The notes beneath the pieces were generated by a model. It searched no databases and was not told the DNA's origin. It worked only from the letters and a program-made list of their open reading frames with translations. Positions 1 through 64,000 of a stretch of DNA of 64,000 nucleotides are shown here, piece by piece. A program made the position numbers and the translations under genes. Source of the stretch: Flavobacteriales bacterium (lineage in GTDB: Bacteria > Bacteroidota > Bacteroidia > Flavobacteriales_D > Crocinitomicaceae); NCBI GenBank assembly GCA_947497485.1, contig CANMHB010000014.1, positions 32,598 to 96,597 on the forward strand. Direction: 5' to 3'. Position 1 is the stretch's first letter; each line of letters opens with the position of its first letter.

Positions 1-969
1 TTGAGGTGCTTGAACACCAATTCTACGACTGTAAAACAATCCCGCTTTTGTAAATAACTCCGTGCCTTCAGTGAAAAACTGTCGATTCTCGTTAAATTGA
101 AGTTCAAATGGACTAATATTCAGAACTTGTTGATCAAAAACAACTTGGCCAAAGTCTGGAACGAGTGTCACATCTAACGTTAACGCTTCGTTTATTCCAT
201 ATTTGATATCCATTCCACCATTCAATGAGGTTGTTGTTCCATCTGCTTTTGAATGATTCAAATAGGATGAAACATAAGGCATGAGTGCCAATCTTAAAGG
301 CGGATCAATGTTCTCTATTCCAACTACATCGCCAGCTTCAAGTAAATAATTTTCTAAATCAGGTTTAACTGGGCTCCAAGTTGATTCCTCTCGGTAACGA
401 CTAATTTGTCGTGAAAAATTGATTCCCCAATCTTGTACTTGTTTTTTTGGGAAACGAATTGCTGAGAAAGGAATTCGAATTTCCGCAATCCAAGCTGTGT
501 CTGTAATTTTTACTGAGCTGTTCCAAACCAAATTCAATTGGTCATTAAATTCCATGCTGGAAATTTTAAAATCTAACTGAACACCTTTACTTGTGACACC
601 AAACCCAAACCCATTTTGATCGTCGTTGTAGGTGTCCAAGAAAATCCCAAAAACATCTAAATTGGCGTTGTAATCATCCCTTAGTGATAATACTTGAGAA
701 ACAGAATCCTTCTGATCAAAGCAAACAGCAGAAAAATAAATTGATTCATGGTCATAGCAAATAGAAACTTTGGTATCACGTGTTGCAGGTTTACCAGGAT
801 AGGGTTTGATTTGGGTAAAGCTATTTGAATAATATGAGTTTGACCATGAAAGTTCATTCAGCTCTCCATCAATGGTTATTTTTTCATTTATGTGTTTGGC
901 TTCCAGTTTCTTTTGTCCGAAAATGGATACGTAAACGAAAAACAATAACAAGGATAACGCTATTTTCAC
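1..969 (-). CDS. DUF5916 / CBM9-like outer-membrane-associated protein, partial (C-terminus beyond the window start)
   Basis: Manual minus-strand translation from a GTG start at 967-969: MKIALSLLLFFVYVSIFGQKKLEAKHINEKITIDGELNELSW...; signal peptide, CBM9-like DGELNE..W start, then DFGQVVFDQQVLNISPFELQFNENRQFFTEGTELF typical of DUF5916. Absent from the ORF track. Confidence 0.8.
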   Translation of the reverse strand, partial: MKIALSLLLFFVYVSIFGQKKLEAKHINEKITIDGELNELSWSNSYYSNSFTQIKPYPGKPATRDTKVSICYDHESIYFSAVCFDQKDSVSQVLSLRDDYNANLDVFGIFLDTYNDDQNGFGFGVTSKGVQLDFKISSMEFNDQLNLVWNSSVKITDTAWIAEIRIPFSAIRFPKKQVQDWGINFSRQISRYREESTWSPVKPDLENYLLEAGDVVGIENIDPPLRLALMPYVSSYLNHSKADGTTTSLNGGMDIKYGINEALTLDVTLVPDFGQVVFDQQVLNISPFELQFNENRQFFTEGTELFTKAGLFYSRRIGVQAPQ

Positions 970-1057
970 GGCTTCAAAAGTAATTCATTGCATTTAGATA
1001 AACCCAAAAAAATGACAAATGGTTCAATCCAATTTTGTAAGGAACTTATGTTGGAGA

Positions 1058-1747
1058 TTATTTTTTAGCAACCACATGTAAACATTCCTCCCAACGTTCA
1101 AAGGTCACCCAGCAGCGTTTTTCATTTTTCAAATCCAATAGAATTTTTGAAATAGATTCTTGAAGAAACGTTAATTCGCAGTTATCAATCGCTCTTGGCG
1201 TATTGAAACGTGAAAATGAAAAATCGAAACTATTTCCATTCAAATGAGGACTTCGTTTAACTGCCGTTCGGTTGTTTTTAACTAGTTTTGAAACAGTGTA
1301 AAGCGTTCTTGTCATTGACGTTACAATTAGTTTTGTTCCTTCCAGTGGCGTTTTAATCAATGCTTTTTCAAAACGAATACCAATTGTATCGAGCAATTCC
1401 TTCGAATATGGTGTTAACACAGCATACGAATATTGAAAAGTATCCAATACAAAACCATTATTTGCCTCTACACCAACAAGTTTACTAGACTTTATTTTTC
1501 TTCTCAATTCACGCAAATCTGCGGAATGCTTCACCCCTTCTCTTTCAGATCTCGCAATGTAATCTTTCAAATAATTATTTAGTCGACTACTAAATTGATT
1601 CTTTGAATAAACGCTACAATCGAACTCAGAATTTGGTTTCAAATGAAAAAACCTGCGTACTTTACGGTTGATATTCTCCTTCTGCATCAAACCCATTGTG
1701 ATGAGAACGATGGAAACTGCAATCGTAAGTCCGGAAAATAACTTCAT
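1058..1747 (-). CDS. DUF5715-like protein (peptidase M15-like SPHLxGNSFDFSF motif)
   Basis: 229 aa ORF, N-terminal hydrophobic segment, TSMTRT...RSPHLNGNSFDFSFSRF motif. Confidence 0.6.
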   Translation of the reverse strand: MKLFSGLTIAVSIVLITMGLMQKENINRKVRRFFHLKPNSEFDCSVYSKNQFSSRLNNYLKDYIARSEREGVKHSADLRELRRKIKSSKLVGVEANNGFVLDTFQYSYAVLTPYSKELLDTIGIRFEKALIKTPLEGTKLIVTSMTRTLYTVSKLVKNNRTAVKRSPHLNGNSFDFSFSRFNTPRAIDNCELTFLQESISKILLDLKNEKRCWVTFERWEECLHVVAKK

Positions 1748-1833
1748 GTTTTTGCAAAAATAATGAGAAGTAGATTAATTAGTTGCTTATTTATTATTTC
1801 TAGTGCTTTTGATCCCAAAATAATCATTTCCAA

Positions 1834-1858
1834 TAAAAAAGGGAGCACTAACTCCCTT
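1834..1858 (-). terminator. Rho-independent terminator for the 1902-3284 gene
   Basis: AAGGGAG-CACTAA-CTCCCTT stem (1839-1845/1852-1858); on the minus strand it is followed by TTTTTTATTG. Confidence 0.8.
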
Positions 1859-1901
1859 AAATATTTGCCAACAGATTTAGCTTTCTTTTTTGAGAATTAA
1901 C

Positions 1902-3284
1902 TTAAAGCATCAGTGTTCGTAAATCTTCATAATTTAACTTTTTAGTAGAAAACGCACGTTTGTTTTCAAAATAAGGGCTAATATCATTTTTGTTCAATTG
2001 TTTCAAGAAGGAACTATTCGAAATATAAGCAAACGAACCGTCAGGCAATGAAGCGACAAGTTCTACCTCATCATCAATCACTGGTAAAGACTTCCACTCC
2101 GAAGGATAATAGGTTAAAACCGTGTTCTGATTTTTACAAATCATGATAAGCTTCATGCGGTTAATAGTAATATCAACGTCTTTTTGAAAATCAAAAGAGG
2201 CATTTATTTTTGCTAAAATTTGCGTTTGCTTCAATTTATCAATGTTATAAATCCCGAAGCCATTTGCTGTAAACGAATTAAGCATGGCAGATTCTTGCAT
2301 GATTCGCTCTTCTTCCTTTTCTCTTTTTTGAAGTACAACAGTAAAATCTTGCAAAGCAGTTTGATATTGAGCCATCAATCTTTCCATGTCTTTTTTATTG
2401 ATATCTGGAGATGCTTCTACGGTGATTGAATCTCTGAAAATATTGCCTTTGTGATCATTTTTATTGGAGGCAAATGTTATTCTAAATTGTTTTTTCTGAT
2501 TATTAATGAGCTCAATGTTAATTTTATCCCAGTTGACTCTCATTGCCCGCATTATTGCATCTTCATCGTGACTGGATAGCAATTGCCAATCAACACCATC
2601 CCAAGTTCTCAGATGAGGCATATTGTCATCACTAGCAAGTTGGAAAACAATATCCTTTTTTGGTTTCTTTGGCTTTTTAGGTAATTTGGGCAAGTTGGCG
2701 AGCGCGGTATCTCTTCGTGTATTTTTTCGATTCACAAAAGTTCCTTCTTGCTCCCAACTTTGATTTTCGCTTAAATACCATAATTTAAAATTTTTATCGG
2801 GTTTTTCATTACTGGCAATGTCAACACTTACTTCACTGCCTTCTTTTAAACCCATCTCTTCGTCGCCATTGAAAACCCGCATTTCAACCATTCCCATAGA
2901 TTCTAGGTATTTCGAACGATCCTCGCTCATCTGCATCGGTATGCCCGACAAAAATATTTCTTTTGCTTCATGCATTTCCCTAAAACGAAATTCTACCTCT
3001 CCTTCGACTTTCTGGCCGTTTTTGTCGACGATCGAATTTGCTGGAATTTCAACATGCGTTCCATTTGGTCGGTGATAAATGAGTCCTTCACTGGCGTTGA
3101 ATTTCATTATTTCAAACGGAACTCCATTTTTAATTGGTTCGTGTATACCCAATTCGATTACTTCTGATTCTAGAACAGGTTTTGGAAGTGGAGCATTTAA
3201 AAAATGGTAAATTCCTATTGCAATCCCTACTGCTGAAAGCACTGAAAAAGAAGCAATTCCTTTTTGTTTATTACTTAATTTCAT
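1902..3284 (-). CDS. Membrane-anchored/exported hypothetical protein with ZU5-like N-terminal region
   Basis: 460 aa, N-terminal hydrophobic helix, 'GTHVEIPANSIVDKNGQKVEGEVEFRF' ZU5-like segment, KKPKKPKK linker. Confidence 0.6.
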   Translation of the reverse strand: MKLSNKQKGIASFSVLSAVGIAIGIYHFLNAPLPKPVLESEVIELGIHEPIKNGVPFEIMKFNASEGLIYHRPNGTHVEIPANSIVDKNGQKVEGEVEFRFREMHEAKEIFLSGIPMQMSEDRSKYLESMGMVEMRVFNGDEEMGLKEGSEVSVDIASNEKPDKNFKLWYLSENQSWEQEGTFVNRKNTRRDTALANLPKLPKKPKKPKKDIVFQLASDDNMPHLRTWDGVDWQLLSSHDEDAIMRAMRVNWDKINIELINNQKKQFRITFASNKNDHKGNIFRDSITVEASPDINKKDMERLMAQYQTALQDFTVVLQKREKEEERIMQESAMLNSFTANGFGIYNIDKLKQTQILAKINASFDFQKDVDITINRMKLIMICKNQNTVLTYYPSEWKSLPVIDDEVELVASLPDGSFAYISNSSFLKQLNKNDISPYFENKRAFSTKKLNYEDLRTLML

Positions 3285-3286
3285 GA

Positions 3287-4654
3287 TTATTTATTTAAAA
3301 TTTTAATACCTGATTCCAATTCTATGCACGATAATTTATTTGAATCATCTGCAATTAACAAGTCTAATTTCCCGTCCTTATTTACATCTAAAAAAACGGG
3401 TGTAAACTCACTTCTTTCCTGAAAATCAATGGTCTTCATGATTTTTCCGGTTTTGACATTGTAGCAAGTAAATTCGTTTGAATCTTCATGCAGTATTGAA
3501 ATACACGGTTGATTCTGATAACTAATCAATTGATTTGAAATAAAATGGGAATAATAATAATCTTCTTTTTTTGTCTTTTTCTCCAAGTCATTTTTTCCTT
3601 TCAATTTAATCTGATCATCAAATTGGAAAATTTTCTCGCCGTTGCAAAATATTTTTGTGTCTGGAATTCTTTTAAATCTGTGAAGTTGGATATCCTCATC
3701 AATTAATTCTGATTGTATCATTTTACCTTTTAAATTAAAGTGAACCATGTGGAACTTATAGCCATCTGTTCGATTCGAATTAGGGATAATTTTATAGCTA
3801 TATGCCGGAAAAACAACTGTTTTTTCTCCAGATTCATTTGTTTTAAAAATGATCGATTCTGCCCCGCAAGCAATGTTCAACTTGCTCGGATCACGCCAAT
3901 CTTTGGTTTTGTCATCGGTATCAAAACGGTATAAAATATTCCCAGTTTTTCCGTCTACAGAATAAAACTCATCAATATTAACGAAGACTAAATCTTTAAT
4001 TCCATCAGCATTTAGATCCTCAAGTATTGGTTTTTCATTGAAGAGGTATCCTGAATCGAAATGGGTTTTAATCTTGAAAACAAGTCGATTATCTCCCATT
4101 TTCCAACCTTCAAACGAATCGTGAAAATGTTGCCAAATGGTTTCGCCATCAGCGGGATTAATTGCTCTCAACTCGCCTACTTCGGTTCCAAAAACGATTA
4201 TCTCCTTGCCATCAACATTGATTACAACAGACTCACACTCAACATCACCAGATATGGGAAGAGAATATTTGATTTTCCCGTTGAGTTCGGCACAAATAAA
4301 TTCATCATTGTCGTTTCCGAAGTAAAGGAGGTTATTATGAATTAATGTTCCGTTGACGTCCAAATCACCAAAAGATCCATGTGCGAAATTCCTAACTTGT
4401 TTACCGGTAACTCTATTTATGATATGAATGCCGTTTCGATCATCCGTAAGGTAGGGATCCATATAATTATCGCCATTTGAGCCTATAATTAAATAAGAAG
4501 GGGTTAACGAAACATTCGTTCTGTATGAGGTTTTTCCGATTTCTACAGACCATTTTAAATCTTTGGAATTGGTTATTTCAAAATTTTCATCATTCTTTAA
4601 AAAACTCATGAAAATTAAAAAGCCCGGAATTGTAATTAAAAATCTCTTTCGCAT
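3287..4654 (-). CDS. PQQ/FG-GAP-like beta-propeller protein
   Basis: 455 aa; repeated propeller motifs such as 'PILEDLNADGIKDLVFVNIDEFYSVDGKTGNILYRFD' and 'PVFLDVNKDGKLDLLIADDSNKLSCIELESGIKIL'. Confidence 0.7.
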   Translation of the reverse strand: MRKRFLITIPGFLIFMSFLKNDENFEITNSKDLKWSVEIGKTSYRTNVSLTPSYLIIGSNGDNYMDPYLTDDRNGIHIINRVTGKQVRNFAHGSFGDLDVNGTLIHNNLLYFGNDNDEFICAELNGKIKYSLPISGDVECESVVINVDGKEIIVFGTEVGELRAINPADGETIWQHFHDSFEGWKMGDNRLVFKIKTHFDSGYLFNEKPILEDLNADGIKDLVFVNIDEFYSVDGKTGNILYRFDTDDKTKDWRDPSKLNIACGAESIIFKTNESGEKTVVFPAYSYKIIPNSNRTDGYKFHMVHFNLKGKMIQSELIDEDIQLHRFKRIPDTKIFCNGEKIFQFDDQIKLKGKNDLEKKTKKEDYYYSHFISNQLISYQNQPCISILHEDSNEFTCYNVKTGKIMKTIDFQERSEFTPVFLDVNKDGKLDLLIADDSNKLSCIELESGIKILNK

Positions 4655-4829
4655 AACTCATCTTTTAATTTGTGGGTACAATTAATAGAAATGAGTTAGT
4701 TGGTTTTGGTTACGGATTTTTTTTAGGTGAGAAGGAATGTTTGTTTTACTAATCTTGACTTATAGAGTGCCCTTTTGATGAATTTGTGGTGGTATTTAGA
4801 GAAGGATTGCAAATCCTTCGAAGCCTGGT

Positions 4830-6185
4830 TTACTTCCCGATACAAAATCGTTCAAATATCGTCCCGAGGATATCCCGGTCGATTTCGATCTCACCGGTTA
4901 TATTTCCAAGCGAACGCATCGCAGCGCGAATATCCAAAGCGATGAAATCACCTGTTGTTCCATTTTCGAGATCAATGCTTACTTTTTCAAGTGCTTCAGC
5001 TGTTTTTTGCAGAGAATCGTAGTGACGGGCGTTTGAAACAATCGTTTCATTTTGAATATCGTAATTTCCAACTACAAGATCAACCAATTTTTGTTTCAGT
5101 GAATCAATGCCGGTTCCGTTTTTGGCGCTGATTGAAATTTCCGCGGTTACTTGAGAGTCAAGGTCAATTTTGTTTGCAATAGCGATGACTTTCTTATCGG
5201 GATATTTTTCGATTAATTCCAATTGCCAACGTTTTACTTCCTCAACACTTGTTGGGTTGGATGCATCCGCCAAACAAAGCACAATCGTTGCCTGTTCAAT
5301 TTTCTCAAACGAGCGCTCGATTCCTAATGCTTCAATTTCTTCAGCTCCTTCGCGAATGCCCGCTGTATCTATTAATCGAAAAAGAATTCCATCGATGTTT
5401 AACGTTTCCTCGATTACATCTCTTGTTGTTCCGGCAATATTGCTAACAATCGCACGATTCTCACCCAAAAGCTGATTCAATAACGTACTTTTTCCTGTGT
5501 TTGGTGCACCGACAATCGCAACTGGAACGCCATTTTTCAGTGCATTTCCAAGTGAAAATGATTGTGAAAGACGATTCACTCTTTGCAAAACGTCCGCTAC
5601 TAATTTCTTTAATTCAGTTCGGTCCGCAAATTCAACATCTTCTTCGCCAAAATCTAATTCTAGCTCAATCATAGCAGCGAAATGAATGAGTTTTTCTCGC
5701 AATTGTTTCAATTGATTTGAAAACGTTCCTCGCAATTGCTTAAGGGCAATTTCATGCGCTTGCTTGGATTGAGAGGCAATCAAATCCGCCACTGCCTCCG
5801 CTTGTGATAGATCCAATTTGCCATTTATGAAAGCTCTTTTCGTAAACTCTCCTGGTTCGGCCATTCGAAAACCATTGGAAGTCAAAACGCTCAAAATTTC
5901 TTGCTGAATAAAGGTTGATCCATGACATGAAATCTCAACGCTTTCCTCACCCGTAAAACTATTTCCTTCGTGAAATATCGTTATCAGAACCTCATCAATT
6001 GGAGTTGCTGCTGAATCACTGAGAACTCCGAAATGAGCGGTATGAGAAAACTGCTTTTTGAGGTCTTTCGAGAAAAATGGATTAACCAGCGATATAGCGT
6101 CTTTCCCTGATGCTCGAATTACAGCAATTGCCCCTACTCCATTTGCAGTAGCTAAAGCACATATCGGTTCGTTTTCAAAAGACAT
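4830..6185 (-). CDS. mnmE: tRNA uridine-5-carboxymethylaminomethyl(34) synthesis GTPase MnmE
   Basis: GAPNTGKSTLLNQLLGENRAIVSNIAGTTRDVIEE G-domain, NKIDL motif, C-terminal FCIGK. Confidence 0.97.
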   Translation of the reverse strand: MSFENEPICALATANGVGAIAVIRASGKDAISLVNPFFSKDLKKQFSHTAHFGVLSDSAATPIDEVLITIFHEGNSFTGEESVEISCHGSTFIQQEILSVLTSNGFRMAEPGEFTKRAFINGKLDLSQAEAVADLIASQSKQAHEIALKQLRGTFSNQLKQLREKLIHFAAMIELELDFGEEDVEFADRTELKKLVADVLQRVNRLSQSFSLGNALKNGVPVAIVGAPNTGKSTLLNQLLGENRAIVSNIAGTTRDVIEETLNIDGILFRLIDTAGIREGAEEIEALGIERSFEKIEQATIVLCLADASNPTSVEEVKRWQLELIEKYPDKKVIAIANKIDLDSQVTAEISISAKNGTGIDSLKQKLVDLVVGNYDIQNETIVSNARHYDSLQKTAEALEKVSIDLENGTTGDFIALDIRAAMRSLGNITGEIEIDRDILGTIFERFCIGK

Positions 6186-6204
6186 GGAACAAAGTTAGGC
6201 AAAT

Positions 6205-6232
6205 AAAAAAGGTGAAGATTAACCTCACCTTT
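6205..6232 (-). terminator. Rho-independent terminator for the DUF3127 gene
   Basis: AAAGGTGA...TCACCTTT hairpin between 6255 and the mnmE start; followed on the minus strand by a T-rich run. Confidence 0.75.
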
Positions 6233-6254
6233 CAAATTTATTTTCAGGTAACGC

Positions 6255-6656
6255 TTAAAATGGCAAGTCGTCTGAATCGTCATTTTCAGAGATTACACTT
6301 GACGTTGTGTTTGCAGTTGCAGCAGGAATTGGATCCAAGTTCATAGCTGAAGGGCCACCAGCAGGAATTGCTGAACCTTGACCAACACGCTCAATTCTCC
6401 ACGCTTCAATTGTATTGAAATACTTCACTTCACCTTGTGGGCTCGTCCATTCTCTTCCGCGCAGATTGAAAGAAACTTCTACTTGCTCATTTGCTTGAAA
6501 GTTGTCCAACAAAGCACATTTGTCTTGAGTCGCTTGAAATGAAATCAACTGCGGATATTGATCTTGCGTTTCGATAACAAATTCTCTTTTTGAAAATCGA
6601 TCGGAAACAACTTGGGTTGGGTTTATTACTTTAAGGGTTCCTGATAATTTAAACAT
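6255..6656 (-). CDS. DUF3127 domain-containing (OB-fold-like) protein
   Basis: 133 aa; 'FKLSGTLKVINPTQVVSDRFSKREFVIETQDQYPQLISFQATQDKCALLDNF' and acidic DDLPF tail. Confidence 0.85.
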   Translation of the reverse strand: MFKLSGTLKVINPTQVVSDRFSKREFVIETQDQYPQLISFQATQDKCALLDNFQANEQVEVSFNLRGREWTSPQGEVKYFNTIEAWRIERVGQGSAIPAGGPSAMNLDPIPAATANTTSSVISENDDSDDLPF

Positions 6657-6679
6657 GTTTACTCGTATTTATTAATTTA

Positions 6680-7573
6680 TTAATTGTTGAAAGAAAGCAA
6701 GGTCATCCAAGCTTCCTCTAGTTTGTTTTCTTTTAATAATTCACTTGCTCGAACGTGTAGTTTCTGCTCGAGTTCGGAAGGATTCTCTTCTAAAGTTAAA
6801 AATAATTCACTTAATTCAAGCAATTTATATTCGTTTACATCCGTTTCATTTGGAAGTGACTCAATTCCGGCTAAATGCCCTAATTCATTTCCTGTTAAAA
6901 TTTTACTAGTTCGAATATCAATAGGTAATGCATCAAATCCAATTCCGCAGGTTGTTATCGGTTTTTTAATTTCAAACATAGAAGAGTTATCAGCTCTACA
7001 GTACCAATCGCCACCCATACGTGAAACCAAATCAATTTTATGCTGATCAATCATTCCGTTGGCATCCAAAACAGCTTCATTGATGTGGATTTTAACAACT
7101 TCTGAAATAATCAAGTTACCAGCGCCACCTTGATGACCAAGTTCGATTACTTCATTTACCTTGCATTCAAATTGAACAGGAGACTCTGCAACGCGGAAAG
7201 GCTTTACCAAATCAGATTTAACCGCTGTAAAACCAGCTTTTTCAAATTCACTCACCCCAGGAGCATAAGGCGAACTTGCCAAACTCATCTGATGAACAAT
7301 GTCGTAATTTACAACGTTGATGACCACCTCAGGAACAACTTTGACATTATTATAAGTATCCTTCGTTGTATTGCTTCTACCAGAACGAGCCGGAGAGAAA
7401 ATCATAATCGGAGGATTCGCACTAAAGACATTAAAAAAGCTGAATGGCGCCAAATTCGCATTTCCATCCGCATCGACAGTTGATGCAAAAGCAATAGGAC
7501 GTGGACCAACGGCACCAAGTAGATATTGATGAAGTTTTGGAATTGGAAGTTCTTTTGGGTCTAAGGTTAGCAT
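6680..7573 (-). CDS. Flavin reductase family protein (flavoredoxin-like)
   Basis: 297 aa; 'LLGAVGPRPIAFASTVDADGNANLAPFSFFNVFSANPPIMIFSP'. Confidence 0.9.
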   Translation of the reverse strand: MLTLDPKELPIPKLHQYLLGAVGPRPIAFASTVDADGNANLAPFSFFNVFSANPPIMIFSPARSGRSNTTKDTYNNVKVVPEVVINVVNYDIVHQMSLASSPYAPGVSEFEKAGFTAVKSDLVKPFRVAESPVQFECKVNEVIELGHQGGAGNLIISEVVKIHINEAVLDANGMIDQHKIDLVSRMGGDWYCRADNSSMFEIKKPITTCGIGFDALPIDIRTSKILTGNELGHLAGIESLPNETDVNEYKLLELSELFLTLEENPSELEQKLHVRASELLKENKLEEAWMTLLSFNN

Positions 7574-7681
7574 TTTGCAAACTTTTCCTCAAAATTAAGT
7601 TTAATTCAGTTTCGGTTTTTGGCATTTTTATAGTATTTATTCACAGATTGTTTTCTTACCTTTAATTGTTTTTTTATAACT

Positions 7682-8536
7682 ATGAATCAAGCTTATTTTA
7701 TTTTTCTCTTTTTTGTTTTCGGATTTAATTTGATGCTTTTTGGTCAAAATAAGAAAGATCAAAATGAAAAAAAGACCGGGAAATGGATTTTTACTGGGGC
7801 AGACAGGCCTGAATCCGGGATTGCAAAAGATGGCAAAGTGGAGGAAGGGTATTTTGTTAATGGTCGAAAAGAAGGCGTTTGGATAAAATATCACAAGGAT
7901 GGGAAAAGTATAAAATTGAAAGGAAATTATAACAATAACCGTCCAGACGGTGAATACAAACGCTATTTCAAGGATGGGAAATTAAAAGAATCAGGGTCTT
8001 TTAGTAAAGATCAGTTTAAAGGTGAATTGATTCGCTATCATGCGAATGGAAAAATCGCTTATCAGGGAAGTTACAACAATTCAGGGACAGAATCAGGCGT
8101 AATTAAATACTTTCATGAGAATGGAAATTTAGCACTAGAGTATACCGCTAAGAATAATTCGTTGGAAGGGAAAATTACGAGATATTATGAAGACGGATCA
8201 GTAAAAGAAAGCTTTGTAATTCAATCCAATGGGAAGATTCAAAATGTTCAGAAGTTTGAACAAAAAGAAAAACCGAAAACTGAAGTTAATGATAAGAAGG
8301 AAAAATCAAAAGTTATTTATCCTCCAAAAATCAAGAACCCAAACACAAAAGGTGTGCGATTTGAGCCCAATGGATACAATAAAATTTATAACGAAAACGA
8401 TGATATTTGGATGGATGGTGACTTTAAAAACGGACAACTTTGGGATGGCAAAGTACGTGATTATGATAAAAACGGAATTTTAAATAAAATTAGGGTTTTC
8501 AAGAAAGGTGTTTACCATTCTGACGGTCAGCTCTAA
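7682..8536 (+). CDS. Secreted MORN/YwqK-type repeat protein
   Basis: 284 aa, signal peptide, repeats of type 'GxYxNxxxxGxxxxYxxDGKLKESGSF'. Confidence 0.8.
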   Translation: MNQAYFIFLFFVFGFNLMLFGQNKKDQNEKKTGKWIFTGADRPESGIAKDGKVEEGYFVNGRKEGVWIKYHKDGKSIKLKGNYNNNRPDGEYKRYFKDGKLKESGSFSKDQFKGELIRYHANGKIAYQGSYNNSGTESGVIKYFHENGNLALEYTAKNNSLEGKITRYYEDGSVKESFVIQSNGKIQNVQKFEQKEKPKTEVNDKKEKSKVIYPPKIKNPNTKGVRFEPNGYNKIYNENDDIWMDGDFKNGQLWDGKVRDYDKNGILNKIRVFKKGVYHSDGQL

Positions 8537-8544
8537 AATCAATT

Positions 8545-9129
8545 CTATTTCATTGCTTCAACCCATTTAGCGACGTATTTTCCAATAATGTCAAATTCAA
8601 GATTCACCTGATCTCCTTCTCGAATAGATGAAAAATTAGTGTTTTCAAATGTATATGGGATGATGCAAACCGAAAACGTGTTTCGTTCTGAATCCACTAC
8701 CGTTAAACTTGTTCCATTTACAGTGATTGAACCTTTTTCAACGGTTAACTGATGACTTTTATGGGAAAAAGTAAATTTCCAACTTCCGTTTTGATCTTCA
8801 ATTTTCTCACATGTTCCAATTGTATCCACGTGACCTTGAACAATATGTCCGTCTAATCTACCATTCATTTGCATGCATCGTTCAAGATTAACTTTCGTTC
8901 CGATTTCCCATTGGTTTAGGTTCGTTTTATCGAGCGTTTCCTGAATGGCAGTGACTTTGTAGGTTTCATTGCTAATTTCAACTACGGTTAAACAACAACC
9001 ATTGTGCGCAATACTTTGATCGATTTTCAATTCGGAAGTCATTTTAGCCTTCAATGTAAAATGAATATTACCACCTTCTTTTTCGATGTTTGTAACCTCA
9101 GCTATTTCTTCAATTATTCCTGTAAACAT
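8545..9129 (-). CDS. ribE: Riboflavin synthase (alpha subunit)
   Basis: MFTGIIEEIAEV start, two lumazine-binding repeats ('AHNGCCLTV', 'TVNGTSLTV'). Confidence 0.96.
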   Translation of the reverse strand: MFTGIIEEIAEVTNIEKEGGNIHFTLKAKMTSELKIDQSIAHNGCCLTVVEISNETYKVTAIQETLDKTNLNQWEIGTKVNLERCMQMNGRLDGHIVQGHVDTIGTCEKIEDQNGSWKFTFSHKSHQLTVEKGSITVNGTSLTVVDSERNTFSVCIIPYTFENTNFSSIREGDQVNLEFDIIGKYVAKWVEAMK

Positions 9130-9139
9130 AAGTTAACTT

Positions 9140-10864
9140 TTAAAGCATTTCTCTTAAATCTTTTATATTGAGCTGAATGGATTTTTTACCATTAAATTCA
9201 TTTGTTTCTAATGTGTAAGCCATTTCAAAAGGAACGCCACTTCCAACTTCATCCTCTTTATGTCTTAAATTAAAACCTATTGCCTCATACTGAAGACGTG
9301 AATTCGGTTGAACCACTTTAATTTTTAGGTGGGCATCCTTCAAAATCTTTGAATCTGTCGTAAATAAATTCGTGGTATGAAAAACAGGTTTCATATTTCC
9401 TGGACCGAAAGGTTCAAACGTTTCAATTAGTCTCTTCATTCTCGGAATTTCCAATGGTGATTCATCCCGGTGAATTTCATTCAATTCGATAGTCAAATCG
9501 ATTGATTGAACGGGCGTTTTATCTGAAATGGATATTGTTTCAGAAACAATCTGTTCAAAACGTTCCTTGAAAACTTCCAAGTTTTCAGGTTTTAAGGATA
9601 AACCAGCTGCATGTTTGTGACCGCCATATTGCTCGAGAAGATCATCACATTTTGAAATAGCCTTGTATAAGTCAAAATTGTTAACGCTCCTGGCAGAACC
9701 CGTAATCATTCCATTTGATTTCGTTAAAACAATTGTCGGACGGAAATGCGTTTCGATTAATCTTGATGCTACAATTCCAACTACTCCTTTATGCCAATTC
9801 TCATTAAAAACTACTGTAGTTGACTTCGAACTAAAATGTGGGTCAGCAGCAACTTGATTCAGAGCTTCAGCTGTTATTTCCCGATCAATATTTTTCCGCT
9901 CCGAATTATCGGCATTGATTTCTTTCGCTAGTCGTGATAATTCATTCAAATCTTTAGAAATCATTAATTCTACAGCTGCTTTTCCTGTTCTTAATCTTCC
10001 TGCAGCATTTATTCGAGGAGCAATAATAAAAACAACATCTGTCAAATTCAACGGAAACTTCTTACCTGCTAGCGATAAAAGTTCTTGAAAAGCCAACCGT
10101 GGTTTATCATTGAGTTTTTTCAAACCGTGATAACACAAAATTCTATTTTCTCCAGTAACTGGAACGATATCTGCGCCTATACTAATTGCAAGCAAATCTA
10201 GGTTTGCGAATAAATCAGCTTGATCGAGTTTTTTATGTCGAAAATAACCTTGTAAAAATTTGAAGCCAACACCACAACCTGAGAGTTCTTTGTAAGGATA
10301 ATCACAATCAGTTTGCTTCGGATCTAAAACGATACAATTTGGAATTTCATCCCCAGGCTCGTGATGGTCACAAATTATGAAATCAATTCCAAGGTTTTTT
10401 GCATAAGTTACTTTTTCGTTCGCTTTAATTCCACAATCAAGGGCAATGATGAGTGTATACCCATTTGAATGAGCATAATCTATACCAGCAATGCTCACTC
10501 CATAACCTTCCGTATATCGATCTGGAATATAAAAACCGAGATTCGCATTTTGTTTCTTAAGCACCTCATGCATCAAAGCGACTGCCGTTGTTCCATCGAC
10601 ATCGTAGTCTCCGAAAAGCAAAATTTTCTCATTTGTTTCAAGCGCTTGAGACAATCGATCAACTGCCCGATCCATGTTTTTCATCAAAAAAGGATCATTT
10701 AAATTTTGCAAGTCAGGCCTCAAGAATTCTTGGGCGCTTTCAATTGAATTAATTCCTCTTTGATTCAATAAAGTTGCGACAATACGATCGACCTTTAAGC
10801 TTTCTTTCAAGGCTAGAATTACATTTTCTTCAACGTCATTTTTCATTAACCACTTCTTCTCCAT
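9140..10864 (-). CDS. recJ: Single-stranded-DNA-specific exonuclease RecJ
   Basis: DHH motifs 'LLFGDYDVDGTTAVALM', 'IICDHHEPG', 'GGHKHAAGLSL'. Confidence 0.97.
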   Translation of the reverse strand: MEKKWLMKNDVEENVILALKESLKVDRIVATLLNQRGINSIESAQEFLRPDLQNLNDPFLMKNMDRAVDRLSQALETNEKILLFGDYDVDGTTAVALMHEVLKKQNANLGFYIPDRYTEGYGVSIAGIDYAHSNGYTLIIALDCGIKANEKVTYAKNLGIDFIICDHHEPGDEIPNCIVLDPKQTDCDYPYKELSGCGVGFKFLQGYFRHKKLDQADLFANLDLLAISIGADIVPVTGENRILCYHGLKKLNDKPRLAFQELLSLAGKKFPLNLTDVVFIIAPRINAAGRLRTGKAAVELMISKDLNELSRLAKEINADNSERKNIDREITAEALNQVAADPHFSSKSTTVVFNENWHKGVVGIVASRLIETHFRPTIVLTKSNGMITGSARSVNNFDLYKAISKCDDLLEQYGGHKHAAGLSLKPENLEVFKERFEQIVSETISISDKTPVQSIDLTIELNEIHRDESPLEIPRMKRLIETFEPFGPGNMKPVFHTTNLFTTDSKILKDAHLKIKVVQPNSRLQYEAIGFNLRHKEDEVGSGVPFEMAYTLETNEFNGKKSIQLNIKDLREML

Positions 10865-10925
10865 ATCAACTTTTCTTATTTAAGTTAATGAAAATTATGC
10901 GTTAAAATCACAAAAACTGAAAAAA

Positions 10926-12344
10926 TTATTCCACGTAACTTAACTTCAGCATATTGGAACTTCCTAAATCTTCAAGCGGGATAGAAGCAATATTAATTAC
11001 AAGATCACCAGATTTTAAATATCCTTCAGATTTCATTAAGTATTTAATATCTGCAATCGTATGATCTGTGCTGATACGCTTGTTGTAGTAAAATGCTTTT
11101 ACACCCCAAACTAAATTTAGCTGAGTTAGAATTTTATTGTTACTCGTAAAAACAAAAATATCGGTATTTGGTCTTTGGGATGCAATTTTGTATGCTGTAT
11201 ACCCTGAAAATGACATGGTAATAATTGCTTTTGCTTCAACACGTTGTGACAAACGGCATGCATTGAAACATATAGAATCTGAAATAAAACGATCTTGATT
11301 TTTTTCAGGAAGTTCTTCTTTATTATAAATCCCATCAAACGTTTCCATTTCCTTAATGATATTAGACATCGTCTTAATCACTTCAATTGGGTATTTACCA
11401 ACCGAAGTTTCACCAGAAAGCATAACAGCATCCGTTCCGTCAAGCACCGCATTGGCAACATCGTTTACCTCAGCTCTGGTTGGTGTCATGCTCGAAATCA
11501 TCGTTTCCATCATTTGAGTAGCAACAATGACTGGTTTAGCTTTGTGAATACATTTTGTGATCAACATTTTCTGAATCAGTGGCACATTTTGAAAAGGAAC
11601 CTCAACACCAAGATCGCCTCGAGCGACCATGAGTCCATCGCTTTCTTGAATGATATCATCAATGCACTCTAAAGCTTCAGGCTTTTCGATTTTTGCAATT
11701 ACTTTTGCATGTCCGCCATGAGCAGAAATGCGATGTTTTAGTTCAATAATGTCTCTTGCGGAACGAACAAACGAAAGTCCTATCCAATCTACTTCTTGTT
11801 CTAAAGCAAATTCAAGATCGAGTTGATCTTTTTCGGTTAATGAGGGGAGTGAAATCTTGGTGTTTGGAAAATTAACTCCTTTTTTCGATGATAAAACACC
11901 TCCTTGAATTACTTTACAAATAATTTCTGCTTTACCATCCGTTGATTGAACTTCAAGAACTAACTTTCCATCATCTAATAATATACGTTCTCCCGCCTGC
12001 ACATCTTGTGGTAATTTAGCATAGTTAATTGAAAATCGTTCTTTGTTACCAACCACTTTTTCCACTAAAACTTTTATTTCTTGTCCTACTTCAAGGAGAA
12101 CACCGTTGTTTTCCATTTCGTTGGTCCGAATTTTTGGACCTTGAAGATCTGCAAGAATTGCAACATTTTGCCCCAACTCTTCATTTAGTTCCCTGATTGT
12201 TTTAACTGCAGCTGCATGGTCATCGTAGGAACCATGTGAAAAGTTTAAACGACAGACGTTTAAACCAGCCAAAATCATTTCTTTTAAAATTTCTTTGTTT
12301 GAGCAAGCTGGACCGATGGTAGCAACAATTTTTGTTTTTTTCAT
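10926..12344 (-). CDS. pyk: Pyruvate kinase
   Basis: 'KKTKIVATIGPACSNKEILKEMI...NVCRLNFSHG', 'MVARGDLGVEVPF', 'DAVMLSGETSVGKYP'. Confidence 0.98.
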   Translation of the reverse strand: MKKTKIVATIGPACSNKEILKEMILAGLNVCRLNFSHGSYDDHAAAVKTIRELNEELGQNVAILADLQGPKIRTNEMENNGVLLEVGQEIKVLVEKVVGNKERFSINYAKLPQDVQAGERILLDDGKLVLEVQSTDGKAEIICKVIQGGVLSSKKGVNFPNTKISLPSLTEKDQLDLEFALEQEVDWIGLSFVRSARDIIELKHRISAHGGHAKVIAKIEKPEALECIDDIIQESDGLMVARGDLGVEVPFQNVPLIQKMLITKCIHKAKPVIVATQMMETMISSMTPTRAEVNDVANAVLDGTDAVMLSGETSVGKYPIEVIKTMSNIIKEMETFDGIYNKEELPEKNQDRFISDSICFNACRLSQRVEAKAIITMSFSGYTAYKIASQRPNTDIFVFTSNNKILTQLNLVWGVKAFYYNKRISTDHTIADIKYLMKSEGYLKSGDLVINIASIPLEDLGSSNMLKLSYVE

Positions 12345-12365
12345 TTAAAAGGTTTTTATCTTTTT

Positions 12366-12788
12366 TTATATGTAATCGATAAAATCGAAGTCTTCATTTT
12401 CAAGTTTAAAGGCTGCAACAATTCCGTTGGTATTTCTCAATTGATTTAAAAATTGATTGGTTTCGATTGTTAAATTATTTTTGATAATCAAGAAAAAATC
12501 CATGAGGTTATGCTCATTTGTAATTGATTGATTTCCTTGTTTATTTTTTAACAAATAGAAAGTAGAGTGGTTTTCTTCATCTTCAAAATGAAAATGCTGA
12601 AATTGTCTTTGAACTTTCGTTTTACGGTCCGTTAATGAAAATAGATCCAAGGATTTTTCAAATTTAAATTCAAAACGATTGTTTAGCTCCCATGCAAGCC
12701 TATAATCAGCAAAAGGGGAGGATAAACCGAATACCTCAAACTCAAGTTCTTCTTCAACAAAAAGTGTGTATTTTTTTTGCTTTGACAT
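12366..12788 (-). CDS. IPExxxVDY family protein
   Basis: 140 aa upstream of pyk, as commonly seen in Bacteroidota; C-terminus 'KLENEDFDFIDYI'. Confidence 0.8.
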   Translation of the reverse strand: MSKQKKYTLFVEEELEFEVFGLSSPFADYRLAWELNNRFEFKFEKSLDLFSLTDRKTKVQRQFQHFHFEDEENHSTFYLLKNKQGNQSITNEHNLMDFFLIIKNNLTIETNQFLNQLRNTNGIVAAFKLENEDFDFIDYI

Positions 12789-12917
12789 TCGATATCAAAA
12801 TTAAGGAACAAATTCGTTCTATGTAACAAACCTTTCAAATTGTTGTTATCAAGAATTGAAAGTTTATAAAGTGAATAAATAATTGTATAAACATTATTTG
12901 AACTTTTTAATTTTAGT

Positions 12918-12925
12918 TAATTTTG
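12918..12925 (+). promoter_or_regulatory. Bacteroidota-type -7 box (TAnnTTTG)
   Basis: TAATTTTG 22 nt before the ATG at 12948. Confidence 0.4.
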
Positions 12926-12947
12926 AACCCATTTGAATAAACAACCA

Positions 12948-13652
12948 ATGTCGTTAGCTTTTCGTTTTTCTCTATTCTTTCTTTTGCTTAACAGTCTGGC
13001 GTTTGCGCAACCAAATAAAATTATCACCAACAAAGACAACTATAATTGGATGCTTGGTGCGTCTTGGATGATGCTAGATGATGACGGAGTAGAGACCAAT
13101 CCGTTTAATTTTTCTGAATATCATTCTGCGCCTTACCCTACTCGTTTTTTCGTGGACAAATACATCTATAATGGCTGGAGTGTTGAAGGCTCAATTTGTT
13201 TTCAAAAATACGATAGCACAAAATATGTAAATGATTCGTTGAGAATTAATGGTAACCTTTTTGGTTTTGACGTTCACTCAAAATATTCATTTTACAAAAT
13301 GCTAGGAAGAAGTTGGATTGATCCTTATGTTTTCGCTGGAGGTGGAATTACAAGCCGTCAATTAGATGATCGTAATACGGCAAAAGCGATGTCAATTAAT
13401 GCGAACATCGGTGGTGGAATTAACTTTTGGGTAGCATACAATATTGGAATACAATTACAATCTGTGGCAAAATTTTCTTTAAATGATTTTATGGGTCCAT
13501 CTAATTACATGGCTCACACAGCAGGAATAGTTGTCCGCCTAGAAAAATCAAATGGTGAAGGAAATGATTTTGCAAAATCGAAATACAAAGTCAAAAAGTC
13601 CCGATCTAAAATTAAGGTTCCAAAAGATAAAAAGAAACAAAAAGAATCTTAA
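12948..13652 (+). CDS. Outer membrane beta-barrel (OmpW/OmpA-N-like) protein
   Basis: Signal peptide, barrel-like strands, 'IDPYVFAGGGITSR', Lys-rich tail. The track start at 12933 is a TTG; the first ATG is 12948. Confidence 0.7.
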   Translation: MSLAFRFSLFFLLLNSLAFAQPNKIITNKDNYNWMLGASWMMLDDDGVETNPFNFSEYHSAPYPTRFFVDKYIYNGWSVEGSICFQKYDSTKYVNDSLRINGNLFGFDVHSKYSFYKMLGRSWIDPYVFAGGGITSRQLDDRNTAKAMSINANIGGGINFWVAYNIGIQLQSVAKFSLNDFMGPSNYMAHTAGIVVRLEKSNGEGNDFAKSKYKVKKSRSKIKVPKDKKKQKES

Positions 13653-14020
13653 TTATTCTTGATTCTGAATCTTTTAATCGTTCGCTGACTCGCGGTAACC
13701 AATCCAAAAAAATACTCCCCATCAGGTAACGATTGGCTATCGAAACGAATGATATGTCCTCCTTTTTTGAAGTAATCATTTCGTAATTCAACCATTTTTT
13801 CTTGATCTTTCCAAATTGAAAATTCCACCTTGATCATATCTGGAGACACGAAATAAAATTCGACTTCGCCTTCTACTGGATTTTTTTCTAAGCTGTAAAG
13901 TGTGCAAAACGATTCCATATTTACTTTGTCTTTACTTAACCTCTTAAGTAATAAACGATAAAGAATGATTACCACTATGATAATCAAACTGATAACTAAA
14001 ACATCAATAATTCTTTCCAT
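13649..14020 (-). CDS. Hypothetical single-pass membrane protein
   Basis: 123 aa, N-terminal TM helix, beta-rich C-terminal part. Confidence 0.55.
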   Translation of the reverse strand: MERIIDVLVISLIIIVVIILYRLLLKRLSKDKVNMESFCTLYSLEKNPVEGEVEFYFVSPDMIKVEFSIWKDQEKMVELRNDYFKKGGHIIRFDSQSLPDGEYFFGLVTASQRTIKRFRIKNN

Positions 14021-14021
14021 A

Positions 14022-14291
14022 CTACAACGAAATTACACCCTTTATTTCGGATGCTTTTTGATATTTTTCAATGATTTGTTCAACGGAAACAGCTACTTCT
14101 TTCACACTAACGCTCACGTAGTTTCCTTTACCCGATTCGTGGTAGGATATTTCTGCTGTTTCACCATCAAATAAAGCGGTAACCTGAGCCAATTTTTCAT
14201 TTTCGTTTGGAATGATAAACTTGTATAAATACAAATTTGGCCATTCCATTAAATCCAACTGCGCTCTTAGTTTATCAAAAATATCCATCAA
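14022..14291 (-). CDS. DUF493 family protein
   Basis: 89 aa; 'WPNLYLYKFIIPNENEKLAQVTALFDG...KGNYVSVSVKEVAVSVEQIIEKYQKASEIKGVISL'. Confidence 0.8.
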   Translation of the reverse strand: MMDIFDKLRAQLDLMEWPNLYLYKFIIPNENEKLAQVTALFDGETAEISYHESGKGNYVSVSVKEVAVSVEQIIEKYQKASEIKGVISL

Positions 14292-14371
14292 ACAAAGTTA
14301 AACTTCATTTTTGGAATTGAAGAATTGATTTGAAACTTTAACAAATTCGTTTAAAATGGACGAAAGACCAA

Positions 14372-14977
14372 TTAATTCGTAACATTTAAAGCGCTTTCAA
14401 CAACCATTATCACTCCTGTTGATTCATTTTTCACCACAACGTTGATTCCGATCGTTTTTCCAACCTCAATTTCTGAAATTAAACTAGCTGGAATAATATT
14501 GCCTGAACATTGTCCGTTATTAACTCCCAAAACTTCGATAGAAATCACGTTATATTCCATTGAAATTATTGGGCTATCAGCGCTTTGTCCAACCGTTATT
14601 TTTGATCCGCTCCCTTTGGAAACAGTACTTGTCAATACAATTGGATCAGGAATTGGCCGCACGAAATATTCAATGCTATCGGTTCCGATTATTTTTCCAT
14701 TTTGATTAGACACCGGAAAATTAACAACTAATTTGCCGAGTTCCTTCGGTATAATAATGAAGCCTTTGGTTCCTTCTTCAAACTCAAATTCTTCAATTGA
14801 TACACTTTTAGCAATTGGAGTAAAAACAATGCCGTCTTTTGATGCAGGTAAAACTTTGTTCTTGTAGCCTTGGTAAAGAAAATTATATTCAGGCATGGCA
14901 AGCGCCTTTTGCACTTGTGATTGAATTTTTATCCAAGAGTTGATAAATAGAAATAAAAGGGCTATTTTGATTTTCAT
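14372..14977 (-). CDS. Secreted GldM C-terminal-domain-like protein (paralog 1)
   Basis: 201 aa, signal peptide, 'PEYNFLYQGYKNKVLPAS...YFVRPIPDPIVLTST'; resembles the GldM 'NVLYxGVDNP...RVKRIPDP' region. Confidence 0.6.
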   Translation of the reverse strand: MKIKIALLFLFINSWIKIQSQVQKALAMPEYNFLYQGYKNKVLPASKDGIVFTPIAKSVSIEEFEFEEGTKGFIIIPKELGKLVVNFPVSNQNGKIIGTDSIEYFVRPIPDPIVLTSTVSKGSGSKITVGQSADSPIISMEYNVISIEVLGVNNGQCSGNIIPASLISEIEVGKTIGINVVVKNESTGVIMVVESALNVTN

Positions 14978-14988
14978 AAAAGCATAAA

Positions 14989-15573
14989 TTAGTTTGTAAC
15001 TTTTAGGGATGAAACAATTGTGGAATCTGCTCCAGTTAGAATATCCTTTATTTTAACTGTAACACCAACATGGTTTCCCACTTTAATTGATTTAACGGCT
15101 TTGCCTGGAATGGTTCCGCCCGTATAATCTTGATCTTGTATATTTACACTTAGTACCTCATATGAGCGTCGAATAGGAGCACTGGTAGATAAACCACATT
15201 GAATGTTGGCTCCACTGGACTTTGAAATGGTTTGATTTTGGACTCCTACCATTGGGAAGGCTTTTACTTTGTAAAAGACAGTATCAAAAATAATCCATTC
15301 ACCATTAATTTTTGCCTCCTGAACAATAGGAACAATCCTTGTTCCAGCACCAGGCTTAACAATATATCCTTTTTTTCCTTGAAAAGTAGTAGGAGTAGCA
15401 GTCGTTCCTTCTACTAAAATTCTATTCTCTTCAGCACCAGTTGCCTCAGGAATGATAACATTATCATACCCACGATAAAGAATATTTAGTTCGGGTTGTT
15501 CTGCAACAACTGTAACTTGAGCTTTTAGAAAACTAAAAGGGATAATATACAATATAACAAATAACTTTTTCAT
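14989..15573 (-). CDS. Secreted GldM C-terminal-domain-like protein (paralog 2)
   Basis: 194 aa, signal peptide, 'QPELNILYRGYDNVIIPEATG...FYKVKAFPMV'; same length and layout as 14372-14977, both ending L(N/K)VTN. Confidence 0.6.
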   Translation of the reverse strand: MKKLFVILYIIPFSFLKAQVTVVAEQPELNILYRGYDNVIIPEATGAEENRILVEGTTATPTTFQGKKGYIVKPGAGTRIVPIVQEAKINGEWIIFDTVFYKVKAFPMVGVQNQTISKSSGANIQCGLSTSAPIRRSYEVLSVNIQDQDYTGGTIPGKAVKSIKVGNHVGVTVKIKDILTGADSTIVSSLKVTN

Positions 15574-15578
15574 AATTT

Positions 15579-17018
15579 CTAGTATTGAATTACATTTTCA
15601 TCTATTTCGTAGCAATGAATTAGTTCCTTAAGTTCATCTACCTTCATTTTTCTAACTTTGTTTGACATGATTATCTTTTTCCAGGCAAAATCTTCATTTT
15701 GATTAAAGGGAGCAAGCTCTTCCTTTAATAGTTCTGAGATTTCGTCTAACATTGGATCAAATCCGTCTCCAAACGCCATTAAAACCTGAGGTTTCTGACT
15801 ATAACCTTTTTTATTATCTAAACGCTCTGTGAATAGAAGTTGACTAAAGATTGTTTTGAACTTACCAGTGGAATCGGAAGAAAAATTTCGTTTTAAATAA
15901 AGCGCTGGATTCGGATAATCAACCCAATAGGTTAATTCTAAATCTGGAAATCGCAATGATTGATTTTCTCCACAAGCCTCATATTGCGTTTTTAATGACT
16001 GTAACGATATTGTTCCTTTCTCAGAAATTCGAGACAATGCTCCAAATATTTCAGGATTATAATTTGGTGCATTACCTTGTGTCGTTAGTCTCGTAAACCA
16101 AGCTTCAAAAGACTCTTGCTTCGATTCTCTATAAAGAATTGATTTCGTGTAATCTTCATCATCTCCCTCTATTTCCCAACTTGCACCGGGCAAAATACGT
16201 TTAATTGAACTCGATTTGTTGTAGTATTTAAATTCATCTTCATTAAAATCATCGAAAAGATTTGAATAGCGATAAGGCTTCCAGTAATCTGATATTGCAT
16301 ATACTGGATATTCAGGTCCGTCAATTTCTCTTTTCGCTAATTGAAATTCACGTAACTTACTTGTAATTTTTTTGGATATATCTTCATTTAAATAATCGAA
16401 CCTCCCTAATTGATTAATCTCATTAAGTGTTAACTGTAAACAGATATAATATTTGTTTTCATACTGTGACTTCTTGGCAAAATAAACATTTTCGGTATTC
16501 AGAATAATTAATTCGATATCATTAACATCATAGTAATTAATTAATGGCGGTCTTCTTACAATTAAACTAGCTGGAGCCAAGTTATATTGTTGTTCTAACT
16601 CTATTTTATTCGTTCTTGTCAGAGGACCAAAAACAGCCGGATCGAAATCGGGTTCTTTCCCTTGGGTAGTTAATCGATTGAACCAATCATCAAAGCTTTC
16701 GGAATCTGAATCACGCATTAAAATAGTTCTTGTTGCATTCTCATCATCTCCTTCTATTTCCCAAGGCTCTCCAGGCAATGCATAATTCTTCAACCCATCA
16801 ATTGTATGAAAACTCTCAATTGATAATCCTTTTAATACACCATCTGAAGATCCAAGATTTGTAATTAAACCTTGATTTTGAACCAACATACTTACCAAAG
16901 AATTTGGATCATTATAGTCAAAGAGAGCTTTATTTTTTTTGTTATTTTCAAAAATTGTGAAAGTTTGCGCTTGAACGAAACTAGAGAATAGAATACTCAG
17001 TATAATTAGATTTTTCAT
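15579..17018 (-). CDS. Secreted hypothetical protein with an internally duplicated WEIEGDDE module
   Basis: 479 aa, signal peptide; aa 81-135 and 276-330 are clear copies (LPGxxWEIEGDDExxTxxILxRxSxxESFxxWFxRLTTQGxxPxxxPxxFGxLxR). Confidence 0.65.
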   Translation of the reverse strand: MKNLIILSILFSSFVQAQTFTIFENNKKNKALFDYNDPNSLVSMLVQNQGLITNLGSSDGVLKGLSIESFHTIDGLKNYALPGEPWEIEGDDENATRTILMRDSDSESFDDWFNRLTTQGKEPDFDPAVFGPLTRTNKIELEQQYNLAPASLIVRRPPLINYYDVNDIELIILNTENVYFAKKSQYENKYYICLQLTLNEINQLGRFDYLNEDISKKITSKLREFQLAKREIDGPEYPVYAISDYWKPYRYSNLFDDFNEDEFKYYNKSSSIKRILPGASWEIEGDDEDYTKSILYRESKQESFEAWFTRLTTQGNAPNYNPEIFGALSRISEKGTISLQSLKTQYEACGENQSLRFPDLELTYWVDYPNPALYLKRNFSSDSTGKFKTIFSQLLFTERLDNKKGYSQKPQVLMAFGDGFDPMLDEISELLKEELAPFNQNEDFAWKKIIMSNKVRKMKVDELKELIHCYEIDENVIQY

Positions 17019-17051
17019 GTTGAATATTTAGAGGTCGAACTCCTAAATAAC

Positions 17052-17957
17052 TCAACTTTTCTTTGATGTTACATAAACGCCCACAAAGATAACGAGCATA
17101 TATCCAACCTTTTCTAACGTAATTGTTCCGGTGTAATCAGCAGACCACCCTAACAACGCAAAAGTCCAAGCGAACAAGATGACCATTATCGGTTGGGTAT
17201 AAATGTAAGAACTAGATACTGTCGGACTTAAATATTTCAAACCATACATTGTAAGTAAATAGGTAAGAAAAGTTACCCCAATGATTACATAAGATATTTT
17301 TAAAATGATTTCAGATGTGAATGTGGAATAATTCGTTGCTAAAAATTCAGGAATCGTTGGCGGAAAACACAACACGAAAAGTAGCCCAAATGTGAAAACC
17401 CATGTAATAACAGTCAATGGTTTGTAGCGTTGCATGAGTGGTTTTACAATTACCAAATAAATGGCATAACTCAATGAATTGATAAATAAAAATAAGTCAC
17501 CAAGAGAAGAATCTCCCTTTGAGGTTGCACCTTTCAATGTCAATAAAATTGCACCAAGCGCTCCGATTATTATTCCAATGCTACGAACAAGTGTAATTCG
17601 CTCTTTTAAAAGGAAAAAAGACAAGATCACAACCATTATTGGATTGAGTGCCATAATAATTCCCGAATTGAACGCAGAAGATAAATTCAATCCATGAAAG
17701 AAAAACAATTGATTTATTGCAACGCCGAAAAGTCCGCATGCAATTAATCGAGCAAAATCCGATTTTGCTATTTTTTCTCTTCCATTAATGGAAATAACCA
17801 ACCAAAATAATGCAGTTGCTCCCATCACGCGAAATAGAATAAAAACATTTGGGGATAGAAATTCTGGCATAACACCTTTTGCTAAAACATGACTAGCACC
17901 ATAAAGGACATTCACAAAAAGCAGCGCAAGATGAGCTTTCAGATTATCTATTTTCAT
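17052..17957 (-). CDS. EamA/DMT family transporter
   Basis: 10-TM profile; 'ALLFVNVLYGASHVLAKG', 'NPIMVVILSFFLLKERITLVRSIGIIIGALGAILL'. Start MKIDNL at 17957 overlaps the upstream stop (ATGA). Confidence 0.9.
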   Translation of the reverse strand: MKIDNLKAHLALLFVNVLYGASHVLAKGVMPEFLSPNVFILFRVMGATALFWLVISINGREKIAKSDFARLIACGLFGVAINQLFFFHGLNLSSAFNSGIIMALNPIMVVILSFFLLKERITLVRSIGIIIGALGAILLTLKGATSKGDSSLGDLFLFINSLSYAIYLVIVKPLMQRYKPLTVITWVFTFGLLFVLCFPPTIPEFLATNYSTFTSEIILKISYVIIGVTFLTYLLTMYGLKYLSPTVSSSYIYTQPIMVILFAWTFALLGWSADYTGTITLEKVGYMLVIFVGVYVTSKKS

Positions 17958-18565
17958 TTTGAAAAGAAATTCCAACGAGTTCTTAAAACGGTTTTTCGGA
18001 ACTCATCAAGTTTTTCCGTTACGTTTGCCTGATCAAATTTCTTTAACAATTTCAAAGTGCCTTTACCTTGCTTATAATCCATTTCATCTTCAAAAATTGG
18101 AATTACAGCCAGGAAATTAATTGTTTTACCTTGAATTAATATGGGCGAAAGTTCCGTTCTTAATTCAATAGGTTGAGCAAATATGAAGTGATTTTGAAGC
18201 ATTTTCTCTGACAATGACACAAGTGGTTTCCCTGTAGCCAAAGTATGACCATTTCCAAACCACGTATTTTTTTCAATTACATGTTTTTTCAATTTTTCCA
18301 ACCAAATGAATACCCAATTCATATTCGGATTTTGAATGTCTTCTAGTTCCCAATAACTTGGTAGATAATAATATAATTCATTGAACTCCTCCCCTATATG
18401 TTTATCGTGAACATTCATTTTAAAATCAGACAAACCGATGGTCATTAAAATTTTGTTTCCATTTTTATTTTGAGGAGTAATCATTAGGAATTCTCCAAAT
18501 TCATTGGAAATTTTAGATATCTCGCTGTCAAAGCGTTTGGAAAGTTCCTCGAGCAAGTGTTGCAT
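17954..18565 (-). CDS. Suppressor-of-fused (SUFU) domain protein
   Basis: 203 aa; 'FNELYYYLPSYWELEDIQNPNMNWVFIWLEKLKKHVIEKNTWFGNGHTLATGKPL'. Confidence 0.8.
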   Translation of the reverse strand: MQHLLEELSKRFDSEISKISNEFGEFLMITPQNKNGNKILMTIGLSDFKMNVHDKHIGEEFNELYYYLPSYWELEDIQNPNMNWVFIWLEKLKKHVIEKNTWFGNGHTLATGKPLVSLSEKMLQNHFIFAQPIELRTELSPILIQGKTINFLAVIPIFEDEMDYKQGKGTLKLLKKFDQANVTEKLDEFRKTVLRTRWNFFSK

Positions 18566-18585
18566 GAAACAAAGTTAATTTTAAT

Positions 18586-19059
18586 TCAGACTTCAGGCCG
18601 AAAAGCGTCGATAAGTATTCCTGAATCGCGGCTCATTTCCTCGGATGAATTGATTTGGAACTCGACACAAACATAACCGCAGGTTTTCAAATGAATTTCT
18701 TTACCTGAAAAATAGCTAGCGAGATGGGATAGACCATCATTGTGACCCAAAATAAAAATATCGTTTGAAATCTTTTGTTCCCAGACGAAGTTCAACAAAT
18801 CGTTTAGTCCCGATAGATATAAATTTTGTTCAAAGCATACTTTTTTGAAATCGATATTTTTACAAACAACATCGAATGTTTCTCTTGTTCGCTGAGCACT
18901 TGAACAGTATAAGGAAGTATCTTCCCAATTTTTATGTTCAAGGAAAGAAGCCATTATTGTGGCTTGCGACTTTCCTTTCTCCATTAATTTCCGATCAAAA
19001 TCACGCCCGGAATTTGAGATTTTTTCCGTTTTCGCGTGACGCAAAATATGGAGTTTCAC
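18586..19059 (-). CDS. SixA-like histidine phosphatase
   Basis: 'KLHILRHAKTEK' RHG-type motif and 'FILGHNDGLSHL'. Confidence 0.9.
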   Translation of the reverse strand: MKLHILRHAKTEKISNSGRDFDRKLMEKGKSQATIMASFLEHKNWEDTSLYCSSAQRTRETFDVVCKNIDFKKVCFEQNLYLSGLNDLLNFVWEQKISNDIFILGHNDGLSHLASYFSGKEIHLKTCGYVCVEFQINSSEEMSRDSGILIDAFRPEV

Positions 19060-19799
19060 AAGGCTAAATTTTTGACTAAATAATTTCCGATTTTATGGAA
19101 ATAAGGTAAATTGAGGTGGTCCTCCAAAAGCATTAAATGCTCTATGCGATGGCAATCCGTTCCAACAAAATCGAATTCACCAGCATCTATTAATCGTTCT
19201 GCCTGCTTGCGAATGTCAGGGCCATAATGTCCTGTTAATGAGTTTAGATTAACTTGGATGTTAATGCCTTTTCTTCTCCAATTTTTTGCTTTTTCAATAT
19301 CGCCCAAATAATACATATAGCGCTCGAAATGAGCAACAACTGGTCGATATCCATTGGTTTGAAGTTCAAAGAAAAGTTGTTCTAAGTATTGTGGTGGCGA
19401 GTGAAAAGCAAATTCTACTAAAACATATTGATCTCCAAAAGTCAATAATTCCTTGTTTTTGATTTTGGGCATTAAGGTTTCATCAAAATAATATTCTGCA
19501 GCAGCTTCTATTTCAATTGTTAAACCTACTTCTTTAATTGCTTTTCGAACCTCCTCAAGGCCATTCTTAATAATTTCTGGAGTATTAGGAAACCCATCTG
19601 TCATGATATGAGGAGTGGTTACGACTTTCTTAAAACCAAGTGATTCAAATTTTGTCAACATGGCAATCGTTTGATCCATGTCTTTCGAACCATCGTCAAT
19701 TCCTGGAATGAGATGGCTGTGCATATCGACCTTTATTCGTCCTAAATCAAAAGGAGGTAGAACTTCTTTTTTTTTGAAAAACCGATCGAAAATACCCAT
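19056..19799 (-). CDS. CpsB/YwqE-type PHP tyrosine-protein phosphatase
   Basis: 'VDMHSHLIPGIDDGSKDMDQTIAML', 'VVTTPHIM', 'FVGTDCHR'. Start at MGIFDRFF (cat 19797-19799); the track's longer ORF runs into rfbB. Confidence 0.92.
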   Translation of the reverse strand: MGIFDRFFKKKEVLPPFDLGRIKVDMHSHLIPGIDDGSKDMDQTIAMLTKFESLGFKKVVTTPHIMTDGFPNTPEIIKNGLEEVRKAIKEVGLTIEIEAAAEYYFDETLMPKIKNKELLTFGDQYVLVEFAFHSPPQYLEQLFFELQTNGYRPVVAHFERYMYYLGDIEKAKNWRRKGINIQVNLNSLTGHYGPDIRKQAERLIDAGEFDFVGTDCHRIEHLMLLEDHLNLPYFHKIGNYLVKNLAL

Positions 19800-19803
19800 C
19801 AAA

Positions 19804-20865
19804 TTATCTGTTTGCGTACATGCTTTTGTAGTAATCTTTGTATGATCCACTCGTAACCTTATCCACCCATTCCTGATTTTCCAAATACCAGTCAACAGTT
19901 TTTGACAAGCCTTCTTCAAACGTAATCGATGGTTTCCAATTTAATTCTCTTTCAAGTTTAGAAGCATCTATGGCATAACGTTTGTCGTGTCCGGCTCGGT
20001 CTGTAACGTATGTAATTAACTCTTCCGATTCTCCTGCATTTCGTCCCAATTTCTCGTCCATTAAACGACAAAGAAATCGCACTAATTCGATGTTTGTCCA
20101 TTCGTTTAGACCACCAACGTTGTATGATTCACCAACTCTTCCGTTATGAAAAATGGTATCAATGGCGCTTGCATGGTCTTCAACCCACAACCAATCGCGA
20201 ATATTATCTCCTTTGCCGTAAATAGGCAGCGATTTTTTATGTTGAATGTTGTGAATCATCAACGGAATCAATTTCTCTGGAAAATGGTGACTGCCGTAAT
20301 TATTTGAGCAGTTTGACATTTTAATCGGCAATCCATAAGTATGGTAGTAAGCCATTACAAAATGATCCGAAGACGATTTGGAAGCAGAATATGGACTTCT
20401 GGGGTCATACGAAGTTTCTTCTGTAAATAAACCTTCATCACCCAAGCTGCCATAAACTTCATCCGTCGAAACATGATGGAAAACGTGATTTGATTCTTTC
20501 TTCCATAGATCTTTGGCTACTTGAAGTAAATTCACAGTTCCAACAACATTCGTCATTACAAATTCCATTGGGCCTTCGATCGAACGATCAACATGCGATT
20601 CAGCTGCTAGATGAATAACATCCGAAATATTATACTTTGAGAAAACAGCACGAACAGACTCTGCATCGACGATATCTATTTTTTCAAAACGATAATTGGG
20701 AAATACATCAACATCACTTAAATTCTCTAAGTTTCCGGCGTAGGTTAATTTATCCGCATTTACAACCAAGTAATTTGGGTATTTCTTAAGCAATCTGCGA
20801 ACGACATGAGACCCAATAAATCCAGCACCGCCAGTAACAAGAATATTCTTTTCAAATGCTGCCAT
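19804..20865 (-). CDS. rfbB: dTDP-glucose 4,6-dehydratase
   Basis: 'ILVTGGAGFIGSHVVRRLL', 'HVSTDEVYGSLGDEGLFTEETSYDPRSPYSASKSSSDHFV'. Confidence 0.95.
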   Translation of the reverse strand: MAAFEKNILVTGGAGFIGSHVVRRLLKKYPNYLVVNADKLTYAGNLENLSDVDVFPNYRFEKIDIVDAESVRAVFSKYNISDVIHLAAESHVDRSIEGPMEFVMTNVVGTVNLLQVAKDLWKKESNHVFHHVSTDEVYGSLGDEGLFTEETSYDPRSPYSASKSSSDHFVMAYYHTYGLPIKMSNCSNNYGSHHFPEKLIPLMIHNIQHKKSLPIYGKGDNIRDWLWVEDHASAIDTIFHNGRVGESYNVGGLNEWTNIELVRFLCRLMDEKLGRNAGESEELITYVTDRAGHDKRYAIDASKLERELNWKPSITFEEGLSKTVDWYLENQEWVDKVTSGSYKDYYKSMYANR

Positions 20866-20866
20866 A

Positions 20867-22171
20867 TTATAAACTCCAGTATTCTAATTCGTTTATTTTC
20901 CCTTTGTAAATTCCTTTTACATCAACAAAAACTCCTTTTTCATCTTTTAGAATTTCTTTGAAGTAATTTTCATTTAAGTCAATATACTCTTTGTGATTAA
21001 CTGCCACAATAATTGCATCGTAATCTTTTCCTGCATTTGAAACGAGTCCAACACCATATTCATGGAGCATTTCGTTTGAATCCGCATGCGGATCAATTAT
21101 ATCCACATGTACCTGAAACGACTGGAGTTCATTTACTATATCAATTACTTTGGAATTTCTAATATCACTAACGTCCTCTTTAAAAGTTGCACCCATGATA
21201 AGTACTTTCGCATCTTGAATATGTTTTCCCTGAGCAATGATCTTCTTAACTGTTTGCTTAGCGATGTAAAAGCCCATCGAATCATTTACATATCTACCAC
21301 TAGTAATAACTTGAGCGTGATAGCCAGCCTGAAGAGCCTTGTGTGTTAAATAATAAGGATCAACTCCAATACAATGTCCACCGACAAGACCTGGTGAAAA
21401 CTTCAAGAAGTTCCATTTTGTTCCGGCAGCTTCAAGAACGTCGAATGTATTAATTTTCAACTTATTAAAAATAATTGAAAGCTCATTTATCAAAGCAATA
21501 TTAACATCACGTTGCGTATTTTCAATAATTTTTGCAGCTTCGGCTACTTTGATTGTTGGAGCTCTATGCACCCCTGCGGCAACAACTAATTCATATGTTT
21601 TAGCAATTTGTTCCAACGACTCATTACAACATCCTGATGCAACCTTGATTACATTTTGTAAGGTATGTTGCTTATCTCCTGGATTAATTCGCTCTGGAGA
21701 ATATCCCACTTTAAAATCCTTTTTGAATTTTAAACCTGACATTTCTTCAAGAATTGGAATACAATCTTCTTCGGTACAGCCAGGATAAACAGTCGATTCG
21801 TAAACCACATAATCTCCTTCTTTCAGCACTGCGCCTACTGTCTTGCTAGCGCCGATAAGTGGCTTCAAATCGGGTAAATTAGCGTCATCAATTGGCGTGG
21901 GAACCGCAACGATAAAAAAGTTTACATCCTTCAAATCTTCAAGATTATTTGTGAATAAGATATCACAACCTTCAAAATCTTTCGATTCCAATTCATTGCT
22001 TGGATCAATTTTGTTTTTCATCATATCAACGCGTTGTTGATTGATATCAAAACCAACGACTTTTATTTTTCGGGCAAATTCCAAAGCGATTGGTAATCCA
22101 ACATAGCCCAGTCCGATTACAGCGAGTTTCGCTTCTTGGTCGACAAGTTTGTCAAAAATTAATTTATTCAT
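20867..22171 (-). CDS. Nucleotide sugar dehydrogenase, WbpA/TviB-like (UDP-N-acetylhexosamine 6-dehydrogenase)
   Basis: 'AVIGLGYVGLPIALEFA', 'VYESTVYPGCTEEDCIPILE', 'GHCIGVDPYYLTHKA'. Confidence 0.9.
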   Translation of the reverse strand: MNKLIFDKLVDQEAKLAVIGLGYVGLPIALEFARKIKVVGFDINQQRVDMMKNKIDPSNELESKDFEGCDILFTNNLEDLKDVNFFIVAVPTPIDDANLPDLKPLIGASKTVGAVLKEGDYVVYESTVYPGCTEEDCIPILEEMSGLKFKKDFKVGYSPERINPGDKQHTLQNVIKVASGCCNESLEQIAKTYELVVAAGVHRAPTIKVAEAAKIIENTQRDVNIALINELSIIFNKLKINTFDVLEAAGTKWNFLKFSPGLVGGHCIGVDPYYLTHKALQAGYHAQVITSGRYVNDSMGFYIAKQTVKKIIAQGKHIQDAKVLIMGATFKEDVSDIRNSKVIDIVNELQSFQVHVDIIDPHADSNEMLHEYGVGLVSNAGKDYDAIIVAVNHKEYIDLNENYFKEILKDEKGVFVDVKGIYKGKINELEYWSL

Positions 22172-22172
22172 T

Positions 22173-23210
22173 TTATTTTGTGTAGGTTAGTTGTTCGTTT
22201 CTTAATTTGTAAATTCTCTCAATTATTTCAACAACTTTAAGTCCTTCTAGCGCATTTGTAGTTGGTGAAGTTCTTCCTTTCAGTGTATCTATAACATTGG
22301 AAATAACATAATTGTGATTCGCAGCAGAACCTTTGTAAGGTCCGTAGTCGTTTGCAGGATTGGATTCCTTCAATTTAGGCATTTCGTAACCCACAATGTT
22401 GCAAACTTCAACTTCGTTCATATATTGGCCACCGATTTTAACACTTCCATTTTTACCAACGATTGTCATTGAAGATTCTAGATTTTGGTTAGCCACTGCA
22501 GTAGAATAATTTATGCAGCCCATTCCTCCATTAATAAAATCGAAGCTTACAAAGCCCGAATCTTCGAAATCGGTTGAATTTTGATGATTGAAATCCGCAA
22601 ATTTCCCTTGAATATTATCAATGTCTCCAAAAAGCCAGTACATAATGTCAATGAAATGCGAGAATTGCGTAAACAAGGTTCCTCCATCCAAATCTTTGGT
22701 TCCTTTCCAACCTCCTGCCTTGTAGTATCGATCATCACGGTTCCAATAACAATTCAATTGAACCATATATATTTCTCCAATTATACCTTGTGAAACAACT
22801 TCTTTAATCCATTCAGAAGGAGGCGAATAGCGATTCTGCATCACACAAAATACTTGTCTTGAAACCTGTAAAGCTTTAAAAATGATTTTTTCACAACTTT
22901 CTTTTGTTAAGCCCATTGGTTTCTCACATACCACATGTTTTTTTGCTTCAAGTGCTTTCAAAGATTGTTCTGCATGAAGTCCGTTGGGCGTACAAACATT
23001 TACCACATCAAAGTGCAATCCGCTTGTCAGAAGCTCATCAATCGACTTAAAAAATGGGACTTCGAAATCTTGCGCGCCACATTCTTCTTTTGATCGAACA
23101 TCAACCATAGCAACCAATTCACCTTCTTGATCCCTACGAATCATTTCAGCATGTCTTTTCCCGATGTGTCCTGCGCCAATTACGGCGAATTTTATTTTAC
23201 TATCTGGCAT
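22173..23210 (-). CDS. Gfo/Idh/MocA oxidoreductase (WbpB/WlbA-like)
   Basis: 'FAVIGAGHIGKRHAEMI', 'HVVCEKPMGLTKESCEKII', 'WKGTKDLDGGTLFTQFSHFIDIMYWL'. Confidence 0.88.
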   Translation of the reverse strand: MPDSKIKFAVIGAGHIGKRHAEMIRRDQEGELVAMVDVRSKEECGAQDFEVPFFKSIDELLTSGLHFDVVNVCTPNGLHAEQSLKALEAKKHVVCEKPMGLTKESCEKIIFKALQVSRQVFCVMQNRYSPPSEWIKEVVSQGIIGEIYMVQLNCYWNRDDRYYKAGGWKGTKDLDGGTLFTQFSHFIDIMYWLFGDIDNIQGKFADFNHQNSTDFEDSGFVSFDFINGGMGCINYSTAVANQNLESSMTIVGKNGSVKIGGQYMNEVEVCNIVGYEMPKLKESNPANDYGPYKGSAANHNYVISNVIDTLKGRTSPTTNALEGLKVVEIIERIYKLRNEQLTYTK

Positions 23211-23779
23211 TATAATTTTCTTACAGAATTATTTATAAGTTCATATTTTTCCTTGCTTTCTGGACATTCAGCAATTCCTTGCTCATTGAAAACCAAACGA
23301 TGCCCAAATTCACTCATCCATCCTATTTGACGAGCAGGATTACCAACAACTAATGCGTAATCTGGAATGTGTTTAGTTACAACAGAACCAGCACCTACAA
23401 ATGCATATCGACCGATATCATGCCCACAGACAATCGTTGCATTTGCACCAATACTAGCACCTTTTTTTACAACTGTTTTTGAATATTGACCACGACGATT
23501 TACACCACTTCTAGGATTGGTTACATTTGTAAAAACCATTGATGGTCCCAAAAAAACATCATCTTCGCATTCTACACCTGTATAAATCGAAACGTTATTT
23601 TGAACTTTTACGTTTTTACCTAATATCACGTCTGGAGATACGACAACATTTTGTCCAATGTTACAATTTTCTCCAAGAATACAATTACTCATAATGTGAG
23701 AGAAGTGCCAGATTTTGGTGCCTTCTCCAATTTGACAGCCGTCATCAACATATGCTGATTCGTGTGCGAAATAACCCAT
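23210..23779 (-). CDS. Left-handed beta-helix N-acetyltransferase (WbpD/WlbB-like)
   Basis: Hexapeptide repeats '[37 protein letters not shown]', '[14 protein letters not shown]'. Confidence 0.88.
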
Positions 23780-23780
23780 T

Positions 23781-24779
23781 TTATTTAATTATGTATTTAT
23801 CAAAATTATAGTGGTCGGTCTCCATTAACTCTTCTTGAGATAAACTCTTAAAATAATCATAAGTTAATTTTAGCCCTTCACTTCGATTAACTTTTGGCTC
23901 CCAACCTAAAATTTCCTTCGCTTTTGTTATGTCCGGCTGACGTTGTTTAGGATCATCAACAGGTAAATCTTTATATATTACCTTTTGTGTGGTGCCCGTA
24001 AGCTGAATGATTTCTTCCGCAAATTGTGAAATTGTAATTTCTGAAGGATTTCCAATATTAACCGGATAAGGGTAATTACTTTTAAGTAATCGCACGATTC
24101 CTTCAACTAAATCGTCAACAAAACAGAATGATCTAGTTTGTGAACCGTCTCCAAATACTGTTAGATCTTCTCCTCGCAATGCTTGACCAATAAATGCCGG
24201 TAATACACGTCCGTCATTCAATCGCATTTTAGGTCCATATGTATTGAAAATACGAACGATTCTCGTTTCTACACCATGAAAATTATGATAGGCCATTGTA
24301 ATTGCTTCTTGAAAGCGTTTTGCTTCGTCATAAACACCACGAGGACCAACAGGATTTACGTTTCCCCAATATTCTTCTGGTTGCGGATGAACAGTTGGAT
24401 CACCATATACTTCAGATGTTGAAGCGATTAGAACACGAGCGCCTTTTGCTTTTGCAAGCCCTAAGCAATTGTGAACTCCTAAAGAACCCACCTTTAACGT
24501 TTGAATTGGAATTTTAAGGTAATCAATTGGACTTGCCGGAGATGCAAAATGTAAAATATAATCTAACTTTCCTGGAACATGAATGAATTTTGAAACATCG
24601 TGGTTGTAGAATTCAAAATGCTCTAATTTGAAAAGATGTTCGATATTTTTTAGCCTTCCTGTTATAAGATTATCCATTCCGATGACATGGTAGCCATCCT
24701 TAATAAATCGATCGCAAAGATGTGAACCTAAAAATCCAGCCGCACCAGTAATTAAAACTCTTTTCATCTTATTTTTCAA
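23781..24779 (-). CDS. UDP-glucuronate decarboxylase / UXS-like SDR
   Basis: '[35 protein letters not shown]', '[33 protein letters not shown]', '[38 protein letters not shown]'. Confidence 0.9.
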
Positions 24780-26085
24780 TTAAGTTTCGACCAATACTCG
24801 CGTAGAAAAATCCTTTTTCACTCATTTCCTCAATGTCAAATAAATTTCTGCCATCAAAAATCACGGCATCATTTAACAATGATTTTATTCGGTTGAAATC
24901 AGGATTTCTAAAGATGCCCCATTCCGTGCAAATTAATAGTGCATCTGCTCCTTCAAGCGATTGGTATTCATCTTTAGCAAATGAGATTTTATCTCCTAAC
25001 AAAGCTTGAACATTTGGCATCGCTTCAGGGTCAAATGCAGTTATCTCCGCTCCAGCCTTCAGTAATTCTTCAATCATATAAAGTGCTGGTGCTTCGCGAA
25101 TATCATCTGTATCGGGCTTGAAAGCTAATCCCCAAATGGCAATTTTCTTTCCTTGTAAATTTCCGCGGAAGAAATTTTTCATTTTTGGAAAAAGGACCGT
25201 TTTTTGATTTTCGTTCACAGTCATTACTGCATTCAAAATCTCAAAATTGAAATTTTGCTCTTTTCCTGACTTAACAAGTGCTTGAACATCTTTTGGAAAA
25301 CATGAACCTCCGTATCCTATTCCAGGAAACAAAAATCGTTTTCCGATACGGGCATCTGAGCCAATACCAATTCTAACTTTGTCTACATCAGCACCTACCA
25401 ACTCGCAAAAGTTAGCAATTTCATTCATAAACGTAATTTTTGTAGCAAGGAAAGAATTCGCTGCGTATTTTGTTAATTCAGCGGATTTTTCATCCATAAA
25501 ATAGATAGGATTTCCCTGTCTCACAAATGGCCTGTATAGACTTTCCATTATTTTTTTTGCCCGGTCATCGCTCGTTCCAATTACCACGCGATCTGGTTTC
25601 ATAAAGTCACTTACGGCAAAGCCTTCGCGTAAAAACTCCGGATTAGAAACGACAGCAAAATCGGTTTTGGCATTCTCAGCAATTGCAGCATGAACCTTTT
25701 CTGCGGTTCCAACAGGCACAGTACTTTTATCCACAATAACTTTGTAATCTGTCATTATTTTTCCCAGATGTTCGGCTACTCCTAAAATGTAGGATAAGTC
25801 CGCAGAGCCGTCTTCTCCTGGAGGAGTCGGTAGGGCTAAAAAAATAATCTCCGCATCTTTGATTCCATCCTCCAAAGAAGTAGTGAACGATAATCGATTT
25901 GCTTTTATATTTCTTTCAAACAAGGTGTCAAGATCTGGCTCATAAATCGGAATGATGCCATTTTTCATTTTTTCAACCTTTTTTTGATCGATATCGACAC
26001 AAATAACTTGATTACCCGTTTCAGCAAAACACGTCCCAGTTACCAACCCAACATATCCTGTTCCAACAACTGTTATTTTTTTCAT
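24769..26085 (-). CDS. ugd: UDP-glucose 6-dehydrogenase
   Basis: '[31 protein letters not shown]', '[11 protein letters not shown]', '[14 protein letters not shown]'. Confidence 0.93.
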
Positions 26086-26106
26086 TCGTAGCGCAGTCTT
26101 TAAGTA

Positions 26107-27237
26107 TTATTTATTCAAAAATTCAGCAACTGATTTCGTAATATATTCGAGTTGCTCTTCCTGCATTTCGGTATGAATCGGCAACGAAATTACGCGTTCA
26201 GTTAACCAGTCCGTTGTTGGTAGATTTGTCGAAGCACTACCAAAAGATTCAAACATCTTTTGGCGATGCGCTGGCACAGGATAGTAGATCATTGAAGGCA
26301 CGTCTTTACTCGCTAAATATTCATTCAAGCCGTCGCGGTCATGTCCTTCCAAGATGAGTGTATACTGATGGAATACATGTTTTGAGTCATGTGATCGAAA
26401 TGGAATTTGAACACCTTCCATTGGACCAAAAAATTCATCGTAGTAATCTGCCACATTCCGACGAGCATCGATGTAATTATCTAATTGACGTAATTTAATT
26501 CGTAAAACTGCTGCTTGAATGTTGTCTAATCTTGAATTACAACCAACCACATCATGATAATAGCGCTTACTTTGACCATGGTTTGCGATCATTTTCAATT
26601 TAACGGATAAATCATCATTGTTTGTAAAAATAGCACCGCCATCACCGTAGCAGCCTAAGTTCTTTGATGGAAAGAAAGAAGTACACCCAATATCACCGAT
26701 TGTGCCCGTTTTAACCACAGAACCATTTGTTAAGTGATAATCTGATCCTATTGCTTGAGCGTTATCTTCTATGACATAAAGATTATGTTTTTTGGCTATT
26801 TCCATAATTGCATTCATGTCAGCTGCTTGTCCATAAAGATGAACGGGTACAATAGCTTTCGTTTTCGGTGTTATTGCAGCCTCTATGGCCTTGGCGTCAA
26901 CACAAAACGTATCTTTATTTACTTCTACAAAAATAGGTTTGAGGCCGAGAAGCGCAATTACTTCAGTTGTTGCAATATAGGTAAAAGATGGTGTAATGAC
27001 CTCATCACCAGGTTTGAGATCCAAAGCCATCATGGCAATTTGAAGCGCATCTGTACCATTCGCACATGGAATGACATGTTTAACTCCCAGGTATGATTTC
27101 AACTCGTCTTGAAAACCCGAAACCTCTGGACCATTTATAAATTGGGCATTTTTTAAAACGTCTAAAATTGCCGAATCAATTGCAGGCTTAATTTTCTCAT
27201 ATTGAGAAACTAAGTCTACCATTTGAATTTTTTTCAT
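26107..27237 (-). CDS. DegT/DnrJ/EryC1/StrS aminotransferase (WbpE-like)
   Basis: 'HVIPCANGTDALQIAMMALDLKPGDEVITPSFTYIATTEVIALLGLKPIFVEV', 'SFFPSKNLGCYGDGGAIFTN'. Confidence 0.92.
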   Translation of the reverse strand: MKKIQMVDLVSQYEKIKPAIDSAILDVLKNAQFINGPEVSGFQDELKSYLGVKHVIPCANGTDALQIAMMALDLKPGDEVITPSFTYIATTEVIALLGLKPIFVEVNKDTFCVDAKAIEAAITPKTKAIVPVHLYGQAADMNAIMEIAKKHNLYVIEDNAQAIGSDYHLTNGSVVKTGTIGDIGCTSFFPSKNLGCYGDGGAIFTNNDDLSVKLKMIANHGQSKRYYHDVVGCNSRLDNIQAAVLRIKLRQLDNYIDARRNVADYYDEFFGPMEGVQIPFRSHDSKHVFHQYTLILEGHDRDGLNEYLASKDVPSMIYYPVPAHRQKMFESFGSASTNLPTTDWLTERVISLPIHTEMQEEQLEYITKSVAEFLNK

Positions 27238-27377
27238 TTAAAGAAAATTTTGAAAGGCGAAGTTACGGAAATTCGTTCGGTTATAAGGTTGAATTGCAAA
27301 GAAAATTGAGCTATTTAGGTTCGAATTAATTCGCATAGCTATTTCTTAAAAAATAGGTAACATATAAAAATTGATTT

Positions 27378-27385
27378 TACCTTTG
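27378..27385 (+). promoter_or_regulatory. TAnnTTTG -7 box almost abutting the start codon
   Basis: TACCTTTG ends 4 nt before the ATG at 27390; implies a very short or absent 5' UTR. Confidence 0.35.
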
Positions 27386-27389
27386 AAAG

Positions 27390-28151
27390 ATGAAGTCATT
27401 TTGCATCCTATTGACGTTATTTATCTTTTCGGTTAATTACTCATTTTCCCAACGAAATGTTCGGGATTCAGCAATTGCCACTCCGTTGATAGGTGTTCAT
27501 TATGGAGGGAATTTTACCGCAGCTAATTTAGCAGAACGCTATGGATATCTGAACCACGTTGGCATTTCTGCAGGATATAAAACAGCCAAGAACTGGTACA
27601 TGAGTTTCGACGGGAATTTTATGTTCGGAAATCAAACACGAATGACCGGTTTATTCGATCATTTGGTTGACGAGTATGGAAACATAACAGATGTGAATGG
27701 TGATATTGCTATGGTTCTTGTTTATCCTCGCGGTGTAAATACAAATTTTTCTTTCGGAAAATTGTTTCCTGTCTTAAGCCCAAACTCCAACTCTGGAATT
27801 TTGGTTCATGTTGGAGGAGGTTATTTACTTCATCGCCTAAGAATCGAAACGAATGATCAGGTTGTTCCTTCGCTTGAACTTGACTACAAAAGAGGATACG
27901 ATCGATTGACAACTGGTTTTAACTTTCATCAGTTTATAGGGTATTCATTCTTGGCCAATGCTGGTGCTTGGAACTTTTATGGCGGGTTTTACATTCAGGA
28001 AGGATTAACAAAAAACAGAAGGACTATTTTCTACGATCAACCGGATGTACCCGTATCAACCGATTTAAGACTCGATATTCAATATGGATTTAGAATAGGA
28101 TGGTATATTCCTTTCTATCAGCGATTACCAAAGGATTATTATTTCGACTGA
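27390..28151 (+). CDS. Secreted outer-membrane beta-barrel-like protein
   Basis: 253 aa with signal peptide, alternating aromatic strands, terminal 'GFRIGWYIPFYQRLPKDYYFD'. Confidence 0.65.
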   Translation: MKSFCILLTLFIFSVNYSFSQRNVRDSAIATPLIGVHYGGNFTAANLAERYGYLNHVGISAGYKTAKNWYMSFDGNFMFGNQTRMTGLFDHLVDEYGNITDVNGDIAMVLVYPRGVNTNFSFGKLFPVLSPNSNSGILVHVGGGYLLHRLRIETNDQVVPSLELDYKRGYDRLTTGFNFHQFIGYSFLANAGAWNFYGGFYIQEGLTKNRRTIFYDQPDVPVSTDLRLDIQYGFRIGWYIPFYQRLPKDYYFD

Positions 28152-29389
28152 TGTTGTTGATTTACAATATTCTTATTACAAGTTTTGTTCCTTTTTTAAA
28201 GCTCCTATCTCTTTTTGATCATAAATTAAGGCTAGGAGTTCGAGGAAGGGAAAACTGGCGTGAACAAATCAAGAAAATCCCCAAAAACAAAGAAATTTAT
28301 TGGTTTCATTGCGCCTCGCTAGGGGAATTCGACCAAGCACTTCCAGTTATGAACTTGTTGAAATTAAAAAAACCAAACCTTCTGATCGTTGTTACATTTT
28401 TTTCTCCTTCGGGATTCGAACATTACAAAAAACGTAAAAATCAGGTTGATTTTGCCCTTTATCTTCCATTTGATTCGAGAAGAAATGCGAAACAATTCAT
28501 AGAATTACTAAATCCAAAACTTGGAATTTTCGTGAAATATGAATTCTGGCCAAATTTATTGAATGAAGCTCAACGTATTGGAATTCCAATCATTTCCATT
28601 TCAACAACCTTGCGTCCCAATCAAGTTCATTTCAAATGGTATGGTTCACTTTTTCGAAATACCTTAAAATCCGTTCGATACTTTTTTGTTCAAAACACGG
28701 AAACCTCCAATTTATTAAACAAACTAGGACTTGAAAATCATGAAATTGTTGGAGATACGCGTTTCGATCGGGTTATTGAAAACAAAGTCCTTTTTGAGTA
28801 TAACCAATCTCGATCAAAAGAATTTCAATCAATAGAGGTTTTCTTAAAAGGTAAAAAAGCAATTATTTTTGGTAGCAGTTGGAAGCCAGAAGAGGAAATA
28901 TTATTTGATTTTTTACAGAAGAATGAAATTGAAAAAATCATTTTGGCGCCACATGATACTTCAGATTCAAACATTCAGCGCATCGAATCTAAATTTGGAG
29001 TTAAAGCCATTCGATTATCAGGATTTGAAAATAATTTCAAAAACCAGCAAGTTTTAATTCTTGATACAATCGGACATTTGGCATCAGCCTATTCGTTTGG
29101 AAAAGTGGCATTTGTTGGCGGCGGTTTTTCGGGAAGTTTACACAACATTCTGGAACCTGCTGTCTTTGGTCTTCCTGTTATTTTTGGTCCAAAACACTCA
29201 AAATTTCCAGAGGCCGATGCTTTTCTTCAAGCAGGAATTGGTTTTGAGGTGAAAAATGCCGAAGAATTTGGACAGAAACTATCAAAAATCGAAAGAAATT
29301 TAGACAAACTTACAAGTCAAACAGTAGAATATGTCTCTCAACATAATGGTGCGAGTAGAAAAATTATTGATAGTTCGTTTTTCGATTAA
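28151..29389 (+). CDS. waaA: 3-deoxy-D-manno-octulosonic acid transferase
   Basis: 'WFHCASLGEFDQALPVM', 'KYEFWPNLLNEAQRIGIPIISIS', 'AFVGGGFSGSLHNILEPAVFGLPVIFGP'. Likely start ATG 28151 overlapping the upstream stop. Confidence 0.93.
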   Translation: MLLIYNILITSFVPFLKLLSLFDHKLRLGVRGRENWREQIKKIPKNKEIYWFHCASLGEFDQALPVMNLLKLKKPNLLIVVTFFSPSGFEHYKKRKNQVDFALYLPFDSRRNAKQFIELLNPKLGIFVKYEFWPNLLNEAQRIGIPIISISTTLRPNQVHFKWYGSLFRNTLKSVRYFFVQNTETSNLLNKLGLENHEIVGDTRFDRVIENKVLFEYNQSRSKEFQSIEVFLKGKKAIIFGSSWKPEEEILFDFLQKNEIEKIILAPHDTSDSNIQRIESKFGVKAIRLSGFENNFKNQQVLILDTIGHLASAYSFGKVAFVGGGFSGSLHNILEPAVFGLPVIFGPKHSKFPEADAFLQAGIGFEVKNAEEFGQKLSKIERNLDKLTSQTVEYVSQHNGASRKIIDSSFFD

Positions 29390-31287
29390 TAAGCCCGCTC
29401 ATTTCGTTTTTCCATCCAGTTTACGAAGGCTTTATTTACAACCTTATTTCCACCAGGTGTTGGATAATCTCCGGTAAAATACCAATCTCCTCTATTGTTA
29501 GGGCAAGCCTTATGTAAATTATCTACCGTTTGAAAAATAATCTCAACTTTGGCCTTGATATTAGGCGGAGTAAGTAATTCGGCAATTTTTGCAGAAATCT
29601 CCTCGTCAGAAAAAGGCTCATAGATTTCTTTTACAAAATTACGAACTTGCTCTTTCGGTAGATCCAATTGCTTTAAACACTTCTTATAAACATCGGTGAT
29701 TACCTGATCTAATTTACGATCTTTCAATAATTGAATTGCCGCGTCAAAGGCGATAAAATCACCCATTTTTGCCATGTCAATACCATAGCAGTCTGGAAAA
29801 CGAATCTGAGGTGCGGAGGAAACTACAACAATTTTCTTCGGATTTAGTCGATCTAATATTTTTAAAATACTCTGACGAAGTGTGGTGCCTCGAACAATAC
29901 TGTCATCTATTACAATCAAGTTATCTGTTCCTGGTCGAACACTGCCATACGTAATATCGTAAACATGGGCCACCAAATCATCTCTGGAATCATCTTGTGT
30001 GATGAAGGTTCTCAATTTCGCATCTTTGATAGCAATTTTCTCAATTCTAGCTCGTCGATTGATAATTTCTGCAATTTGTTCTTCTGACGGATTTGATCCC
30101 AATTTTTGAATTTGCTTTATTTTATCCAGATTCAAATGCTCTTCTAATCCTTTGATTAATCCATAAAACGAAACCTCAGCGGTATTTGGAATGAATGAAA
30201 AAACTGAATTATCAAAATCGTAATCCACTGATTTCAATACTTGCGGAACAATTAGTCGACCTAATGATTTTCGCTCAGTATAAATGTCTGCATCAGATCC
30301 GCGAGAAAAATAAATTCGCTCAAATGAACATTTCTTGGGTTCCTTTGGTGAGTTAATTAATTCTTCGGAAACATTTCCGTTTTTCTTGATTATTAAAGCA
30401 TGACCAGGTTGTAATTCGTTGATTTGTTCAACCTTCAAATTAAAAGCTGTTTGAATAACAGGTCGTTCGGACGCTACAACGCAAACTTCTTCGTCTTCAT
30501 ACCAAAAAGCCGGTCGGATTCCATTTGGATCGCGCAGAACAAAAGCATCTCCATGTCCAAGTAAACCCGCCATTGCATAACCGCCATCCCAATCTTCTGA
30601 TGCTTTTTTAAGTATTTTGGTTAAATTCAATTGTTCAGCAATTCGGGAATAGATTTCCGGATTACTGTATCCTAACGATTTATATTGGCGGTAAAGCTCA
30701 TCATTTTCAACATCTAGGAAATGACCTATTTTTTCAAGTACAGTAACTGTATCTGACTTCTCCTTTGGATGTTGACCAATATTGACCAATACGCTAAAAA
30801 GTTCATCAACATTTGTTAAGTTGAAGTTACCAGCAACAACTAGATTACGTGTAATCCAATTATTTTGTCGAAGAAAAGGGTGACAACTCTCTATAGAATT
30901 TCGGCCGAAAGTTCCATAACGCAGATGACCTAGAAAAAGTTCTCCTGTAAATCCAGCATTCTTTTTTAAGTATTCTACATCTTTTAGTTTCTCAGGATTT
31001 TCCTCTACAATTTGCTGAAAACGTCCATTTATTTGGTCGAAAATATCTTGAATAGGACTTTTAGCGATTGAACGAACACGAGAAATATAGCGTTCTCCTG
31101 GAGCCATGTCAAATTTGATATTCGCAACACCGGCGCCGTCCTGACCTCGATTGTGCTGCTTCTCCATCAAAAGATGAAGTTTATTTATTCCGTAGAGCGC
31201 GGAGCCATATTTCTCGACATAGAATTGCATGGGTTTTTTGAGCCTCAAAAGGGCTATCCCACATTCATGTTTAATGGCATCACTCAT
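29386..31287 (-). CDS. Amidophosphoribosyltransferase-like protein, long Bacteroidota form
   Basis: 633 aa; 'HECGIALLRL', 'HNRGQDGAGVAN', PRPP site 'LIVIDDSIVRGTTLRQSI'. Confidence 0.88.
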   Translation of the reverse strand: MSDAIKHECGIALLRLKKPMQFYVEKYGSALYGINKLHLLMEKQHNRGQDGAGVANIKFDMAPGERYISRVRSIAKSPIQDIFDQINGRFQQIVEENPEKLKDVEYLKKNAGFTGELFLGHLRYGTFGRNSIESCHPFLRQNNWITRNLVVAGNFNLTNVDELFSVLVNIGQHPKEKSDTVTVLEKIGHFLDVENDELYRQYKSLGYSNPEIYSRIAEQLNLTKILKKASEDWDGGYAMAGLLGHGDAFVLRDPNGIRPAFWYEDEEVCVVASERPVIQTAFNLKVEQINELQPGHALIIKKNGNVSEELINSPKEPKKCSFERIYFSRGSDADIYTERKSLGRLIVPQVLKSVDYDFDNSVFSFIPNTAEVSFYGLIKGLEEHLNLDKIKQIQKLGSNPSEEQIAEIINRRARIEKIAIKDAKLRTFITQDDSRDDLVAHVYDITYGSVRPGTDNLIVIDDSIVRGTTLRQSILKILDRLNPKKIVVVSSAPQIRFPDCYGIDMAKMGDFIAFDAAIQLLKDRKLDQVITDVYKKCLKQLDLPKEQVRNFVKEIYEPFSDEEISAKIAELLTPPNIKAKVEIIFQTVDNLHKACPNNRGDWYFTGDYPTPGGNKVVNKAFVNWMEKRNERAY

Positions 31288-31396
31288 GTTTTCAGGAAAT
31301 TTGACGCGAAGATAGTGATTTGAAAAAGAAGAAAGTAGGGAAACGAAAAACTAATTTCAATTTCTTTTTACGTTTTATGAGTTTTAGATGGGAGGA

Positions 31397-31804
31397 CTAA
31401 TCATTTAGTTCTTTAAATGATTTCGGAATAAAAATAAAGATGAGATGAAAAACAAAAGCACCAATTAAAGTCCAAACAATATCATTCCAGTCAAAGTTCA
31501 ATTTTGTTGAATTTAATTGTATCAATTCCCAAGAAATAAGGCCGGTTAGTGAAATAATGTTTGCTGTTAAATGCACTTTTTTGTTTAACCATTTATTCGT
31601 TTGTCGAAGTTGAGGAATTAAAATCAAAAACAGAGCAGGAATTCCGATTGCAGGAAAAAAATTGGGTGCAACTCCAAGAAAATAGTTGATTATCAAGTTA
31701 TCACCATTATAATTGGGTCTAATATTTTCTGATATCAGTTGATAAGATATAAAACAAACCGCGAATAAGGCAAACCAGAAATATATTCTCTTTGAATACT
31801 TCAT
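31397..31804 (-). CDS. Hypothetical membrane protein (about 4 TM)
   Basis: 135 aa hydrophobic ORF with start and stop in an otherwise empty strand region. Confidence 0.6.
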   Translation of the reverse strand: MKYSKRIYFWFALFAVCFISYQLISENIRPNYNGDNLIINYFLGVAPNFFPAIGIPALFLILIPQLRQTNKWLNKKVHLTANIISLTGLISWELIQLNSTKLNFDWNDIVWTLIGAFVFHLIFIFIPKSFKELND

Positions 31805-31890
31805 TTTACCGATAGGGATTTTTAAAAAAAATATTTTGTTTGTCTGTCAAAATTTTTCTTTCGCTTTTATACGAATGCAACTAATAAATT

Positions 31891-32223
31891 TTAATGTCCA
31901 CCTGGTTGACAGCATTTTGGTAGTTTCAAAACATCTTCCTCTTTTGCTTTTACGTCATCTGCGCTGTATCCAATACTGGCAATGGCTTGCTTGATTTCTT
32001 GCAGCGAAATAGATTTGGTTTTATACCGAACGGTTACCTTTTTAGAATCCAAGTCGAGTTCACCAAAAACAACTCCTTTCGTATAATTAAGCTTACTTTC
32101 AATTCGTTCTTTGCAATCCCCGCATTGAGCTGAAGTTTGAATCACGGCTTCTTCGATTTTCTTTTGACCAAATGCCAATTCGCTATAGAAAAAGAGAAAT
32201 AGGATTAAAGAGGTTGTTTTCAT
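31891..32223 (-). CDS. Exported heavy-metal-associated (HMA) domain protein
   Basis: 110 aa; signal peptide, 'IQTSAQCGDCKERIESKLNYTKGV', C-terminal CCQPGGH. Confidence 0.85.
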   Translation of the reverse strand: MKTTSLILFLFFYSELAFGQKKIEEAVIQTSAQCGDCKERIESKLNYTKGVVFGELDLDSKKVTVRYKTKSISLQEIKQAIASIGYSADDVKAKEEDVLKLPKCCQPGGH

Positions 32224-32249
32224 GATTATTAATATTTAAAGTTAAAAAA

Positions 32250-34475
32250 TTAGTTTTTCTTTTTTGTTCTGGGTATTGAGAATCTAAAACCGCCGTAGAT
32301 ATTGATTCCCATAATAGGACCCCAAATGTTTGTCGCATCAAACTTACTTCCAAATGGGTTTTGACTATCAATAATTGGATTTGGTTGTTTAAAGTTAGTG
32401 ATATTTTCACCGCCAATGTACAATTCCCATTTTTTGTATGTGTGAGTTATCTGTCCATTTACCATTGGAAAAACAGGGCTGTATTCGATGATATTGCTCT
32501 CATTAAAAAGAGAATCTGCTGGTAATCTTGACTTTCCATAAACCGAACATGTTAAATCAAATTCCCAGCGCTTGTTTCTTGTTCGATAAGCCAAATTTAT
32601 AAATCCTCTATTTTTTGGAATCATTACTTGCTGTTGCATTCTTCCGTCATAGATGGCCTTAACATCAAGGAATTTATAGGCTAAACGAATCTCAAAGTTT
32701 TTAATTGGTGAAAAATTGAATTCTGTTTGAAATGCATTCGAGAAGGAAGCATTGGTCAAATTCTTAAAGACAATGCTGTTGTAACTGGTGTCTCGGTCAA
32801 CAATTAATTGATTCTCAAAAAATGTGTGATAGAAATCAAATGAAATTAATGCTTTTCGGCTGAATAATTTCATTTCATGAACAAGAGAACTTCCAATATT
32901 CCATGAAATTTCAGGTTTAAGTTCTGAAGGAGAAATCCATGTTTTTGAACTTGCAAGCAAAGAAATATTGTCAATCATATAATTCGGAACACGCCATCCT
33001 TTTCCACCAGTAATTCGCAAATCAGTTAATTCATTTAACGCATATTTTAAATGGGCACGTGGCGAAAATTGACCTCCAAAAAGGTTGTGTTGATCATATC
33101 TTGCACCAGCAACAGCGGTTAAGCGACTTCCCGTATAAGTATATTCCAAAAAAGCGCCGGGAACAAGTTCCATTCTGCTTTGCCTTAACGAATCAACTCG
33201 TTGGGCAATATCGAGTGCTACAAAGCTCAATCCAATCTTATAACGATGATCAGTTGTTCCGATAAAATCATCGTAAATCGCATTGATATAACCACGTTTC
33301 TCCGTGCCATCATAACTTCGATTTCCAAAAATCCCATCAAGTTCTTGGTATTTCAAATTATAAACAATTCCAAACGATTGATATGGTTTTTTACCGAAAA
33401 ACCCTGTTTTCGCAAAAACATCAGCATGCCTCGAATTGATTAGCATTCCATAAGAAAACAAAGGCTGGATTAATTCATCTCCTCTTTTAAATGATGTTTG
33501 ACCTCCCACTTTTCGGTCTTGATAGAGATTAAAACCAAACTGAGATTCCATTTTTTTGCCTTGGTAAGCCCATCTATTGAGTAATGCAAGATTATCCCCC
33601 ATAGGCAAATCACGGAAGTTATCCATATTGTGATCGATGTTGCCATAACCGGAGGATGCATGAGCAAAAGTTCCGGTGCTCCATTTATCGTTTATAACCT
33701 GTCCAGTATTCAAATTGAGTTCTGAACGTCCAAAAATATTCTGGTATCCGTTTACGAATAACCTTTCCATTTCAGCAGGCTTTTTTAGCTCAAGATTCAC
33801 TAATCCAGCCATAGATTCATAACCATTAATTACGGTTCCTGTTCCTTTTGTGATCTGAATGGATTCAATCCAAGACCCGGGCAATGAATTGAGACCAAAA
33901 GAGCTTTCCAATCCGCGTAAATAAGGAATGTTTTCCAATTGAATCTGGGTGTAAACACCATCGAGTCCCATCATGCGAATTTTCTTTGCTCCGGAAACAG
34001 CATCGGTAATGTTAACGTCAACCGAGGCATTCGTCTCAAACGATTCGGATAAATTACAGCATGCGGCTTTTCTTAATTCCGCACTTGTAAGTTCTTCGAC
34101 GTGAAGTGTTTTCATTTTGGAGATTCCATGTGACCTTCTGCGAAATTCGATAATTACTTCTGGAAGAGTTTTCTCAGAAAGTAACGTAATATCAAGTGCA
34201 ATAAAGCGATCAGCTTTATCGACAGGTATAGAATCAGAGATGAACCCAATCGCTGAAATTACTAAGGTATCAGGTAATGATTTTGGCAAGACAATTTCAA
34301 ATGTTCCATCCTCTTGAGTTAGGACTCCGGTTTTGGCTTGTAGTAATTTAACTTTTGCCAATGAAATTGGTTTTTTTGTTGCAGATTCGAACCCTTGAAC
34401 GAGTCCTTTTAATTGTGCATTCGACGTAAATCCGCAACATAGGATTAACATCGTAGCAACGAGCTTAATATTCAT
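32250..34475 (-). CDS. TonB-dependent outer membrane receptor
   Basis: 741 aa; carboxypeptidase-like N-terminal domain, plug 'ESFETNASVDVNITDAVSGAKKIRMMGLDGVYTQIQLENIPYLRGLESSFGL', terminal barrel strand. Confidence 0.93.
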   Translation of the reverse strand: MNIKLVATMLILCCGFTSNAQLKGLVQGFESATKKPISLAKVKLLQAKTGVLTQEDGTFEIVLPKSLPDTLVISAIGFISDSIPVDKADRFIALDITLLSEKTLPEVIIEFRRRSHGISKMKTLHVEELTSAELRKAACCNLSESFETNASVDVNITDAVSGAKKIRMMGLDGVYTQIQLENIPYLRGLESSFGLNSLPGSWIESIQITKGTGTVINGYESMAGLVNLELKKPAEMERLFVNGYQNIFGRSELNLNTGQVINDKWSTGTFAHASSGYGNIDHNMDNFRDLPMGDNLALLNRWAYQGKKMESQFGFNLYQDRKVGGQTSFKRGDELIQPLFSYGMLINSRHADVFAKTGFFGKKPYQSFGIVYNLKYQELDGIFGNRSYDGTEKRGYINAIYDDFIGTTDHRYKIGLSFVALDIAQRVDSLRQSRMELVPGAFLEYTYTGSRLTAVAGARYDQHNLFGGQFSPRAHLKYALNELTDLRITGGKGWRVPNYMIDNISLLASSKTWISPSELKPEISWNIGSSLVHEMKLFSRKALISFDFYHTFFENQLIVDRDTSYNSIVFKNLTNASFSNAFQTEFNFSPIKNFEIRLAYKFLDVKAIYDGRMQQQVMIPKNRGFINLAYRTRNKRWEFDLTCSVYGKSRLPADSLFNESNIIEYSPVFPMVNGQITHTYKKWELYIGGENITNFKQPNPIIDSQNPFGSKFDATNIWGPIMGINIYGGFRFSIPRTKKKN

Positions 34476-34518
34476 ATGATTTTAAATTTAGGATTAGGAA
34501 ATAATTTGTTTCCTTTTT

Positions 34519-34935
34519 CTAAATCCGAAAGACTTGGTTTTTAATGAGCATTCTTCGCCCATATATCAAAGGTGGTGGGTCGGTTCCTGAAAACTGCTTT
34601 GTTTCTAGAGCTTTAATTTGAAAATTCAATAAAGAACAAAAAGTCAATTTTTCCTCAATAATTATGGGTGTTTCAAAATGAATTTTTACACTTGAAAAGG
34701 AAAATTCAGATTGAAGTTTATAAATTTTAGATTCATTATGGCAACAATCTTTTTCCTGTTTTTTTCTGCAACATAGCGGAAGTTCTTGTTGTTTTTTCTC
34801 ACAATGGGAATTATCTTGATAAAACAGAGAAATGAAAGATCCTTCCTCCTTACAAATGTGTGTGTACACAGGGACTCCAATGTTGCCCAAGAACAGCAAA
34901 AGCACTAAAAAACAAATTGTTACCGCCCGAATCAC
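34519..34935 (-). CDS. HYC_CC_PP-type Cys/His-rich small secreted protein
   Basis: 138 aa; N-terminal TM, 'THICKEEG', 'LCCRKKQEKDCCHNES', 'FSGTDPPPLI'; directly upstream of the TonB receptor. Confidence 0.65.
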   Translation of the reverse strand: MIRAVTICFLVLLLFLGNIGVPVYTHICKEEGSFISLFYQDNSHCEKKQQELPLCCRKKQEKDCCHNESKIYKLQSEFSFSSVKIHFETPIIIEEKLTFCSLLNFQIKALETKQFSGTDPPPLIYGRRMLIKNQVFRI

Positions 34936-34965
34936 AATGCAAATGTATTGAAAAATATTAGTTTT

Positions 34966-37641
34966 TCAGCGGAGTAAATTAACAAAACCGGTAATTTGTT
35001 GAGTGGCATAAGGATTGTCACATGGTTTATATTTCAAGACGTAAATATAGGTTCCATCTTGACAGGGTTTTCCTTCAAATTTACCATCCCATCCCTGATC
35101 ACATTGTTCGGTTTCAAAAATCAACTCACCCCATTTATTAAAAATTTGAAACTGCCACCCATTAACATCATATGCAGTCATCGGGATAAATAGGTCATTC
35201 AACTGATTTCCATCAGGAATAAATGTATTTGGAACATAAATACTAAAAGGTTCAACGAAAACCTCACGAACTGCAGTATCGCTACAACCATATTGATTTG
35301 TTACGATTTGAATTGGGTAATCACCACCTGACTGTGTATATTGATGCGTGAAATTTGCCTCTGTTGTTGTAAACTGACGATTATCAAAAAAATAAAAATA
35401 CTCTGTTGCATCGATTGACTGATCAATAAATTGAACCTCTGAATCGCAGATGTCAACTTTGTTTGGATTTACCATAAATCCTGCTTTAGGACCAGGAAAC
35501 ACCTGCACGATATCTTGTTGCATCATATAAAGTGTATCAACACACCCTTTTAAAGTTATCATGGTTAAACCAACGCTGTAACTTCCGGGATTTATGTACA
35601 TGTGACCTGGACTGAATAAATTAGAAGTTCCCCCATCTCCAAAGTCCCAGGAATAAATTGTTGGCGCATCAGATTGACTAAGATTTATAAATTGGGCATT
35701 CGATGGGGCACATTGCAATGCATTTAAATATTGAAAATTAATAGATGGTTCACCATATACAAATACATTAGATGAAATGGTATCCTTACATATATCGTAT
35801 GATCCAACTAATAACACCTCATGATTTCCAGGATTGAGGTATTCAACACCCGAAACGTCTAAAGATGTTGCAGAATTAGGAAATGCATTCGGACCAAATA
35901 ACCACTGAAATGTAGCCGATGGCTGACCTGAAGCGGAACCATCAAAATTATATAAGCCATCGGTAATACATAACGAATCATTATGCGTAAAGGACATGAT
36001 AAGTGGCTCATTTAATGTAACTTGAATGCTCGATGTATCCTTGCAATTTCCCGAGGAACCAGCAATTAATTGAATGGTGTAATTACCTGAAGCAGGAAAA
36101 GTAAATGTCGGTTCAATTAAAGTACTTACATCGGTATTTATTCCAGAAATACCAAAATCCCATTGATAATTCGAGGCGTTTAAAGAATTATTTCCGAATG
36201 GAATTGTCAATCCATAACACTGAATTTCTGGTGGGATTTCGATACTACTTACAGGAAGATCAAAAATGTAAACTGAATCCGTATAACTCGTTGCACAATC
36301 GCCATCATCTCCATTAAGTGTTACTACGTGAAATCCGGGTTGAGTATAAGAAACATTGGGAACATTCAATGAAGATGAGGATTGAATTGATGCATCTGAA
36401 TCGAAATCCCATGAAAAAGTTGCCGTTGTATTTGAAGAAATACCTGTAAAATTAAATGTGTTTCCTAAAATGCAAATCGAATCCTGGGAGGTCCAAGACA
36501 ATGAAAAAGGATTATTAACAACAATATTCATGTATGCAGTATCAGTACAAGGCATTCCTGGATTAACAATTAATCTTGTCAAATAGCTTCCGGGAGTTGG
36601 AAAAGTGAAAGATGGAGCAAAACTTGAACTAACATCAGATGTTGAACCGGCTACACCAAAATCCCAAGCATAACTGGTTCCCCCGTATGATTGATTTTCA
36701 AATTGAACTGTCAAACCTTGACAATAGGAAACAAACGTAGACAGATCTTCCTGAAGGGGTAAAATTGCTTGCATTGTGATGTTACAATCAAAAACTCGAA
36801 ATAAAAAATCACGCACAGTTTCTCCTACCAAACTACCATTTCGGAATTCCTGTACTCGAACACCTACAACAAACAGTCCAATCATATTGGGATCAACATT
36901 TATTATTCCTGTATTCGGATTGATTGTAACGGTTGATCCAGGTCCAAGTGGATTAACCGCTCCAAAACCAGATGCCCATTGCACAGGAAAATAAGGAGGA
37001 GCTGGGGCTTGAGCCGGCATTGGGTTGGACGAGTTAGCACCTGAATTTGGGGTAACTAAAGAATATACCAATTCATCCCCATCAGGATCGGTTGCTGAAT
37101 GGTCAATCGTTTTCTGCTCATTGTTACATAGTAACATGGGTGGGTAATAGGTAAACCTTGGACTACTATTATTCGTGAAACCTGTTTCTTGACCAGGCAC
37201 ATGCGTTGTAAGAGTTAAACCTGTATCATCAGGCGAGATTAAATTAGTAATATTGGGCCCACGACAACAACGCTGATAAGACACATTATATCCACCACTA
37301 ATAGGTGGTAAATTAACTACAATTGTGTAAACTGCTTTCTCAACACAAAGATTGTTTGGGGGTGTTGCGCAAGGGTTATTAAAAGGAATCGGAACATAAG
37401 TGCTTCCGGGAAACGGAACGTCTAAGTTTGCAAACAAACTCCCATCAGCCTTATAAATTGTTAATTTCATTGGGTCATCGAACTGTGCTCCAGTGGAATT
37501 GCAATCGCGATAAAGAGTTATATAAAATTTATATTGATTATTCCCTAAATAGTCGTAATAAATATCTCCCCCAATAATATGAGATGCATTCAATTTCATT
37601 GAGAAAAAAAGAATTACAACAAGAAGTATCAGGCTCTTCAT
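34966..37641 (-). CDS. PKD-repeat surface protein with T9SS type B C-terminal sorting domain
   Basis: 891 aa, signal peptide, repeated 'YxWDFG...PGxYxxxL', C-terminal 'VPNTFIPDGNQLNDLFIPM...FNKWGELIFETEQCDQGWDGKFEGKPCQDGTYIYVLKY'. Confidence 0.92.
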   Translation of the reverse strand: MKSLILLVVILFFSMKLNASHIIGGDIYYDYLGNNQYKFYITLYRDCNSTGAQFDDPMKLTIYKADGSLFANLDVPFPGSTYVPIPFNNPCATPPNNLCVEKAVYTIVVNLPPISGGYNVSYQRCCRGPNITNLISPDDTGLTLTTHVPGQETGFTNNSSPRFTYYPPMLLCNNEQKTIDHSATDPDGDELVYSLVTPNSGANSSNPMPAQAPAPPYFPVQWASGFGAVNPLGPGSTVTINPNTGIINVDPNMIGLFVVGVRVQEFRNGSLVGETVRDFLFRVFDCNITMQAILPLQEDLSTFVSYCQGLTVQFENQSYGGTSYAWDFGVAGSTSDVSSSFAPSFTFPTPGSYLTRLIVNPGMPCTDTAYMNIVVNNPFSLSWTSQDSICILGNTFNFTGISSNTTATFSWDFDSDASIQSSSSLNVPNVSYTQPGFHVVTLNGDDGDCATSYTDSVYIFDLPVSSIEIPPEIQCYGLTIPFGNNSLNASNYQWDFGISGINTDVSTLIEPTFTFPASGNYTIQLIAGSSGNCKDTSSIQVTLNEPLIMSFTHNDSLCITDGLYNFDGSASGQPSATFQWLFGPNAFPNSATSLDVSGVEYLNPGNHEVLLVGSYDICKDTISSNVFVYGEPSINFQYLNALQCAPSNAQFINLSQSDAPTIYSWDFGDGGTSNLFSPGHMYINPGSYSVGLTMITLKGCVDTLYMMQQDIVQVFPGPKAGFMVNPNKVDICDSEVQFIDQSIDATEYFYFFDNRQFTTTEANFTHQYTQSGGDYPIQIVTNQYGCSDTAVREVFVEPFSIYVPNTFIPDGNQLNDLFIPMTAYDVNGWQFQIFNKWGELIFETEQCDQGWDGKFEGKPCQDGTYIYVLKYKPCDNPYATQQITGFVNLLR

Positions 37642-37654
37642 TTCAAGTACAAAG

Positions 37655-38461
37655 TTATTTTAATTCTTCCGCAATAGAAAATTGAGTCCAATCATCCAAA
37701 TCGAATTCATAATTGAATTGATACGCTTTCTCAAACTTTGTTCCAAGAACAAGTTTTCCTTTTTTACCCATATCAAATTGAGGTTCAAAACCATAGAGTT
37801 CATTCGCTGCGGCTAAATAATATTCTTTTTTAGAGATATGCTTTGGATTCACAATATTGTAAATTTCTCCAAACAATCCATTGAATAAAACTATTTTTAT
37901 AGCTTGAATAACATCATTTCTACAAACTAAATTTATTGGTGATATTGCATTTGGGATTAAATTTCTCTGGACAAAGTACTTGACTGGATGTCTATTGGCA
38001 CCTATTAGTCCTGCTAATCGCAGAATAGTAAATCGTTGCCCAAGTAATTTTGATAATTTTTGCTCAGCAAGAAAGACAGGATGCCATTCTATTTTTTTTG
38101 ATTCTTCATCTACTTCCGAATTAACATCCTCGTAAACACCTGTAGAACTTGTAAAAATTATATTGGTACATTCAGGGAATTTAACAGCTATATTGTAGAG
38201 GGAAGTTGCATAATCATCAAATCCCGATGGAGGTAAACAAATGATTAAATAGTCAATTTCACTGATTTGATTAAAAAGTATTTGACAAGTGTTTGTATCG
38301 AATACGATGTTGAATCCATTTAATCCTAATTCATTGATTTTATTAATTTTATCCTTGTCTCTGGTACCAGCAAAAACCGAATAACCGTCATTTTTTAGCT
38401 GTAATGCGAGTTCCATTCCAAGCCAACCCAATCCGATTATCGCTACTTTTTTATGATTCAT
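37655..38461 (-). CDS. YeeZ-like NAD(P)-binding SDR protein
   Basis: 'KKVAIIGLGWLGMELALQLKNDGYSVFAGTRD', 'NIIFTSSTGVYED'. Start at MNHKK (cat 38459-38461). Confidence 0.8.
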   Translation of the reverse strand: MNHKKVAIIGLGWLGMELALQLKNDGYSVFAGTRDKDKINKINELGLNGFNIVFDTNTCQILFNQISEIDYLIICLPPSGFDDYATSLYNIAVKFPECTNIIFTSSTGVYEDVNSEVDEESKKIEWHPVFLAEQKLSKLLGQRFTILRLAGLIGANRHPVKYFVQRNLIPNAISPINLVCRNDVIQAIKIVLFNGLFGEIYNIVNPKHISKKEYYLAAANELYGFEPQFDMGKKGKLVLGTKFEKAYQFNYEFDLDDWTQFSIAEELK

Positions 38462-38543
38462 TTTAATATTAAACGAGATAATTCTAAAAGTGTTTGAAAT
38501 TGAAGTTTTCAAATTAGACGAGAAAAAGTCCAAATAGATGTTT

Positions 38544-38551
38544 TAAATTTG
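38544..38551 (+). promoter_or_regulatory. TAnnTTTG -7 box for lpdA
   Basis: TAAATTTG 14 nt before the ATG at 38566. Confidence 0.35.
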
Positions 38552-38565
38552 TCAAAAAAATAGAT

Positions 38566-39969
38566 ATGAGTTCATACGACGTTGTCATTATTGGTTCTGG
38601 TCCTGGAGGATATGTTTCAGCTATTCGTTGCGCCCAGTTGGGATTGAAAACTGCAATTATTGAAAAATATAATACCCTTGGTGGAACATGTCTGAATGTT
38701 GGGTGCATTCCATCGAAAGCATTACTTGATTCTTCTGAACATTTTCACAACGCAACTCATAATTTTTCCGAGCACGGAATTGAATTAAAAGGTCTGAAAG
38801 CGAATATCAAGCAAATGATTCAGCGAAAGAATGATGTTGTCAGTCAAACATGTGCTGGTGTGAAATTCCTTATGGATAAAAACAAAATAGATGTCCACAC
38901 AGGAGTTGGTTCATTTGTAGATAAAAACACGGTGAAAATTACTGCAGTTGATGGCAAAGAAACGCAAATCACAGGAAAAAATATCATCATTGCTACAGGT
39001 TCAAAACCAAATTACTTTCCAGGCATGGAACCTGATAAAAAACGAATTATTACCTCAACCGAAGCATTGAATTTACAAGAAATCCCAAAGAAAATGCTTG
39101 TAATTGGTGCTGGTGTAATCGGATTAGAGTTAGGCTCAGTATATGGCAGGTTAGGCACTGAAATCGAAGTGATTGAATTTGCTCCGACAATCCTTCCAAC
39201 AATGGATTCATCAATTGGGAAAGAGTTCACAAAGATTCTCAAAAAAGAAGGATTTAAATTCCAAATGGAACACCGCGTTCAAAAGGTTGAAAACAAAGGG
39301 AAAAGTGTTATTTTAACTGCATTAAATAAAAAGAATGAGGAGGTTACATTTGAAGCAGATTATTGTTTGGTAGCTGTTGGGCGAAAAGCATATACAGAAG
39401 GACTAGCTCTAGAAAATGCCGGTCTTAGTGCTAATCAACGCGGACAAGTTGAAGTCAACGATCACTTACAAACTACCACTCCGAATATATATGCAATTGG
39501 AGATGTTGTTCGTGGGGCAATGTTGGCTCATAAAGCCGAAGAAGAAGGCGTTTATGTTGCCGAGTTAATCGCTGGGCAAAAACCACATTTGAATTACAAC
39601 CTAATTCCAGGAGTAGTTTACACGTGGCCAGAGGTTGCGGCAGTTGGAAAAACGGAAGAAGAATTAAAAGCAGCTGGTGTAGAATATAAAGTAGGAAATT
39701 TCCCAATCAAGGCTTTAGGTCGCGCAAGAGCAAGTATGGATACCGGAGGGTTTATCAAAATACTTGCAGATAAAACAACGGATGAAGTGCTTGGAGTTCA
39801 TATGATTGCTGCACGTGCAGCAGATTTGATAATGGAGGCCGTTACTGCAATGGAATACCGAGCATCAGCGGAAGATATGGCTCGAATTTGTCACCCGCAC
39901 CCGACTTATTCAGAAGGAGTAAAAGAAGCTGCCTTGGCTGCAACTGAAAACAGAGCTTTACACGTTTGA
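38566..39969 (+). CDS. lpdA: Dihydrolipoyl dehydrogenase
   Basis: 'DVVIIGSGPGGYVSAIRCAQLGLKTAIIEKYNTLGGTCLNVGCIPSKALL', C-terminal 'CHPHPTYSEGVKEAALA'. Confidence 0.97.
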   Translation: MSSYDVVIIGSGPGGYVSAIRCAQLGLKTAIIEKYNTLGGTCLNVGCIPSKALLDSSEHFHNATHNFSEHGIELKGLKANIKQMIQRKNDVVSQTCAGVKFLMDKNKIDVHTGVGSFVDKNTVKITAVDGKETQITGKNIIIATGSKPNYFPGMEPDKKRIITSTEALNLQEIPKKMLVIGAGVIGLELGSVYGRLGTEIEVIEFAPTILPTMDSSIGKEFTKILKKEGFKFQMEHRVQKVENKGKSVILTALNKKNEEVTFEADYCLVAVGRKAYTEGLALENAGLSANQRGQVEVNDHLQTTTPNIYAIGDVVRGAMLAHKAEEEGVYVAELIAGQKPHLNYNLIPGVVYTWPEVAAVGKTEEELKAAGVEYKVGNFPIKALGRARASMDTGGFIKILADKTTDEVLGVHMIAARAADLIMEAVTAMEYRASAEDMARICHPHPTYSEGVKEAALAATENRALHV

Positions 39970-39991
39970 TTTACTAAAAAGTTTTAACAGA

Positions 39992-40017
39992 AAAGTCGAT
40001 GTTTATCGGCTTTTTTT
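39992..40017 (+). terminator. Rho-independent terminator of lpdA
   Basis: AAAGTCGAT-GTTT-ATCGGCTTT hairpin followed by a T run. Confidence 0.85.
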
Positions 40018-40095
40018 GTTTGTACTAAAATTATTTCTTTTATCCTCACATTAAACCGATTATCTAATTCACAAGGTTGGATTGGAAAAGAAGCT

Positions 40096-40103
40096 TATAT
40101 TTG
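40096..40103 (+). promoter_or_regulatory. TAnnTTTG -7 box with upstream TTG at 40077
   Basis: TATATTTG 20 nt before the ATG at 40124; TTG 16 nt upstream of the box. Confidence 0.4.
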
Positions 40104-40123
40104 ATGAAAAATAAATTAAAATC

Positions 40124-40864
40124 ATGAAAAAACTTATCTTTTTATTCCTGGGCTTCGCTTGGATAATTGCAGTTAGAGCTCAGAACGTTGATGAAATTAT
40201 AACAGCCTATAGCCAAACGATTGGTGGAAAAAATTGGGATGCAGTTAAAGGAATGCGCATGACCGCAAATGTTGAGCAAGGTGGTATGAAAATTCCCGTT
40301 GAAGTTGTTACAATGAAAGATGGTAGAATGTTTACGAAAATTACTTTCATGGGAAATACCATGACTATGGCAGCTTTTGACGGAGAAAAAAGTTGGTCAA
40401 CAAACTTTATGACCATGGAACCAGAAGAAGGAACGGCTGAAACATCAGAAAATTCAAAGCGTTCAATGAAGGAGTTTCCAAATGCATTGATCAACTACAA
40501 AAACTTGGGTTATTCTGCAACTTTATTGGGAAGTGAGAAAATTGATGGTACTGATTGTCATAAAATTAAACTTGATAAAAAAACAATGCTAGTTGAAGGG
40601 CAAGAAGTTCCAAATGTTGAATTTTATTACCTTGATAAAGAAAATAATGTTCCAGTTTTGGTTGAATCCGAAATTAAAGAAGGTGAGATGAAAGGAAAAA
40701 TTTCACAAACAAAATTCAGCGATTACCAAGAAATCAGTGGTGTTTTCATCCCATATTCAACAAGTTCGGGAATAAAAGATGGTGAATCTCAAGTAATTCA
40801 ATTTGAAAAGGTTGAAATAAATCCAACTGTTGACGACAAAGATTTTAAATTTCCTAAGAAATAA
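40124..40864 (+). CDS. Outer-membrane lipoprotein-sorting (LolA-like) family protein
   Basis: 246 aa, signal peptide, 'DGTDCHKIKLDKKTM...EFYYLDKENNVPVLVESEIKEGEMKG...SDYQEISGVFIPYS'. Confidence 0.7.
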   Translation: MKKLIFLFLGFAWIIAVRAQNVDEIITAYSQTIGGKNWDAVKGMRMTANVEQGGMKIPVEVVTMKDGRMFTKITFMGNTMTMAAFDGEKSWSTNFMTMEPEEGTAETSENSKRSMKEFPNALINYKNLGYSATLLGSEKIDGTDCHKIKLDKKTMLVEGQEVPNVEFYYLDKENNVPVLVESEIKEGEMKGKISQTKFSDYQEISGVFIPYSTSSGIKDGESQVIQFEKVEINPTVDDKDFKFPKK

Positions 40865-40872
40865 TTTCAAAT

Positions 40873-43800
40873 ATGATTCGGTTTTCATTTTGCGCCTTAC
40901 TACTAGGGCTGTGTGTTCCTGCGTTTTCTCAAGAAAAATTAATTGCAGGAGAGTATTTTGGTGATTTAAAAGCCAGACATCTCGGACCTGCGTTGATGAG
41001 TGGGCGTGTTTCAGACATTGAATTGCACCCAAAAAATTCAAACATCGTTTTAATAGGCTCTGCAGGGGGTGGCGTTTGGAAATCACAGGATGGCGGCGTA
41101 CGTTTTACATCCATTTTTGATAATTATTGTCAATCGATAGGTGTGGTAACGATTGATCCTTCTGATCCTGACAACACTTATTGGGTTGGAACAGGTGAAA
41201 CTTGGACAAGAAATAGCGTTTCTGCCGGAGATGGAATTTACAAAACCTCAGATGGAGGTAAAAACTGGACAAAAATGGGGTTGGAGAAAACGGACCGCAT
41301 TGCATCCATTCAAGTTCATCCGAAAAATCCAAATATTATTTATGTAGCAGCTTTAGGAGCACTTTGGGGTAACAGCGATGATCGCGGAGTTTACAAAACG
41401 GAAGATGGAGGAAAAACTTGGAACAAAATTTTATTTGTCAACAATACAACTGGTTGTTCTGAACTCGTAATGGACCCAACAAATCCGGAAGTTTTATACG
41501 CTGCTTTTTGGGAATTCAGGAGAACAGCATATTCTTTTAGTTCTGGAGGGATCAACAGTGCACTATACAAAAGCACCGATGGGGGTAAAACTTGGCAAAA
41601 ACTTCAGAATGGTTTACCTAAAGGAAAACTCGGACGCATTGCAGTAACAATAGCTCCATCTAACCCTCAAATTGTTTACGCAGTAATGGAGACTGAAAAG
41701 AAAGAAGAAAAAGGTCTTTATCGATCAGATGACGGAGGCTCGAATTGGAAGTTTTTAAATGGCGATTTTGGTTTAACTGTTCGACCATTTTATTTCTCTC
41801 GCATCACAGTGGACCCTAAAAATCCCGAAATAATCACCAAAGCTGGTCTCAGTGGGTCAATTAGCCGTGATGGCGGAAAAACATTTAAGAATTTGGGTTC
41901 AATGCACTCTGATATCCATGATATCGCATTTGATCCCGCAAACTCTAGCAAGTTGTTTGTAGCAACGGATGGTGGGCTTTATCGCTCATTGGATGGTGGT
42001 TCGAGCCTAGAAATGGTGGAAGACTTACCATTGAGTCAATTCTATCACGTAAGCACGGACAATCGCAATCCATTTTACGTATATGGTGGTTTACAAGATA
42101 ACAATTCGTGGTTTGGGCCTTCCGCAAGTCCTGGAGGTGTTGAGGCAAGGGATTGGGAATTAGTTGGACAAGGAGATGGTTTCCGTGTGTTCCCGCACCC
42201 AACTGAACCCAATGTTGTTTATTCAGAAATGCAAGGAGCTGAGGCAATTTGGCGATTCGATGTCGCGAAACAACAACTCAAAGTTGTAAAACCTTACCCA
42301 GTGGATGGTGATCCAAAACTGCGATTTAATTGGAATGCAGCAATTACAACAAGTAAACATAATCCAAACCGATTGTATGCCGGAAGTCAATTCTTACATA
42401 TTTCAGAGGACCGAGGTGATAGCTGGAAAAAAATCTCACCTGATCTAACTACGAATGACAAAACAAAACAAAATCAAGAAGAATCAGGTGGTTTGTCAGC
42501 CGATAATTCTGGAGCTGAAAATCACTGCACGATTTTTACAATTGCTGAATCACCATTAACAGACCAAGTAATTTGGGTTGGGACAGATGATGGAAATATC
42601 CAACTAACGCAAGATGGTGGTAAAACATGGACTAATCTCATAAAAAATATAACAGGTCTTCCTGCCCATACTTGGTGTTACCACATCGAAGCAAGTGTTC
42701 ACGGAAAAGAAATAGCTTATGCTGTTTTCGATGGACATGCTAAAAATGACTACCAAGCTTATGTATACAAAACCACTGATTTTGGAAAAACCTGGAAGCC
42801 CATTGTTTCGAATCAGATTGGAAGTTTTGTTCGAAATATTCAAGAAGATTACGTTAATCAAAATTTACTTTTCATTGGAGCAGAAAATGGTCTTCACATT
42901 TCTTTAGATGGCGGTGCCAATTGGTCTGCATTCACGAATAATTTTCCAAAAGTTGCCGTTCATTACCTCGAGTTGCATGCAGAAAAAAACTCATTGATCG
43001 CAGCTACTCATGGCAGAGGAATCATTATTCTTGATGACATTTCACCATTACGAAATATCAGTGAATCGTTATTGAAATCAAATTTGACATTTTTCGATAC
43101 GAAACCATTCGTTATCAGTGAGAAAAGTAATTTCGGAGGAACCGCTTTGTCAAATCAATTTGTAGGAGATAATCCCACATCCAATGCCAAAATAAGTTAT
43201 TTCCTTCCTAAGCGTCATACATTTGGTAAAATGGTGGCGGAAATAGTCGATATGAATGGAAACCTAGTTTCTAAGTTGGAAGCGGGCAAACTTAAAGGAG
43301 TTAACACCATCGAATGGGGTTTTAATGCACTCGCTCCAAAGGTAGCAAAAGGAAAAGGTTTTGCATTAGCAGGTGCCCCTACGGTAAAAGCAGGAAAGTA
43401 CAAGGTGAAAATATCGAAAGGAACTGAGGTTTTTGAAAAGGAGATTGAAGTTCAATATGATCCATTGTCAACTTTTACGTTGAATGAGCGCACCGAACAG
43501 CAGCGTATTACACAAGAGTTGTTTAATTTCATTCAAGATTTAGCTTATTTCGTTTACAATATTGATCAATGGGATGAAAAAGTTGAAGAATTCCAAAAGA
43601 AAAATAGTGCTCCGAATAAAAATATTAACAAACTTGGTGAAGAACTTGACGCCTTGCGCGAAAAATTAGTTGTTACAAAAGGAGACAATTATGTTGGTGC
43701 TGGTGAGCCTCAGTTGCGTGAAAAGTTAAACGATATTTACGGAACGATTTCATCTTACTTTGGAGCACCTTCAACTACTCAAATTGAAAATATTAATTCG

Positions 43801-43944
43801 TTGAAAAAACAATTCGATACAGCGAAAGTAGATTTTGAAAAAATCAAGGCAGGAAATTTAAAAGCTTTTGAAAAGATACTCGAGAAGAATGCAACCGTTC
43901 AGAAGCCTGTAATTGTCAGTTTTGAGGAATTTTTGAAATTGTGA
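40873..43944 (+). CDS. Secreted BNR/sortilin (VPS10)-type beta-propeller protein
   Basis: 1023 aa; many 'SxDGGxxW' Asp-box motifs ('KSQDGGVRF', 'KTSDGGKNW', 'KTEDGGKTW', 'KSTDGGKTW'). Confidence 0.92.
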   Translation: MIRFSFCALLLGLCVPAFSQEKLIAGEYFGDLKARHLGPALMSGRVSDIELHPKNSNIVLIGSAGGGVWKSQDGGVRFTSIFDNYCQSIGVVTIDPSDPDNTYWVGTGETWTRNSVSAGDGIYKTSDGGKNWTKMGLEKTDRIASIQVHPKNPNIIYVAALGALWGNSDDRGVYKTEDGGKTWNKILFVNNTTGCSELVMDPTNPEVLYAAFWEFRRTAYSFSSGGINSALYKSTDGGKTWQKLQNGLPKGKLGRIAVTIAPSNPQIVYAVMETEKKEEKGLYRSDDGGSNWKFLNGDFGLTVRPFYFSRITVDPKNPEIITKAGLSGSISRDGGKTFKNLGSMHSDIHDIAFDPANSSKLFVATDGGLYRSLDGGSSLEMVEDLPLSQFYHVSTDNRNPFYVYGGLQDNNSWFGPSASPGGVEARDWELVGQGDGFRVFPHPTEPNVVYSEMQGAEAIWRFDVAKQQLKVVKPYPVDGDPKLRFNWNAAITTSKHNPNRLYAGSQFLHISEDRGDSWKKISPDLTTNDKTKQNQEESGGLSADNSGAENHCTIFTIAESPLTDQVIWVGTDDGNIQLTQDGGKTWTNLIKNITGLPAHTWCYHIEASVHGKEIAYAVFDGHAKNDYQAYVYKTTDFGKTWKPIVSNQIGSFVRNIQEDYVNQNLLFIGAENGLHISLDGGANWSAFTNNFPKVAVHYLELHAEKNSLIAATHGRGIIILDDISPLRNISESLLKSNLTFFDTKPFVISEKSNFGGTALSNQFVGDNPTSNAKISYFLPKRHTFGKMVAEIVDMNGNLVSKLEAGKLKGVNTIEWGFNALAPKVAKGKGFALAGAPTVKAGKYKVKISKGTEVFEKEIEVQYDPLSTFTLNERTEQQRITQELFNFIQDLAYFVYNIDQWDEKVEEFQKKNSAPNKNINKLGEELDALREKLVVTKGDNYVGAGEPQLREKLNDIYGTISSYFGAPSTTQIENINSLKKQFDTAKVDFEKIKAGNLKAFEKILEKNATVQKPVIVSFEEFLKL

Positions 43945-44081
43945 TAAATTGATTAGTGAATTTAGAATTGTTTTTTAATTGTGTTTTCAAATATTGGTGA
44001 ATATAACTTATCAAAGCTCTGATTCGTTGAAAACAATTTTATTTAACTTTGATTTAATGCAATTCTATTATTGCTTTTAAA

Positions 44082-45158
44082 ATGATGCGCTTAGTCAAAA
44101 TTGTTTTTCTCGTCACCATACCAATTTTATCTTTTTCACAATCTAAAAAGGAACTAATTGAACAATTAAACAAACGTCTTGACAGCATTACTTTACAATT
44201 AGATTCGGAAAGGGTTTCAAATATTCAAAGTACAAATGACTTCAAAATAAAAATTAAATCTTTAGAGGATAAAATACTTGAGTTAAACACTAAAATCGAT
44301 AATCAATCCCAGGATCTTTCCAGCAAGGCTAATGAGATTTCATCTAATCAAGAAAAAATTAAATTACTTCAAGATCAAATTGTAGTCAAAAATGATAGTC
44401 TTGCTAATTTACGAGCAAAGAACGGAAATCAAAAAAACTTGGGTAAAACACAAAATAACCCTGTTTCTAAATCCAACAATGACGGAGTCATAACGCAAAT
44501 TGATGGCTTCAAAGTTGTAAAAATATCAACGCAAATCTGGATGGTCGAAAACTTAAACGTTGACAAGTTTCGAAATGGCGACCTAATTCCAGAGGCTCGG
44601 ACCAAAGAGGAATGGGAAAAAGCGCGAAAGGATGGACAACCAGCTTGGTGTTATTATGATAACGACACAAAAAATGGATCAATTAACGGAAAATTATATA
44701 ATTGGTTTGCAATAAATGATCCGAGAGGAATTGCCCCGAGCGGATGGCATATTCCAAGTCAAAAAGAATGGGAGATCTTAAGCAATTATTTGGGTGATGA
44801 TGCTGGAAAGAAACTAAAAACTTCATTTGGTTGGAATAGTTGGGATGAGGATGTTTCTTGTACGAATTGTAAAAATGCTAGTGTTGATTGCAAAGTTTGC
44901 AAAGGAACTGGCGTTTCTGGGAAAAAAATAAATGGAGGAAACGGACTGAATACGTTAAATTTCTCAGGGATACCTTCTGGTTCAAGAGGCGCAAATGGCA
45001 TTTTCAGTGGAATCGGCAATCATACGATTTGGTGGAATGCAAGTGAAAATGGCCCTGAACATGCAGGTTACTTTGGATTAAACAATAGTAGCAATAGTTT
45101 GTCTGGTGGGACATACAATAAAGGAAGAGGATTGTCTTTGCGCTGTATTAGAAATTAA
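44082..45158 (+). CDS. FISUMP (Fibrobacter succinogenes major paralogous) domain protein with coiled-coil N-terminus
   Basis: 358 aa; 'IWMVENLNVDKFRNGDLIPEA', 'LYNWFAINDPRGIAPSGWHIPSQKEWEIL', 'GLSLRCIRN'. Confidence 0.9.
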   Translation: MMRLVKIVFLVTIPILSFSQSKKELIEQLNKRLDSITLQLDSERVSNIQSTNDFKIKIKSLEDKILELNTKIDNQSQDLSSKANEISSNQEKIKLLQDQIVVKNDSLANLRAKNGNQKNLGKTQNNPVSKSNNDGVITQIDGFKVVKISTQIWMVENLNVDKFRNGDLIPEARTKEEWEKARKDGQPAWCYYDNDTKNGSINGKLYNWFAINDPRGIAPSGWHIPSQKEWEILSNYLGDDAGKKLKTSFGWNSWDEDVSCTNCKNASVDCKVCKGTGVSGKKINGGNGLNTLNFSGIPSGSRGANGIFSGIGNHTIWWNASENGPEHAGYFGLNNSSNSLSGGTYNKGRGLSLRCIRN

Positions 45159-45170
45159 TGTTGAAATAGC

Positions 45171-46469
45171 TTAATGCTGAATTTCAAAGGATTCATGTTG
45201 TTTATGCTCATGTTTGAACAGAACGCCAAATAAAATTGCAACCACAAACGAATATCCTGCAAAGGTTAGCCAAATGTTATACCAGTCGTTTGTCCCGTCA
45301 GGTAGGGTGAAATAATTTTTTATTAAAACTCCACTTAAGTAACTACCAATGATTGCCCCAAATCCATTAGTCATCATCATAAACAGCCCTTGAGCACTCG
45401 ATCTTATTTTAGAGTTTGTTGTGGTCTCTACAAATAAAGAACCGGATATATTGAAAAAGTCAAAGGCCATTCCATAAACAATACAAGACACGATGATCAT
45501 CCAAAGTCCTTCTGCTGGATTTCCAAAGCCTAATAAGCCAAATCGCAATACCCAAGCTAACATACTAATCAGCATTACTTTTTTAATTCCAAACTTTCGC
45601 AAGAAAAAAGGAATCGCCAAAATGAAAAGTGTTTCAGAAATTTGAGAGATTGACATGATGATAGTCGAATGCTCAACAACCCACAAATTGGCATATTCTG
45701 GCACTTTTTTAAACTCGGAAATATAAAGATCTCCATACATATTTGTTAATTGAAGTGAGGCTCCTAACAACATGGAAAAAAGAAAAAATAGCGCCATTTT
45801 GTATTGGGCAAACAAACGAAATGCATCGAGACCAAAACTACTCCAGAAAGTTCTTTTATTTTCAAACGCGGAATTATTTGTTGGACACTTTGGAAGGAAG
45901 GCAATTGCGTATAAACCAAGAATAATTTCGGTAAACCCTCCAATGTAGAATTGACCAAAGGTCGCTTTGTTCCCCGTTAAGTTCGTAACCCACATTGCCA
46001 CAATAAACCCAATGGTTCCCCAAACACGAATGGGAGGAAAATCTTTTACAACATTAAAATTGTTGCTCTTCAAAACATTGTATCCAATCGAATTTGATAA
46101 TGCGATTGTTGGCATGTAAAATATCATGGAAAGAAAAATCCACCAATAAAACGAATTTGGTTCTGAAACTTGCGGTAAATATAGGAGAACAAGTCCTCCA
46201 AAAAGATGCAAAATACCATATAATTTTTCAGCATTAACCCATCTATCCGCTACGATTCCCATTAAAGTTGGCATGAATAACGATGATAAACCGAGCGTAC
46301 TAAAAATGGCGCCAAATTCAACTGGACCCCACTTCATTGTGTCAAACCAATAGTTGGCAATAGTAATAAGCCATGATCCCCAAACAAAAAATTGCAGGAA
46401 ACTCATTAGGATTAACCTATATTTCAGGTTCTGATTTGGCGAATTACTTTCCGCGTCTATTAAGCTCAT
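45171..46469 (-). CDS. Nucleoside permease (NupG/nucleoside:H+ symporter, MFS)
   Basis: 432 aa; 'LILMSFLQFFVWGSWLITIANYWF', 12-TM profile. Start may instead be M22 at 46406. Confidence 0.88.
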   Translation of the reverse strand: MSLIDAESNSPNQNLKYRLILMSFLQFFVWGSWLITIANYWFDTMKWGPVEFGAIFSTLGLSSLFMPTLMGIVADRWVNAEKLYGILHLFGGLVLLYLPQVSEPNSFYWWIFLSMIFYMPTIALSNSIGYNVLKSNNFNVVKDFPPIRVWGTIGFIVAMWVTNLTGNKATFGQFYIGGFTEIILGLYAIAFLPKCPTNNSAFENKRTFWSSFGLDAFRLFAQYKMALFFLFSMLLGASLQLTNMYGDLYISEFKKVPEYANLWVVEHSTIIMSISQISETLFILAIPFFLRKFGIKKVMLISMLAWVLRFGLLGFGNPAEGLWMIIVSCIVYGMAFDFFNISGSLFVETTTNSKIRSSAQGLFMMMTNGFGAIIGSYLSGVLIKNYFTLPDGTNDWYNIWLTFAGYSFVVAILFGVLFKHEHKQHESFEIQH

Positions 46470-47034
46470 CTCTTATTTTAGAAGCTAATTCGTATGCCTC
46501 ATTATCAATTGCATCTTGGAGTCTTTGGTTCAACTCATCTTTACTCGCGCTTTTCAATTCAGATTCCTCTCCTACTTCAAGTTCATCATCTTCATCAAAA
46601 AACTCTTCATCAGATCCATTCCCTTTTTCTTCTGTTCCATCAACCTCTTCCAACACCTCGTTCAGGGTGAAAATTGGAGAATTAAATCGAACACCAACAG
46701 CAATCGCATCTGAAGTTCTAGAGTCAATTTCTGTTATCATTCCGTCCTTCTCACAGATAATTTTTGAATAAAAAACGCCTTCAATGAATTTATAAATAAG
46801 AATTTCTTTGACGTTTACACCAAAAGATTTACAGAATGTTTTGATTAAGTCATGCGTCAATGGACGATTAGGAACCATTTTTTCGAGTTCAACAGCAATC
46901 GATTGCGCTTCAAAACCTCCAATTAAAATTGGTAATTTACGTTTACCCCCTACCTCTAACAAAGTCAAAACATAAGAACCAGTCTGAGTTTGACTATATT
47001 GAATTCCTGTTATATCCAGTTTAATTTTTTGCAT
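46444..47034 (-). CDS. Bifunctional nuclease (BFN) family protein with C-terminal UVR motif
   Basis: 'LPILIGGFEAQSIAVELEKMVPNRPLTHDLIKTF', 'SRTSDAIAVGVRFNSPIF', 'LNQRLQDAIDNEAYELASKIRDELN'. Confidence 0.93.
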   Translation of the reverse strand: MQKIKLDITGIQYSQTQTGSYVLTLLEVGGKRKLPILIGGFEAQSIAVELEKMVPNRPLTHDLIKTFCKSFGVNVKEILIYKFIEGVFYSKIICEKDGMITEIDSRTSDAIAVGVRFNSPIFTLNEVLEEVDGTEEKGNGSDEEFFDEDDELEVGEESELKSASKDELNQRLQDAIDNEAYELASKIRDELNRRGK

Positions 47035-47052
47035 CGCAACTGGTCCCTAAAA

Positions 47053-47994
47053 TTAGTTTTGAGAAGCCTTAAATTTGTTTATCGCAGCCGTCAATTTCGG
47101 AACTACTTCAAAAGCATCACCAATTATACCATAATCTGCAGCTTTAAAGAACGGAGCCTCGGCATCCGTGTTAACTACTACAATTACTTTTGATCCGTTT
47201 ACCCCTGCTAAATGTTGAATAGCACCAGAAATTCCAACTGCAATGTATAGGTTTGGACGAATAGCAACGCCTGTTTGACCAACGTGTTCATGATGAGGCC
47301 TCCAACCGATGTCGGCTACTGGTCTCGAACAAGCTGTGGCAGCACCTAAAGATTTAGCCAAATCTTCAATCATTCCCCAATTTTCAGGACCTTTCAAGCC
47401 TCTTCCGGCTGAAACAACTAATTCTGCTTCAGGCAAAGGTATTTCGCCTTCCGGTTTTTTGGTTGAGATTACTTTAATGGCTGCTGATCCTGCATTTCCA
47501 CTTGTTTCTTCAATAGCACAAGCACTTCCTGATTTTTCAGGTTGGATACTGTTTGGAAGCAATGAAATTATTTTTGTCGAAGAATTCACTTTCACCAAGC
47601 CCATTGCTTTTCCTGAGAATACGTTCACTTTGATACTTCCATCTCCTTCAGGCAATGCTACAGCTCCAGAAACAAGTCCTGCATTTAAACGAACTGACAA
47701 TCTCGGTGCAACAGCCTTTCCGATCAAGTCATGGGAGAAAACAATTGTCGAAGCGCCATTTCCTTGAGCAACAGATGCAACTAATCTCGTCAACTGCTGA
47801 GCGTCCTCTCCGTCAACTGAGCGGTCTACAATTACTTTTGAAGCGCCGTATTCACCCAAAGTTGACAACAAATCTGAGCTCGCACTACCATTCGTAATTA
47901 CAACCACTTGGTCGCCTAATTTCTTTCCATAAGTAACAGTTTCAAATGCCGCTTTCGAAAGACCGTTTGCTGAATTTACATATACTAAAACCAT
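47053..47994 (-). CDS. etfA: Electron transfer flavoprotein subunit alpha
   Basis: 'VVSAGRGLKGPENWGMIEDLAKSLGAATACSRPVADIGWRPHHEHVGQTGVAIRPNLYIAVGISGAIQHLAG'. Confidence 0.97.
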   Translation of the reverse strand: MVLVYVNSANGLSKAAFETVTYGKKLGDQVVVITNGSASSDLLSTLGEYGASKVIVDRSVDGEDAQQLTRLVASVAQGNGASTIVFSHDLIGKAVAPRLSVRLNAGLVSGAVALPEGDGSIKVNVFSGKAMGLVKVNSSTKIISLLPNSIQPEKSGSACAIEETSGNAGSAAIKVISTKKPEGEIPLPEAELVVSAGRGLKGPENWGMIEDLAKSLGAATACSRPVADIGWRPHHEHVGQTGVAIRPNLYIAVGISGAIQHLAGVNGSKVIVVVNTDAEAPFFKAADYGIIGDAFEVVPKLTAAINKFKASQN

Positions 47995-48005
47995 GATTAA
48001 TATCT

Positions 48006-48746
48006 TTAAATAACTTTTGCTTCGTTGTGTAATAAGGTAACTAATTCATCCATATTGTCGGGGCTAATCATCTTAACTGCTGATTTCGCATTTGGCATCG
48101 CGTATGAAACAAATGAAGTTAATTCTTCTACAGCTACAGGTGCAACAACCTGAAGCGGTTTTGTTCTTGCTGCCATGATTCCACGCATATTTGGAATTCG
48201 TTGTTCTGCCATTCCTTTGGCACATGAAACAACTGCTGGAGTTGAAACCTCAACGACTTGAACTCCTCCAACGATTTCTCGCTCTAAAGTCAACGTTGAA
48301 CCATTGACATCTAGTTTTGTAGCTAATGAAACAAATGGCAGGTCCATCGCTTCGGCAATCATTCCACCAACTTGTGAACCGTTATAGTTGATTGTTTCTT
48401 TTCCAGTTAATACTAAATCAAAACCATTAGATTTTGCATAGTTTGCAATTTGCATAGCTGTATAATGAGCATCTTTTGGATCTGCATCAATCCGAACTGC
48501 CTCATCAGCACCTATCGCTAATGCTTTACGAATTACCGCTTCATCAGCAGCATTTCCAACAGTTATAATTGTAACTTGTCCACCACCTGCTTCCTTAATT
48601 TCCAGTGCACGCACCAAAGCGTACCACTCATCATAGGGATTTACAATATATTGCACACCGTTCTCGTCAAACTTCGTGTTGCCATCTGTAAAAGCAATCT
48701 TGGAGGTTGTATCCGGCGACTTGCTAATGCAAACCAAAATTTTCAT
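48006..48746 (-). CDS. etfB: Electron transfer flavoprotein subunit beta
   Basis: 'MKILVCISKSPDTTSKI', 'LVLTGKETINYNGSQVGGMIAEAMDLPFVSLATKL'. Confidence 0.97.
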   Translation of the reverse strand: MKILVCISKSPDTTSKIAFTDGNTKFDENGVQYIVNPYDEWYALVRALEIKEAGGGQVTIITVGNAADEAVIRKALAIGADEAVRIDADPKDAHYTAMQIANYAKSNGFDLVLTGKETINYNGSQVGGMIAEAMDLPFVSLATKLDVNGSTLTLEREIVGGVQVVEVSTPAVVSCAKGMAEQRIPNMRGIMAARTKPLQVVAPVAVEELTSFVSYAMPNAKSAVKMISPDNMDELVTLLHNEAKVI

Positions 48747-48842
48747 AGCTAATTTATTTTTAAAAGTCTACAAATTTAGCGAAATATCTTTTCGATTGGT
48801 TGGAAATTTTGAGGAACTTTTTGCATGATTCCGAAAGACCTT

Positions 48843-49784
48843 TTACAAAGAAAAATTGATAAATATTCCAAAAAGAACTGCTGAAAAAAATGTAATCAAT
48901 GCTACTTTTTTCAATTCAGGATCTAAATCTTTGGGGGTTTGATTAAGAAAAACTCTTTTTAAATGTGAAAAAAGCAGCAAGGAAGGAATCAAAGCTAACG
49001 GTAAAAGGAAATTAAAGGTATAAATCGTGAATATTCCAATTGTAAATAACCACGAAGTGAAACCAACAATAATTAAAAAGCCATGGTAATATTTTGCTCT
49101 TTTAAATCCAAGTTTAACAACCATGGTATTCTTAGAGGAACTTTTGTCGTTTTCATGATCTCTTAAATTATTTAGATTTAAAACAGCCGTACTCCAAAGT
49201 CCAATTGTTACCGCAGGAAAAAATACGAGCCATTCAAATCCATGTCCATATAGAGAAAAAACACCTAAAACGCTGACCATCCCAAAGAAAAGAAAAACCA
49301 TTAAATCTCCGAGTCCGCGGTATCCGTAAGCGTTTTTTCCAACTGTATAGGTAATTGCAGCTAAAACACAGATAATTGCCAATATGGAATAGAACAAGAT
49401 TAGTTCTGGTGTCAGGTTTTTTCTACTGAAATAGATAAGTCCAGCTGCAGAAATCATAGATAGGACAGCACATAAATAAATGGCCATTTTCATTTCCTTG
49501 TATGATATCAATCCTGATTGCACTGCTCTCGTTGGTCCAATTCGATTATTGTTATCCGTTCCTTTTTGGCTATCGCCGAGGTCATTTGCTAAATTTGAAA
49601 GAATTTGGAATCCAATTGTTGTGAAAATCGCAAGAACAAAAATCTCCCAGAAATTGATTTCCTTTTCAGGATTTATTGCTGAATGAATAACCTTAGCCAT
49701 TCCAGAACCAAGTATAATTCCTGAAACTGACAATGGTAATGTCCGCAAACGAAGCGCTTCTAGCCAAGCTTGAGTTCTGGTCAT
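48843..49784 (-). CDS. menA: 1,4-dihydroxy-2-naphthoate polyprenyltransferase
   Basis: UbiA-type 'ILSNLANDLGDSQKGTDNNNRIGPTRAVQSGLI', 'NLNNLRDHENDK'. Confidence 0.93.
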   Translation of the reverse strand: MTRTQAWLEALRLRTLPLSVSGIILGSGMAKVIHSAINPEKEINFWEIFVLAIFTTIGFQILSNLANDLGDSQKGTDNNNRIGPTRAVQSGLISYKEMKMAIYLCAVLSMISAAGLIYFSRKNLTPELILFYSILAIICVLAAITYTVGKNAYGYRGLGDLMVFLFFGMVSVLGVFSLYGHGFEWLVFFPAVTIGLWSTAVLNLNNLRDHENDKSSSKNTMVVKLGFKRAKYYHGFLIIVGFTSWLFTIGIFTIYTFNFLLPLALIPSLLLFSHLKRVFLNQTPKDLDPELKKVALITFFSAVLFGIFINFSL

Positions 49785-50296
49785 GAAATGTTTTTTCTTC
49801 GTTTATAAACAGGCACAGTGGAACAAGGTTCGCCATACATGATTGAAGACACAACTGGTTGAATGTGATTTAAAAGTGAAACCATCGCAAATTCAGGAAA
49901 AGGAATATCACTGCATCCCTTCACAATTACTTTTCCATCTTTAATTGAATTCAAGTCTATTTTTTGAATATTTCGGTCAATGATTTCTTTCTCCAATTCA
50001 CTTCTTGAACCAACTGTTACTATTGAAGTCACTTCATTCAACGAAGAAGCTACCAACATAAAAGCCCAAGTAGGAATAATTGCATCCGCCGAGCAATAAA
50101 TATAAACAGCTCTATTGCGATATTGCTCCCAATTCTCCGTTTTGATCCAATTTCTGAAATCTTTTTCCTTCAAAATAAGTCCTTGCCAGAGTTGCTGTGC
50201 CAAATCAATTCCGACAAATTCTTCCCTTGGCTTAAAATCAGCAAGATCCAACTGAATTAATCCGCTTTCTTTAACTTTATTGATGATTTCAGACAT
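49781..50296 (-). CDS. DUF2480 family protein
   Basis: 'LIQLDLADFKPREEFVGIDLAQQLWQGLILKEKDFRNWI...VYIYCSADAIIPTWAFMLVAS'. Confidence 0.88.
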   Translation of the reverse strand: MSEIINKVKESGLIQLDLADFKPREEFVGIDLAQQLWQGLILKEKDFRNWIKTENWEQYRNRAVYIYCSADAIIPTWAFMLVASSLNEVTSIVTVGSRSELEKEIIDRNIQKIDLNSIKDGKVIVKGCSDIPFPEFAMVSLLNHIQPVVSSIMYGEPCSTVPVYKRRKNIS

Positions 50297-50424
50297 ACTA
50301 CAAAATTAAATAGGATTTTGACTTGTAAGAGATTAAAAAAATAAAAGTTCAACTACTCTTATTTCAAAAAAACGCCACTCTGTCAGTTAATTTCAAAAGG
50401 CATACGATTTGGTGTAAAGCGATT

Positions 50425-51168
50425 ATGCGAACTCAACCACAATTTGAACCTCATCTTCGAAATGCGATTCCTCCAGCAATTTTTGTTGTAGTTATCATGT
50501 GGTTGGTCTATTGGTCTGATTATTTGTTTCTTTATGATTTTCACAAACTAGGAGTTTTACCAAAAACCTCGGACGGACTGAAGGGGATTTTCTTCATGCC
50601 TTGGATTCATGCGCATCAGGATTTTAAGCACATCTTGAATAATTCTGTTCCAACGTTCCTATTGTTGACCTTGCTATTTTATTCTTACAAAGAAATGGCT
50701 GTAAAAGTTTTTATATTAAGCTGGCTTCTGACTGGTTTTATGCTTTGGATTTTCGCAAAAAATAATGGTGCATACCACATTGGTATGAGTGGAGTTATAT
50801 ACTCACTTGCAGCCTTTTTATTTACTTCTGGAGTTTTGAGAAAATACTTGCCATTGCAGGCGCTATCGCTTTTTATTGTATTCGTTTATGGAAGTATGAT
50901 TTGGGGAATTTTTCCAACCGAACAACATGTTTCATGGGAAGGACATCTCTCAGGTTTGTTAGTTGGTATTTTCTTGGCATTTTATTACCGGAAACTGGGT
51001 CCTCAACGACCAAAGTATCAATACGAAATTGAAAAGGAATTAGGTATTGAACCACCTGATTTAGAAGGTCAATATTGGGAGCAAGTTCGTTTGGCCGAGG
51101 AATTGAAAAAAGAGCAGGAACAGGGAAAAGAGATGAAAATCATCTATGAGATAAAGAAAAAAGAATAA
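50425..51168 (+). CDS. Rhomboid family intramembrane serine protease
   Basis: 'HIGMSGVIYSLAAFLFTSG' (GxS motif), 'HVSWEGHLSGLLVGIFLAF'. Confidence 0.92.
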   Translation: MRTQPQFEPHLRNAIPPAIFVVVIMWLVYWSDYLFLYDFHKLGVLPKTSDGLKGIFFMPWIHAHQDFKHILNNSVPTFLLLTLLFYSYKEMAVKVFILSWLLTGFMLWIFAKNNGAYHIGMSGVIYSLAAFLFTSGVLRKYLPLQALSLFIVFVYGSMIWGIFPTEQHVSWEGHLSGLLVGIFLAFYYRKLGPQRPKYQYEIEKELGIEPPDLEGQYWEQVRLAEELKKEQEQGKEMKIIYEIKKKE

Positions 51169-51190
51169 CTGAAACTTTGTTTTCCAAAAA

Positions 51191-52120
51191 TTATTTCACG
51201 AAATTTTGATCCCAATTAAAATATTTCGACTTTATTTCTTCCATATTTTGTTGCAAATATTCTTTGAAAACTTTCGCCGCTGGCAGGTGTTTTTTGTCCC
51301 TTAAGTTAACTAGATACCATTTGGATTGTATCGGAAGTTTTGGAGCTTTTAGTATTTCTAATTGACCCAATTGAAGTTCATTTTTTATTCCAATCAAGGG
51401 CATGATTGAACACCCCATCCCACTGATAACTGCTTGTTTTACAGCCTCGTTGGATGTTAGCGTAATGTTTTTTTCAGCTGCGATCCCTTGTTCGCTGAGA
51501 TATTGATCCATTACTTTTCGTGTTGCAGAACCAAATTCGCGGAAAATAAAGGGCGTTTTTTCAAAAAATTGTTTCTTATTCTTAGTGAATTCTTCCATCG
51601 AGTTTTTGCTCCCAACAAGAAATAAACGGTTTGGCATCAATTCAACATGCTCCATTGCTATGTTTTCGGGTAAAAGACTCATTAAGACGAAATCAACTTC
51701 ATTTTTTTCTAAATTACGAATGACACTATCTCTATTAGATACATCCAAAATCAACTCAACTTCGGGATTCTGCTTCAAAAAATCATTAATTAGAAAAGGA
51801 GCAATATATTTTCCGGTAGAGACAACAGCCATTTTTATTTTTCCAGTGAGTTTTCCTTGGTACATCGCTTTTTTGTATTGCATGGAATCTACTTCATCCA
51901 ATATTAATTTTGCAGCTTCAGCTATTTCATAGCCAAAGTCTGTAACATATAATTTCTTATTGATGACCTCTGTTAGTGGAATATCAAATTGATCTTGAAA
52001 ATTTTTTAATTGAATGGAAACAGCAGGCTGTGTAAGAAACAACAAATCTGCGGCCCGCGTGATACTCTTTTGTTCAACGATTTTAAGGAAAATTCGCAGT
52101 TGATTCAATGTATAGTTCAT
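51191..52120 (-). CDS. LysR-type transcriptional regulator, CbbR-like
   Basis: 'MNYTLNQLRIFLKIVEQKSITRAADLLFLTQPAVSIQLKNFQDQF' HTH; start at 52120, ten codons inside the track ORF. Confidence 0.9.
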   Translation of the reverse strand: MNYTLNQLRIFLKIVEQKSITRAADLLFLTQPAVSIQLKNFQDQFDIPLTEVINKKLYVTDFGYEIAEAAKLILDEVDSMQYKKAMYQGKLTGKIKMAVVSTGKYIAPFLINDFLKQNPEVELILDVSNRDSVIRNLEKNEVDFVLMSLLPENIAMEHVELMPNRLFLVGSKNSMEEFTKNKKQFFEKTPFIFREFGSATRKVMDQYLSEQGIAAEKNITLTSNEAVKQAVISGMGCSIMPLIGIKNELQLGQLEILKAPKLPIQSKWYLVNLRDKKHLPAAKVFKEYLQQNMEEIKSKYFNWDQNFVK

Positions 52121-52132
52121 AAATATTTTTAA

Positions 52133-52177
52133 TGTTTTCAATATTAACAATAAATAATAATATATGTTCTAAAACAT
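52133..52177. promoter_or_regulatory. Putative LysR operator: two TGTT...AACA dyads
   Basis: TGTT-N9-AACA (52133-52149) and ATGTT-N4-AACAT (52164-52177) in the divergent intergenic region. Confidence 0.4.
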
Positions 52178-52196
52178 TCAACTTTGCAAAAAAAAG

Positions 52197-52331
52197 ATGG
52201 AAATACTAATCTCTTTCGGTTTAATGTTTTGTAGTTTTCTTTTAAACGATCAAATAATAATCTCAAACCTTTTGATGGCGTCGTCTATCGTTTTTTCTCT
52301 CTACTCATTTAAAACACTTAATAAAAAATAA
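52197..52331 (+). CDS. Possible small membrane protein (44 aa)
   Basis: Manual translation MEILISFGLMFCSFLLNDQIIISNLLMASSIVFSLYSFKTLNKK*; ends 1 nt before the next ATG. Below the ORF-track size cutoff. Confidence 0.4.
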   Translation: MEILISFGLMFCSFLLNDQIIISNLLMASSIVFSLYSFKTLNKK

Positions 52332-52332
52332 T

Positions 52333-52602
52333 ATGTCTTCACAGCTAGAATTTAACTTAATCAATGGGACTTTTGATGCAAAAGAAGCCAAAAATCTTAT
52401 GACAGATCTGTATGCAAGTAAGATTAAATATCACTCGCTAAGCGCATGGAGATATGAAGAAAGTACGGGGAAAAAAAGTGAATATCACGAGAATAAAATT
52501 AAAGAACTCAAGAAAGAACGTGATCGATTTTTGAACGAAATGAATTCTGTAGATGAAAATCAATCCATCACGATAGAATCGAAAGTAATAATTAAGAAAT
52601 AA
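52333..52602 (+). CDS. Small hypothetical protein
   Basis: 89 aa; 'LINGTFDAKEAKNLMTDLYASKIKYHSLSAW...KIKELKKERDRF'; resembles small Flavobacteriales hypotheticals. Confidence 0.65.
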   Translation: MSSQLEFNLINGTFDAKEAKNLMTDLYASKIKYHSLSAWRYEESTGKKSEYHENKIKELKKERDRFLNEMNSVDENQSITIESKVIIKK

Positions 52603-52613
52603 AAAGATTTAAT

Positions 52614-54050
52614 ATGAAAACGATTACAATTGCAAAAGGGGACGGAATCGGTCCAGAAATTATGGATGCCACATTAAATATTATCAAGGCATCAGGAGCT
52701 GACATTCAGTGGGAGGAAATTCAAGTCGGAGAAAAAGTATACTTAGAAGGAAACAAGTCAGGAATTTCAACTTCCTCTTGGGATACAATTCGTAAAAATA
52801 AGATCTTGTTTAAAGCGCCAATTACCACCCCTCAAGGCGGCGGTTACAAAAGTTTGAATGTAACTATTCGAAAAACTTTAGGACTTTATTCGAATGTGAG
52901 ACCTTGTGTGAGTTATTTCCCATATGTTCAAACAAAACATCCAAAAATGGATGTTATCATCGTTCGAGAAAACGAAGAAGATTTGTATGCCGGAATAGAG
53001 CATCAGCAAACTGATGAAGTAATTCAATGTCTGAAACTTATTAGTCGACCAGGGTGTGAAAAAATAGTTCGCTATGCTTTTGAATTAGCTAAGGTTCAAA
53101 ATCGGAAAAAAGTCACTTGTTTCTCCAAAGACAATATCATGAAACAAACAGACGGATTGTTTCACCAAGTTTTCAATGAAATTGCAGCTGAATATCCTTC
53201 AATTGAAACGGATCACATGATAATAGACATTGGTGCAGCGAAACTTGCTGATTCACCGGAGCAGTTTGATGTAATTGTTACATCAAATTTATACGGAGAC
53301 ATCATCTCAGATATTGCAGCTCAAGTTGCAGGATCTGTCGGACTTGCCGGATCAGCTAATATTGGAGAATCCTGCGCAATGTTTGAGGCCATTCATGGAT
53401 CTGCACCCGATATTGCGGGAAAAAACATTGCAAATCCATCTGGCTTAATTCAAGCAGCGGTGATGATGCTGAATCACATTGGATTAAATGATTCAGCAAC
53501 TAAAATTCAAAATGCTTGGCTTAAAACCGTCGAAGAAGGATATCATACTGCTGACATTTATAACGAATCAAGCAGCAGACAAAAGATGACTACATCTGAG
53601 TTTGGCGAAAAGGTAATTTCATTTTTAGGTCAAAAACCAAATCAATTACAAGAAGCCCATTTCCCAAAATCGAATGGAATACAATTGCCAAAATACGTCC
53701 GCAAGAGTGCAGCCAAAAAGGTGCTAAAAGGTGTTGATTTGTTCGTTCACTGGACTTCTGGATCTGTGGACTTACTAGCGGATAAACTTAAGAATGCGAG
53801 TATAAATTATCCCGTTCAATTACAATTAATTACGAATCGTGGGATCAAAGTATGGCCTGAGGGATTTGAAGAAACATTTTGCACGGATCATTGGCGATGT
53901 AGATTTTTTATTGATGAAGCAAACAGATCGAATGCAACTATAATTGAATTGTTGCACGGTGCAAATGCAGAAGGAATAGAAGTAATCAAAACGGAAAACC
54001 TTTATGAAATAAATGGTAAAGACGCTTTTTCTGTCGGACAAGGGCAATAA
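52614..54050 (+). CDS. icd: NADP-dependent isocitrate dehydrogenase, long form with C-terminal extension (Thermus/Rickettsia-like)
   Basis: 'TIAKGDGIGPEIMDATLNII', 'RENEEDLYAGIEH', 'AMFEAIHGSAPDIAGKNIANPSGLIQAAVMML', C-terminal 'VDLFVHWTSGSVDLLADKL...LQLITNRGIKVWPEG'. Confidence 0.92.
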   Translation: MKTITIAKGDGIGPEIMDATLNIIKASGADIQWEEIQVGEKVYLEGNKSGISTSSWDTIRKNKILFKAPITTPQGGGYKSLNVTIRKTLGLYSNVRPCVSYFPYVQTKHPKMDVIIVRENEEDLYAGIEHQQTDEVIQCLKLISRPGCEKIVRYAFELAKVQNRKKVTCFSKDNIMKQTDGLFHQVFNEIAAEYPSIETDHMIIDIGAAKLADSPEQFDVIVTSNLYGDIISDIAAQVAGSVGLAGSANIGESCAMFEAIHGSAPDIAGKNIANPSGLIQAAVMMLNHIGLNDSATKIQNAWLKTVEEGYHTADIYNESSSRQKMTTSEFGEKVISFLGQKPNQLQEAHFPKSNGIQLPKYVRKSAAKKVLKGVDLFVHWTSGSVDLLADKLKNASINYPVQLQLITNRGIKVWPEGFEETFCTDHWRCRFFIDEANRSNATIIELLHGANAEGIEVIKTENLYEINGKDAFSVGQGQ

Positions 54051-54062
54051 ACGAAGTAATCG

Positions 54063-55019
54063 ATGAACACAGACATTCTAATAACTGATTTCACAAATCC
54101 AACGATTTTATTTTTCCTATTGGGAATTCTAGCGAGCATCATAAAAAGTGATTTGGAAATTCCTGAAAATTCATTTAAGTTCATTTCACTTTATTTACTA
54201 TTCTCAATCGGATTTAAAGGAGGACAAGAGCTGCAACACGGGGACTTTGGTTGGCAGATGATTATCGCCTTGCTTTTTGGTATTTTAGTCTCAGCAACTA
54301 TACCCGTTTATACCTTTTTTATACTTAAAAGAAAACTTGCGATTTGTGATGCCGGTGCAATTGCTTCCTCTTACGGATCTGTGAGTGCTGTGACATTTGT
54401 TGCTGCCGTTTCATTTCTTGAACTTCAAAATCTCAACTACGACGGGCATATGGTAGCTGTTATGGCCTTTATGGAATTTCCGGCAATAATTGTCGGGGTT
54501 CTGTTGATGCGAAAATACGAGACAAATGAAGTGCAAGGAAGCTTCAAGAAACTAATCCACCATGCTTTTTCCAATGGCAGTGTTCTTCTATTAATGGGGA
54601 GTTTGTTTATCGGAATCATTGCCGATTCAAAGCAAGCAGAGGATATAAAACCCTTTACTACGGATATTTTTAAAGGATTCTTGGCTCTCTTTTTATTAGA
54701 AATGGGAATCACTACTGCAAAAAGGTTTTCTGGATTTATGAAGCATGGGTCTTTTCTGTTAATTTTTGCGATTCTTATTCCATTGATAAATGGTTCAATT
54801 GTGGCTCTTATTTCGAAATATTTCCTGGATGGCACTGGAAATCAATTTATTATGAGCATCCTGGCCGCAAGTGCATCCTACATAGCTGTGCCGGCTGCGA
54901 TGCGTCTTGCCGCTCCAAAAGCTGATCCTGGAATTTACATTCCAATGGCTTTGGGTGTTACCTTTCCTGTAAACATCATGCTCGGTATACCACTCTACTA
55001 TTTCATTCTGTCATCTTGA
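54063..55019 (+). CDS. SbtA-family (DUF897) sodium-dependent bicarbonate transporter
   Basis: 318 aa, about 10 TM; 'LLFSIGFKGGQEL', 'CDAGAIASSYGSVSAVTFVAAVSFLE', 'ASASYIAVPAAMRLAAPKADPGIYIPMALGVTFPVNIMLGIPLY'. Confidence 0.9.
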   Translation: MNTDILITDFTNPTILFFLLGILASIIKSDLEIPENSFKFISLYLLFSIGFKGGQELQHGDFGWQMIIALLFGILVSATIPVYTFFILKRKLAICDAGAIASSYGSVSAVTFVAAVSFLELQNLNYDGHMVAVMAFMEFPAIIVGVLLMRKYETNEVQGSFKKLIHHAFSNGSVLLLMGSLFIGIIADSKQAEDIKPFTTDIFKGFLALFLLEMGITTAKRFSGFMKHGSFLLIFAILIPLINGSIVALISKYFLDGTGNQFIMSILAASASYIAVPAAMRLAAPKADPGIYIPMALGVTFPVNIMLGIPLYYFILSS

Positions 55020-55020
55020 T

Positions 55021-55662
55021 CTATTTTATCAGATCTAGGTATTCTAAAATTTGAACTTTCGATTTTGGAATGAATAGTCTATTAAAAATTGCGTTGGCAA
55101 CTTGTTTTGAAGTTATACTGTGATACTTTTTCGATTGACCAACTAAAAAAATATCAAAAAAAGGTGCACATTTTTGTGCGATTAATTCTCCCAAACGAAA
55201 TTCATTTCTCTGACCGATTAAAAGTGAAGGCCGATAAATAGAAGTACTTTCAAAATTCAAGTTTATTAAATCTCGTTCGGTTTCGCCTTTGAGTCGATTA
55301 TAAAATATTTTAGACTTTGTATTAGCACCAACTGCACTAATTAAATGTACTTCAGAAATATTACTTTGTTTTGCAATTTTTGCAACTTCGAGCGTAATAC
55401 CATAATCAATTGATTTGTAAACATCCAAATCAGGTGTTTTTTTACGCGTAGTTCCGAGACAACAAATGAGTGCGTCCCCAGAAAATTTGAGTTCTGTTTT
55501 TTTAAAATCAGTAACAAGTTCAGTTAATTTAGGATGATTTAAATTCATCGACTTTCTAACAAGAATCGTAACTAATTTTATATCCGGATTGGCTAAACAA
55601 AGGTTAAGTACTTCTTTTCCAATTAGTCCGGTGGCTCCTATAATTATTACTGATTTGTTCAT
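55021..55662 (-). CDS. NAD(P)H-binding oxidoreductase (SDR, HTATIP2/YwnB-like)
   Basis: 'SVIIIGATGLIGKEVLNLCL', 'SEVHLISAVGANTKSKIFYNRLKGETERDL'. Confidence 0.85.
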   Translation of the reverse strand: MNKSVIIIGATGLIGKEVLNLCLANPDIKLVTILVRKSMNLNHPKLTELVTDFKKTELKFSGDALICCLGTTRKKTPDLDVYKSIDYGITLEVAKIAKQSNISEVHLISAVGANTKSKIFYNRLKGETERDLINLNFESTSIYRPSLLIGQRNEFRLGELIAQKCAPFFDIFLVGQSKKYHSITSKQVANAIFNRLFIPKSKVQILEYLDLIK

Positions 55663-55731
55663 TCTTTATTTTGTTTACGAATATACAAAACAGCAGAACA
55701 ATTTAGTTTCAAAGAAAACTACTTAGTTAAA

Positions 55732-57408
55732 TTAAAATCCTATGCGAGAACCATTGTTTTTTAAAAGTTCTTCACGCTCGCAAAAAGCAAATACTTCCTG
55801 AGCGTTCGCTTGTCGACCACTTAAAATATGCTCAATCTCACATTTTCTGACTACGTTGTCAATTTGACCGCCTGAAAACTGAAAAGATTCAGCCAAATTC
55901 ATGCAATTCTCCTCCGTCAGAAATGGTAAATTTTGTTTCCAAATTTGAGCGCCTGTTTCTATACTTGGAGGCATGAAACACATTTTATAGATAAATCTGC
56001 GATCGAATGCCGTGTCTAAATTCTGAATTAAATTAGTTGTTGCAATAAAAATCCCTTTAAAATTTTCTAATGCCTCTAACAAAATATTCTGAATTGCATT
56101 TTCAGTCTGTGCTACATTGGAGTCGCTATTCACTTTTCTTTTCCCCAGAATGGCATCCGCTTCATTAAAAAACAAGATAGGTGTAATGGAAGATTTTTGG
56201 CGTAATTGTTCGTAGTTGTTAAAAATGCGTTTCATAATTTTTTCGCTTTCTCCAAACCACATGCTTTTTGTCATGGCTACATCTATTTTCATAATTTCTC
56301 TTCCGGTCAATTTTGCCAATTGCAAAACAGACTCCGTTTTACCTGTTCCTGGTGCTCCATGAAATAAAATTGTAAAACCTGTGCGCATTCCTTTTTGCGA
56401 CATTCGATCATGGATTAACTTAAAATTTTCTTCATCTAGGAGGCTATGAATTCTTGACCATTGTTCTTGTTCATTTTCATTGAAGAATAGCGATTTATCA
56501 ATTATAGAATCAGGTTTAATCGTTTCAAATCGGTTGAATTTTTGTTCTTTGATTTGAATATTTTCTTCTTCAAGTAATTGGATTGCCTTTTCTGTCAAAG
56601 TGGCTTCTAATTCTGAACTAAATTTTCCTTCTTTTGTAGCAATCCAATCACCTTTTGTCAAAGGATCTTCTCCTAGAGCAATTTCTTGAATCATTCTAAG
56701 TCTTGAAGCAGTATTACTCGAAACAGCATCACAAGGATAATCTAAATCGACTGACTTGCATCCCGTCAGCGACTTCCATATAATATGAGAAAAAACTATT
56801 TTATATTCAATTGAAAAATCCATGGTCCAAATATGGTTGGCAACAAAATGTTTTTTGTTTTCTTCCAATAATTTTGAAACATCTGTTTTCAATTCAAATG
56901 AATTCAACTCATCATCGCTCGCTTGATTTAGCCAATCATTTATCTGTTGTAAAATTTCAATAGAACCAAATGAATCTGAGACTTCTAATTTAGGTAAAGG
57001 TAAATTTCTAACAATGTTGTACATTACTTCCTCATTCACTTGATAAACTTTATTTTTCAAGCTTTCATCAGCAAATCTTCTTCTCGATTTCTTTTTTCTA
57101 AGTAATCCTTTTTGAAGTAAAAGTTCTAATTTATCAAGATTGGGTAAGAAGTCTATTACCTCCATACCAATTCGCTTGCTAATTTGAAGAATATCCGGAG
57201 CTTGTTCATTAATTTCGGCTACAAGTACTATTGCAAATAAAGGGCTCAATTCTTTGTCTACTCCAAGATACTCGGATAAGCTAATAATTTCTGACTTTAC
57301 TAATCGTAAAGATTTAGAGTTCATTCCCTGTTGGTTGACAACTAAATCAATTTTTTTAATCTGATTTAAAACACTTTGATTGTTTGTTATTGTTTTCTGT
57401 TCGTTCAT
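55732..57408 (-). CDS. Orphan AAA+ ATPase with about 300 aa uncharacterised N-terminal region
   Basis: Walker A 'FHGAPGTGKTESVLQLAK', Walker B-like 'PILFFNEADAILGKR', 'AFDRRFIYKMCF' Arg-finger region. Confidence 0.85.
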   Translation of the reverse strand: MNEQKTITNNQSVLNQIKKIDLVVNQQGMNSKSLRLVKSEIISLSEYLGVDKELSPLFAIVLVAEINEQAPDILQISKRIGMEVIDFLPNLDKLELLLQKGLLRKKKSRRRFADESLKNKVYQVNEEVMYNIVRNLPLPKLEVSDSFGSIEILQQINDWLNQASDDELNSFELKTDVSKLLEENKKHFVANHIWTMDFSIEYKIVFSHIIWKSLTGCKSVDLDYPCDAVSSNTASRLRMIQEIALGEDPLTKGDWIATKEGKFSSELEATLTEKAIQLLEEENIQIKEQKFNRFETIKPDSIIDKSLFFNENEQEQWSRIHSLLDEENFKLIHDRMSQKGMRTGFTILFHGAPGTGKTESVLQLAKLTGREIMKIDVAMTKSMWFGESEKIMKRIFNNYEQLRQKSSITPILFFNEADAILGKRKVNSDSNVAQTENAIQNILLEALENFKGIFIATTNLIQNLDTAFDRRFIYKMCFMPPSIETGAQIWKQNLPFLTEENCMNLAESFQFSGGQIDNVVRKCEIEHILSGRQANAQEVFAFCEREELLKNNGSRIGF

Positions 57409-57517
57409 GGTTACGAGAGTTCTAAGTCTAATAACGCAAGAAGAAAAAATAATAACATAATTTTTATGGCTAATTTAGCTTCAATCTAAAAATTCTTAAA
57501 ATTTGTGAGATGGCTAA

Positions 57518-57937
57518 TTAACTTTCTACTATTGGTTTTAAGGTAAACCAAGATAATGCCGGAATGAACAAAAGAGGCATGATGAAACCTTTGTAATAAT
57601 CAATAAAAAGTTGCGCGTCCTCATTTTTAAACACAGGATCCTTCGTTTTTAATACGACAAAAACCAATGAAATGGTAACTAAAGAGGTCAAAAAATTAAA
57701 AATGAAATTCAAAATTGCTTCCTTTTTGACAAGCTTCGACAAACCAAAATAAATTGTTCCGGCAGTAATAAAAGCAATTGAATTATACATTAAAAGGACT
57801 TTCATATTAACTGATTCCGAGAAATCTGCAATTGAAAAATCTGCGATCAACTTTCCATAGTAGAAGGATATATACAAAATCGAAACAAAGGAAGAAAGTA
57901 TTGCAGAATAGATTGATAAAAGAATTATTCTTTTCAT
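57518..57937 (-). CDS. Hypothetical four-TM membrane protein
   Basis: 139 aa, four hydrophobic segments. Confidence 0.55.
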   Translation of the reverse strand: MKRIILLSIYSAILSSFVSILYISFYYGKLIADFSIADFSESVNMKVLLMYNSIAFITAGTIYFGLSKLVKKEAILNFIFNFLTSLVTISLVFVVLKTKDPVFKNEDAQLFIDYYKGFIMPLLFIPALSWFTLKPIVES

Positions 57938-58012
57938 TTCACAAACTTGAAATTATTTGAACCAAAAAAATAAAAATCGAAAACACTTTATTCTTAACTT
58001 CGATTCAAAATA

Positions 58013-58063
58013 AAATTTCGGGGATTCTCAACTTGGCTGCATCAAATTGTTTCCCCGAAATTT
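58013..58063 (-). terminator. Candidate terminator/hairpin after the YceI gene
   Basis: Perfect 12-bp inverted repeat AAATTTCGGGGA / TCCCCGAAATTT with 27-nt spacer, just past the YceI stop codon. Confidence 0.45.
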
Positions 58064-58071
58064 AAAATTAA

Positions 58072-58650
58072 CTACTCTTTTTCTTCTCTCGAGATTTCTA
58101 AATCAGCGATAAGCTTAACTTCATCGGATAGTCCTGGACCTACTTCACCGACACCATAATCAGAACGTTTAACCACACCGGTTAACTTTAAACCTGCTAC
58201 TTCAGAACCTTTCTTTGTTTTCGCGCTTCCTGTGTGAATAGCTGTTAAGGTGACTGTTTTAGTTACTCCGCGCATTGTAAAATCTCCAGTAACCGAATAT
58301 TTATTTCCTTTCGCTTTTTTTACTGATGTACTCTTAAAAGTTAGGTTTGGAAATTTCTCAACACTGAAATATTCCTCTGTTCTCAAATGCTCATCACGGT
58401 AAGAAATTCCTGTATTGATTGACTTAGCTTCCGCAGTCATTTCAATTGTGGCTCCCGTAAAATCGCTGTTCGGGGTTGTAATACTAACATCAAATTTACT
58501 GAACTCACCATGTACATCTGTGATTCCCATGTGGGTTACCGTAAATCCAAGTCTCGAATGAGAAGTGTCAAGAGTCCATTTGGATATTTCATTAATTATA
58601 AAAGCCGATGCAGTGATAAAAACAAGTAATGCAATAAATAACTTTTTCAT
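58072..58650 (-). CDS. YceI family protein
   Basis: 'WTLDTSHSRLGFTVTHMGITDVHGEFSKFDVSI', 'YSVTGDFTMRGVTKTVTL', 'KRSDYGVG'. Confidence 0.95.
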   Translation of the reverse strand: MKKLFIALLVFITASAFIINEISKWTLDTSHSRLGFTVTHMGITDVHGEFSKFDVSITTPNSDFTGATIEMTAEAKSINTGISYRDEHLRTEEYFSVEKFPNLTFKSTSVKKAKGNKYSVTGDFTMRGVTKTVTLTAIHTGSAKTKKGSEVAGLKLTGVVKRSDYGVGEVGPGLSDEVKLIADLEISREEKE

Positions 58651-58727
58651 GATTTGATAAATTTTTAAAATATAATTTACAAATATTAAAAATTCAATCC
58701 CTTCGAAAGTTAACCTATGTCAAGAGT

Positions 58728-59363
58728 TTACTTTTTATCAGGAGTGGTTCCGAAAACTTGATCCCAAAAGATGTTTGAAACGCCAAAGGCTTTTCTTGAA
58801 TTAACAAAATGATGTTTTCCGTGATGTAACCACAATTTACCTAAAATTCCTTTGCTATAAGGTTTAAGATGAATGGCATAATGAATTAAGGAATAAACCA
58901 AATAGCCTAGTTCAAATCCCGGAAAGAAAACAAATGTGTACTTATCAAGAAACAAATAAAAGAATGAAAAAAGGAAAAATATAATGAAAACCAGCGGTAG
59001 TGGTGGCATAAATAGATGCTGATCATCTGTTGGATTTTGGTGATGATGCCCATGTAAAGCATAATGCACTGACTTAATAAGTTTGTTTTTACCAACCCAA
59101 TGAAAAACGTAACGATGTATCAGGTATTCGGCGAAAGTCCAAGTAAATATCCCAGATGAAAAAACAATGCAAAAAATAATCGGATGTAGATTTATTTTCA
59201 ACCGCCAAATCCCAAAAGAAAAAATCGAAAAAATTATCCCTAGATGAATAATAACTATTAATACTGGATTACTTTTTGCGAAAAATTCCAAAAATGGATT
59301 TTCAAACATTTTGTTGGCATTGTTTTGAGGCATGTTTTTTTGATGCAATTTTAAAAAGTGCAA
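58728..59363 (-). CDS. Sterol desaturase/fatty acid hydroxylase superfamily protein
   Basis: His clusters 'AEYLIHRYVFHW', 'HYALHGHHHQNPTDDQHLFMPP', 'LWLHHGKHHF'. True start may be 59333 (MPQNN). Confidence 0.88.
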   Translation of the reverse strand: MHFLKLHQKNMPQNNANKMFENPFLEFFAKSNPVLIVIIHLGIIFSIFSFGIWRLKINLHPIIFCIVFSSGIFTWTFAEYLIHRYVFHWVGKNKLIKSVHYALHGHHHQNPTDDQHLFMPPLPLVFIIFFLFSFFYLFLDKYTFVFFPGFELGYLVYSLIHYAIHLKPYSKGILGKLWLHHGKHHFVNSRKAFGVSNIFWDQVFGTTPDKK

Positions 59364-59488
59364 TCAAAGCAGTCCTTACAAAAAAATAACTCAATTTTAC
59401 AACTTTTGCTTTAAACAAAATGTAGATTGAGATTTTCAGATTTTTTAATTACTGAAAAACATTATTAGCGAACAGAGAAAGAATTAGA

Positions 59489-62400
59489 CTATTTCAGAAG
59501 ATTCACATGACCTATTCTTCTAATTTTCTCTTCATTTACAGGTGTCGAATATATTACCTCCCATGTGTATGTCCCATCTTGCGCAATTTTTTTACCATAA
59601 GGAGGGCTACCATCCCATGCTCCTTTTGTATTATATTTAGTTGTAGGAATATCAGGAATCTCATTGGTTTCAAATGCAATTTCACCCCATCGATCATAAA
59701 TTCGAAAAACATATCCTTTTTTTGATATTTCATCGCTGAAAAATGGAAAAAACAGATTATTGTTTTGGTCACCATCTGGCGTAAAAGTATTTGGAACATA
59801 AATCAATACATCGGGAAGTATGGCAATACTAAGGAAAGTTGAATCTGAACAATATCCAAGATTGGATGCATACAACGTCACCGTATAGAATCCTGGAGGA
59901 CATGCGTAAGTATAATCTAAAATATCAACACTTGTTGGGTTATATCCAAAGGATGGTGTTGCAAAAAGCTCACTAATTGGCAACTGTGGATCACATTCAC
60001 CCAAATCCCATATAAAATCAGTTGCGTTTTGAGACTCATTTACAAAACTAAATGTTGGATCATAAAAAGATTCTGTTGTTGAAGACGGTCCGAAGGCAGC
60101 AATTGCAGGAATAAGCCCTAGAATTGTAATCGTATCTGAAGCAATATCACAACCGAATCCTGAATTATCTAGGTTAACAAAAATCGTCGTATCTCCAATC
60201 GATATGTAAGAATACGTGTTATCAATTGAAGGGTTCTGCACTAAAAGTGGATTAATAGGACCTGATGGATTCAATGCATACCATGTATAAAGGTTAACGG
60301 AATTTGGGGTTCCTCCAGTTACTTGAGCTTCGACAAGCATATCTGTTCCGATGCAAGAATATGGATCGGCAATCAATTCTACAACTGGATCTTGAAACAC
60401 ATTAATTAAATATTCGTCAGAAGCATTACAACCTTTACCTGTTTGCGTAATATTTACATTATAGGAAATATCAGAAAGTAATGAGGTTGTTAGATAAGTT
60501 GGTGAATTCGAATTGAAAATATTAATGAAAGGAGCTCCCGGAGGAGATGAGAATGCCCACTGGTAGTTTGATACGCTTCCCGTTCCTCCAGTAATTGTAG
60601 TTGATAACTGCACTTCAGCACCGATACAAACTTCATCAATTCCATTAATTGTAATTACAGGATCAGGAATAATATTCACAATAATTGAATTTGTTGAATT
60701 TGCAGAACAACCCACACCAGTCTGATTAACAGTAACATTATAGGTCGTTGTGCCTATTGGTGAAGCCGGAGGACAAAACGTATTAGAGTTACCTGATCCT
60801 GGATTCCAACTGTAACTATTTGATCCGAATCCTCCAGAAACAATAGCAGTTAAACAATTTGGTGTTCCACCAATACATAAAATTTCATCTTCACCCAAAA
60901 TTAATACTTGAGGATCTGCTACAACATTTACCTGACTTGGATTTGAAACAATGAAGCCACAGCCAGAAGGAGAATAGGATACTCGGCAATAATAGAAATA
61001 GGTTCCTGGTGAAGTAAAAATTGGCGGAATATATGACGAGTTGGTTGCTCCTGCAATTGCCGTCCCACCTGTATTTGAATTAGAAGTATTTTGGTACCAC
61101 TGATATTGAGGGGTACCGGCACCACCACTAACTTGAACAAATAATGGAACTGTACCACCGACACAAAGTGTAGTATCATCATAAGGCTGCGAAATGAACG
61201 AGGGATCAGGATTAACATTAATTGTAATATCTGATGGTGAACCTGCGCAGTCGAGCAGATAGGCTGTAGCAGTATACTGAGTAGTTGACGTTGGGCAAAC
61301 AACGATTGTATGAGGTGCAGTTGTTGTAGTTTGACCTGTACTCCAAACGACGTAGTCAACTGCTGTACTCCCAGTAAAGTTTGCTGAAATGGTTGTACAA
61401 CCACCATCACAAATTGTTCCTTCTAAGGCTGTAAATGTTGAAATATCAGGTGGGTTTTGAACAGTAACGGTTACAGGAGTAGCTTGACTAGGACATCCTG
61501 AAAGCGTATAAACAACTATAAAGGTGGTAGTTGATGCTGGTTGTGCCGTAATTACTGAAGAAGTAGATGTTCCTACTATCGCATTTAGAGGTGTCCAATT
61601 GTATGATCCTGGAACGTTTGAAGAATTGACTCCTGGATTCCCAACAGCAGTTAGAGTTGTAGAAGAGCCCGCACAAATAATCGGATCAGCAGCAGTTGCA
61701 GATACAGTTGGAATAGGTCTTACTGTTACCGTAACTAAGAAATCTTGCCCTACGCAAGTTAAGGAATTCGAAACAACATAAGTAGGTGTTACAGTGTAGG
61801 TTAATGAGGCATCTGAAAGAGTTGAATTAGATAATACCTGACTTATAATTGTCTGATTAGTTTGAGGCGCACCTCCTGTAACAGCACCATTAGGATTAGA
61901 AACAGGATTCAACCATGAATATAGTGTTCCTGCAGGGGCTATTTGTGAAGGTAAAGTGCTTGAAGGACTTACATTAAATGGGGTTCCCGAACAAACATCA
62001 TCAGTCTGATCTTGAATTTGTGGGGTTGGATGAACATCAATGGTTACTGTAAAAAGGGTACTTGAACACTGTGAAGTTGTATCAATCGCTGTTACGTTAT
62101 AAACCAAGGTTTGAACTATTTCTGTATTATTTGTAAGGGTCTGAGAAATCAAAGATAAGCCTGTTCCATTGTAGTTACTATAACCAGTTACATTCGCATT
62201 TGGCGTTACCGTCCAATTCAAAATGGTATTAGTGTTTAAAATAGATCCAGGCTGAGGATTCGCAAACGGATCGAACGTAAAATTTGTTCCACTACAAATA
62301 GGTTGTAAATTTACATTTTCAACATTCGGCGTCGGATTCACTACAATGCTTACCTGAAAAGGAGCCCCATTGCATTGAGGTTGCAGCGACGACGGTCCAA

Positions 62401-64000
62401 TAGGGGTAATAGAATAAACTACAATTTGATCAACATTAGTTGTGTTTATTAAGTTCCCAGTATTAAATGTTGATGAAGGAACATTATTACCAGTTTCACC
62501 GTCTACGGAACCATTTGCTGCAACATTCCATGAATATTCGGTTCCATTTGGAATGATATCGCCAGGAGATCCCAAAATCTGATTTGTTAAACCATTTCCA
62601 CTGCAAATTTCATAAGTTGCATCCACTAAACTTGGACCTGGGTTGACTGTAACTATCAAATTAAAAGGCTGGCCCGGACAAGGACCAGATTGCGGTATTA
62701 GAGTATAAGTAATTGTTTGCGGACTAGATGTGGTATTGACTAAAATTTGATTATTTAAATTGGCAACTGGGGTTGATTGTACCGATTGACCTGTAATATT
62801 GCTATTATCCGTTAGAATTGTCCAAGTATAAAGGGTTGTTGGTGGCATAATATCATTTGCAGCAGCTGTAATAGCTGGAGAATTACCGCTGCAAATTGAA
62901 ACAGATTTATCTGAAATTTCAGGAGTTGCGGTTATAGTAATATTCACATTGAAATTTGCACCTATACATGGCCCAGCTGAAGGAGTCACACTATAAATAA
63001 CGGAGGTGTTAGAAGGTAAAGCATTATTTAATGGACCTCCAAAAATATTTGTACTTGCAATTGCGTTTGCAGCTTCTCCTGTTACTGAAGTATTATTTGT
63101 AAAATTCCAGGTGTATAAAGTGTTAGAAGGAATAACATTTCCAAGTGCATTTGGATCTGGTATTGTGTCAAATGAACCGCCGCTGCAGATAATTTCGTTG
63201 ATGGGATTAACAAACGGATTTGGATTTATTACAACATTTACTGTCTGAGGGGTTCCGGGACAATTTCCGAAGATCGGTGTAACAGTATAAACAACATTTT
63301 GTTGAGAGGTACTTAAGTTACCTAGGGTATTGTTGATTGTTGCAGAAGATTGAACAATGGTACTTTCTCCATTGATATTGATATTGTCTGCTGCGATCCA
63401 ATTGAATGTTGAACCTATTGCATCTGCTGTAAGTGTTATATTTAGTGTTTCTCCAGAGCAAATTGTCGCAGAATTTGAACTGGTCAGTGTTGGAATTGGA
63501 TTAACTGTTACTGTTGAAGTAACTGTATCAGAGCTGCAACCATTTAAAATATACCAAGAATCATAAGTGAACAATGTCACTTCATTAACTGGATTCGTTA
63601 CATGTGTAACAGTTAAAAGGCTATCAATTGTACCGCTTAATCCAGTGGACCAGTTATATTGACCACCCGGTAAATTTGGGTTCGCCTCAATAGTTCCGTT
63701 ATTTCCACTGCAGAAAACCAAATTATTTACGGAAACAGTCGGTTTTGGATTAACCGTCACTGTTGATGAACTCGGTAAACTAGGACAGCCGTTCAACGTA
63801 TATACCACTGAATAGGTAAATGTCTGTTGAACCGTCGGATTCGAAAGTGTCGGTGTAACCGTCAGAGATGAATTAGTCCCCGATGGCGTCCAGGCATACG
63901 TGCCATCTGGTGATGATACCGTCGTTCCTATTGTAGTCGACTGACCATTACAGATCGTTGCCCCTGGTGCGGCTGTCACAGTCGGTATTGGATTGACCGT
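59489..64000 (-). CDS. Giant PKD-like repeat surface protein with T9SS type B sorting domain, partial (N-terminus beyond the window end)
   Basis: At least 1496 aa; recurrent 'ICSG', 'TLYTW', 'NTTxxxQTIxYTVTP' blocks; C-terminal 'VPNTFTPDGDQNNNLFFPF...RIYDRWGEIAFETN...DGTYTWEVIYS...RRIGHVNLLK'. The frame is open at the edge. Confidence 0.9.
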   Translation of the reverse strand, partial: TVNPIPTVTAAPGATICNGQSTTIGTTVSSPDGTYAWTPSGTNSSLTVTPTLSNPTVQQTFTYSVVYTLNGCPSLPSSSTVTVNPKPTVSVNNLVFCSGNNGTIEANPNLPGGQYNWSTGLSGTIDSLLTVTHVTNPVNEVTLFTYDSWYILNGCSSDTVTSTVTVNPIPTLTSSNSATICSGETLNITLTADAIGSTFNWIAADNININGESTIVQSSATINNTLGNLSTSQQNVVYTVTPIFGNCPGTPQTVNVVINPNPFVNPINEIICSGGSFDTIPDPNALGNVIPSNTLYTWNFTNNTSVTGEAANAIASTNIFGGPLNNALPSNTSVIYSVTPSAGPCIGANFNVNITITATPEISDKSVSICSGNSPAITAAANDIMPPTTLYTWTILTDNSNITGQSVQSTPVANLNNQILVNTTSSPQTITYTLIPQSGPCPGQPFNLIVTVNPGPSLVDATYEICSGNGLTNQILGSPGDIIPNGTEYSWNVAANGSVDGETGNNVPSSTFNTGNLINTTNVDQIVVYSITPIGPSSLQPQCNGAPFQVSIVVNPTPNVENVNLQPICSGTNFTFDPFANPQPGSILNTNTILNWTVTPNANVTGYSNYNGTGLSLISQTLTNNTEIVQTLVYNVTAIDTTSQCSSTLFTVTIDVHPTPQIQDQTDDVCSGTPFNVSPSSTLPSQIAPAGTLYSWLNPVSNPNGAVTGGAPQTNQTIISQVLSNSTLSDASLTYTVTPTYVVSNSLTCVGQDFLVTVTVRPIPTVSATAADPIICAGSSTTLTAVGNPGVNSSNVPGSYNWTPLNAIVGTSTSSVITAQPASTTTFIVVYTLSGCPSQATPVTVTVQNPPDISTFTALEGTICDGGCTTISANFTGSTAVDYVVWSTGQTTTTAPHTIVVCPTSTTQYTATAYLLDCAGSPSDITINVNPDPSFISQPYDDTTLCVGGTVPLFVQVSGGAGTPQYQWYQNTSNSNTGGTAIAGATNSSYIPPIFTSPGTYFYYCRVSYSPSGCGFIVSNPSQVNVVADPQVLILGEDEILCIGGTPNCLTAIVSGGFGSNSYSWNPGSGNSNTFCPPASPIGTTTYNVTVNQTGVGCSANSTNSIIVNIIPDPVITINGIDEVCIGAEVQLSTTITGGTGSVSNYQWAFSSPPGAPFINIFNSNSPTYLTTSLLSDISYNVNITQTGKGCNASDEYLINVFQDPVVELIADPYSCIGTDMLVEAQVTGGTPNSVNLYTWYALNPSGPINPLLVQNPSIDNTYSYISIGDTTIFVNLDNSGFGCDIASDTITILGLIPAIAAFGPSSTTESFYDPTFSFVNESQNATDFIWDLGECDPQLPISELFATPSFGYNPTSVDILDYTYACPPGFYTVTLYASNLGYCSDSTFLSIAILPDVLIYVPNTFTPDGDQNNNLFFPFFSDEISKKGYVFRIYDRWGEIAFETNEIPDIPTTKYNTKGAWDGSPPYGKKIAQDGTYTWEVIYSTPVNEEKIRRIGHVNLLK

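Follow-up and report, generated by a model that had tools for sequence, protein, structure and literature searches.

The window, a 64,000-nucleotide stretch of Flavobacteriales DNA, carries on its minus strand a cassette of three genes, here called NL, ML1, and ML2. Since NL contains two variable segments of the kind found in GldN and the two ML proteins contain the D3-D4 domain pair of GldM, the cassette supplies counterparts of both partners in the GldM-GldN contact. We see an even chance that it serves the type IX secretion (T9SS)/gliding motor as a periplasmic accessory which engages the GldM-GldN interface, a function that we infer from homology, linkage, and co-variation. The original prediction proposed a detached accessory module that binds the T9SS; the detached D3-D4 modules are upheld, T9SS binding would be the best reading of the sequences, and the relationship of the first gene to GldN had been missed. 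No description of stand-alone GldM-like or GldN-like proteins was found in the literature searched, the coverage of which was incomplete, and this is consistent with the earlier view that the system is undescribed.

NL (15579..17018, read from 17018 to 15579) encodes a protein of 479 amino acid residues, comprising a signal peptide, a conserved N-domain (FDYNDPNSLVSMLVQN), and two GldN-insert-like units. After a gap of 5 nt it is followed by ML1 (14989..15573, read from 15573 to 14989; 194 residues) and, after a further 11 nt, by ML2 (14372..14977, read from 14977 to 14372; 201 residues), each consisting of a signal peptide and GldM D3-D4; these and all features below lie on the minus strand. 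The gene positions, spacing, and signal peptides are as originally described: all three proteins begin with a hydrophobic N-terminal leader ending at AQ or SQ. Neither a lipobox cysteine nor a transmembrane stretch after the leader was seen in the three sequences, in agreement with the proposed lack of a membrane anchor in the two small proteins. NL, ML1, and ML2 have no Pfam or NCBIfam match to a T9SS C-terminal sorting domain. At the cassette no RNA family was found, and no promoter or terminator signal exceeded the shuffled background. The flanking genes are located at 14022-14291 and 17052-17975; relatives which possess both have them on different contigs, which indicates that the cassette junction is special to the lineage of the window. 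No clean empty site was found.

That gldK, gldL, and gldN are missing was correctly noted for the window; it does not apply to the genome, in which gldK, gldL, gldM, and gldN are found together on contig C1, the cassette being on C14. With a complete operon elsewhere, the cassette is an extra and not a replacement.

ML1 and ML2 are paralogs, as first suggested, with 30% identity end to end (E=1e-22). Residues 28-104 of ML1 (15262..15492) match the third GldM domain of Pfam (GldM_3rd, PF21602) with E=2.8e-4 and 21.5 bits, which is under the gathering cut-off of 25.2 bits; a relative, L042, scores above it (31.9 bits). The match of ML1 to TIGR03517 (E=5.7e-4, 18.8 bits) does not reach the equivalog threshold of 180 bits, and ML2 has no Pfam match of its own. 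A profile constructed from four ML proteins alone finds D3-D4 of the full-length GldM of the same genome with E=3.4e-44 over model positions 22-194; this match also covers the D4-like domain of ML1 (residues 105-194; 14992..15261), which was delimited by alignment to that GldM. The ML proteins align with their own GldM through the last residue, the C-terminal ends being SLKVTN in ML1 and VLKVTN in the resident GldM. The AlphaFold2 model of ML1 (pLDDT 80) was used for the proposed structural comparison, and its best matches in the PDB proved to be the GldM/PorM C-terminal structures 6ey4, 6ey5, and 6ey6 (probability 1.00; E from 2.6e-6 to 1.8e-5), over both domains. The modest TM scores of 0.37-0.46 indicate that the domain pair is correct and that the interdomain angle of the model is uncertain. 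On sequence and predicted fold together, both ML proteins are D3-D4 modules of GldM that have become detached.

The original prediction assigned to these proteins the layout of the periplasmic part of GldM, which is accurate for D3-D4 and too broad for the rest, D1 and D2 being absent. Compared with GldM/PorM (TIGR03517; PF12081, PF21601, PF21602, PF12080), with which they share the D3-D4 pair in sequence and predicted fold, ML1 and ML2 have a signal peptide that runs straight into D3, no N-terminal transmembrane helix, no match to PF12081 (GldM_1st) or to the second-domain model PF21601, and no gldL alongside. PF12080 (GldM_4th) matches neither the ML proteins nor their own GldM. This GldM is the canonical one (L010 7916-9661), and nothing else in the genome matches PF12080 at E<=1, which places D4 of this lineage outside that model.

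Phylogenetic analysis of ML and GldM sequences reveals that 32 ML rows and 27 GldM rows are intermixed. A single ML clade, and with it the idea of one ancient ML family, is rejected (AU p=8.8e-5), at least five changes being forced by well-supported branches. In these sequence comparisons ML is polyphyletic relative to GldM and tracks the resident GldM.

NL, originally listed only as a gene of the secreted cassette, is no unrelated secreted protein: a phmmer search with the GldN of the same genome recovers NL with E=1.1e-35 in two domains, which are two copies of that protein's own variable segment. GldN proteins of this genus mostly measure about 411-471 residues (377-402 in one lineage), versus 282-312 in other families of the order, and the 228 model positions of the Pfam GldN family are stretched across residues 53-433 of the own GldN. 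The extra part is an insertion immediately ahead of the strand I/V-x-AYNIKEDW; it is a trait of the GldN of this genus, not of the GldN family, and it is present in NL. A profile of 32 GldN inserts locates copy 1 at residues 81-162 (16533..16778; i-E 3.9e-11) and copy 2 at residues 277-359 (15942..16190; i-E 1e-7), the latter sharing 52-56% identity with the own GldN insert. Since the region common to NL and GldN is about 80 residues and the conserved GldN core is missing, NL is not called a member of the GldN family: PF19841 gives no match to NL as against 162.6 bits for the own GldN, and the whole-protein profile-profile probability is 69%. NL thus resembles GldN/PorN (PF19841) in the variable segment ahead of a strand ending in KEDW, present twice and matching the type carried by the GldN of the same genome, but differs in lacking the core and in having its own N-domain (FDYxxPxSLV). 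Across lineages the N-domain is similar and the inserts are mostly dissimilar. AlphaFold2 modeling of NL from a two-sequence alignment gave a pLDDT of 35.

Extra GldN-related proteins in the same cell occur also as paired, closely spaced GldN copies in other genera (G126:C1, G172:C31, G262:C15, and G026:C1); whereas each of these neighboring copies is a complete GldN, NL is a scaffold of two units that occupies a separate genomic site and is accompanied by ML proteins. G172 also has two full GldM proteins, and such loci represent duplicated motor parts. The NL-type proteins of genus g26 (L165 2747-5176; L166 1-1808) possess long C-terminal extensions with KGKKGLIDTRGNVLIPYKYNDLY-like repeats.

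The insert types of GldN are nearly unalignable between lineages of this one genus, and the NL inserts follow them. Those of the window score 132 and 236 against their own GldN; the corresponding values are 26-30 for the median of the other GldN proteins and 70-73 for the best-scoring NL of a different lineage. Over seven lineages, NL inserts have a mean score of 110 to the GldN of their own lineage versus 34 to those of other lineages, the own-lineage GldN is the best match in six of the seven, and only one of 5040 permutations of the lineages reaches the observed fit, i.e., the observed pairing is the best one; since the segments were delimited manually and the lineages grouped after the types had been seen, this is a strong description and not a formal p-value. 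Within lineages the own GldN copy often does not stand alone as the best match, and four NL proteins (G337b, G005b, G099, and G264) have no match to the resident GldN. Sequences from two other genera show the same trend, though with less uniformity. The GldN of G172 (g26), used as the query, finds through this segment the NL-type proteins of G172 and its close relative G354 with 63%, 57%, and 54% identity. In a ranking over 63 GldN segments, carried out after the pattern was known and with the "a" copy of G354 left outside, the own copy came first for three of nine g26/g27 proteins (G172, G298, and G366) and second to eighth for the rest, the best matches of which are mostly GldN of the same genus. 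Part of the NL/GldN co-variation may be due to gene conversion.

The earlier expectation that the three genes are conserved together in other genomes is borne out. A second species (L009, contig CANHMH010000009.1) has NL, ML1, and ML2 in the same order at 66-71% identity in a different gene neighborhood, NL being 71% identical to its homolog there and ML2 67% identical to the second ML protein. When 86 genomes belonging to the genus were searched, 19 NL-type loci in 17 genomes were examined; an ML gene directly follows NL in 15, the four exceptions being G024, G264, G266, and G328. ML and NL are also fused into single proteins in G354 (L168), G166 (L171), and G016 (L172); in the 656-residue reading frame of L168 the ML part is matched at 2e-26 and the NL part at 2e-14. 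Solitary ML genes, without NL, are numerous, as in Fluviicola taffensis (G126), a species of which strain RW262 glides. In a sample of 299 genomes of the order, the matches listed for the ML profile outside this family, presumably the Crocinitomicaceae of a GTDB-style grouping, are to full-length GldM only. The three window genes have dN/dS values of 0.17, 0.28, and 0.30 relative to their L009 homologs, and all NL and ML pairs tested fall within 0.10-0.30; the cassette genes are under purifying selection. Between the genome of the window and G337 (L009 for the cassette), dS is 0.8-1.1 for the cassette and about 3, near saturation, for gldM/gldN; the far lower value suggests, from one genome pair and few genes, that the cassette was horizontally transferred.

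Two genomes contain unusual motor genes beside NL-type and ML genes. G179 (L120 5115-7382) encodes a natural 755-residue fusion of GldL_N, GldM_1st, GldM_2nd, and a D3-D4 part, and G132 (L119 1378-2832) a 484-residue GldL_N-GldM_1st protein ending after GldM domain 1, after which come one NL-type and two ML genes. Both genomes also carry a normal gldKLMN operon, and their GldN inserts, which are of a different type, are matched within their own NL-type proteins.

In Porphyromonas gingivalis, D4 of PorM binds loops 4 and 6 of PorN, as supported by a cysteine crosslink, PorM S460-PorN A241 (PMC12421860). The PorM tip is predicted to lie in a cleft between two PorN copies, an interface of weak prediction confidence and little conservation (PMC12635249). 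The own GldN was aligned with the PorN chains, W47 serving as the anchor (chain number minus 21). In this numbering the turn P158-S161 of PorN, which docks in PorK, comes after the strand AYYVKEEWYFT, and the GldN insert joins the opposite end of this strand; from this placement the insert is probably on the PorM-facing (GldM-facing) side. Tandem segments in NL could recreate one such cleft.

On this basis a mechanism may be proposed. ML1 and ML2 would represent the tips of the GldM arms (D3-D4) minus the motor and membrane anchor, and NL would be a carrier displaying two variable GldN segments. The tandem segments of NL would then form a soluble version of the GldN-GldN cleft, and the ML pair a soluble version of the GldM tip. 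Using this interface, the three proteins would presumably bind one another, the resident GldM and GldN, or both, with the result that motor force would be either modulated (as by a clutch, cap, or adaptor) or diverted (as by a decoy). A further reading, which we hold tentatively at somewhat less than even chance, is that of a family of soluble "mock contacts": NL-ML complexes which, where force is transmitted, would act either as decoys or as a clutch, and whose interface segments would evolve in step with the GldN and GldM of the host genome.

An accessory that, by its sequences, mirrors both sides of the contact may be compatible with any of three roles: clutch or adaptor, decoy, or part of a second motor. 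We find it unlikely that the cassette belongs to a second, separate motor or track, the arms and track proteins of which are encoded away from the membrane stator. The GldL-GldM fusion of G179 and the G132 protein without D2-D4, each adjoined by NL-type and ML genes, would suit such a motor, but the genome of the window contains just one GldM and lacks a GldLM fusion, most cassettes have no adjoining motor gene, and NL lacks the GldN core expected for docking on GldK. Slightly less credible again is a decoy system in which NL and ML mimic the surfaces of the resident GldN and GldM and absorb a periplasmic motor inhibitor encoded by a phage or competitor. Soluble, multi-copy mimics which match the resident variant fit this proposal, and an arms race would account for the strong differences in the GldN insert, unalignable as its types are between lineages of one genus; against it, we know of no such inhibitor, and in the maps, where such genes were annotated unsystematically, no defense or phage genes were seen adjoining the cassettes.

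The polyphyly of ML, together with tracts of 65-77% DNA identity between cassette and resident genes in several genomes, could also mean that these are duplicate fragments of gldM and gldN, homogenized with their resident counterparts through gene conversion or recurrent duplication and without a role in the motor. We rate this a shade below the inhibitor-absorbing decoy, given the low dN/dS of every NL and ML pair tested, the conserved gene order and NL scaffold, and the three ML-NL fusions. In the window itself, identity to the operon is 66-71% over about 90-215 bp, and tracts this short and diverged give no support to a recent conversion event as the origin of the match. Ig-like adhesion proteins that are secreted or displayed on the surface, with no connection to the motor, would likewise carry signal peptides and could explain the weaker Foldseek matches to Ig adhesion proteins, yet GldM/PorM rank best, no T9SS C-terminal signal family is among the Pfam matches, and the co-variation with GldN and GldM points elsewhere, making this explanation very improbable.

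For the accessory acting at the GldM-GldN interface, the NL and ML mimics suggest that this contact is regulated or targeted. The many natural variants of the GldN segment with matching soluble mimics, together with matching GldM-tip mimics, constitute co-variation data for a force-transmitting contact, and the NL and ML proteins are testable soluble reagents for a contact of the rotary motor. Should the mock-contact reading be true, this contact would be under strong diversifying selection, and mimic proteins devoted to it would regulate or defend it.
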